From assembly GCA_020848545.1 (NCBI GenBank), contig JADLHZ010000018.1, positions 1-36,014 on the forward strand: 36,014 bases of DNA, given 5' to 3'. The notes below the pieces were generated by a model that worked only from the letters and a program-made list of their open reading frames with translations, was not told the DNA's origin and searched no databases. This document shows positions 1 through 36,014 of this stretch, piece by piece. A program made the position numbers and the translations under genes. The DNA comes from Deltaproteobacteria bacterium (GTDB lineage: Bacteria > Myxococcota > JADLHZ01). Numbering within the stretch: position 1 is the first letter of the stretch; each line of letters opens with the position of its first letter.

Positions 1-188
1 GCCGTTTCGCGTCGCGCAGGCCCGCCGCCCCTTTGCAAGCTTTCACGCCAACAGCCTCACCGTTGGCGGGAAAGTTGCCTCAGTCATGTTCACGTTGGAG
101 CGGCGCCGAGCGGGGCGGGTGGGCACCTTCGCGCCGTCGTGCACGTGGGGGATCGAGGCGCCGCGAGAGATGTGACGTATCGAGAGCC

Positions 189-236
189 GTGAACGTGGCC
201 GTGAACGTGGCCGTGAACGTGGCCGTGGCCGTGGCC
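189..236. repeat. Tandem repeat, 12-bp unit GTGAACGTGGCC
   Basis: Three exact copies of GTGAACGTGGCC (189-200, 201-212, 213-224) are followed by two 6-bp half units GTGGCC (225-236). The last part of the array is also the 5' arm of the hairpin at 218-279, so the repeat number could change which copy pairs with the 3' arm. Confidence 0.9.
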
Positions 237-285
237 GAAGATCGCCGTGCGCCGCGAACCGGCCACGGCTACGGCTACGATTTTT
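218..285 (+). terminator. Rho-independent terminator-like hairpin built on the tandem repeat
   Basis: Bases 218-237 pair with 260-279 over 20 positions without a gap: 18 Watson-Crick pairs and two G-U pairs. A 22-nt loop separates the arms, and A plus five T residues (280-285) follow at once. This is the shape of an intrinsic terminator on the + strand. It would end a transcript entering from the left or attenuate the gene starting at 335. The loop is longer than usual, which lowers confidence slightly. Confidence 0.6.
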
Positions 286-334
286 CTGTCACGACCGCGG
301 CACCCGCGCGTTGTGTTCTCCAAGGAGTCACACC

Positions 335-676
335 ATGCTCGATTTCATCAAACAAGGCGGCGTCCCCTCTCTCGTCATCATCCTCTTCTCCTTCCTCGCG
401 CTCATGGCCTCGGTGATGTTCGCGCGCCGGCCCGACGAGAAGAGCCGCGCCATGATCGGCGCGCTGACGAACGTCGTCATCACCTCGATCGTGCTCGGCA
501 CCTTCAGCGCGTTCTACGCCGTCCTTCGCTACGCGGCGGCGCATCCCGAAGAGCCGCTCCACGAGGTCCTCGTCGTCGGCGGCTCGGAGGCCTTGACCCC
601 GGCGATCTTGGGCCTCAGCTTCCTCTCGGTCGTCTACATGTTCGTCGCGGTCGGCGAGCGTCGTCTGCGCGGGTAA
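335..676 (+). CDS. Small membrane protein, ExbB/TolQ/MotA-like
   Basis: A 113-residue protein with three likely membrane spans: about 12-30 (after IKQGGVPS), 44-66 and 87-107. The opening 'GG.PSLVIILFSFLALM' resembles the first span of ExbB/TolQ/MotA proton-channel subunits, which power outer-membrane transport or motility with ExbD/TolR partners. It is much shorter than a typical ExbB (about 220-240) and no ExbD/TolR gene is next to it, so the family call is tentative. The ATG at 335 is chosen because AAGGAG (322-327) lies 7 nt upstream. It is followed after 30 nt by the nucleotidase gene. Confidence 0.6.
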   Translation: MLDFIKQGGVPSLVIILFSFLALMASVMFARRPDEKSRAMIGALTNVVITSIVLGTFSAFYAVLRYAAAHPEEPLHEVLVVGGSEALTPAILGLSFLSVVYMFVAVGERRLRG

Positions 677-706
677 ATGAATATAGGTTGACCCCGGCGC
701 AACGCT

Positions 707-2794
707 TTGAGTAGTGACCGCGCCGTTTTGAAGAAGTGTCGCTCGCTCACGTCCTTGCTTCGCTTTTCGATCGTGGCGGCGATCTCGGCAGCTTGCATCC
801 AAACCGCTGATTCTGTCGACACTTCGCACCCTGTTCGCTTCACCTGGCTGCACACGTCGGACATCCACAGCCGCCTCATCCCCTACGACTTCATCCCCGC
901 CGCCGCCGACGAGAACCTCGGCCTGTGGGAAGAGAACGCGCCCTTCGGCGGCGCCGCCCGCTTCGCGTACTTGTTGAAGCGGGAGCGCGCCCGATCGCAG
1001 CGCGTCCTGCACCTCGACTCCGGCGACTGTTACCAAGGCGCGCCGATCTTCAATTACAAGCTCGGCGAAGTCGAAATGAAGTTCATGACGCAGCTCAAAC
1101 CCGACGCTGTCGTCATCGGCAACCACGAGTTCGACGACGGCGTGTTCTCGTACGCGCGCCAGCTGGAGCTCTGGGGCCGCTACTCGAACCTCGCCGCGAA
1201 CTACATCTTCCCGGACGCGCGCAACCCGAACAACCACGCGCTCGGCCGCCTGTCGAAGCCCTTCGACATCTACAACCTCGACGGCGTCACGGTCGGCGTC
1301 ATCGGCATGGCGAACCTGAGCTCGCTGAACTCGATCGGCGAAGGCGGAAACTCGTTGCAGCTCGTGCCGATGGAGCAGAACACCGTCCTTCAGCATTACG
1401 TCGACTACTTGGATCCCTTGGTCGATCTCGTGGTCGTCGTGTCGCACCTCGGGCTGCACGAAGACGAAGAAGCCGTCCGCGGCTACGAGCACACAGTCAA
1501 CAAGATGTGCACTTACGGCATCGGCGACGTGCGACCGTGCGCGCTCGGGCCGAACTGGGAGATCATCGAAGAGTTCCCAGACGGTCGCATGCGCGTGTTC
1601 ATCCCCGGCGTGCGCAACGTCGACATCATCTTCGGCGGCCACCTGCACATCGTCCTGAACCCGCCGAAGGTGATCGACGATCCGAACGGCCGCCCCACCC
1701 TCATCGTGCACTCCGGCGCCTTCGCCAAGTACGTCGGCCGCTTGGACACGATGATCGAGGACGAGATCGGCGAAGACGGCCAGAAGCATGGCAAGCGCAT
1801 CATCGGCCACAAGTATCAGCCGCTGCCGGTCGACAACCGCCTCTCCGGCTTGGAAGACGCCGACATGGCGCGCCTCTTCGAGCCCTACAGCTACCAGATG
1901 AACCGCGCGTTCGACTTGAAGCGCGTGATCGCCTACGCGCCGCGGAACATCAATCGCCGCGGCACCGGCGAATCCGGCGACTCTCCGCTCGGCAACATGG
2001 TGGCCGAAGCGATGCGCCGCCGCCGCCGCGTCGAGGCCGAGTTCGCGATCACCAACACGCTCGGCGTGCGCGACAACATCTACGCCGGCCCGATCACCGT
2101 CGAGGCGATGTTCAACGTCTTGCCCTTCGAGAACACCGTCACCGTCATGCAGCTCTCGGGCTTCGACGTGCAGGATCTCTTCGACTACGCGACGTCGCGC
2201 AGCGCTTCACGCGGCTGCCAACCGCAAGCGCAAATCGCCGGCATCACCTACACGCAGAACTGCGCGCAGGTGCTCGAGAACGATCGCACTGGCGACTACA
2301 AGCACCCGGCGCAGAACATCCGCATCAACGGCGATCCGGCGGACAAACGCGGCTGCGGCGATCCGGCGAACCTCGCCGGCGGCTGCTTGGATCTCAACGC
2401 CACCTACAAGATGGCCACGAACAACTACATCGCGGCCGGCGGCTCGGGCTTCCAGGTGTTGAAGCGCAACACGCAGAAGGTCGACACCGGCGTGTCGCTG
2501 CGTGACGCCGTCGTCGACTACATGCAGGGCGGCCTCGAGCTTCCCGGCGGCGGCTTCATCAAGAACTTCCCGACGTGCCGAGAGTACGAAGCGCAGAACA
2601 ACATCTGCGCGCTCTCGGACGAGGGATCGCAGAAGCTCTGCGCGGATCTCAAGCTCTACGCTGATCTGCCGTGCGTCGAAGGCAGGCAGGACGGCCGCAT
2701 CAAGCAGCAGTTCGTGCTCGGCGTCGACGCCGGCGCTGTCGGCCCTTCGGACGGCCGCACCGATGGCGACCAAGTAGGCGGCAATGGCAACTAG
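707..2794 (+). CDS. UshA-type 5'-nucleotidase / metallophosphatase, exported
   Basis: A 695-residue bimetal phosphoesterase of the UshA/5'-nucleotidase family, which removes phosphate from nucleotides (and often UDP-sugars) outside the cytoplasm. Metal-site motifs are in order: SDIH (51-54), DSGDCYQG (104-111), GNHEFD (138-143), SHLG (246-249) and GGHLH (310-314). The substrate-binding C-terminal domain shows GDSPLGNMVAEAM (about 424-436) and FNVLPFENTV (469-478). A hydrophobic stretch ending in SAAC (27-30) looks like a signal peptide, possibly a lipobox. The start is uncertain: TTG 707 is used here, but TTG 728, giving a MKKCRS-like N-terminus, suits a signal peptide better; neither has a strong Shine-Dalgarno. 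Its end overlaps the next gene by 11 nt, so the two are probably translated from one mRNA. Confidence 0.88.
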   Translation: MSSDRAVLKKCRSLTSLLRFSIVAAISAACIQTADSVDTSHPVRFTWLHTSDIHSRLIPYDFIPAAADENLGLWEENAPFGGAARFAYLLKRERARSQRVLHLDSGDCYQGAPIFNYKLGEVEMKFMTQLKPDAVVIGNHEFDDGVFSYARQLELWGRYSNLAANYIFPDARNPNNHALGRLSKPFDIYNLDGVTVGVIGMANLSSLNSIGEGGNSLQLVPMEQNTVLQHYVDYLDPLVDLVVVVSHLGLHEDEEAVRGYEHTVNKMCTYGIGDVRPCALGPNWEIIEEFPDGRMRVFIPGVRNVDIIFGGHLHIVLNPPKVIDDPNGRPTLIVHSGAFAKYVGRLDTMIEDEIGEDGQKHGKRIIGHKYQPLPVDNRLSGLEDADMARLFEPYSYQMNRAFDLKRVIAYAPRNINRRGTGESGDSPLGNMVAEAMRRRRRVEAEFAITNTLGVRDNIYAGPITVEAMFNVLPFENTVTVMQLSGFDVQDLFDYATSRSASRGCQPQAQIAGITYTQNCAQVLENDRTGDYKHPAQNIRINGDPADKRGCGDPANLAGGCLDLNATYKMATNNYIAAGGSGFQVLKRNTQKVDTGVSLRDAVVDYMQGGLELPGGGFIKNFPTCREYEAQNNICALSDEGSQKLCADLKLYADLPCVEGRQDGRIKQQFVLGVDAGAVGPSDGRTDGDQVGGNGN

Positions 2795-4412
2795 AGTGCT
2801 CCTCGCCCTCCTCGTCCTCGCGAGCGGCTGCGTGCACCGCCACGTGCAGAGGAAAGCCGGCACCCAGAGCTTCGTCGTCGAGGTGATCCGCCCAACCGGC
2901 GACGGTGTGCTCGGGACCAAAGAGCAGCCGATCCCTTATGCCACCAACGCGGCGCCCTTCCGCATCGACTTGCGCGTGACGGCGATCGGCTGGGACGGCA
3001 ACCCCGACCCCGGCTTCTCCGGCCGCTTGCTGATCGACGCGCGCCCGGGCGTCGTCTTCCCGAACGAGTTCAATGTGCTCGACGGAGTAGGCACGGTGTC
3101 GGTGCAGCTCTCGAACTCGTACGGCGAAACGCACATCTGGCTCGAAGACTGCGGCACGCGACGCGTCCCGATGAAGAAGGACTGCACGCTCGAAGAGCGC
3201 CAGGCGTACCTGCCCGAGTGCCTGCAAGGCTTCTCGCCCGGCACGCTCGCCACCGGCATCTCGCCGACGATCCGCTTCGCGCAGCCGAGCGTGACGCAGG
3301 TGCAGGTGACGTCCGACAACACGACGTCGCCGTTGATCTCGCTGCAGGGCGATCGCTGCGCCTCGCTCGCCGATCCGCGCTATGTCGACATCACGAACCT
3401 GACGGGCCAGCAGCTCTTCAACGTGCCGCGCGCGCAGCGCATGGCGCCGGTCGGCAACATCATCAACGTCAGCGCCGGCGAGATGATCATCACCGCCATC
3501 GACAACGAAGGTTTTTACCTGAGCGACATCTCGCCGGAAGCGACGAACACGGGCTTCAACTCGATCTTCGTCTTCAACTTCAACTATCCCGAAGGCCTCG
3601 AGGTCGGCGACCGGCTGAAGTCGATCCAAGGTGTGCCGGCGGAGTTCTCGGGATCGACGCAGCTGACGAACCCGTTCTGGATCCGCGATCCGGGCGGCCC
3701 GTACAAGAGCAAGCTGCCGAAGCCGTTCTACATCTCGCCCGCGCTCTACAACGCAAACATGGGCAAGAGCGGCGCCAACATCAACACCCAGCTCGATCTC
3801 GAGCGCTTGGAGGGCGGCATCGTCTGCATGGACGGGCTCCACGTGCCGAGCCACAGCCGCGTGCCCTACGTGCCGCCGCGACCCTGCGGGCCCGGTGGCG
3901 ACAAGCGCTGCGCCGCCGGCGAGATTTGTGTGGGCGCCACCGACACCGAAGAAGGCGAGTGCTTCCGCGTCTCCTGCGACCTGAACAAGGACGGCCGCAT
4001 CGATCGCTTCGGCGACACCGAAGAGAAGGCGTGCGAGACCGCGTGCTACGAGAACCCCGACTGCTTCGAGGGCAGCTCGTACGGCAACTTCCAGCAGTGG
4101 GGCGCGTACATCACGAACATCACGACGACGACCAAGTGCGGCCCGATGGATCCGCCGTGCCTCGCCGGATCCATCTGCAACCCGAGCACGCTGAGCTGCG
4201 ATCTCGTGCAGAAGGTAGCCCTCGCCACCGCCAACGCGCTGCCGCAGTTTCGTCCCGACCGCTACGTCGCAGACAAGCTCGCCGCCGGCGAAGCGCCGCA
4301 GACGCTCGCCGTCACCGGCAACTTGATCCAAGTCCTCGCTTCTCGACCTGTTTGGCTCATTCAACCCCGCGGCCCCGAGGACATCACCTTCGGCGGCACG
4401 TGCCAGCGCTAG
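2784..4412 (+). CDS. Lipoprotein with YhcR-like OB-fold domain
   Basis: A 542-residue lipoprotein with lipobox LASGC (Cys16). The first part is beta-rich and Ig-like (about 35-115). Residues about 230-300 contain 'ITAIDNEGFYLSD' followed by 'IFVFNF', 'VGDRL' and 'EFSGSTQL', the pattern of the OB-fold found in Bacillus YhcR and related extracellular nucleases. A cysteine-rich part follows, with an EF-hand-like loop DLNKDGRID near residue 398 that could bind calcium. No nuclease active site was recognised. In YhcR, OB-folds and a 5'-nucleotidase domain are one protein; here the nucleotidase is the overlapping upstream gene. I infer an extracellular nucleic-acid or nucleotide binding role. The beta-barrel gene follows after 12 nt. 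Confidence 0.7.
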   Translation: MATRVLLALLVLASGCVHRHVQRKAGTQSFVVEVIRPTGDGVLGTKEQPIPYATNAAPFRIDLRVTAIGWDGNPDPGFSGRLLIDARPGVVFPNEFNVLDGVGTVSVQLSNSYGETHIWLEDCGTRRVPMKKDCTLEERQAYLPECLQGFSPGTLATGISPTIRFAQPSVTQVQVTSDNTTSPLISLQGDRCASLADPRYVDITNLTGQQLFNVPRAQRMAPVGNIINVSAGEMIITAIDNEGFYLSDISPEATNTGFNSIFVFNFNYPEGLEVGDRLKSIQGVPAEFSGSTQLTNPFWIRDPGGPYKSKLPKPFYISPALYNANMGKSGANINTQLDLERLEGGIVCMDGLHVPSHSRVPYVPPRPCGPGGDKRCAAGEICVGATDTEEGECFRVSCDLNKDGRIDRFGDTEEKACETACYENPDCFEGSSYGNFQQWGAYITNITTTTKCGPMDPPCLAGSICNPSTLSCDLVQKVALATANALPQFRPDRYVADKLAAGEAPQTLAVTGNLIQVLASRPVWLIQPRGPEDITFGGTCQR

Positions 4413-4424
4413 CAAGGACCTGAC

Positions 4425-5951
4425 ATGCTTCGTCTCGGGCAGAAGATCTCGATGGTGTGTGTGACGGCGGCGATGCTCGCAGCACCCGCGGCCGCGCGTG
4501 CCGGGGACTTCATGGACACGCGCATCAGCTTCACGGTGTCGGACGACAACGTGCTGCAAGGGCCGCGCAACACGAACCCCTCGTCGCCGACGTTCCCGAG
4601 CTTCTTGGGCTCGGCGAACAACGTGCAGTTCTACGATAACTACGACACGAAGTTCAGCGGCTTCGAGACGATGTCGAACCTCGCGATCTTCAAGCGCATG
4701 CCGAGCTTCTTCAAGAACATCGACACCGAGGCCGGCCTCGTCTTGAACGCGTTGGTGCGCGACGACTCGACGGTGCAGCTCGGCGACGCCGGCTCGTTCC
4801 TGCGCATCGTCTTTCCGCTCGGGGGGAACAAGGAGCGCAACAACATCAACTTCGTCGCCTTCCCGGTGTCGTCGGATCGCTTCCGCGGCGGCTACTCGTA
4901 CGCGATCTCGTGGGGTGGCAGCCCGATCTTTCCGGGCCGCGGTCCGGTGCCGGGCTTCAAGCTCACGCTCGTGCAACCGAAGTGGTACCTCTACGTCGGC
5001 GCCAAGACGACGCTGCGCCCGAGGAAGCAACCGGACGGAACGACCGAGGTCGACACCGTCGGCGGCGGCCTGCTCGGCTTCGGCGTCGACTTCACCGAGA
5101 GCTTCACCATCGAAGGCAACGCTGGCATCTTCGATCGCGGCCAGATCGACAAGCGCGAGGTCGAGCGCGAGAAGCTCGTCGGCTTCGGCTCGAGCTTGCA
5201 GATCGCGTATCACCGCGGCGTCCCCATCGGCACGTCGATCGACTTTCAGCTCTACCGCAACGATCCCGACATGCCGATGAAGTTCTTCACGCCGGAGATC
5301 TACGACGACGGCTTCAGCGTGCTCGTGAAGGCGGAGTTCTCGCTGCTCGGCCAGACTTTGCAGAACATCAACGCGCCACAGTCGACGAAGCTGCAGCTCG
5401 CGCACGCCGGCGACCTGAACTTCGCGGCGAAGTACCGGCACGTGCGCTTCTTCTTGGACGCCGTTTACCGCAGCCTCTCGTTCATCATGTATAACTCGCC
5501 GGGCTATCCGTCGTACGACGACTTCCCTTACGGCGCCGACGCCGAGCCCGAGCTCTTCTTGGCCGCCGGTTTCGACTACTTCATTGCGGCGGCGCACCTC
5601 ACGCCGGGCCTGAAGTTCGGCGTGCAGCGGCCGGCGTTCTACCGCGGCCCGATCGCCGCCGGCGCCAATCCGCCGCAGTCGCTCGCCGGTCCGCAGACCG
5701 TGATCATCAGAGACCCGGGCGCGCCGCCGGACATCTTGGACGCTGGCCTCGACGTCGAGCCGGTGTTGGCGATGACCGCGAGCGCGAAGTGGGACATCTC
5801 GGAGATGATGTCCGCCGCGGCGCAGATCCTCGTCCGCTACGATACGAACAAGTCGACGCTCTCGCCGGATCCGAACGGCATCAACGTCACGCGCACGCTC
5901 TTGCCGCCGTGGTCGCTCGGCTTCAACATTCTGCTGCAGAGCCGTTTCTAG
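4425..5951 (+). CDS. Outer-membrane beta-barrel protein, family not identified
   Basis: A 508-residue protein with a cleavable signal peptide (cleavage likely after APAAARA, before GDF). Alternating polar/aromatic strands run over the whole length and it ends in a terminal Phe (LLQSRF), the usual signal for the outer-membrane assembly machinery. The ATG at 4425 has AAGGA 6 nt upstream. It is the third gene of the unit with the 5'-nucleotidase and OB-fold lipoprotein, so it may be the outer-membrane partner or channel of that unit. The substrate cannot be told from sequence, and similarity to a named porin family was not recognised. Confidence 0.75.
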   Translation: MLRLGQKISMVCVTAAMLAAPAAARAGDFMDTRISFTVSDDNVLQGPRNTNPSSPTFPSFLGSANNVQFYDNYDTKFSGFETMSNLAIFKRMPSFFKNIDTEAGLVLNALVRDDSTVQLGDAGSFLRIVFPLGGNKERNNINFVAFPVSSDRFRGGYSYAISWGGSPIFPGRGPVPGFKLTLVQPKWYLYVGAKTTLRPRKQPDGTTEVDTVGGGLLGFGVDFTESFTIEGNAGIFDRGQIDKREVEREKLVGFGSSLQIAYHRGVPIGTSIDFQLYRNDPDMPMKFFTPEIYDDGFSVLVKAEFSLLGQTLQNINAPQSTKLQLAHAGDLNFAAKYRHVRFFLDAVYRSLSFIMYNSPGYPSYDDFPYGADAEPELFLAAGFDYFIAAAHLTPGLKFGVQRPAFYRGPIAAGANPPQSLAGPQTVIIRDPGAPPDILDAGLDVEPVLAMTASAKWDISEMMSAAAQILVRYDTNKSTLSPDPNGINVTRTLLPPWSLGFNILLQSRF

Positions 5952-5953
5952 CG

Positions 5954-5968
5954 GGGCGGAAGCCGCCC
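5954..5968 (+). terminator. GC-rich hairpin after the barrel gene
   Basis: GGGCGG (5954-5959), loop AAG, CCGCCC (5963-5968): a 6-bp perfect stem two bases after the stop of the barrel gene. No T-run follows, so it is only terminator-like and may instead stabilise the 3' end. Confidence 0.3.
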
Positions 5969-6019
5969 AGCCCAAGAACCGCGCTTCGATGCCGCCCCTG
6001 CTAGCCTGTTTGTAGTCTC

Positions 6020-7351
6020 TTGCTTCCGATCGTGCATGCCTTCGGCGTCGAGCTGCGCACCTGGGCGCTCGTGACGATCGCCACGTTTCTCGCCTGCGCG
6101 CTCTTCATCCTTTGGCGCGTGCGCGAACGACGCGGCGCGGTCGCGGCGTTCTTGGCCGTCGCGTTTCCGCTGTGCGCGCTCGGCACGTGGCTGCTCGACG
6201 CCGGCATGACGTGGCTCGGCACCGGGCGCTTCGCGCTCGGCGAAGGTCAGAGCGACTTCGGCGCGCTCTTCGTCATCGTGCCGCTCGCTGCCCTCGGCGC
6301 GCGCTTCGTCGGGCGAACGCCGGGCGCGCTCCTCGATCTTCTGGCGCCGGCGTTTCCGCTCGCGGCGATCTTGGGGCGCGTTGCCTGCACGTTGAACGGC
6401 TGCTGCTATGGCCGCGCCGCCGAAGCGTCGTGGTTGCCGCTGACGACCTTGCACGGCGCCTCGCGCATCGACTTTCCGCTGCTCTATTCGCTGCTCGCGA
6501 TCCCCGTCGTCGCGATCGCCGAGCTCGCGCGGCGAAAGCGGTGGCCGGTGTTCGCCGTGATGATCGTGGCAGCGTCGCTCACCCGCTTCCCGCTCGAGTT
6601 CGTCCGCGCCGATGCGCCTGGCTGGCGGCTCGCGTTGAACGCCGGACAGCTGACGTGCGTCGCGCTCGTCGTGTTCGCGGCGGGGTGGCTCGCCTTGCTC
6701 CGCCCTGAGCGCCCGGCTATGGAGGCGCGCATGAACCGACTGCGCCTCGTGCTCGTTGCGACCGGCTGCGCCACGCTGGTTGCCGCAACCTACGTCGTGC
6801 TCATCGCGTGCGCATCGACAGCGCCGAAGCAGGGGGTGCCACCGGAAGCCGGACCTAGCGCCGCCGCTCCTCCCGCCGAGCCCGCCCGCGTCAGGAAAGA
6901 TCCCGTCGTCCGTCGCGATCTGCGCGTCGCGCCCGCGGCGAAGATGGTCGTCGTGCCGATCAAGCCCGTCGGCAACGTGAGCGCGCATACCTGCGAGCTC
7001 TTGACGAGCATGCTGCTCACCCAGCTCGACGAAGTCGCCGGCCTAAAGACCGTGAGCCGCGACGACATCGAGGCGATGCTCGGGGTCGAGAAGCAAAAGG
7101 ATCTCCTCGGCTGCTCGACCACGGCGTGCGCGGCAGAGATCGGCGGCGCGATGGGCGCGGACTTCGTCTTGCGCGGCGAGGTCGGCCAGCTCGGCTCGTC
7201 GTACAACTTGAACTTCTCGGCGATCCGCAGCAAAGGCGCCGCCGTCGCCGCGCGCACGAGCACCCGCGTCGATCAGACCGAGGACGCGATCGCCGACGCG
7301 CTGCCGGGGCTCGTCGCAGACATCGTCGACAAGCTGAACCGCACACAGTGA
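6020..7351 (+). CDS. Lgt-like membrane protein fused in frame to a TolB/CsgG-like lipoprotein
   Basis: One 443-codon frame. Residues 1-230 resemble prolipoprotein diacylglyceryl transferase (Lgt), the inner-membrane enzyme that lipidates lipobox cysteines: several membrane spans, LGRVACTLNGCCYGR (118-132) matching the Lgt signature region, and RFPLEFVRAD (189-198) with a following GQ. The HGG motif of Lgt is replaced by SDFGALF (78-84), so normal activity is doubtful. From Met238 (ATG 6731) a second unit begins: a lipoprotein signal with lipobox LIAC (Cys264), a Pro/Ala linker, then a domain (about 305-443) with 'VPIKPVG', 'EKQKDLLGCST' and 'GADFVLRGEVGQ', as in TolB-N/CsgG-like domains common in myxobacteria. 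GGAGG (6721-6725) precedes ATG 6731 by 5 nt. The proteins could be made fused, separately, or both. TTG 6020 as first start is uncertain (GTG 6032 possible). Confidence 0.75.
   Translation: MLPIVHAFGVELRTWALVTIATFLACALFILWRVRERRGAVAAFLAVAFPLCALGTWLLDAGMTWLGTGRFALGEGQSDFGALFVIVPLAALGARFVGRTPGALLDLLAPAFPLAAILGRVACTLNGCCYGRAAEASWLPLTTLHGASRIDFPLLYSLLAIPVVAIAELARRKRWPVFAVMIVAASLTRFPLEFVRADAPGWRLALNAGQLTCVALVVFAAGWLALLRPERPAMEARMNRLRLVLVATGCATLVAATYVVLIACASTAPKQGVPPEAGPSAAAPPAEPARVRKDPVVRRDLRVAPAAKMVVVPIKPVGNVSAHTCELLTSMLLTQLDEVAGLKTVSRDDIEAMLGVEKQKDLLGCSTTACAAEIGGAMGADFVLRGEVGQLGSSYNLNFSAIRSKGAAVAARTSTRVDQTEDAIADALPGLVADIVDKLNRTQ
6719..6733 (+). promoter_or_regulatory. Internal Shine-Dalgarno and start codon within the Lgt-like frame
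   Basis: GGAGG at 6721-6725 lies 5 nt before an in-frame ATG at 6731-6733. The peptide from this ATG starts M-N-R-L-R, followed by a hydrophobic stretch and LIAC, a classical lipoprotein signal. This is a better initiation site than that of the upstream frame and argues for separate translation of the C-terminal lipoprotein (206 residues). Confidence 0.6.
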
Positions 7352-7402
7352 CCGCGTAGTCACCGTTTCACCGGAGCCTGCGCGCGTTCGCGATAACGCC
7401 GC

Positions 7403-8488
7403 ATGCCCACGGACTGGACCGATCGCTACGCTTATCGCTTCGACGGCCTCCACCGCCTGCAAGCCGACTTCGCGCTCGGCCCGAATGGGCGCGGCGTGTC
7501 GGTCGGCGGTGACCTCGCCGAGGACGGCGGCGGCGTGACGGTCTCTGGCGCCGCGCCGATGAAGATCACCGACGACTTGTGGATCGGCCCGCGCGCTGAG
7601 CTCGGCGCCGCCCTTTCACGCGTCGCCAGCCCGGGCGGCGAGCTGTGGACGCTTGGCGGCGACGCGCGCCTCGGCCTCGACGCGCGCTGGAACATCGGCC
7701 ACGGCCACCGCGTCTACGGCACGGCGATGCTCGCGGCGCACGGCCACTTGCCCTACGACACGGGCGCCGCCGGCACCTTCGCGAAGGGCGCGCGCCGGCG
7801 CTTCGACGCGTACGCGCGCGACATGCATCGGATCGGCGACAGCGTGTCAGCGGCTGTGAAAGATCGCGCGAAGGCGATCATCGCCGAGCACATGCACGCG
7901 TTCTCCGAGAAGATCGGCGACGTGTTTCTCGACATGGCCTCCGCCGGGTTGACGAGCAAGGACTCGGACGATCTCGCCGCGCAAGCCCGCCTCGACGCGC
8001 TCATCGAGCAGACGCAGGCGGCGATCGTCGACGACTTGAAGCGCGAGCTCGGCGAAGAAGGCGACGTGTTGGCGCGGCGGCTCGGCGCACGCACGGAGCG
8101 CTTCGGCGACGACATGCGCACTTACGCGGACTCCCAGGCGCAGCGCTTCATGCCGGGCTGGAGCGCCGGCGCCGACGTGCGCCTCGGCTATCGCGGCGAG
8201 TTTCCGCTGTGGGAGCGCGCGGGCCTCTACGCCGGCCCGGGTCTCGACGTCGCCGCGAACGTGCCGCTGAAGAACGAGCACGATCGCGCGGTGCTCTCGG
8301 GCGCGATCGATCCGAGTCGGCTGCGGCTCAGCGCCACGCCGCTCGCCGGTCTGCGCTGGAACATCCCCGGAACTGCCATCGCCCTCACCGGCGACGCAGG
8401 CGTCGAGGCCGCGCTCGCGTTTGCGGATCGCGTGGAGCTCCGCTTGTCGCCGCGCGTCGATTTCATGGTGACCAGCACCTTTCAGTGA
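7403..8488 (+). CDS. Hypothetical protein: beta-strand-rich ends with a helical insert
   Basis: A 361-residue protein of unknown family. Residues 1-120 and about 250-361 are rich in alternating strands with aromatic and charged ends (for example LRWNIPGTAIALTGDAGVEA), as in outer-membrane barrels. Residues about 125-245 are predicted helical and highly charged (MHRIGDSVSAAVKDRAKAII and LIEQTQAAIVDDLKRELGEE), perhaps coiled-coil. No signal peptide is visible from the ATG at 7403 and there is no clear Shine-Dalgarno, so the true start or export route is unclear. Third-position GC is consistent with a real gene. It is flanked by the Lgt-like fusion and the OsmC gene on the same strand. Confidence 0.6.
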   Translation: MPTDWTDRYAYRFDGLHRLQADFALGPNGRGVSVGGDLAEDGGGVTVSGAAPMKITDDLWIGPRAELGAALSRVASPGGELWTLGGDARLGLDARWNIGHGHRVYGTAMLAAHGHLPYDTGAAGTFAKGARRRFDAYARDMHRIGDSVSAAVKDRAKAIIAEHMHAFSEKIGDVFLDMASAGLTSKDSDDLAAQARLDALIEQTQAAIVDDLKRELGEEGDVLARRLGARTERFGDDMRTYADSQAQRFMPGWSAGADVRLGYRGEFPLWERAGLYAGPGLDVAANVPLKNEHDRAVLSGAIDPSRLRLSATPLAGLRWNIPGTAIALTGDAGVEAALAFADRVELRLSPRVDFMVTSTFQ

Positions 8489-8502
8489 CCTATAGACGCG
8501 GC

Positions 8503-8964
8503 ATGAGCGAGCACAAGGCAACGGTCGCATGGAAGCGCACGACGGCAGACTTCAGCTACGACACTTACAATCGCAACCACGCCGTGACCTACGGCGGCGG
8601 CACGGGCCAGGAGCTGTCCGCAGCACCTGAATTCAAGGGCGACGACAAGCGGCCAAACCCCGAGGAGCTGCTCGTCGCGGCGCTGTCGAGCTGCCACATG
8701 CTCACCTTCCTCGCGATCGCGGCGAAGAAGCGGCTCGTCGTCGACAGCTACGAGGACGCCGCGGTCGGCCGCTTGACGAAGAACAGCAAGGGCAAGCTCT
8801 TCGTCTCGCACGTCGTGTTGAAGCCGGTCGTGCGCTTCGCGACGGCGGTCGACGAGAAGGCGATCGCCGAGATCCACCATCGCGCACACGAAGAATGCTT
8901 CATCGCGAATTCGGTGCTGACGGAAGTGCGCGTCGAGCCGGCTGGAGCTATGCTTTCGGGATGA
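8503..8964 (+). CDS. OsmC/Ohr-family peroxiredoxin-like protein
   Basis: A 153-residue OsmC-family protein, thiol peroxidases that detoxify organic hydroperoxides in the cytoplasm. The two conserved cysteines are present: Cys64 in LSSCHMLTFLA and Cys132 in HEECFIANS. The preceding PNPEELLVAAL and the early Arg12 region also fit, and the length is typical. The start ATG 8503 gives MSEHKATVAWKR, normal for the family; 14 nt separate it from the upstream gene. Its stop overlaps the ATG of the next small lipoprotein (ATGA), suggesting coupled translation. Which OsmC subgroup it belongs to cannot be decided here. Confidence 0.9.
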   Translation: MSEHKATVAWKRTTADFSYDTYNRNHAVTYGGGTGQELSAAPEFKGDDKRPNPEELLVAALSSCHMLTFLAIAAKKRLVVDSYEDAAVGRLTKNSKGKLFVSHVVLKPVVRFATAVDEKAIAEIHHRAHEECFIANSVLTEVRVEPAGAMLSG

Positions 8965-9152
8965 TCCTGCGCCTCCTCCTGGTCCTCGTCCTCGCTCCGA
9001 TCCCCTTCATCGCCGGCTGTCCGAAGAAGCAAACGTCGGCGCCGCAAGCCTCGCCGCTCGACAAGGACGGCATCCGCCGGCGCGCCAACGCGACGCACGA
9101 TGATTTGAAGAGGGAAGAAGGGAAGAGCGAGGAGCGGAAGGCGGACCAGTAG
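8961..9152 (+). CDS. Very small lipoprotein (63 aa)
   Basis: The ATG overlaps the OsmC stop (ATGA, 8961-8964). The product starts MILRLLLVLVLAPIPFIAGC, a clear lipoprotein signal with lipobox IAGC at Cys20. The mature part is about 44 residues, hydrophilic and charged (ends KREEGKSEERKADQ), probably helical or disordered. No family recognised. The start-stop overlap and perfect signal make it likely to be real despite its size. Confidence 0.7.
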   Translation: MILRLLLVLVLAPIPFIAGCPKKQTSAPQASPLDKDGIRRRANATHDDLKREEGKSEERKADQ

Positions 9153-9213
9153 GATCGGCACGCGCTCGCCGTCGCCACCGCAACTCCAGGGCTGGTCCCA
9201 CCGATATCGAAAT

Positions 9214-9648
9214 ATGTCCGAAACGGCCTTCGCGACGCGGCGCTTCTCCATCGCCTTCAACCTCGGATATCCAAGCGGCGCGGGCGTGCGGGCCGGTGTG
9301 TCGCTGCTCCCGGAGCTCGGCATCGAGGCCCGGGCGAGCACCCTGATCTTGTACCAGGACTACGGGCTCGATCTCGTCTACCGGCCGCTCGCCTCGCGTT
9401 ACAACGTGACGCCGACGCTGCGTGCGGGCATGGCGGCAAGGCAGAACAACCTGTCGTCATGGGGTGGGCCGGCTTGGATCCCCGTTCCGAGCACAGGCGC
9501 CGGGGTCGAGTGGCGCGCGCAGGGCGGCTTCTTCCTCGGCGGCGATCTCGGCATCGCGGTGCCCATCACACCGGGCGACGGCGCCACCCTGCCGACCACC
9601 GCGAAGGTGACCCCAAACGTGAACTTCTACTTGGGCGGTACGTTCTGA
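9214..9648 (+). CDS. Short beta-barrel-like protein or barrel fragment
   Basis: A 144-residue product with strand-like segments (FSIAFNLGYPSG, GLDLVYRPLA, NVNFYLGGTF) and a terminal Phe, as in outer-membrane barrels. It lacks a signal peptide from the ATG at 9214 and is only about six to eight strands long, so it may be the remnant or C-terminal part of a larger barrel, or may start upstream at a non-ATG codon. No Shine-Dalgarno is obvious. No named family recognised. Confidence 0.5.
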   Translation: MSETAFATRRFSIAFNLGYPSGAGVRAGVSLLPELGIEARASTLILYQDYGLDLVYRPLASRYNVTPTLRAGMAARQNNLSSWGGPAWIPVPSTGAGVEWRAQGGFFLGGDLGIAVPITPGDGATLPTTAKVTPNVNFYLGGTF

Positions 9649-9743
9649 CGACGCGGCGCGGCAAGAAAAGTGGCGTAAAGGCGCACAAACAAGAGCGAAT
9701 GAGCACGCACCGAGCGCCGCAGGTTGCCGATACAAAGCGCCGC

Positions 9744-11300
9744 ATGACCCGGGCCCCATTTGCCGCCATTCTTGTCCTATTGATCTGCTCCGCCTGCAAA
9801 GAACCGCCAGCCGGTTCCGAAGGCGACGCCAGAGCGCCCGGCACGAGGCCGACCGCCACGCAGCCATCGGCGTCGCCGGCGATCCCGCGCACCGACGAGG
9901 TGTCGTTGCAGCCGAAGCACTCGCGCTTGAGCCCGAACGATCCGCGCTCGCCGATCTATCCGCAGAACCGCATGTACTTGCTCGACGAAGGCCTCGGCGA
10001 GATCGAAGTAGGTCCGCCGGCGCCGCACGTGAAGCGCATTATCGGCGCGAGCACGACACCCGCGTCTGGACCGAAGCGCCGCGTGCTGACGCGCTTCGTT
10101 CACCTTGCCGACTTGCAGCTCGCCGACGACGAGTCGCCCGCGCGCGTCGCCAAGCTCGACACCACCGGCGACACGAACGGCGCCTTCCGCCCGCACGAAG
10201 GCCACGCGTGCCGCATCGTCAACGCGGCGGTGAAGACGATCAACCGCATGCACGAAAAGGCGCCGCTCGACTTCGTGATGCTCGGGGGCGACAACGCCGA
10301 CAACGCGCAGACGAACGAGTTCGACTGGGTGCTCGACATGCTCGCCGGCGGGCCGCGCTCGATCGACTGCGACTCGGGCGCCGACGACGATCTGACGAAC
10401 GGCCCCGCCAATGACGTGAAGGATCCCTTCGAAAGCGTCGGCCTCGCCGTGCCGTACAAGTGGATCAACGGCAACCACGACGTGCTCGTGCAGGGGAACC
10501 TCGCGATCGATCCGTCCCTGCGCGCGCTCGCGGTCGGCAGCGCGCCGAAGCTCGGCACCCGCGACTATCGACTGTTCGGCGCGCCCGTCGTCACCTCCGA
10601 GGTGCCGGCCGATCCGCGCCGCGCGCTGCTCGATCGCGTGCAGCTCATGCAAAAGGTGGCCGCCGACGGCGATGGGCACGGCATCGGCAAAGAGCAAGCG
10701 CGCACCGGCAAGGCGTACTACGACTTCGACGTCCCCGGGACGCCGCTGCGCTTCGTCGTCGTCGACACCGCGGCCGAGACCGGTGGGTCCGAAGGCATCG
10801 TGCGTCGCGGCGACGTCGAGATGTTCCTGCGCCCGGCGTTGGATCGAGCGCTCGCCGAGCAGAAGATCGTCGTGTTGAACGCGCACCACGCGGTGCACTC
10901 GTTGACGACGAGCGGCGGCACGCTCGGCTCGACGCAGCCGGACGCGCTGACCGCAGAGGAGTGGCTCGCGCTCATCGCGAAGTATCCGAACGTCGTGTTC
11001 AGCGTGGTCGGCCACTCACACCAGCACAAGGTGCGGACGTACGGCGGGTTCTGGGAAGTCATGACGTCGAGCTTGCTCGATTTTCCGGGGCAGTTTCGGG
11101 AGATCGAAATCTCCGATGAGGACAACGGTTGGCTGATGTTGAAGGCGACGTGCGTGGACTACGCCGATGACGGCGATTCGCTGGTGAAGCAGGGCCGCGA
11201 GCTCATGTACATGGACTGGGTCAGCGGCTGGGGCATCGACGGGGCCAGCGGGCGTGAGGATCAGAACGTCGAGCTGTGGGTGAAGAAGCCCACGTTCTAG
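9744..11300 (+). CDS. Calcineurin-like metallophosphoesterase lipoprotein
   Basis: A 518-residue exported phosphoesterase. The start MTRAPFAAILVLLICSAC gives a hydrophobic signal with Cys18 as likely lipidated residue, then a Pro/Ser/Thr linker. Metal motifs: ADLQLADD (122-129; Gln replaces the usual His of DxH), GGDNADN (181-187), NGNHD (242-246), a LNAHHAV histidine motif and GHSHQHK near the C-terminus. Long inserts separate the motifs, as in the PPA1498-type subgroup of metallophosphoesterases, whose DLQ..D.ESPAR opening looks similar; this assignment is from memory. Substrate unknown. ATG 9699, 15 codons upstream, is an alternative start. It does not resemble the UshA-type enzyme at 707 beyond the metal motifs. 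Confidence 0.8.
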   Translation: MTRAPFAAILVLLICSACKEPPAGSEGDARAPGTRPTATQPSASPAIPRTDEVSLQPKHSRLSPNDPRSPIYPQNRMYLLDEGLGEIEVGPPAPHVKRIIGASTTPASGPKRRVLTRFVHLADLQLADDESPARVAKLDTTGDTNGAFRPHEGHACRIVNAAVKTINRMHEKAPLDFVMLGGDNADNAQTNEFDWVLDMLAGGPRSIDCDSGADDDLTNGPANDVKDPFESVGLAVPYKWINGNHDVLVQGNLAIDPSLRALAVGSAPKLGTRDYRLFGAPVVTSEVPADPRRALLDRVQLMQKVAADGDGHGIGKEQARTGKAYYDFDVPGTPLRFVVVDTAAETGGSEGIVRRGDVEMFLRPALDRALAEQKIVVLNAHHAVHSLTTSGGTLGSTQPDALTAEEWLALIAKYPNVVFSVVGHSHQHKVRTYGGFWEVMTSSLLDFPGQFREIEISDEDNGWLMLKATCVDYADDGDSLVKQGRELMYMDWVSGWGIDGASGREDQNVELWVKKPTF

Positions 11301-11392
11301 GCCGTGGCTCGCGCCATCGCCATCGCTTCTTCATAGTCGCCATCGCCATCGCCGAGTCGTGAGTACGAAAGCGGGTGCAGCAACTAGGCCGA

Positions 11393-11537
11393 GCTTCGTT
11401 CGTCCCTCCGTGATGTTTTCGCACGCTCTTGCTGCTGCGACTTCCTATGTGTCCCTTCGAATGACCCCCGCTGTGCGCCGGCGGGCATGACTCCGTGCTT
11501 CGAACGACCTCCGCGGCCGCCTATATGCGGAGTTGCC
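11393..11537 (+). repeat. Left inverted arm (145 bp) of the RAYT element
   Basis: Starts GCTTCGTTCG and ends CTATATGCGGAGTTGCC. It matches the reverse complement of 12666-12810 at 123 of 145 positions with no gap. The innermost 24 bases (from CGGCCGCC to GTTGCC) are identical in both arms. Confidence 0.9.
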
Positions 11538-11574
11538 GGTGCGATCGTTGCGTGCAACGCGAGCGGTGTATCTT

Positions 11575-11613
11575 CGACGCAGCGACGCAGCGACGCAGCG
11601 ACGCAGCGACGCG
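11575..11613. repeat. 8-bp tandem repeat CGACGCAG, nearly five copies
   Basis: Four exact CGACGCAG units (11575-11606) and a partial fifth (11607-11613, CGACGCG). It lies between the left arm and the promoter of the RAYT gene. No function can be read from it; the copy number may vary between strains. Confidence 0.9.
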
Positions 11614-11702
11614 CCGCGTGCGTGTTCCTGTGTCAGGCATGTCGTCAGTTCGCGCAGCCCTCTTCGCCTGCCTTTACCTTTTCACAATTGACATCGGGCC
11701 CA

Positions 11703-11730
11703 TTGACAAATCAATAGATCTGCCTATAAT
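11703..11730 (+). promoter_or_regulatory. Consensus sigma-70 promoter of the RAYT gene (leaderless)
   Basis: TTGACA at 11703-11708, a 16-bp spacer and TATAAT at 11725-11730: both hexamers are perfect. A second TTGACA lies at 11688-11693, too far from this -10 to pair with it. The ATG of the RAYT gene begins at 11738, 8 nt after the -10 box, so transcription would start at or next to the start codon and the mRNA would be leaderless. Confidence 0.75.
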
Positions 11731-11737
11731 TATTCAC

Positions 11738-12571
11738 ATGAAACGCATTCCGCGCCAAGCGATGTTGCCGTTCGGGCGGTCCGAGCGTTCGGTGAATCGT
11801 CAAATCGCCGCGCGCTTGGCTGGGAAGAAGGCGCGCGACATCAAGCGTGGCCCGGGGCGACCGCGAAAGCCGCCGGGAGCGAAGAAGGTGGCGCCGCACA
11901 TCTCGCGCCCAACTCTCGGAACCCAGAGCGCCGTGCATGTGACGTTGAAGCTTCGTCGTGGCGTGCCGAGCCTGCGCAGCCGCAAGAAGTACGCACTCGT
12001 GAAACGCGCGTTTTCGCGCTTTCGTCTCGTCTCTCGTGCTGTCGCGCGCGTCGAGGACGCTGCGGATGCTTCGCGCGAAGGCGACGGCTTTCGTTTGGTG
12101 CACTACGCGGTGCTCGGCGATCACGTGCATATGTTGTGCGAGGTCGATGGCTCGAAGTGGCTCGCGCGTGGCGTTCAGAAGATCGCCATTAGCCTCGCGC
12201 GATCACTCAATGCCGCCAGCGTCCGCGAAGCCGGCGGTTCGCTCGATCCGAGGGACGGCTCCATGAGCGATCGCCCGGGTTGGATCGGGCCGATCTTCGC
12301 GGAACGATACCATCTGCACGCTCTCGCGACACCGACCGAGATCGCGCACTGCCTCGAATACTTGTTCACGAACGCGGCGAAGCACTTTGGCGCGATCAAC
12401 GTCGTCCGCTGCAAAGTGAGCGTCGCGAGCGGCCGAACGCGCTACCTCGACATCGACGCGTTCACGTCCTTCGCCGAGCTGCACACGAGCGCCGACCCTC
12501 CCCTCGCCCGCCCCCGGGGTTCACTCTTGAAGCGCGAAATGCGGAAGAAAGGCTGGGCCGCCCGCGCCTAG
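11738..12571 (+). CDS. REP-associated tyrosine transposase (RAYT 1), Y1/HUH type
   Basis: A 277-residue single-strand DNA transposase of the IS200-like Y1/HUH family, RAYT branch. Residues about 30-75 are basic and Pro/Arg-rich (GPGRPRKPPGAKK), followed by VHVTLKL. The HUH metal motif is YAVLGDHVHML. GVQKIAISLARSLN and FAERYHLHAL follow, and the catalytic Tyr probably lies in CLEYLFTNAAKHFG. Family members nick and join REP hairpins. Start ATG 11738 follows a consensus promoter without any Shine-Dalgarno. The gene looks full length and undamaged. It differs strongly from RAYT 2 at the right end of the window, so the two are separate lineages rather than copies. Confidence 0.88.
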   Translation: MKRIPRQAMLPFGRSERSVNRQIAARLAGKKARDIKRGPGRPRKPPGAKKVAPHISRPTLGTQSAVHVTLKLRRGVPSLRSRKKYALVKRAFSRFRLVSRAVARVEDAADASREGDGFRLVHYAVLGDHVHMLCEVDGSKWLARGVQKIAISLARSLNAASVREAGGSLDPRDGSMSDRPGWIGPIFAERYHLHALATPTEIAHCLEYLFTNAAKHFGAINVVRCKVSVASGRTRYLDIDAFTSFAELHTSADPPLARPRGSLLKREMRKKGWAARA

Positions 12572-12592
12572 GCTCCAAGGCGAAAACGGCGG

Positions 12593-12646
12593 CGAAAACG
12601 GACCGGGAGCGTTTTCACGACTCGAAAAGGGACCGGGGAAGTTTCG
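12593..12646 (+). repeat. Two REP-like palindromes (core GAAAAGGGACCGGGG) after RAYT 1
   Basis: Copy 1 (12593-12616) and copy 2 (12623-12646) share CGAAAA, then GGACCGGG or GGGACCGGGG, closing with TTTC or TTTTC, so the ends pair (GAAAA/TTTTC) around a GC-rich centre. A third degenerate start (GGCGAAAACGG) precedes them at about 12579. The same family occurs three times at 30803-30932. The position directly downstream of a RAYT gene suggests this is its REP. Confidence 0.75.
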
Positions 12647-12665
12647 GCCAACGTCCGCTCGCTCG

Positions 12666-12810
12666 GGCAACTCCGCATATAGGCGGCCGACGACGTGGTT
12701 CGAACCACGGAGTCGTGCCCGCCGGCGCACAGCAGAGGTCATTCGCAGGGACACGCAAGAAGTCGCCGCAGCAAGAACGCGCGAAGCAATCAGGAAAGGG
12801 CGAACGAAGC
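12666..12810 (-). repeat. Right inverted arm (145 bp) of the RAYT element
   Basis: Reverse complement of 11393-11537 with 22 mismatches and no gap. It contains a perfect 16-bp palindrome, CGTGGTTCGAACCACG (12694-12709), which is broken in the left arm. The arm fills most of the space between the convergent RAYT 1 and radical SAM genes. Confidence 0.9.
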
Positions 12811-12845
12811 ACGACGCCCAGCAGCCGTCTCGCTCTAGTGCAACC

Positions 12846-13910
12846 TCAGAACAACGAAAGCTGCGCGCTCGGCTTCGGCTGTGGCCGCACGAACGCCCCC
12901 GCGTTCAACGCCCCGAGGCCGCCGTCGAGCCCGTGCTTCTTCGCGGCGGCTCGAAACAACGCGCGAATCTGCTCGGCGTAAGCACCCGTCCCGCGCATGC
13001 GATCGCCGTACGTCGAGTCGTTGAGCGCACCGTCACGGCAGTCGCGAAGGCGCCCGAGCACGCGCTTGCTGCGATCCGGGTAGTGCGCCTCGAGCCACTC
13101 GGAGAAGAGCGCGTCGAGCGGCTTCGCCAAACGGACGAGCGTCCACCCCGCCGCGCCTGCGCCCGCCGCCGCCGCCGCTTCGAGCACGCGCGGGATCTCT
13201 TCGTCGTTGAGCCCGGGGATCACCGGCGCGACCATGACGCCGCACGGAATGCCCGCCGCCTTCAACGCTTCGAGCGCGCGTAGCCTCAACGCCGGCCGCG
13301 ACGCCCGCGGCTCGAGCACGCTCGCGAGCGCGTCGTCGAGCGTGGTGATCGACACGTAGACGTGGGCAGCAGAAACGGCCGCGAGCTTCTGCAGCACGTC
13401 GATGTCGCGGCGAACGAGTGCGTTCTTCGTGATGATGCCGACCGGGTTCAGAAACTCGCCGCAGACCTCCAAACAGCGCCGCGTGAGCTGCAGGCGCCGC
13501 TCGATCGGCTGGTAGCAGTCGGTGTTGCCCGAGAAGGTGATCGGCGCCGGCTCCCACTTCTCCGCCATCAAGGTCTTGCGCAGGAGATCGGGCGCGTCGC
13601 GCTTCACCATGATGCGCGTCTCGAAGTCGAGACCGGACGAGAACCCCAAGTACTCGTGCGACGGCCGCGCGTAACAATAGATGCAGCCGTGCTCGCAGCC
13701 GCGGTAGGCGTTGACGCTGTAGCGGAACGACAAGTCCGGGCTGTCGTTTTCGGAGATGATGCTCTTCGACTTGTCGTGGAAGAACTTCGTGCGCGGCGAC
13801 GGCTGCTCATCGTCGCCCGCGACGGACTCTGCTTGCTCATAGAGGATCTGCAAACGCTGGTATCGGTTCTCGGGATTCTCTGGCGTGCCGCGACCCCTGA
13901 GCTTTTCCAT
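12846..13910 (-). CDS. PA0069-family radical SAM protein with C-terminal clamp-like motif
   Basis: A 354-residue radical SAM protein of the PA0069 type, distantly related to spore photoproduct lyase; the biochemical role of this family is not settled. The iron-sulphur motif CEHGCIYC (Cys72, Cys76, Cys79) follows NAYRG. ITFSGNTDCYQPIE and later GIITKNALVRRDIDVL are typical of the group. The protein ends in AQLSLF, matching the QLxLF beta-sliding-clamp binding consensus. Start ATG 13910 gives MEKLRGRGTP, normal for the family. There is no strong Shine-Dalgarno, but GATAAT lies about 13 nt upstream on this strand, hinting at a short leader. The right arm of the RAYT element begins 36 nt beyond its stop. 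Confidence 0.88.
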   Translation of the reverse strand: MEKLRGRGTPENPENRYQRLQILYEQAESVAGDDEQPSPRTKFFHDKSKSIISENDSPDLSFRYSVNAYRGCEHGCIYCYARPSHEYLGFSSGLDFETRIMVKRDAPDLLRKTLMAEKWEPAPITFSGNTDCYQPIERRLQLTRRCLEVCGEFLNPVGIITKNALVRRDIDVLQKLAAVSAAHVYVSITTLDDALASVLEPRASRPALRLRALEALKAAGIPCGVMVAPVIPGLNDEEIPRVLEAAAAAGAGAAGWTLVRLAKPLDALFSEWLEAHYPDRSKRVLGRLRDCRDGALNDSTYGDRMRGTGAYAEQIRALFRAAAKKHGLDGGLGALNAGAFVRPQPKPSAQLSLF

Positions 13911-13990
13911 GGAGACTGAACAAATTATCAGTACTCGCTAAAAAACGCCATGCTCTTTGGCCGGATGTACACTTTTCGCCGGAGCCCACC

Positions 13991-14545
13991 ATGACCAACC
14001 CGAAGGATCCGTTCGGCAAGCCGGCCGCGGCAGTCGCCGCTGATGACAACGATGACCCCTTCGCTGGGCTCGACGGCCTCGACAATTTCTCGGAAGGCAA
14101 AGAGGCCGGCCCAGATCAGGAGACGACCTCGCTCGTCTCGATGGAAGGTGTCGAAGACGGCGCGGCCGATCCGGCGATCGCGGCCGACATTGCTCGCGCC
14201 AAGGAAGTCGGCGTCTCGCTCGCGTCTTCGACCATCGAGCCGCTCCCCGAGAGCCCGCGCGCGGTCATCGACTTCGCGGCCGGCGATCGCCCGTCGATCC
14301 CGGTCTCAAAGAGCGTCTTCGTCATCGGCCGCGGCAAAGAGGTGGCCGACATCGTGCTCGCGGGCGAAAAGGTGAGCCGCCACCACGCGGCGATCATCTT
14401 CGCCAGCGGCGAGTTCTTCATCGAGGACTTGCACAGCACGAACGGCACCTTCGTCGCCGGCAAGCGCGTGACCCGCGTGCGGCTCGAGGCCGGCGTGCAA
14501 GTGACCATCGGCGGCCACACGATGACGCTGCGCTGGGAACATTAG
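13991..14545 (+). CDS. FHA-domain protein with N-terminal ETTS motif
   Basis: A 184-residue cytoplasmic protein. Residues 88-184 form a forkhead-associated domain that binds phosphothreonine: IGRGKEVAD (112-120), SRHHA (129-133) and STNGTF (149-154) are all present. The N-terminal 85 residues are acidic and probably disordered; ETTSL (44-48) matches the ETTS phosphorylation motif of mycobacterial GarA and corynebacterial OdhI, which bind their own FHA domain after phosphorylation by a Ser/Thr kinase and thereby switch regulation of 2-oxoglutarate metabolism. The same architecture here suggests a phospho-switch, but four residues can match by chance. GGAG (13981-13984) lies 6 nt before the ATG. 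Convergent with the small minus-strand frame downstream. Confidence 0.85.
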   Translation: MTNPKDPFGKPAAAVAADDNDDPFAGLDGLDNFSEGKEAGPDQETTSLVSMEGVEDGAADPAIAADIARAKEVGVSLASSTIEPLPESPRAVIDFAAGDRPSIPVSKSVFVIGRGKEVADIVLAGEKVSRHHAAIIFASGEFFIEDLHSTNGTFVAGKRVTRVRLEAGVQVTIGGHTMTLRWEH

Positions 14546-14578
14546 AGAAACACTCGCTGCCGTCGGCGCAAGCGCCTC

Positions 14579-14593
14579 GCTCGCTTCGCGAGC
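14579..14593. terminator. Hairpin between convergent genes
   Basis: GCTCGC (14579-14584), loop TTC, GCGAGC (14588-14593): a perfect 6-bp stem between the end of the FHA gene and the end of the small minus-strand frame. It has no T-run on either side, so termination is only suggested by position. Confidence 0.3.
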
Positions 14594-14597
14594 AGTC

Positions 14598-14763
14598 CTA
14601 CGACGCGTGGGCGGGCTTCTTCGCGAACAGCACCCGAAAGAACTCGCCGATCGCTTCAACGAAGCGACGATTGCGGAGACGGCGGCGCTTTCTTCACCGC
14701 GTGCCGCGCGAAGTGCCGCGCGGTGCGGATCGAACGTTTCTTGATCGGCTCTGCTGTGACCAT
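14598..14763 (-). pseudogene. Small basic protein, apparently frameshifted
   Basis: ATG at 14763 (reading leftwards) has AGAGG 6 nt upstream and opens a Lys/Arg/His-rich peptide (MVTAEPIKKRSIRTARHFAR and onward). The frame stops after 35 codons, but a +1 shift near 14687-14696 (at AAGAAAG) continues into RFVEAIGEFFRVLFAKK and stops at 14598, giving about 54 residues with coding-like third-position GC on both sides. It lies 47 nt downstream of the RecQ-like gene on the same strand. It could be a broken gene, an assembly indel or chance. No family recognised. Confidence 0.35.
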
Positions 14764-14809
14764 GACGCACCTCTCAGCGCCGGTTTCCGCAAAGCGCGAG
14801 CCAGCGCGC

Positions 14810-16834
14810 TCAGGCGTTCTTCCAGCGCGTCCGAAGCAGCGCCAACGGAACGATCTGCAAGCGCCGATCGCAGCCTTCGGCGAGCGCGCGCGCTGCTTCC
14901 CGCATGGTCGCGCCAGAGCCGACGACGTCGTCGACGAGCACGATCCGCGCGGCAGATCGCGGAAGATCGGCATAGCGCCGCATCGTCATCGCGACATTGC
15001 GCCGGCGCTGCTCATCGTTCGCGAGCGCGCTCTGCGGTGCGGCAGGGGGCGTGGCGAACGTCAACACCTCGACGAGCGGCGCCCCGAGGCGTCTCGCCAC
15101 ATACTCGCCGTGCGCGCGGCGCAAATGCCATCGGCGCGACGGGACGAGCACGACCGCGTCGGCGCGCAGCGAGGACAGCGCGTCGATCGCCCGATCGAAG
15201 CGCTCGCGGAGGTCACGCGCGGCGAGCATGTCGCGCGTCGCCAAGAGCCGCTGCGTCTCGATCGCCATGCCTTTCGCTGCGCCCACGCCGTCGATCGCCG
15301 CGACGCCGGCCTCGTGGCCCCCACGGCTCTGGGCGCCGATCGCCGCTTGCCGGCCATCGAGCCATGCTCGACTATGGCCCGTGTCGCCCAAGATCGCCGC
15401 CGCTTCACCGCGACACGGCGCACAGCGTCCGCAAGGGGCCGGCCCGACATCACCGAGCGCCTCACACAGGGTGGCCATGAGGCAGCCGCCCGCTTGCCGG
15501 CCATAGGCGAGCATCGCGTCGAGCTCCCGGCGCCGCGCCGCCGCTTGCCGCTCGTAGCGTCCGAGATCGAGGTCGGCGACATTCCCGGCGGTCGCCGCCA
15601 GGACGTACGCCTGCCGCCCGCCCTGCGCGATCTTCTCGACGAAGGCTTGCTCGGTGAGCTCGGCGAGCACCACGTTCAACAGCGTGCCATGGAGGCCAGT
15701 CGCCGCCTTGAGATCGCCGAGCCGCAGGGGCGCGCCGGCCTGATGCAGGACCTCGAGCGCGCTGGCAAACGCCGCCCGCCCCGGCTGCGAGGTGGCAATG
15801 AAGTGCTCCTGCACGCGGGCGTCCTCGGCATCGAAGAGGAGCTCACACCGGGCGGGCGCCCCGTCACGACCGGCGCGACCCATCTCCTGGTAGTACGCCG
15901 TGATCGAGCCCGGCAGATCGAAGTGCAGCACAGCGCGCAGATCCGGCTTGTCGATGCCCATTCCGAGCGCGTTCGTGGCGACGAGACACGGCTGCGATCC
16001 ATCGATGAAGCCACGCTCGAGCGCCTGCCGCTCCAGCGCCGGATAACCCGCGTGATACGGCGCGGCGCGCACCCCTCGCGCGACCAGGTAGGCCGCCACC
16101 GTTTCGACGTGATCGCGCGTTGCACAATAGATGAGCTTCGCGCCAGGCGACTCGGCGGCGAAGACCGCGGCATGCGTGAGCTTCTCGGCGAGGCCCGCGG
16201 CGGCAACGACGGCGAGCTCCAGGTTGTCGCGGCGCGCGCTGTGCCGCAGGACCGCCGCGTCGCCGAGCTGCGCGCGAATGTCGTCGGCGACCCGGGCGTT
16301 CGCCGTGGCGGTGAGCGCGAGCAGCAAGGTCTCTGGGCCGAGCGTTTGCACGAGCCGCACGATGCCGCGGTACGCTGGGCGAAAGTCGTGGCCCCAGGTC
16401 GAGATGCAATGCGCTTCGTCGACGACGAGCAAGGCGACCTCGAGGCTCGCGAAGAGCGCCCGGTGCGCCGCGTGATCCGCTTGCTCGGGCGAGACGAAGA
16501 GGATGCGCAGCGCGCCGCTCTTTGCCGCCGCGATCGCGCTCGTCCGCTCGTCCGCCGTCTGTTCGCTGTGCAGCGCTGCCGCCGCGATCCGAAAACGGCC
16601 CTTCAACTGCGCCACCTGATCGCGCATCAACGAGAGCAAGGGTGAGATGACCACGGTCAGTCCGCTGAGCTGCACCGCCGGCAGCTGATACAGGAGCGAC
16701 TTGCCGTGCCCGGTCGGCTGAATGCAGAGCAAGCGCCGCTCGCGAAAGAGCGCGTCGAGCGCCTCACGTTGGCCCGGACGAAACGAAGGGAAACCGAAGA
16801 CCTCGAAGAGCGTGGTGTCGAGTGCGGTGATCAT
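14810..16834 (-). CDS. RecQ-type DNA helicase fused to a ComF-like phosphoribosyltransferase domain
   Basis: A 674-residue protein. Residues 1-480 are a RecQ-family 3'-5' DNA helicase: Walker A PTGHGKS (40-46), DEAHC (139-143), ALTATA (173-178), TNALGMGIDKPDLR (287-300), YYQEMGRAGRDG (314-325) and a zinc-binding cluster with Cys451, Cys457 and CGRCAPC (468-474). There is no HRDC domain. Residues about 555-674 form a type I phosphoribosyltransferase fold like ComF/GntX: VVLVPSRRW (561-569), PQSALANDEQRRRN (600-613) and the PRPP-loop sequence VLVDDVVGSGAT (632-643). The C-terminal domain continues in one frame with no sign of a join error. ComF proteins act with the ComFA helicase in DNA uptake, so the fusion suggests DNA repair or transformation, but this is inference. 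Confidence 0.9.
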   Translation of the reverse strand: MITALDTTLFEVFGFPSFRPGQREALDALFRERRLLCIQPTGHGKSLLYQLPAVQLSGLTVVISPLLSLMRDQVAQLKGRFRIAAAALHSEQTADERTSAIAAAKSGALRILFVSPEQADHAAHRALFASLEVALLVVDEAHCISTWGHDFRPAYRGIVRLVQTLGPETLLLALTATANARVADDIRAQLGDAAVLRHSARRDNLELAVVAAAGLAEKLTHAAVFAAESPGAKLIYCATRDHVETVAAYLVARGVRAAPYHAGYPALERQALERGFIDGSQPCLVATNALGMGIDKPDLRAVLHFDLPGSITAYYQEMGRAGRDGAPARCELLFDAEDARVQEHFIATSQPGRAAFASALEVLHQAGAPLRLGDLKAATGLHGTLLNVVLAELTEQAFVEKIAQGGRQAYVLAATAGNVADLDLGRYERQAAARRRELDAMLAYGRQAGGCLMATLCEALGDVGPAPCGRCAPCRGEAAAILGDTGHSRAWLDGRQAAIGAQSRGGHEAGVAAIDGVGAAKGMAIETQRLLATRDMLAARDLRERFDRAIDALSSLRADAVVLVPSRRWHLRRAHGEYVARRLGAPLVEVLTFATPPAAPQSALANDEQRRRNVAMTMRRYADLPRSAARIVLVDDVVGSGATMREAARALAEGCDRRLQIVPLALLRTRWKNA

Positions 16835-16905
16835 GCGCCCTGATCGCGATCGGCGGCATCGCCGTCAAACGACCGGAAGACGACGTCGCCTAGCGCCTTG
16901 TCGGC

Positions 16906-17277
16906 TCACGGCTTCTCGACGCCGCCGATCAAGCCACGATCAACTCGAGGAGCCGCCAGACGTCGAAGGGCTTGCGCAAGAACGCCGAGTACTCGGCGCA
17001 GTCTTTGCGCGCGACCGCCTCGGGCCACGCCGCTCATGAGCACGATGGGGAGCGCGGCGTAGCGCGGATTCTTGCGGAGCGCCTTCAACGCGGCGGCGCC
17101 GTTCAACACCGGCATCATGAAGTCGAGCAAGATGAGATCGGGCGAGATCTCGCCGATTTGATCGAGCACCTGCTGTCCGTTGCCGGCAACGATGACGCGG
17201 TAGCCTTCGTCGCTGAGCATCGCGCTCAACGCCTCGGCCAAACCAAATTCGTCTTCTACGACGAGCACTGTTTTCAT
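16906..17277 (-). CDS. Single-domain response regulator, C-terminus frameshifted
   Basis: A stand-alone receiver domain: MKTVLVVEDE, then LILLDFMMP with the phospho-acceptor Asp, then LPIVLMSGVA. After this point the frame drifts into Arg/Leu-rich sequence. Moving +1 at about 17005-17026 restores the expected end, KDCAEYSAFLRKPFDVW followed by RLLELIVA and a stop at 16929, including the conserved Lys-Pro of receivers. A one-base indel therefore separates the N- and C-terminal parts: a pseudogene, an assembly error, or less likely programmed frameshifting. The start ATG 17277 is chosen because MKTVLVVEDE is the normal beginning; ATG 17310 is possible. It is divergent from the SUV3-like gene. 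No output domain, so it would pass signals by protein contact. Confidence 0.75.
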   Translation of the reverse strand: MKTVLVVEDEFGLAEALSAMLSDEGYRVIVAGNGQQVLDQIGEISPDLILLDFMMPVLNGAAALKALRKNPRYAALPIVLMSGVARGGRAQRLRRVLGVLAQALRRLAAPRVDRGLIGGVEKP

Positions 17278-17494
17278 CGCGCTATTTTTGCCGTCGCTTT
17301 CGACGCCCAAGCGCGCCGGCGAACAACGCCGTCAAAGCGCGCGACACCGCTTCGCAGTGACCGCCTTCGATGAAGCCGCCGCTGCGCGGGCTGGGTTCGG
17401 CGGGAGGCATCAGCGGTGGCGCTGCATGACGCGACGGATGGGTCGCGCTCAACCCATTCCTAGGCGGAAGGCGTCCGCCGGCTATCATTCGAAC

Positions 17495-19516
17495 GTGAGC
17501 CACATCGTCGCGATGCTCGGGCCAACGAACACCGGAAAGACGCATCGAGCGATCGAGCGGATGCTCGACTTTCCAACGGGCATGATCGGCCTGCCGCTGC
17601 GCCTGCTCGCGCGCGAAGTCTACGATCGCGTGGCCCTACGCGTAGGGCTCGACAAGGTGGCGCTCGTCACCGGCGAGGAGAAGCGCGTCCCGGCCGGCGC
17701 CGCCTATTGGATCTGCACGGTGGAGGCGATGCCGGTGTCGAAGACGGTCGCGTTCCTCGCGGTCGACGAGATCCAGCTCGCCGCCCACCCGCAACGCGGC
17801 CACGTCTTCACCGAGCGCTTGCTGCACGCGCGCGGCGAGGCCGAGACGTGGTTCCTCGGATCCGACACGATGCGCACGCTCGTCGGCGAGCTGGTGCCGG
17901 CGGCCGAGCTGCGCGCGCATCCACGGCTCTCGGACCTCGGCTTCGCCGGCGTCGCGTCGTTGTCGCAGCTGAAGCCGCGCAGCGCCGTCGTCGCGTTCAC
18001 GGTGAATGACGTCTACGCCCTCGCCGAGCGACTGCGCGTCGGCAAAGGGGGCGCCGCGGTGGTGCTCGGCGCGCTGTCGCCGCGCACGCGCAACGCGCAG
18101 GTGGCGATGTTTCAAGCGGGCGAGGTCGACTACATGGTGGCGACCGACGCGATCGGCATGGGCTTGAACCTGGACTTGCAGCACGTCTGCTTCGCTGCGC
18201 TCGACAAGTTCGACGGCAAGGAAGTGCGCCAGCTCGAGCTCGCCGAGCTCGGGCAGATCGCGGGGCGCGCCGGACGTTACCTGCACGCCGGGACCTTCGG
18301 TACGCTGTCGCCGATCGAGCTGCCCGCGTGGGCCGCGCGATCGATAGAGCTGCAGCGCTTCGACTCCGTGCGGCGGGTGAGCTGGCGCGCGCACGAGCTC
18401 GACTTCGCTTCGATCGACGCCCTGCTCGCCTCGCTGCAGACGCCCTCGCGCCGCGGCGTGCTCATCCCCGTGAGCGACGCCGAGGACACCGCGGCCCTCG
18501 CCTGGCTCGCCGCGCAGCCGGAGGTCCGCGCCAGGGTCACGGACGACGCGACGCTCGGCCTGCTGTGGGACGTGGCGTGCGTGCCGGACTTTCGCAAGCT
18601 GCTCTTCGAATCGCACGTGCAGGTGCTGCGCGAGATCTTCTTGGCGCTCTGCGAGGGCCCGCTGACGAACCGCTGGCTCGAGCCGCGGATCGCGCCGCTC
18701 GGCGACACCACGGGCGACGTCGAGACGCTGATCTTCCGCATCTCATCGCTGCGAACATGGGCCTACGTGGCGCAGAAAGCCGAGTGGATCGCGGACGTCG
18801 CGGCGTGGCGCGAGCGCACGATGGCGATCGAGGACCGCCTGAGCGACGCCTTGCACACCGCGCTCGTCAGCCGCTTCGTCTCGCGCATCGGCAAGAAGCG
18901 GGCGGCCAAGAAGGCGAAGCCGGCGATCGTTCCGGCGCCGGCGGTGGCGAACGATCATCCCTTCGCCGGGCTGCGCACTCTCCGCGATCAGATCGCGCGG
19001 CGCGAGGCGCGGATCAAAGAGGCGATCCCGGCCGATCGCTTCGATGCGCTCGTCGACGCGCCGCATGAGCGCTTCCTCGTCGACGACCGCGGCGTCATTC
19101 GCGTGCAGATCGAAGGCGATCCGGATCCCGTGACGCTCGGACGGCTCGCCGCGGGGCGCACCGTGCGGCTGCCGGCGGTACGCGTCGAGGCGCTCGACTT
19201 TCTCGGCGCGGGCCTGCGCAGCCGCATCGAGAAGCGCCTCGTCGCGTTCGCGCGCGATCTCGTCTCGCGCTTGCTTTCGCCGCTCGCGCCGCTCGAGAGC
19301 GCCGACAGCGCGGCGGTGAGGAGCTTGGCGTACGAGCTGCTCACCGGGCTCGGCGTGACGAGCGCCGCGAAGTGGAAGCTGAGCGAGAGAGACCGCGAGA
19401 TCCTGAAGCGCCACGACGTGCGCGTCGGCCGCGACGTGATCGAAGCGAGGGCGCTGCAGACGGAGGCGGCGGTGGCGATTCGGAAGATGTTGCTCGAGGT
19501 CTATGCGCGGCGGTGA
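17495..19516 (+). CDS. SUV3-like superfamily 2 RNA/DNA helicase
   Basis: A 673-residue helicase resembling mitochondrial SUV3 and its bacterial relatives, which unwind RNA (and DNA) and work with exoribonucleases in mitochondria. Motifs: Walker A GPTNTGKT (9-16), DEIQLA (motif II, with Ile-Gln instead of the usual acid-His), GALSPRTRNAQVAMFQAG, ATDAIGMGLNLDLQHVCF (motif V) and QIAGRAGR (motif VI). The C-terminal 300 residues are helical, with a lysine-rich linker KKRAAKKAKP. The start is uncertain: GTG 17495 leaves seven residues before the first motif strand; no good Shine-Dalgarno is seen and ATG 17431 or 17513 are possible. A 6-bp hairpin (17463-17479) lies just upstream. Convergent with the next minus-strand gene, 14 nt apart. 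Confidence 0.82.
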   Translation: MSHIVAMLGPTNTGKTHRAIERMLDFPTGMIGLPLRLLAREVYDRVALRVGLDKVALVTGEEKRVPAGAAYWICTVEAMPVSKTVAFLAVDEIQLAAHPQRGHVFTERLLHARGEAETWFLGSDTMRTLVGELVPAAELRAHPRLSDLGFAGVASLSQLKPRSAVVAFTVNDVYALAERLRVGKGGAAVVLGALSPRTRNAQVAMFQAGEVDYMVATDAIGMGLNLDLQHVCFAALDKFDGKEVRQLELAELGQIAGRAGRYLHAGTFGTLSPIELPAWAARSIELQRFDSVRRVSWRAHELDFASIDALLASLQTPSRRGVLIPVSDAEDTAALAWLAAQPEVRARVTDDATLGLLWDVACVPDFRKLLFESHVQVLREIFLALCEGPLTNRWLEPRIAPLGDTTGDVETLIFRISSLRTWAYVAQKAEWIADVAAWRERTMAIEDRLSDALHTALVSRFVSRIGKKRAAKKAKPAIVPAPAVANDHPFAGLRTLRDQIARREARIKEAIPADRFDALVDAPHERFLVDDRGVIRVQIEGDPDPVTLGRLAAGRTVRLPAVRVEALDFLGAGLRSRIEKRLVAFARDLVSRLLSPLAPLESADSAAVRSLAYELLTGLGVTSAAKWKLSERDREILKRHDVRVGRDVIEARALQTEAAVAIRKMLLEVYARR

Positions 19517-19530
19517 GCTCGCCGGTGCGC

Positions 19531-20280
19531 TCAGCTTGGCAAGGGGGCCCCCGAGGACAGCTGCGCTGCCGCCCGCGTCCTCACCTCTTTGGCTAAGGTC
19601 GAGCTCGCGGCGACCGCGCGCAGGTCCGGCGCGAGCAAGAAGCCGAGCAGGCTCAGCGCCACGTTCGTCGGGGTGTAGGGATTGCACACGAGCGCGAGCT
19701 TCACCCGATAGCGCGCGATCCATGACGGCGCTTGCACGATCTCGCGCAGCACCTCGGGCGACGCCGGCCGCCTCGCCGCCAAGCGCACGACGTCGCTCTC
19801 GACGAGGCGACGGTTCTTCAACAAGATGCGGATCACGTGCGGGTGACGGTCGAAGAGCAAACGATCGAGCACGTCGCGATCGCGCGTCGTCGCCAGCGCC
19901 TTCCGCTCGCCCAGGGTCTTCTCGAGGTGCTCGTTCTCGGAGCCTCTTCCCGGCGCGAAGCGCTGCGGCCGCCCTTCGAGCAAGAGATCCTTCACCGTGC
20001 TCAGGCCGAAGTCATCAGCGTGCCGGTAGAGCTCGCTCAGGCGTTGATAGCCGAGCTCCGTCTCATAGCGACGCAGACCGACGAGCGCGTGCAGCACCCG
20101 CTGCGCCGGAGTGGAACGACCGTGCGCCCGATCGATCACCGCCGCGAGCACCCGCACCGCGTAGCCGGGATCCATCTCGCGCAGCCATTCAACAACGCGC
20201 CGCTCGCGCGCGATGGGCTCGCTGATCGCACTGAGGTCGTGCGCCAAGCGATCGGCCCACTCGGCGAACGCCGAGCTCAC
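19531..20280 (-). CDS. Helical-repeat protein of unknown function
   Basis: A 249-residue, all-helical, charged cytoplasmic protein without a signal peptide. Its C-terminal part 'KLALVCNPYTPTNVALSLLG' and 'LLAPDLRAVAASSTLAKEVR' is a pattern I know from uncharacterised deltaproteobacterial proteins, in which short helices repeat in a HEAT-like manner; no enzyme motif is visible. GTG 20280 is chosen because it overlaps the stop of the upstream gene (GTGA, 20277-20280), which implies coupled translation with the DUF4230 protein and a shared job. The gene ends 14 nt from the convergent SUV3-like gene. Confidence 0.7.
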   Translation of the reverse strand: MSSAFAEWADRLAHDLSAISEPIARERRVVEWLREMDPGYAVRVLAAVIDRAHGRSTPAQRVLHALVGLRRYETELGYQRLSELYRHADDFGLSTVKDLLLEGRPQRFAPGRGSENEHLEKTLGERKALATTRDRDVLDRLLFDRHPHVIRILLKNRRLVESDVVRLAARRPASPEVLREIVQAPSWIARYRVKLALVCNPYTPTNVALSLLGFLLAPDLRAVAASSTLAKEVRTRAAAQLSSGAPLPS

Positions 20281-20906
20281 GCGCCGTGCCCCACCGACTG
20301 CGGCAGCGCCTCGACGACGAGCACTTCTTTGAAGCCCAAGGAATAAAGGAGGCCTTTGATCGCGCGCTCGCTCGATGCCCGGGCGCGATCGGCGAGCTGC
20401 TTGTTCACCGCCGTGTCGCGCTCGATCGCCACCTTCGCGAGCTCGAGCAGCTCGGCGGTCTGCTGCGAGTCGAGGTTCGAGTCGATGACCTCGGTCTCGC
20501 CCGGTAAGATCTCGACGCGGGTGAAGAGCGGCGGCAACACAATCCACACGCGCTCGTCCTTCACGAGCAGGCTCTGCGATCCGAGCTGCTCGAGATCCAA
20601 GCCGATGTGCACGTTGGCGAAGACGATCGCGCGGCCCTTCGGGGGGCGCAGCGTGTGCTTCGCCCAATTCCACAGCTCGCCGAGCACCGAGCCCTGCGGC
20701 TGCGGGTCCGGCTGAAACGCGATCTTCTTGTGCACGCTGACGTCGAGCGTCTCGAGCCGCGCGACCTCGCGGATGCGCGTGAGGATCGTCATGCCGTCGA
20801 CGACCTTCTCTTTCGGCGGCGGCGCGCGCAGCGAATACATCCCGTAAGCGCCTGCGCTCGCCGCGAAGAGAAGCACGAGAAGCCACCGGAGCGCCGTTCG
20901 AGCCAT
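20277..20906 (-). CDS. DUF4230-family membrane-anchored protein
   Basis: A 209-residue protein with an N-terminal membrane anchor (about residues 6-26, LRWLLVLLFAASAGAYGMYS) and an extracytoplasmic domain. The layout (short anchor, ILTRIREVARLETLDVSV, then IVFANVHIGLDLEQL and VILPG-like strands, and a C-terminal amphipathic helix ending GFKEVLVVE) fits the DUF4230 family, whose function is unknown. It is the first gene of a two-gene unit with the helical protein downstream. The ATG at 20906 has no Shine-Dalgarno; a possible promoter lies immediately upstream. Confidence 0.75.
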   Translation of the reverse strand: MARTALRWLLVLLFAASAGAYGMYSLRAPPPKEKVVDGMTILTRIREVARLETLDVSVHKKIAFQPDPQPQGSVLGELWNWAKHTLRPPKGRAIVFANVHIGLDLEQLGSQSLLVKDERVWIVLPPLFTRVEILPGETEVIDSNLDSQQTAELLELAKVAIERDTAVNKQLADRARASSERAIKGLLYSLGFKEVLVVEALPQSVGHGA

Positions 20907-20911
20907 GACTA

Positions 20912-20939
20912 ATATTACCCCGCCGTCCAGTCGGGTAAA
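20912..20939 (-). promoter_or_regulatory. Possible leaderless promoter of the DUF4230 gene
   Basis: Read on the minus strand, TTTACC (20939-20934), a 16-bp spacer and TAATAT (20917-20912), each matching consensus at 4 of 6 positions. The ATG starts 5 nt after the -10-like box and has no Shine-Dalgarno, similar to the arrangement at the RAYT 1 gene. The box matches are modest, so this is tentative. Confidence 0.3.
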
Positions 20940-21067
20940 CCAATCACGTGCGATAAGTGCAGCGCCCCGGCGGAGCGCTGGCCGGCGGACGCTGCTTACA
21001 GTACGCCTCGAAGCTCGGTTCGCGGCGCAGATCCCGGTTCAGACGGAAATGCCAAGCACAGGCGTGC

Positions 21068-21250
21068 TCAGGAGGTCTTCTTGTCGTCGCTCTTCTTCTT
21101 GGCGTCGGCCTTCTTCGGATCGGCCTTCTTGGGTGCCTGCTTTGGCGCCGGCGTCATATTCGCCTCGGTGTCGTGGCCTTCGCACGCGTATGCGTAGACC
21201 GACGTCGCGGTAAAAGCGGCGAAAACCAAGGCGATCAGGGCTCTCTTCAT
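21068..21250 (-). CDS. Small secreted peptide with Lys-rich tail (60 aa)
   Basis: ATG 21250 is preceded by GAGGAG with 7-nt spacing. The product starts MKRALIALVFAAFTATSVYA, a clear Sec signal with likely cleavage before YACEGHDTEA. The mature peptide of about 40 residues has one Cys followed by EGHD and then a tail of Lys/Asp/Ala/Pro repeats (KKADPKKADAKKKSDDKKTS). No family recognised. It lies 112 nt downstream of the ATP-grasp gene on the same strand; being last in that cluster it might be a substrate, but it has no leader typical of modified peptides, so this is speculation. Confidence 0.65.
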   Translation of the reverse strand: MKRALIALVFAAFTATSVYAYACEGHDTEANMTPAPKQAPKKADPKKADAKKKSDDKKTS

Positions 21251-21362
21251 GGTGTGCTCCTCAGTCACATAGATGCCAGCGCCAAGCCGGCGGTGCAGGC
21301 ACACATCCTGCGACATCTTGAGCCAGGAGTCCACCATCGATTCATCGAGACGCCATCGCCGC

Positions 21363-22382
21363 TCAGGCGCCGTCGGGGCTCATCCCGAGCGCGAGGATCT
21401 TGTCGAGCAGCTTGTCGTAAGGCATGCCGTCGGCCGCCGCGCTCTCAGCGAAGTCTTCGTCCTTGGCGATCTGCGGGTTCGGGTTTGCCTCGAGGAAGTA
21501 GAGATCGCCGGCGTCGGTGAGGCGAAAGTCGATGCGCGCGTAGCCGCTCAGCGAGAGCAGGCGGTAGATCCGCTTCGCCATGCGCTCGATCTTCTCGCGG
21601 GCGCCCGGAGGCAGCTGGGTGGCGCGGCGCGAGGTGATCCCGAGCTTCTTCTGGTACTTCGTGTCCCACTTCGCCTTGCGCGTCGCGATCAACGGCTCGC
21701 CTTCCGGCAGCTTGTCGAAGCACAGCTCCCATACCGGCAACACCTGCAAGCGCTTGCTGCCGAGCACGCCGACGTAGAGCTCGCGCCCTTCGATGTAGCG
21801 CTCGACGAGCGCGTCGGTCTCCAGCTTCTCGTGGATGAAGCGCACGCGCTCCTTCAGCTTCTCGTCGCTGTCGACGAGCGACGCTTGCGAGATCCCGAGC
21901 GACGCCTCCTCGACGAGCGACTTGACGAAGAGCGGAAACTGCAGCCGCTTCGGCCGGACGATGCGCTTCTGGCCGTGCGGGTAGACGATGAACTCCGGCG
22001 CCGCGACGCGGTGGTAGTGCAGGATCTTCTTCGCCAGCGCCTTGTCGCGCGCGAGCACGAGGCCGCGCGGATTGCAGCCGGTGTAGCGCAAGCGCGCGAG
22101 CTCCAAGTAGCTGACGACGTGCTGATCGTAGACCGCTTGCCCGTCGAACTCTTCGAGCAAGTTGAAGGCGATGTCCGGCTGGAAGTGGTAGATCGCCGAG
22201 CGAATCGGGCCGAGCTCGTCGCGCACGCCGAGCTTCATGACGGTGTGGCCCGACGCGGTCAGCGTCTCGTACACGTCGTGCTCGGTCTTCATCGGCTCGA
22301 GCTCTTCCTTCGAGATCTTCGACACGTCGTCCGGTGGGACGAGATCGGCGTGCATCAGCATGAGGACTTTCAGCGCTTTCAT
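21363..22382 (-). CDS. ATP-grasp ligase, D-Ala-D-Ala-ligase-like
   Basis: A 339-residue ATP-grasp protein. Features: LLEEFDG (75-81) and NPRGLVLARDK (104-114) as in D-alanine-D-alanine ligase relatives, FPLFVKS (149-155) for ATP binding, ALVERYIEGRELYVGVLG (191-208) and GYARIDFR...YFLEANPNPQI (280-305) supplying the magnesium ligands. Family members join a carboxylate to an amine using ATP; the substrate here is not evident, and the strict EVN.xPG end of true Ddl enzymes is replaced by EANPNPQI, so cell-wall D-Ala-D-Ala synthesis is unlikely. Its ATG shares one base with the stop of the upstream zincin-like gene (TAATG), indicating strict co-expression with it. Confidence 0.85.
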   Translation of the reverse strand: MKALKVLMLMHADLVPPDDVSKISKEELEPMKTEHDVYETLTASGHTVMKLGVRDELGPIRSAIYHFQPDIAFNLLEEFDGQAVYDQHVVSYLELARLRYTGCNPRGLVLARDKALAKKILHYHRVAAPEFIVYPHGQKRIVRPKRLQFPLFVKSLVEEASLGISQASLVDSDEKLKERVRFIHEKLETDALVERYIEGRELYVGVLGSKRLQVLPVWELCFDKLPEGEPLIATRKAKWDTKYQKKLGITSRRATQLPPGAREKIERMAKRIYRLLSLSGYARIDFRLTDAGDLYFLEANPNPQIAKDEDFAESAAADGMPYDKLLDKILALGMSPDGA

Positions 22383-23380
22383 TACATCGGGTGCGCCTGC
22401 GCGCGCTTGTGCAAGTAGTTGACGGTCTGCATCGCCAGCACGACAGCGAGCTGCATCGCGGACTCATCCGAGCGCTCGGGGACGTGCAAGCGCAATTCTT
22501 GGGCGCGGCCGCTCATCTCCTTCCACACTTGGTCGAGCGCGAACACGTGCTCGCCGGCGAAGCGCGCAACCAAGGTGCGCACCTGCGCGCGGTGGCGACG
22601 CATGAACTTCGCCGCGGTCTCGCCGCGCGTGCCGGAGAACAAGCGGCGCAGATCGGCGTCGTAGTCCTCGGGGTAACGGTGCGCGTAACGGGCCCGCTTC
22701 TGCTCGTAGTATTCGCCGAGCGTCAGGCGCAGCGACGAGAGCGGCTCGACCGTACGCTTCGAACGGACCAGCGGCGCTTTGCCGGCGAGCGATTTGGCGA
22801 GCGTGTCGACGTACTCGAGCTTCTGCAGCGCCGGCCAACCTTGATAACGTGATCGCCAGCGCGAGCCCGGCCGCAGCCACTCGGCGAAGGTCTCGGCGAA
22901 GTCCTCGTCGGGATGGCTCTGCGCGTACCAAAGCTCCAGGTGCAAGACGTAGCTCTTGCTGCGCGGGTTTGGCCGGTACGCATCGGGGTACGGTTGGCTC
23001 GACGGCCCGAAGACCTCGCGCCAGCGCGGCTTCTTGTGCAGCAGAAACCCGTGCTGCAGCGCGTGGCCGGCCTCGTGGCGTAGGATCTTCAAACACTGAT
23101 CGTGGCGACCGCCCTCGACCTCGCCCATCAGCTTCCTCTCGAGGCGTGCGAGGCGCGGGTGCGCGAGGAAGAACGGGATCGCGATGCCGGGTATGCCGTC
23201 CGGCGAGAACCACTCCTGCGAAAGCCACAGGTGCGGGCGCAGCGTCAGCTTCGCCGCCTCGAGCTCGGTGTAGAGCTCCTTGATCGGGCGGACGAGCCAG
23301 CTTCCTTCGACGCTCAGCCCAAGATCGCAGAGGCGCATCGCGAGCAGCCGTTTGTCCGTGAAGGTCGCCCAGCGCGGCAT
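22382..23380 (-). CDS. Putative zinc metallopeptidase (HEAGH)
   Basis: A 332-residue protein without signal peptide. RHEAGHALQHGF (101-112) gives the HExxH zinc motif (His102, Glu103, His106), and DEDFAETFAEW (158-168), about 55 residues on, supplies the likely third ligand, as in several zincin families described as putative zinc-binding metallopeptidases. The C-terminal half is helical and basic. GGAG lies shortly before the ATG. It sits between the hybrid histidine kinase (19 nt upstream) and the ATP-grasp ligase (one-base overlap). Protease and ligase coupled in this way suggest turnover or remodelling of a peptide; the substrate is unknown. Confidence 0.75.
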   Translation of the reverse strand: MPRWATFTDKRLLAMRLCDLGLSVEGSWLVRPIKELYTELEAAKLTLRPHLWLSQEWFSPDGIPGIAIPFFLAHPRLARLERKLMGEVEGGRHDQCLKILRHEAGHALQHGFLLHKKPRWREVFGPSSQPYPDAYRPNPRSKSYVLHLELWYAQSHPDEDFAETFAEWLRPGSRWRSRYQGWPALQKLEYVDTLAKSLAGKAPLVRSKRTVEPLSSLRLTLGEYYEQKRARYAHRYPEDYDADLRRLFSGTRGETAAKFMRRHRAQVRTLVARFAGEHVFALDQVWKEMSGRAQELRLHVPERSDESAMQLAVVLAMQTVNYLHKRAQAHPM

Positions 23381-23399
23381 GTGCTCCGAGCTTAGCCGC

Positions 23400-25307
23400 T
23401 CACGAGGTGGAAGCGAGATTCTTCGCGTCGAGGCGCTTCTGGATCAGCTCGCGCAGGGCTCGCATGTCGACCGGCTTTTCGATCCAGGGTGTCTCGGCGG
23501 TCTCCAAGAACTGCTTCGCGCGCTGGGTGAAGGCGCCGCCGGTGAGAAAGACGATCCGATCGAGCAGCGCTCGGTGTCGCGCACGCAGCTCGGCGTGCAG
23601 ATCCATACCCGTCATGTCGGGCATCATCAGATCGCAGAGGATGAGATCGTAGCTCTGACCGGACTCCAAGCGCTCCAACCCTTCGCGCGCGCTCGTCACG
23701 GTGTCGACGTCGTGATCGTGGTGCAAGACCCGCAAGAGCGAGCGCACGATCATCACCTCGTCGTCGATGACGAGGATGCGGCCGCGACGCGCGCCGCTCG
23801 CGCTCTTCGTAGGGGCGACCCCCTTCACCCTCGCCGCTTCGACGCCCGCCGCCGGCAAGGTGACGAGGAAGATGCTGCCGAGCCCGACCTCGCTGTCGAC
23901 GACGATGTGGCCGCCGAACGACATCACGAGCGCGTGGCAGATCGACAAGCCGAGGCCGGTGCCCTCGCCGACCGGCTTCGTCGTGAAGAAAGGGTCGAAG
24001 ACGCGCGCGACGTTCTCGGGCGGGATGCCGCAGCCAGTGTCGGCGATGGTCACGAACACCATGCCGTCTTGATCGACGCCGGTGCGCACCGAGATGAGGT
24101 TCTTGCCGGCGTCGCCCTCGGTGATCGCTTGAGCGGCGTTGGCGAGCAAGTTGACGAACACCTGCCCGAGCCGGCCAGCGTGGCCGCGCACCTTCGGGAT
24201 CTCGGCGTAGTCGCGCTCGAGCCGCGCGCGATGCCGGATCTCGTTCTTCACCAGGTTGATGGCGCTCTCGATGACGGCCTGCAGATCGACCGCCGCGATC
24301 TCATCGGAGTCGGTGCGCGAGAAGGTCTTCAGATCGCGCACGATCGCCTTGACCCGTTCGCCGCCCTGCTGCGCCTCTTCGAGCGCCTCGATCATCGTGT
24401 CGCGCGCCGCGTTCTTCGGCGTGCGCGCGAGCTCGCTGGCGACGAACTCCAGGTTGGCGATGACGTAGGCGAGCGGGTTGTTGATCTCGTGCGCGACGCC
24501 TGCCGCGAGGGTGCCGACCGACGCCATGCGATCGGCGAGCAGGAGCTGGCTGCGCAGGCGCTCGCGCTCGGTGACGTCGATCATCGTCGCGAGCCAACAC
24601 AGGCGGCCCGAGAGCTCGACCACCTCGACCGCGAGCAACATCTCGACCGGCGAGTCATCGGGCCGGCGCAGCGTCGCGACCAGGGCGCCGCCCACCGGCA
24701 TCGCGCCGACGGTGCCGATGAAGTCCGGGTCGAGCATCGGCGTGAGCGAACGCGCGTCGTAGCCGACGACGTTCTCGCGGGCAGCGCCGAAGAATTTGCA
24801 GAACGCGTCGTTGACGTCGAGGAAGACGAAGTCCTCGGCGCGGATCAACGAGATCGCCGCGGGGCTCTTCCTGAACACGGCGGCGAAGCGCTGCTCGGAG
24901 GCGATGAGCGCGGTGTCAGCGCGGCGCTTCGATTGCCGCTGCGTGATGCTGCGCTCGGCGATCGCGACGCGCATGCGAAACGCGTTCGGCGTCGTCGGCT
25001 TGACCACGAAGTCGTCGGCGCCGGCGTTGAGGGCGGCTTCGAGGTCGCTCATCTTGTCGCGGCCGGTGACGAGCAGGATGAAGGGCTCGCCGCCGTGGGG
25101 CCGGGCGCGGATCAGCCGGCAAAGATCGACGCCGGTCATGCCGCTCATCTGCCAATCGCTGATGATCAGCGGCGGATCGTCGCGCTCGAACGCGATCAGC
25201 GCAGACTCGGCGTCAGGCACGGCGATGACTTCGTGCCCGCGTTCAGCGACGAGCTCCGAGAACAGCATGCGCAGTGACGCTTCGTCCTCAACGATCAACA
25301 CGCGCAT
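23400..25307 (-). CDS. Hybrid sensor histidine kinase, REC-PAS-HisKA-HATPase-REC
   Basis: A 635-residue cytoplasmic kinase. An N-terminal receiver (1-120; acceptor Asp51, Lys103) is followed by a PAS domain (about 135-250), a HisKA dimerisation helix with the phospho-His273 in GVAHEINNP, a HATPase domain (N box VNLLANAAQA 385-394, G1 ADTGCGIPP 422-430, G2 GTGLGLSI 449-456), and a C-terminal receiver (about 510-630; acceptor Asp559, Lys611). All key residues are intact. With no membrane segment, the input is probably a phosphoryl group on the first receiver or a ligand of the PAS domain. The start MRVLIVEDE is natural. It heads the cluster with the zincin-like and ATP-grasp genes, but 19-nt spacing does not prove a shared role. 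Confidence 0.92.
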   Translation of the reverse strand: MRVLIVEDEASLRMLFSELVAERGHEVIAVPDAESALIAFERDDPPLIISDWQMSGMTGVDLCRLIRARPHGGEPFILLVTGRDKMSDLEAALNAGADDFVVKPTTPNAFRMRVAIAERSITQRQSKRRADTALIASEQRFAAVFRKSPAAISLIRAEDFVFLDVNDAFCKFFGAARENVVGYDARSLTPMLDPDFIGTVGAMPVGGALVATLRRPDDSPVEMLLAVEVVELSGRLCWLATMIDVTERERLRSQLLLADRMASVGTLAAGVAHEINNPLAYVIANLEFVASELARTPKNAARDTMIEALEEAQQGGERVKAIVRDLKTFSRTDSDEIAAVDLQAVIESAINLVKNEIRHRARLERDYAEIPKVRGHAGRLGQVFVNLLANAAQAITEGDAGKNLISVRTGVDQDGMVFVTIADTGCGIPPENVARVFDPFFTTKPVGEGTGLGLSICHALVMSFGGHIVVDSEVGLGSIFLVTLPAAGVEAARVKGVAPTKSASGARRGRILVIDDEVMIVRSLLRVLHHDHDVDTVTSAREGLERLESGQSYDLILCDLMMPDMTGMDLHAELRARHRALLDRIVFLTGGAFTQRAKQFLETAETPWIEKPVDMRALRELIQKRLDAKNLASTS

Positions 25308-25383
25308 GCTCGACGAATTCTAACGTTCGAGTTGCGAATGGTCAGGCTTTTCGCGCTGTAACGAAGGCGCCTACATGCGACGG

Positions 25384-26727
25384 TCAGCGCGAGGGGTCGA
25401 TCATCTTGCCGGCGTGCAGCGCGTCAGCCGCCGCCGCCGCGGTCCAATACTCGCAGAGCGCCAGGGCGTACTCGAGCTCGGTGTCGAGCTGCGCCCGCCG
25501 CGCTTCGATCAAGGTGAAGACCGAGATCTGCATCGCGTTGTACTGGCGCAGCGTCTGATCGAGCACCCGCGCCTGCGCCGGCACGATCGCGTCGCGATAT
25601 TGTCGCGCCCGTGACCAGCCGTTGATGACCCGCGCCGTCGCTTCGCGCGCCTGCGAACGCAGCGCCGTCGCTTGCGCGTAGTAGCGTTCGAGCAAAGCGT
25701 CACGCTGCGCTTCGAACGTACGCGTCGTTCCGCGCGCTTGATCGAAGATCGGCAAACGCACGCTGACGCCGCCGCCAAACCGCCACCGTGTGTCGGCCGG
25801 TGTCGCGGGCGCAGCGTCGGGATCACCGATGAGGGCGTGAACGTCGAGGTTGATCTCGGGCAGCCAACCGCTGAGCGCACTATAGCCCGCTTTCTTCGCG
25901 AGCGCGTCGAGCCGGCGCCGCGTCTCCTCGAGATCCAAGCTGTTGTCGGCGACGCCCGTCGAGAACGGCGCGTGGAATCGCAACACGTCCGGGATCGTCG
26001 TGGGCGCCGCGACAATCGTGAACGCCGGCGCCGGGCTCGGCAGCCCGATGAGCCGATGCAAGCGTTCGTAAGCGTGGACGCGCTCCACCTCGAGCTGCAA
26101 CAGCGTCGCCTTCGTGCGTTCGTGGCCCAGGACTTCGGCTTCCAGGTCGAGCTGCGGGATGTTGCCGGCGGCGTAGAGCGCTTCGGCGGCGTCGCGGCTC
26201 GCGGCGAAGGCATCGAGCGAACGCAACCCGATCGCCACCCGCTGCTCCGCGGCTTGCAACGCATAGAACGCCGCGCGCACATCGTAGCCGAGCTGCACGA
26301 CCGCCCCCGCCGCGCGATAGCGGGCCGCGTCGAGATCGGCCGCTGCGGCCCGCGCGCGCATCGGCGTGAGAATGAGCGACGTCACCTCGTACTCGACGCG
26401 AAGCTCGAAGAGGCTGTTCTTCTCCGGTAAGAGCTCGAATTCGACGAGCGGGTTCGCGACGACGCCCGCTTGCATCAGCGCGCCCCGCTCGACGCCCATG
26501 TCACGCAAGGTCGCGCGTAAATCGCGGTTGTGGACGAGCGCCAAGCGCACGGCAGCGTCGGCGTCGAGCGGCGCCGACGGCAGCGACGCGGGCTCATCTT
26601 TCTGCACGGCGCCCGCGATCTCGGGGAGCGGCGTTTGCGGAACCAGCTCGCGCACGCGATCGAAGTCGCCGCGGAGCGAGGCGGCGGTGCAGGCAGACAA
26701 CACGAGCGCGAAGCAGAGGGCCTTCAT
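25384..26727 (-). CDS. TolC-like outer-membrane efflux lipoprotein
   Basis: A 447-residue protein of the outer-membrane efflux (OEP/TolC) family. The start MKALCFALVLSACTAA has lipobox LSAC at Cys13, typical of OprM/CusC-like lipoproteins. Two long helical hairpins follow, each with family patterns such as LDADAAVRLALVHNRDLRAT and NPLVEFELLPEKN in the first half and FGGGVSVRLPIFDQARG in the second. Such proteins form trimeric channels with RND or ABC pumps; no pump or adaptor gene is nearby, so it may serve a pump encoded elsewhere. No Shine-Dalgarno is evident upstream of the ATG. Confidence 0.88.
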   Translation of the reverse strand: MKALCFALVLSACTAASLRGDFDRVRELVPQTPLPEIAGAVQKDEPASLPSAPLDADAAVRLALVHNRDLRATLRDMGVERGALMQAGVVANPLVEFELLPEKNSLFELRVEYEVTSLILTPMRARAAAADLDAARYRAAGAVVQLGYDVRAAFYALQAAEQRVAIGLRSLDAFAASRDAAEALYAAGNIPQLDLEAEVLGHERTKATLLQLEVERVHAYERLHRLIGLPSPAPAFTIVAAPTTIPDVLRFHAPFSTGVADNSLDLEETRRRLDALAKKAGYSALSGWLPEINLDVHALIGDPDAAPATPADTRWRFGGGVSVRLPIFDQARGTTRTFEAQRDALLERYYAQATALRSQAREATARVINGWSRARQYRDAIVPAQARVLDQTLRQYNAMQISVFTLIEARRAQLDTELEYALALCEYWTAAAAADALHAGKMIDPSR

Positions 26728-26762
26728 CGACGGCCCGCTCTAGCCGAAGCGCGGGTCGAGAG

Positions 26763-27629
26763 CTACTTCGGCGCGCACGCCGCTTCGTGGCCGTTCGAGC
26801 AAGCGAGCTCCATGTACGTCGCCGCCCGCGCCTCGTCCTGCGGCACGCCTTCGCCTTGCTTGTGCACGACGGCGATGCGCCAACACGCCCAGCCGTCTTT
26901 GTGCTGGCACGCTTTGTCCAAGTAGCCGATGCCGCCGAGCACGCCCTTCTTCAGGCCGGCCTTGCCCTCGACATACATGAGCCCTTGGTACCGGCACGCG
27001 ACGCTGTCATCGAGCACGCACGCCTTGGCGAACATCTCGAGCGCGAGCGCCTCGTTTTTGGTCACGCCCTCGCCGCCTTCGAGCATGAGGATCGCCGCGT
27101 GCGTGCAGCCACGCTGATGTGGGAGCTTGCACGCCTTGTCGTAGTACGCTGCCGCTTTCGCCAGCGACTTGGCGTCTTCCGCCGCAATGCCGAGGCGCAC
27201 GCACGCATCGCCGTCGTTCGCGGTGCACGACGCTTCGTCGCTCGCGGCCGCCGGCTTCTCCGCCTGCGCGACCTGCCCGCCGTACATGATGCAGAACGCG
27301 CGCGCCCTCTCCGTGCTCGACGCCGCGAGCCGCTCGAGATCGGCCTTCGGCGGGATCACCACGCCGTCGCAGCCTTCGTAGCCTGCCTTGCGCCGCAGAT
27401 CGTTGACGACGTCGATCGCCCGGTCGTCGACATAGTCGCTCGGCGCGCGGTCGAAGTAACCGACGCGCACGTGGCTCTTCGCCGGCGTCGTGCCGAAGAA
27501 GACCTCGACCGCGCTCGCCGGCCGCGCGACGCGATCGCCTTTTTGCGGGGTCGTACGAACGAAGTCGGTCGAGGGCAAGCACGCGAGCGCGACGAGCGGC
27601 GCTGAAACGGCGATGAAACTTCTGAGCAT
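26763..27629 (-). CDS. Sel1/Hcp-type repeat lipoprotein
   Basis: A 288-residue lipoprotein (lipobox ALAC, Cys17). Residues about 130-288 contain four Sel1-like helical repeats with paired cysteines (for example SCTANDGDACVRLGIAAE, ACKLPHQRGCTHAAILMLEG, ACVLDDSVACRYQGLMYVEG and ACQHKDGWACWRIAVVHKQG), as in Helicobacter cysteine-rich Hcp proteins, where each repeat is closed by a disulphide. This implies folding outside the cytoplasm and a protein-binding role. GGAGG lies 6 nt before the ATG at 27629. It is downstream of hppA on the same strand, separated by 130 nt in which I see no other gene. Confidence 0.85.
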   Translation of the reverse strand: MLRSFIAVSAPLVALACLPSTDFVRTTPQKGDRVARPASAVEVFFGTTPAKSHVRVGYFDRAPSDYVDDRAIDVVNDLRRKAGYEGCDGVVIPPKADLERLAASSTERARAFCIMYGGQVAQAEKPAAASDEASCTANDGDACVRLGIAAEDAKSLAKAAAYYDKACKLPHQRGCTHAAILMLEGGEGVTKNEALALEMFAKACVLDDSVACRYQGLMYVEGKAGLKKGVLGGIGYLDKACQHKDGWACWRIAVVHKQGEGVPQDEARAATYMELACSNGHEAACAPK

Positions 27630-27759
27630 GTGAGACCTCCGCGAGAAGAAACCGCAGAGAGCTTAGAACGACAGCGCGAACGCGCCAGCGAAAGTCACGT
27701 GGCGCTTAGAGGATCCGCCAGCGCTGCGTCAGAAGGTGGCCCGGACGGCGGGCAAAGGC

Positions 27760-30231
<2,472 letters not shown>

Positions 30232-30386
30232 GAGTGCAATCCTCCAAAGAGTGCGATCAGGCGATCGCATCGGTTTTGAGGGTTGGCCGCCCGTCTCGCC
30301 GCAACATTGTGCCGCGTGAAACGAACGCTTCTGCCGCTCGAGTCGCGCGCCCCCTAACAGGCTCCGCCGGCGGTGTCCAGGCACGG

Positions 30387-30417
30387 AAAAAGGTCCCAGG
30401 GACCTATTTTTTGTCCA
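30387..30417. repeat. REP-like palindrome, copy A (core AGGTCCCAGGGACCT)
   Basis: AGGTCC/GGACCT pair around CAG, flanked by an A-run on the left and AT6 on the right, so it can act as a terminator in either direction. 31 bases here match 35280-35310 at 30 positions. This type of palindrome is typically associated with RAYT genes, one of which (35297-35986) ends in copy B. It lies between the divergent hppA and sigma-operon genes. Confidence 0.85.
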
Positions 30418-30491
30418 GTTTCTGAACAGTTCGGGACGTATACAAATGTAGTAGCGTCGGGCGCGCGGCTTCGGCTATTGCGGGGAGCCTC

Positions 30492-31472
30492 ATGCGCTGC
30501 GCTGCCATCACGGCCGTCGCTCTCGCGTGCATCGGCGCGGCGGCACCGGCCCATGCGATCGCGCTCGAGTGGCACGCGCCGAACGGCTGTCCGAGCGCGT
30601 CCGACGTCCGCGCCCAGATCATCGAGAAGCTCGGCGGCGACCGTGCGATCACGGTCACTGTGCGTATCGTCCGCGAGCGGCGCGATCGCTTCGTGCTCGC
30701 GGCGACGATCGCGGGCGTCGATCGGCGCTTCGAGGGACCACGCTGCGACGACGTCGCCCGTGCCCTGGTCGTCGTCGTCGCCCTCCTCGCCGAGACACCG
30801 CGCGAAAAGGGACCGGGGACGTTTTCGCCGGACGCCGCGCAAACGCCGACGCTGCCTCCGGAGCCCGAAAAGGGACCGGGGACGTTTTCGATGGCGACCG
30901 CCGCTGGCGAAAAGGGACCGGGGAGGCTCTCGCGCGTCCCGGTGGGCGTCGGCGTGCACCTGAAGGGCGGCCTGAGCGCGCTCTTGTTGCCGGCGCCGAC
31001 GTTCGCGATGGCGCCCGGCGTGTTCATCGAGCTCGGCCGCGCGCGGATCGAGGCGCAGGCGATCTACGCGCTCGCGACCGCGGCGGCGGTGCCGGGGTTA
31101 CCGTCGGCAGAAGCGAGCGCCGACTTCGCGGGCGGCAGCTTCAGCGGATGCTACCTACATCCGATCGGCGCGTGGGATCTCGGCGCGTGCGGCGGCGTGT
31201 GGCTCGGCGCGCTGCGCGTCGAGACCCGCGGCATCACCGAACCCGGCCGCGCGCTGACGGCGTTCGGCGCGATGTCGTTCGGCGGCGTCGCGCGGTGGCA
31301 CCTCGGCCGAGGCTTCTCGGTCTTCGCCGAGGTCGACGCGAGCGCGCACTTTTCGCGGCCACGCTTTGCGATCGACGCGGCAAGCGCGCCGGCGGCGTTC
31401 TATCAACCGGCGCCGGTCTCTTTGGCCCTTCAGCTCGGAGCGGACTTCGCATGGCGTTCACAGAAGCGCTGA
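30492..31472 (+). CDS. Exported barrel-like protein with three REP-encoded insertions
   Basis: A 326-residue protein with a signal peptide (cleavage after APAHA). The N-terminal part has the WHAPNGCPSASDVR motif seen in myxobacterial proteins encoded near ECF sigma factors. Residues about 104-150 are a linker containing EKGPGTFS twice and EKGPGRLS once, each encoded by a REP-like palindrome in the same reading frame. After residue 150 the sequence is strand-rich and barrel-like (GVGVHLKGGLSALLLPAP, VFAEVDASAHFSRPRF, LALQLGADFAWRSQKR). GGGGAG lies just before the ATG. It is first in a five-gene operon and overlaps the sigma factor gene by 22 nt. Function unknown. Confidence 0.78.
   Translation: MRCAAITAVALACIGAAAPAHAIALEWHAPNGCPSASDVRAQIIEKLGGDRAITVTVRIVRERRDRFVLAATIAGVDRRFEGPRCDDVARALVVVVALLAETPREKGPGTFSPDAAQTPTLPPEPEKGPGTFSMATAAGEKGPGRLSRVPVGVGVHLKGGLSALLLPAPTFAMAPGVFIELGRARIEAQAIYALATAAAVPGLPSAEASADFAGGSFSGCYLHPIGAWDLGACGGVWLGALRVETRGITEPGRALTAFGAMSFGGVARWHLGRGFSVFAEVDASAHFSRPRFAIDAASAPAAFYQPAPVSLALQLGADFAWRSQKR
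30803..30932 (+). repeat. Three REP-like palindromes inside a coding sequence
   Basis: Copies at 30803-30827, 30866-30890 and 30908-30932 share GAAAAGGGACCGGGG; the first two close with ACGTTTTCG, the third has diverged (AGGCTCTCG). Start-to-start distances are 63 and 42 nt, both multiples of three, so all are read in one frame as EKGPG. The same family lies beside RAYT 1 (12593-12646). Confidence 0.9.
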
Positions 31473-32056
31473 AGCCCGGCCACTCAGAAGACGTGGAGGC
31501 TACGCTGACACTTCCGGGAATGCGCGTCGCTGCGAGCGCGAGCGTCGAAGCCGTGCCGAGCTTCGAGCAAGCGTACGACGTGTACTTCGACTTCGTTTGG
31601 CGTGCGATGCGCCGGCTCGGCGTGCACGAAGCCGCGATCGAAGACGCCGTCCACGACGCGTTCCTCGTCGTCCACCGGCAGCTCCCGCGCTTCGAAGGCC
31701 GCTCGACGTTGAAGACGTGGCTCTACGGCATCGCGCTGCGCGTCGCCCGTGACTATCGGCGGCGCGATCGGCGCAAGGGCGGCCTGCAAGCGTTGAACGA
31801 CGACATCAGCGCCGAGGGTCGTACGCCCGAAGAAGCGTCGGCCGATCACGAGGCGGTGCGCCTGCTCGATCGCGTGCTCTCGGAGCTCGACGAAGACAAG
31901 CGCGAAGCTTACGTACTCGCGGAGATCGAAGGGATGAACGTGCCCGAGATCGCCGAGCTCGTCCGTGTCAATCTGAACACGCTCTATTCACGCCTGCGCA
32001 TCGCTCGGACGCACGTCGAGACGCGGCTGCAGCGCTTGCTCGAGGAGAGACCATGA
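31451..32056 (+). CDS. ECF-type RNA polymerase sigma factor
   Basis: A 201-residue sigma-70-family factor. Region 2 spans about 37-105: FEQAYDVYFDFVWRAMRRLG, DAVHDAFLVVHRQL and TLKTWLYGIALRVARDYRRR. Region 4 spans about 138-198: LSELDEDKREAYVLAEIEGM and VPEIAELVRVNLNTLYSRLR, the DNA-binding helix-turn-helix. It lacks regions 1 and 3, as expected for ECF factors. It starts inside the end of the upstream gene (ATG 31451, 22-nt overlap) and its stop overlaps the next start (ATGA), so it is translationally coupled to both. Envelope and surface proteins in the same operon suggest it answers an envelope signal; its target promoter is not visible here. Confidence 0.93.
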   Translation: MAFTEALKPGHSEDVEATLTLPGMRVAASASVEAVPSFEQAYDVYFDFVWRAMRRLGVHEAAIEDAVHDAFLVVHRQLPRFEGRSTLKTWLYGIALRVARDYRRRDRRKGGLQALNDDISAEGRTPEEASADHEAVRLLDRVLSELDEDKREAYVLAEIEGMNVPEIAELVRVNLNTLYSRLRIARTHVETRLQRLLEERP

Positions 32057-32691
32057 AGACGGCCGAAGAAGTGCTCGCGCGCGCACGCAACGAGCGGATC
32101 GATCCGCGCGCGAAAGCACGGGTGCGAAAAGCGATCGCGCTGTCGCTCGCGGCCGGTGGTGTCGCGGCTACGACCGCGGCGAGCGCAGGCGGCAAGGGGC
32201 TTGCTGGTGTGACGATCGCGAAGCTGCTCGCTGCGTTCGCGCTTGTCGCCTCCGTGAGCGCCGGAGTCGTCGCGCTGAACTCGGCGCTGCGTTCGTCGCC
32301 GACGGGGATCGCCCCACCGGTGACCGCGCCTGCCGTCGTCGCCGCGCCGATCGCGATCCAAGCGCCAGCCGCGGCGACGCCCGCCATCGCCGCGCCGGTC
32401 GCTCCGGCGCCGAAGAGAACACCGACGAAGGACACGTTCTCGCTCGAAGTCGCGGCGCTCGACGCCGCACGGAACGATCTGCTGGCGCGACGCTTCGCCG
32501 ATGCCGACGCCAAAGCTGCGGCCGCGCTCAGCCGCTATCCACGCACCACGTTTCGCCCTGACTTACTCTACGTCCGCGCGGTCGTCGCTTGCGCGAACAA
32601 CGCCGCGAAGAACCCGGCCCTCGACGCGCTGCCCGCGAACTTGCACGCACGCGCGATCGCCGAATGCGCGCGCGTGGTCGAGGCGCAATGA
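32053..32691 (+). CDS. Single-pass membrane protein, possible anti-sigma-like regulator
   Basis: A 212-residue protein. A short basic cytoplasmic part (1-50) precedes one membrane helix (about 53-80), then an Ala/Pro linker (about 83-123) and a helical C-terminal domain (125-212) with two cysteine-adjacent helices resembling a TPR-like fold (LARRFADADAKAAAALSRYP). The position directly after an ECF sigma gene (ATGA overlap) and the topology fit an anti-sigma factor or its relay, but no zinc anti-sigma motif (HxxxCxxC) is present. Such membrane partners follow sigma genes often in myxobacteria. Function is inferred from context only. Confidence 0.65.
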   Translation: MKTAEEVLARARNERIDPRAKARVRKAIALSLAAGGVAATTAASAGGKGLAGVTIAKLLAAFALVASVSAGVVALNSALRSSPTGIAPPVTAPAVVAAPIAIQAPAAATPAIAAPVAPAPKRTPTKDTFSLEVAALDAARNDLLARRFADADAKAAAALSRYPRTTFRPDLLYVRAVVACANNAAKNPALDALPANLHARAIAECARVVEAQ

Positions 32692-33242
32692 TTCGGACGG
32701 TGCTCATCCTCGTGACACTCGCGGCCTGCGCCGAGCCGACGATCTTCGTCGGTCGCTCGCAGCCGCCGGGGCAATCGGCGCGGCCGTTGTCGGATCCCTG
32801 CGTCCGCACCGGCTGTCGTGGAGAGCTCTGCGCCGAGGGCGAGGTCTCATCCACCTGCGCCGACCACGCGAGCGACCTTTGCTACGCCGTCGCCGCCTGC
32901 AAGAAGCAAGCGGACGGGGGCTGTGGCTTCACCATCGACGAAGCGCTGACCGAGTGCCTCGCCGAGCAACCGACGATCTGCGAGGAAGAGGGCCACGCGT
33001 GCTTGCCGCTGGTTGCCGCGAGCTGCAGAGACGGCGAGTGGCTCGACTTGAAGGCGCACAGCTGCTCGGACCGTTTGGGGCTCGGCTGCTGCAAACGCAC
33101 GCGCGCGCTCAGCGGCTGCGAACGTGGCGGTGGCACGTGCGTCACACCGAATTCTTCCGAGTGCGCCCACGGCCTCTGGCTCGAAGGCGCCGAGAACGCT
33201 TGCGCCGATGCCGCGCTCGCTTGTTGTGGCCGTTTGCCTTAG
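32688..33242 (+). CDS. Cysteine-cluster lipoprotein
   Basis: A 184-residue lipoprotein (lipobox LAAC, Cys14). Residues about 38-85 carry CVRTGCRGELCAEG, then STCADH, DLCYAVAACKKQADGGCGFT and ECL: the spacing of the eight-cysteine-cluster domain found in many deltaproteobacterial lipoproteins. A second cysteine-rich part follows (100-184; CLPLVAASC, LGCCKRT, CERGGGTC, ACCGRLP). Many disulphides are expected, so it is probably exposed outside the cell. The ATG overlaps the upstream stop (ATGA). A vWA lipoprotein follows after 15 nt. Confidence 0.75.
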   Translation: MIRTVLILVTLAACAEPTIFVGRSQPPGQSARPLSDPCVRTGCRGELCAEGEVSSTCADHASDLCYAVAACKKQADGGCGFTIDEALTECLAEQPTICEEEGHACLPLVAASCRDGEWLDLKAHSCSDRLGLGCCKRTRALSGCERGGGTCVTPNSSECAHGLWLEGAENACADAALACCGRLP

Positions 33243-33257
33243 CAGGAAGGAGCTTCG

Positions 33258-35279
33258 ATGCCTCGCTCGCACACGCCATGGCTGTTCAGCGCGCTCCTCC
33301 TCGCCGCTTGTCCGTCGGGCAGCCTCGACCTCGTGTCGCCGAAGCTCGTCGTCAGCGTCGGCGCCGGCGAGCTAAAGGACACCTCCGTCGCCTTCGGTGA
33401 GGTCGTCGTCACCAACCGCGCCACGCGCGTCGTCACGCTCGCGAACGTCGGGGCGCGCAGCCTCGAGATCGAAGGCGTGGACAGAGAAGGCGAAGGCACG
33501 TTTCAGCACTCGCCGATCCCGGCCGCGATCGAGCGCGGCCAGCAAGTGAACGTGGTCGTGAGCTTCGAGCCGAACGCCGTCGGCAAGGCGCTCGGCGCCA
33601 TCGTCCTCTACACGAACGAGCTCGGGCGCGGCACGGTGCGCGTCGATCTTTCCGGCGACGGCGTCGATCCCGGCGTCCGCGTATGCGCCGGCCCGCTCGA
33701 CCTCGTCGACGAGAACTGCCGCCCGGGCACGCGCCGTGTCGACTTCGGCGAGGCGATCGAGAAGCACGCGCGCCCAGATCGCCGCGTGCAGATCACCGCC
33801 GTCGGCGGCAGCCGCGTCGAAGTGGCGAGCGCCAACGTGCGCCTGACGAAGCCGCTGCCGAAGTGCGCGGCCGGCGATGCCTTCACGATCGTCGACGATC
33901 CCGGCGCCTTCGCCCTCGCGCCCGGCGAGACGCGCGAGCTCGCGATCCATTTCGCGCCGCCGTGCGCCGGCGACTACGAGGCGGAGCTCTTGCTCGAGAC
34001 GAGCGACCCGCGCAATCCGGCGCCAAAGGTGTCCCTCTCCGGCTCGGGCGAGCACGATTGCACCGCGATGAGCGACACATACTTTCCGGAGATCGTCTTC
34101 GACAACAAGGTCGACATCTTGTTCATCCTCGATGACTCGGCGTCGATGCAGTACATTCAGGCGACGGTGAAGCAGTACGCCGCGAGCTTCATCGGCCAGC
34201 TCACCGATCCGCTGCGCCCTGTCGACTTTCACATCGGCGTGACCACGACCGACTTGACGCGCGCCGATCGCCGTGGCCGCTTGGTCTCACGCACCGTCAA
34301 CGCCGGCGCGTTCAGCGAGACGATCCGCGTCATCAACAAGCACTCGCTCGCCACCGCGCCGAACCCCGCCGATCGCGGCCCGGTGCGCGCTTTTCAGTTG
34401 CTCATGGAGGCGATCGATACCAGCGGCTCACCCGACGAGTTCGGCTTCGCGACCGCCGGCGCCGCGCTCACCTTCGGCGGCAGCTTCAACTACAGGTTCG
34501 GCACCGGCACGTACACGATCCCAGGCGCGGCCGACATTTCGACCTCCGCGGACCCAACGAAGCCGAACGGCTTCCTGCGCCCCGACGCACGGCTCGCGAT
34601 CATCATCCTCTCGGACGAAGACGATGCCACCGGCCAAGTCGCGACGATGGCGAGCTACGTCAAAGGGCTGCAAGGGCTCGTCGGCCGCGCCGGCGTTCCG
34701 CCAGGCTTCAAACAGCGCGTGCTCGACAAGCCTGAGGACTTACAGATCTTCGCCGTCGTCGATCCCTCCGCCACGAGCGCGCAAGGTTGCCCGGCGCCGT
34801 CGACGTGGCAGCCCGGCGATCCGCCGTACTCGTACAGCTCGGGCACGCCCAACTATCACGCGGGCGTCGCGGCGTTTGGCCCCTCCGCGCGCATCGTCTC
34901 GTTGTGCTCGAACTTTCCGGCAACGCTGACCGACATCGCCACCAGCCTGTCGAAGCCGCAGTGCACCTTCGAGGTGAAAGGCGGCATCGTCACGCCCGAA
35001 GAAGGCGCCGATCTGTGCATCCAGGGCGGCCGCTGCTTCCTGCCGAGCGAGTACACCATCGCCCCGCCGAGCGCCGCGCAGCCGAACGGCAGCGTCACGA
35101 TCAAAGACAGCGCCTGCCCGAACCTGCAGACCGTGCTCCAGTTCGACTTCGTCTCCTGCTTGCGCTCCGCCGACCAAGACGGCGACACCGTGCCGAACGT
35201 CATGGATCTCTGCCCCGTCAACGCCGACCCTGGGCAGGACGACGGCGACAGCGACGGCACCGGCGACGCCTGCGAGTAA
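33258..35279 (+). CDS. Surface lipoprotein with ASH-like, vWA and thrombospondin-3-like parts
   Basis: A 673-residue lipoprotein (lipobox LAAC, Cys18). Two immunoglobulin-like ASH/choice-of-anchor-D-type domains (about 30-130 and 150-265; for example VVVTNRATRVVTLANVGARS and ELAIHFAPPCAGDYEAELLL) are followed by a von Willebrand A domain from about 283, with the metal site FILDDSASM (about 288-296) and later IIILSDEDDA. The C-terminus is a thrombospondin type 3-like calcium-binding stretch (DQDGDTVPNVMDLCP, DDGDSDGTGDACE). It probably mediates adhesion or binding at the cell surface. AAGGAG lies 5 nt before the ATG. It is the last gene of the sigma operon; its TAA stop abuts the REP-like palindrome. 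Confidence 0.85.
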   Translation: MPRSHTPWLFSALLLAACPSGSLDLVSPKLVVSVGAGELKDTSVAFGEVVVTNRATRVVTLANVGARSLEIEGVDREGEGTFQHSPIPAAIERGQQVNVVVSFEPNAVGKALGAIVLYTNELGRGTVRVDLSGDGVDPGVRVCAGPLDLVDENCRPGTRRVDFGEAIEKHARPDRRVQITAVGGSRVEVASANVRLTKPLPKCAAGDAFTIVDDPGAFALAPGETRELAIHFAPPCAGDYEAELLLETSDPRNPAPKVSLSGSGEHDCTAMSDTYFPEIVFDNKVDILFILDDSASMQYIQATVKQYAASFIGQLTDPLRPVDFHIGVTTTDLTRADRRGRLVSRTVNAGAFSETIRVINKHSLATAPNPADRGPVRAFQLLMEAIDTSGSPDEFGFATAGAALTFGGSFNYRFGTGTYTIPGAADISTSADPTKPNGFLRPDARLAIIILSDEDDATGQVATMASYVKGLQGLVGRAGVPPGFKQRVLDKPEDLQIFAVVDPSATSAQGCPAPSTWQPGDPPYSYSSGTPNYHAGVAAFGPSARIVSLCSNFPATLTDIATSLSKPQCTFEVKGGIVTPEEGADLCIQGGRCFLPSEYTIAPPSAAQPNGSVTIKDSACPNLQTVLQFDFVSCLRSADQDGDTVPNVMDLCPVNADPGQDDGDSDGTGDACE

Positions 35280-35320
35280 AAAAAGGTCCCAGGGACCTAT
35301 TTTCTGTCCAACAATTGGAC
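35278..35320. repeat. REP-like palindrome, copy B, with adjacent hairpin; bidirectional terminator
   Basis: A-run, AGGTCC-CAG-GGACCT, then ATTTT (35278-35304), followed by a second hairpin GTCCAA-CAA-TTGGAC (35306-35320). Copy A lies at 30387-30417. It separates the convergent vWA lipoprotein and RAYT 2 genes and supplies stop codons or their flanks for both: TAA at 35277-35279 merges with the A-run and the RAYT stop is inside the palindrome's right flank. It should terminate transcription from both sides. Confidence 0.85.
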
Positions 35321-35986
35321 ACCGTCATGCGAAGGCCGGCCACGCTCGCGCCATTCGACGCCGAACTCCCGCGCGCGTTCGCGTTGCCAAGCTTCGTCGC
35401 CGTACGGCTTACCGAGCTGCGTACACTTGCGAATCACGGCCCTCACTGACGGATTCGCTTCTTCGTTGACGTATCCCAGCCAGTCTGCAGGCCGCGGCGC
35501 CGGCCACTCGTTCCACAACCAACCCGCGAGCTTCGTCCGGCGCTGGCGATGAAACGCGCTGCCATAGCGCCAGCCCTCCGCGCTGGTCACAAGATTCGCT
35601 TCGAGGGCGTTGCGCTCGACGTACCTGCAGACGTCGAGCAAGCGCTCGTTCGATTGGATGACGAATGAGCGAAATCGGCCTTGATACAGATGCCCCGTGC
35701 CCGTCGTTTGTTGCCGCGCGTGCCATCGTTGAGTGTGAATGAGCGCCAGACGTCCGAAGAAGGCTGCGAGATCCCCATCGTTCGCCGTCCACACGACGAA
35801 GTGCCAGTGATTGGGCATGAGGCAAAAGCTCAGGATGCGTATCGGCACGGCATGGATTGCCTGCACCATCGCCCGTTCGAGCGTGCGATAGTCGGCCGTC
35901 TCGAACAAGATCCGCGCGCGCAGATTTGCTCTGTTGCAGACGTGATAAACCAACCCACCTTTGTCGATTCGCGGCTTCTTCGGCAT
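35297..35986 (-). CDS. REP-associated tyrosine transposase (RAYT 2), Y1/HUH type
   Basis: A 229-residue RAYT with the classical signatures: YHVCNRANLRARIL (14-27), FCLMPNHWHFVVW with the HUH motif (54-66), GHLYQGRFRSF (98-108) and the catalytic-Tyr helix CRYVERNALEANLV (119-132). The C-terminal tail (about 140-229) has LAGWLWNEWPAP and PYGDEAWQRERARE, seen in this subgroup. A GGGGGA-like Shine-Dalgarno lies 5 nt before the ATG. It looks intact. The last codons and stop are encoded by REP-like copy B. The right-hand flank of the element lies beyond the window, so its other REP cannot be checked. Confidence 0.93.
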   Translation of the reverse strand: MPKKPRIDKGGLVYHVCNRANLRARILFETADYRTLERAMVQAIHAVPIRILSFCLMPNHWHFVVWTANDGDLAAFFGRLALIHTQRWHARQQTTGTGHLYQGRFRSFVIQSNERLLDVCRYVERNALEANLVTSAEGWRYGSAFHRQRRTKLAGWLWNEWPAPRPADWLGYVNEEANPSVRAVIRKCTQLGKPYGDEAWQRERAREFGVEWRERGRPSHDGVQLLDRK

Positions 35987-36014
35987 ATGATTCCCCCACT
36001 GCAGCGCCGCTAGC

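Follow-up and report, generated by a model that had tools for sequence, protein, structure and literature searches.

REPs are units of 20–40 nt that occur in high copy number and mostly between genes. They are imperfect palindromes that form a stem-loop, a stable hairpin in canonical REPs, and a RAYT gene (REP-associated tyrosine transposase) lies adjacent to them. The coding regions of several species contain REPs as well; DnaE2, DNA ligase, and other repair proteins are among the hosts, and loops and linkers have been proposed as the sites that tolerate them (Di Nocera, De Gregorio and Rocco 2013, PMC3733652). Tagged intragenic REPs are often translated as grouped units of 20–30 residues, and some RAYT-like genes are surrounded by terminal inverted repeats, forming TIRtrons (PMC3733652). 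Rickettsia palindromic elements (RPEs) provide another precedent: the first report listed 19 reading frames with in-frame elements, and the gmk product was still active (PMC2229807).

Here, we analyze a stretch of 36,014 nucleotides (the window) from a Deltaproteobacteria bacterium of the phylum Myxococcota (contig JADLHZ010000018.1, assembly GCA_020848545.1). A preliminary description of the window had proposed that three REP palindromes linked to a RAYT gene are translated in frame within the linker of an exported protein, P0001. The copies and their link to RAYT hold up, and we found that they belong to a large repeat family that has entered a series of other genes. The features of the window are collected in Table 1.

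Table 1. Repeat copies, transposase-like gene, and host gene in the window (positions are counted from its first nucleotide).
Feature	Position	Strand	Remarks
Inverted repeat, left arm	11390..11547	+	158 nt, 84% complementary; encloses RAYT 1 and its two copies
RAYT 1, REP-associated tyrosine transposase-like gene	11639..12571	+	HVH motif in translation; 16 matching genomic places
Non-coding copy, good palindrome variant CGAAAACGGACCGGGAGCGTTTTCA	12593..12617	+	CG-closed form folds better than shuffles, z −2.0
Non-coding copy	12623..12646	+	52 nt 3' of RAYT 1
Inverted repeat, right arm	12656..12813	−	pairs with 11390..11547
P0001, host gene	30492..31472	+	exported protein: N-terminal alpha/beta domain, repeat-bearing linker, barrel-like C-terminal part
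Repeat copy 1	30803..30827	+	CGAAAAGGGACCGGGGACGTTTTCG, translated as EKGPGTFS; exact match to the 247-copy core
Repeat copy 2	30866..30890	+	same 23-mer as copy 1; translated as EKGPGTFS
Repeat copy 3	30908..30932	+	16-nt core exact, right arm diverged (GGCTCTC); translated as EKGPGRLS
ECF sigma factor	31451..32056	+	overlaps the 3' end of P0001

Three repeat copies in the linker of P0001

We rechecked the coordinates, strand, and frame of the three copies in P0001, and all agreed with the preliminary description: the copies start 63 and 42 nt apart, lie on the plus strand, and are read in the frame of the host gene. The 23-mers at 30804–30826 and 30867–30889 are identical and the 23-mer at 30909–30931 has three mismatches; the right arm that follows the core GAAAAGGGACCGGGGA is CGTTTTC in two copies and GGCTCTC in the third. 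Matches to the repeat were absent from 100 dinucleotide shuffles of the window.

P0001 has no match in Pfam. Its alpha/beta domain spans residues ∼24–101 and its linker residues ∼102–148. A single-sequence fold prediction was confident for the N-terminal domain only: pLDDT values were mostly 70–88 at residues 31–100 and less than 50 at residue 105, where the repeat begins, and beyond. Seven relatives, all from the same phylum, have in common the N-terminal domain, a mostly proline-rich linker, and the C-terminal part; a search of the genome contigs confirmed no relative. The linker has 53 residues in P0001 and 23–55 residues in the relatives. According to the preliminary description, orthologues in distant species with an EKGPG linker but no nucleotide similarity to the repeat would have spoken against its reading. 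We found a variable, proline-rich linker in the seven orthologues and EKGPG in none of them (0/7), which leaves that reading standing. P0001 and the overlapping ECF sigma factor gene (30492–32056) form a conserved pair in the seven further genomes of the phylum: the sigma factor gene adjoins the P0001 relative in 7/7.

The orthologues also bear on the idea that EKGPG is a protein-level linker motif with an origin independent of the DNA repeat. The peptide, as judged from its sequence, would be hydrophilic and turn-forming, and it does sit in a linker. However, its coding sequence is identical at the nucleotide level to 247 mostly intergenic copies, and the peptide occurs in no orthologue. For the window gene, an independent EKGPG linker is refuted by this identity to the repeat family, and as an explanation in general we consider it next to impossible.

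A dispersed repeat family and its link to RAYT genes

The 16-nt core is present in 247 exact copies in the 7.99-Mb genome, where ∼0.006 would be expected from base composition. When one mismatch is allowed, there are 270 matches in this genome versus 0 or 1 per genome in 57 relatives from the phylum. A scan of 84,980 species genomes, in which the bacterium's own or a very near genome is possibly missing, found no tandem arrays of the core. We rejected an assembly artefact as the source of the copies because they are spread over dozens of contigs.

For the distribution of the copies, we used 263 of them (247 exact and 16 with one mismatch) in 1.83 Mb of fetched regions and called the genes around them with a codon-usage model. 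A count of genic against intergenic copies and of their reading frames had been suggested at the outset: 185 copies (70%) are intergenic, even though intergenic DNA makes up only 6.8% of the sample (93.2% is coding), a 10-fold enrichment. Another 75 copies are inside called genes, in mixed frames, and three overlap a gene end.

The repeat unit is ∼24–26 nt long. Its left half, CGAAAAGGGACCGGGGA, is invariant; the right arm is variable and often ends in TTTTCG. In the exact copies, a degenerate arm resembling NNNTTTC follows the head. The base that precedes the unit is C in 90% of the exact copies. Tandem neighbors are arranged head to tail, mostly 23–28 nt apart, and their spacings are mostly not multiples of three. 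All six reading frames of the core are free of stop codons. A composition profile of positions −10 to +32 in 156 exact copies showed neither a GTAG nor a CGTC tag. The word palindrome, which the preliminary description had used, suits a few variants well: CGAAAACGGACCGGGAGCGTTTTCG and CGAAAAGGGACCGGGTCCCTTTTCG fold better than shuffled sequences (z −2.0 and −3.7). It does not suit the family as a whole, in which the conserved part is the asymmetric left half and the common variants that we tested fold no better than shuffles. The family resembles REPs in unit length, copy number, intergenic majority, and a RAYT-like gene flanked by the same repeat, and most of its tested variants differ from canonical REPs by their weak folding.

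RAYT 1 matches the NCBIfam model REP_Tyr_transpos with an E value of 5.8e-8 (32.7 bits, below the curated cut-off of 80) and the Pfam model Y1_Tnp with an E value of 0.023; a second gene of the window, RAYT 2, matches REP_Tyr_transpos with an E value of 4e-17, likewise below the cut-off. The two non-coding copies that had been placed beside RAYT 1 are indeed there, 3' of the gene (12594–12616 and 12624–12646). We found members of the RAYT-1 family at 16 places in the genome (L099–L114): ten, including RAYT 1, are at least 77% identical over most of the protein, and the others are 48–74% identical. An exact copy of the repeat lies on the same strand within 100 nt downstream of 4/16 RAYT-1 paralogues, versus ∼41 such genes in ∼6,800 (p ∼2e-6); the remaining 12/16 have no exact copy within this distance. 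Because four paralogues carry a nearby copy, spread driven by RAYT is likely, and we infer that a REP-associated tyrosine transposase is probably what disperses the repeat.

Sequences related to the inverted repeat that encloses RAYT 1, 75–120 nt long, also occur beside other RAYT-1 paralogues, a pattern that would fit movement of the gene as a unit bounded by terminal inverted repeats. The inverted repeat has no match in Rfam, and our search for RAYT 1 on plasmids found none.

Could the repeat instead be a DNA-level site, for protein binding or chromosome organization, that is kept by selection and tolerated where it falls in coding DNA? A core that is nearly invariant (247 exact copies of 270 with at most one mismatch), asymmetric, and arrayed at 23–28 nt would fit such a role. 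However, a recent multiplication better accounts for a repeat that is confined to one genome, occurs in both orientations, and is linked to RAYT, and the site is missing in relatives from the phylum. We regard a DNA-level function as improbable.

The window also contains a second family that is truly palindromic, AAAAAGGTCCCAGGGACCTATTTTT, with the form AAAAAGGTCCC(A/T)GGGACCTWTTTT. One copy (30387–30411) lies ∼80–105 nt upstream of the start of P0001 and resembles an intrinsic terminator, and another (35280–35304) overlaps the 3' end of RAYT 2. Genome-wide, we counted 66 forward and 65 reverse matches with at most two mismatches; because each palindrome matches both strands, these correspond to ∼65 sites. 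A tRNA-Val called by ARAGORN at 33574–33665 falls inside a coding gene (33258–35279) and is probably spurious.

Copies inside other coding regions

To score whether clusters of copies lie within genes, we assessed the 240-nt flanks on both sides of every cluster for a coding frame, using relaxed thresholds and three sizes of scoring window. Twelve clusters had flanks that were open, on the same strand, and in phase. Together with the window gene, which is supported by its orthologues, they make a minimum of 13 firm in-gene cases: P0001 is not singular, and at least a dozen other proteins of this bacterium carry the repeat family. Of the nine same-strand clusters that were out of phase, eight fall in the spaces that separate neighboring genes; the ninth (L048), close to a predicted start, is ambiguous. 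We saw no clearly frame-broken host gene among the tested clusters. AlaS (L081) and the NagZ-like (L080), nitrilase-like (L085), and DUF418 (L060) genes were dropped as hosts because, judged by their translations, their start codons are probably 3' of the copies, and L041, L049, and L059 were judged to be shadow ORFs.

Four of the 13 firm hosts (L037, L058, L065, and L083) are genes of DNA replication, recombination, or repair: topoisomerase III-RecQ, LigD, DnaE2, and XerC. The topoisomerase III-RecQ copy is at residue 604, in the junction (595–620) between the end of the topoisomerase models (∼595) and the start of the RecQ models (∼620). In LigD, the copy occupies residues 528–533, between the ligase match, which ends at 519, and the polymerase match, which starts at 545. 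The XerC loop that contains three copies has 36 residues, versus 14–22 (median 16) in 29 relatives, none of which has the repeat peptide (0/29). The DnaE2 copy is in a loop of 10 residues that is not unusually long (5–39 residues in 19 relatives, 0/19 with the peptide). Kynurenine 3-monooxygenase has 18 residues around its copy that align opposite gaps in the solved enzyme. Further hosts include a GH1 glucosidase, MBOAT and NYN proteins, a PLD enzyme, a peptidase S51, and a Ser/Thr kinase. Because DnaE2 and P0001 show no extra length, a net insertion in these two proteins is argued from sequence only, through nucleotide identity to the dispersed repeat.

The DnaE2 gene of a relative from the phylum (G013; L119, ∼1408–1502) has heptanucleotide tandem repeats, AGGCTGT and GTCGTAA, near the same loop, which is enlarged and reads ...LQPTAYSLQP... 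These repeats suggest that the DnaE2 loop is generally tolerant of repeats.

The reading frames of the copies are biased. Among the 75 copies in called genes, 35, 12, and 8 are on the same strand in frames 0, 1, and 2, and 20 are antisense. The first copy is in same-strand frame 0 (EKGPG) in 9/13 firm cases (p 4e-5 under six equal frames), and 11/13 cases are on the sense strand (p 0.011). Part of the frame-0 preference may arise from codon composition: C has its highest share at codon position 3 (0.477, versus 0.26–0.27 at the other positions), and the element is nearly always preceded by C. Were a preceding C needed for insertion, this alone would raise frame 0 to ∼48% of sense insertions, and the p value for 9/13 would become 7e-4. 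The preliminary description had taken the single strand and frame of the three P0001 copies to suggest selection or local duplication. The strand and frame are as described in the window gene. However, arrays with spacings of 23–28 nt often mix frames, in other genes two or three of them, and those in the XerC, NYN, MBOAT, and GT4 genes contain frames other than frame 0, so that a single strand and frame characterizes the window gene without being a rule of the family.

As for selection, the genome-wide frame preference is in its favor and the C at codon position 3 may account for part of that preference; selection on the peptide could be behind what is left after the correction. Frame 0 would then be kept because EKGPG has been co-opted as a flexible, hydrophilic linker peptide. 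The excess of frame 0 among first copies and the excess of sense insertions are as expected under co-option, but the first of these weakens once the preceding C is considered, the four mixed arrays contain other frames, and the hosts are functionally unrelated. We think co-option unlikely. A broader version, in which the element is adapted to insertion in genes (open in six frames, tolerant of lengths that are multiples of three, and encoding a harmless, turn-forming linker peptide), would make it a genome-wide source of linkers, with replication and repair hosts over-represented (4/13) in the manner of the 2013 survey; this is quite unlikely, and we mention it as a speculation.

As for duplication, the element may have entered each gene once, the extra copies being supplied locally by duplication in tandem or by slippage; the frame shared by the P0001 copies would then be a by-product of duplication combined with frame selection. 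Copies 1 and 2 share an identical 23-mer although C occupies position 17 in only ∼12% of copies, and tandem copies 23–28 nt apart are common. Against this, duplication of a unit with its spacer would yield repeated spacers, but the two in the window gene, 40 nt and 19 nt long, bear no relation to one another and look like ordinary linker when translated; moreover, most tandem copies elsewhere are separated by distances that three does not divide. Single entry followed by duplication is a possibility that we take seriously but would not put at even odds.

Proposed origin and comparison with known systems

Taken together, these results suggest that a REP-like unit multiplied in this genome, most probably through the HUH/Y1 transposases of the RAYT-1 family. 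Its arrays would have grown head to tail, with the majority of copies settling between genes. Because the unit is short and its core open in all six frames, some insertions with a length that is a multiple of three would have fallen in protein loops and linkers and survived there; selection would have purged the insertions that broke genes. The three P0001 copies would be such survivors in the proline-rich, length-variable linker of an exported protein linked to a sigma factor, translated as EKGPG peptides that are probably close to neutral. We give this account as a whole a probability of roughly 0.8. The family itself, its copy number and intergenic bias, the in-phase flanks, the lack of the peptide in orthologues, and the physical link to RAYT genes are observed; transposition by RAYT, purifying selection, and neutrality of the peptide are the steps that we infer.

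The family offers a clean and countable case of a RAYT-linked mini-element whose copies would be translated as peptides within conserved enzymes, and it belongs to neither of the published GTAG and CGTC superfamilies. It supplies exact sites at which the tolerance of loops and linkers to insertion can be measured.

How does the family compare with those already described? Like the GTAG- and CGTC-tagged REPs (PMC3733652), it is short, mostly intergenic, and in some places translated in frame, and the GTAG kind is also linked to RAYT. The hosts overlap as well: DnaE2, DNA ligase, and repair genes are found among them, so that the 2013 observation on DnaE2 and DNA ligase recurs in an unrelated repeat family. 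In contrast to the tagged REPs, the present family lacks a tag; its 16-nt head is fixed and asymmetric and its second arm variable, its units form head-to-tail arrays, and its RAYT-like gene is present in multiple copies.

The comparison with Rickettsia palindromic elements, made in the preliminary description, is sound in principle: in both cases small dispersed elements lie in frame in genes of conserved proteins, and here the relatives of XerC, DnaE2, and P0001 lack the peptide. However, RPEs are 105–146 bp long and form long hairpins (PMC2229807), whereas the present unit has ∼25 nt, a weak hairpin, and a link to a tyrosine transposase.

At its source, the system resembles REPtrons (PMC2817692, PMC3733652), RAYT 1 being an HUH tyrosine transposase-like gene with adjacent REP-like copies, and its inverted repeat is reminiscent of TIRtrons (PMC3733652). 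It is unlike either in that RAYT 1 combines neighboring REP-like copies with an inverted repeat of 158 nt and is present at about ten places with at least 77% identity. Intragenic REPs have been known since 2013 (PMC3733652) and RPEs for longer; what is new is the repeat family that shows them.
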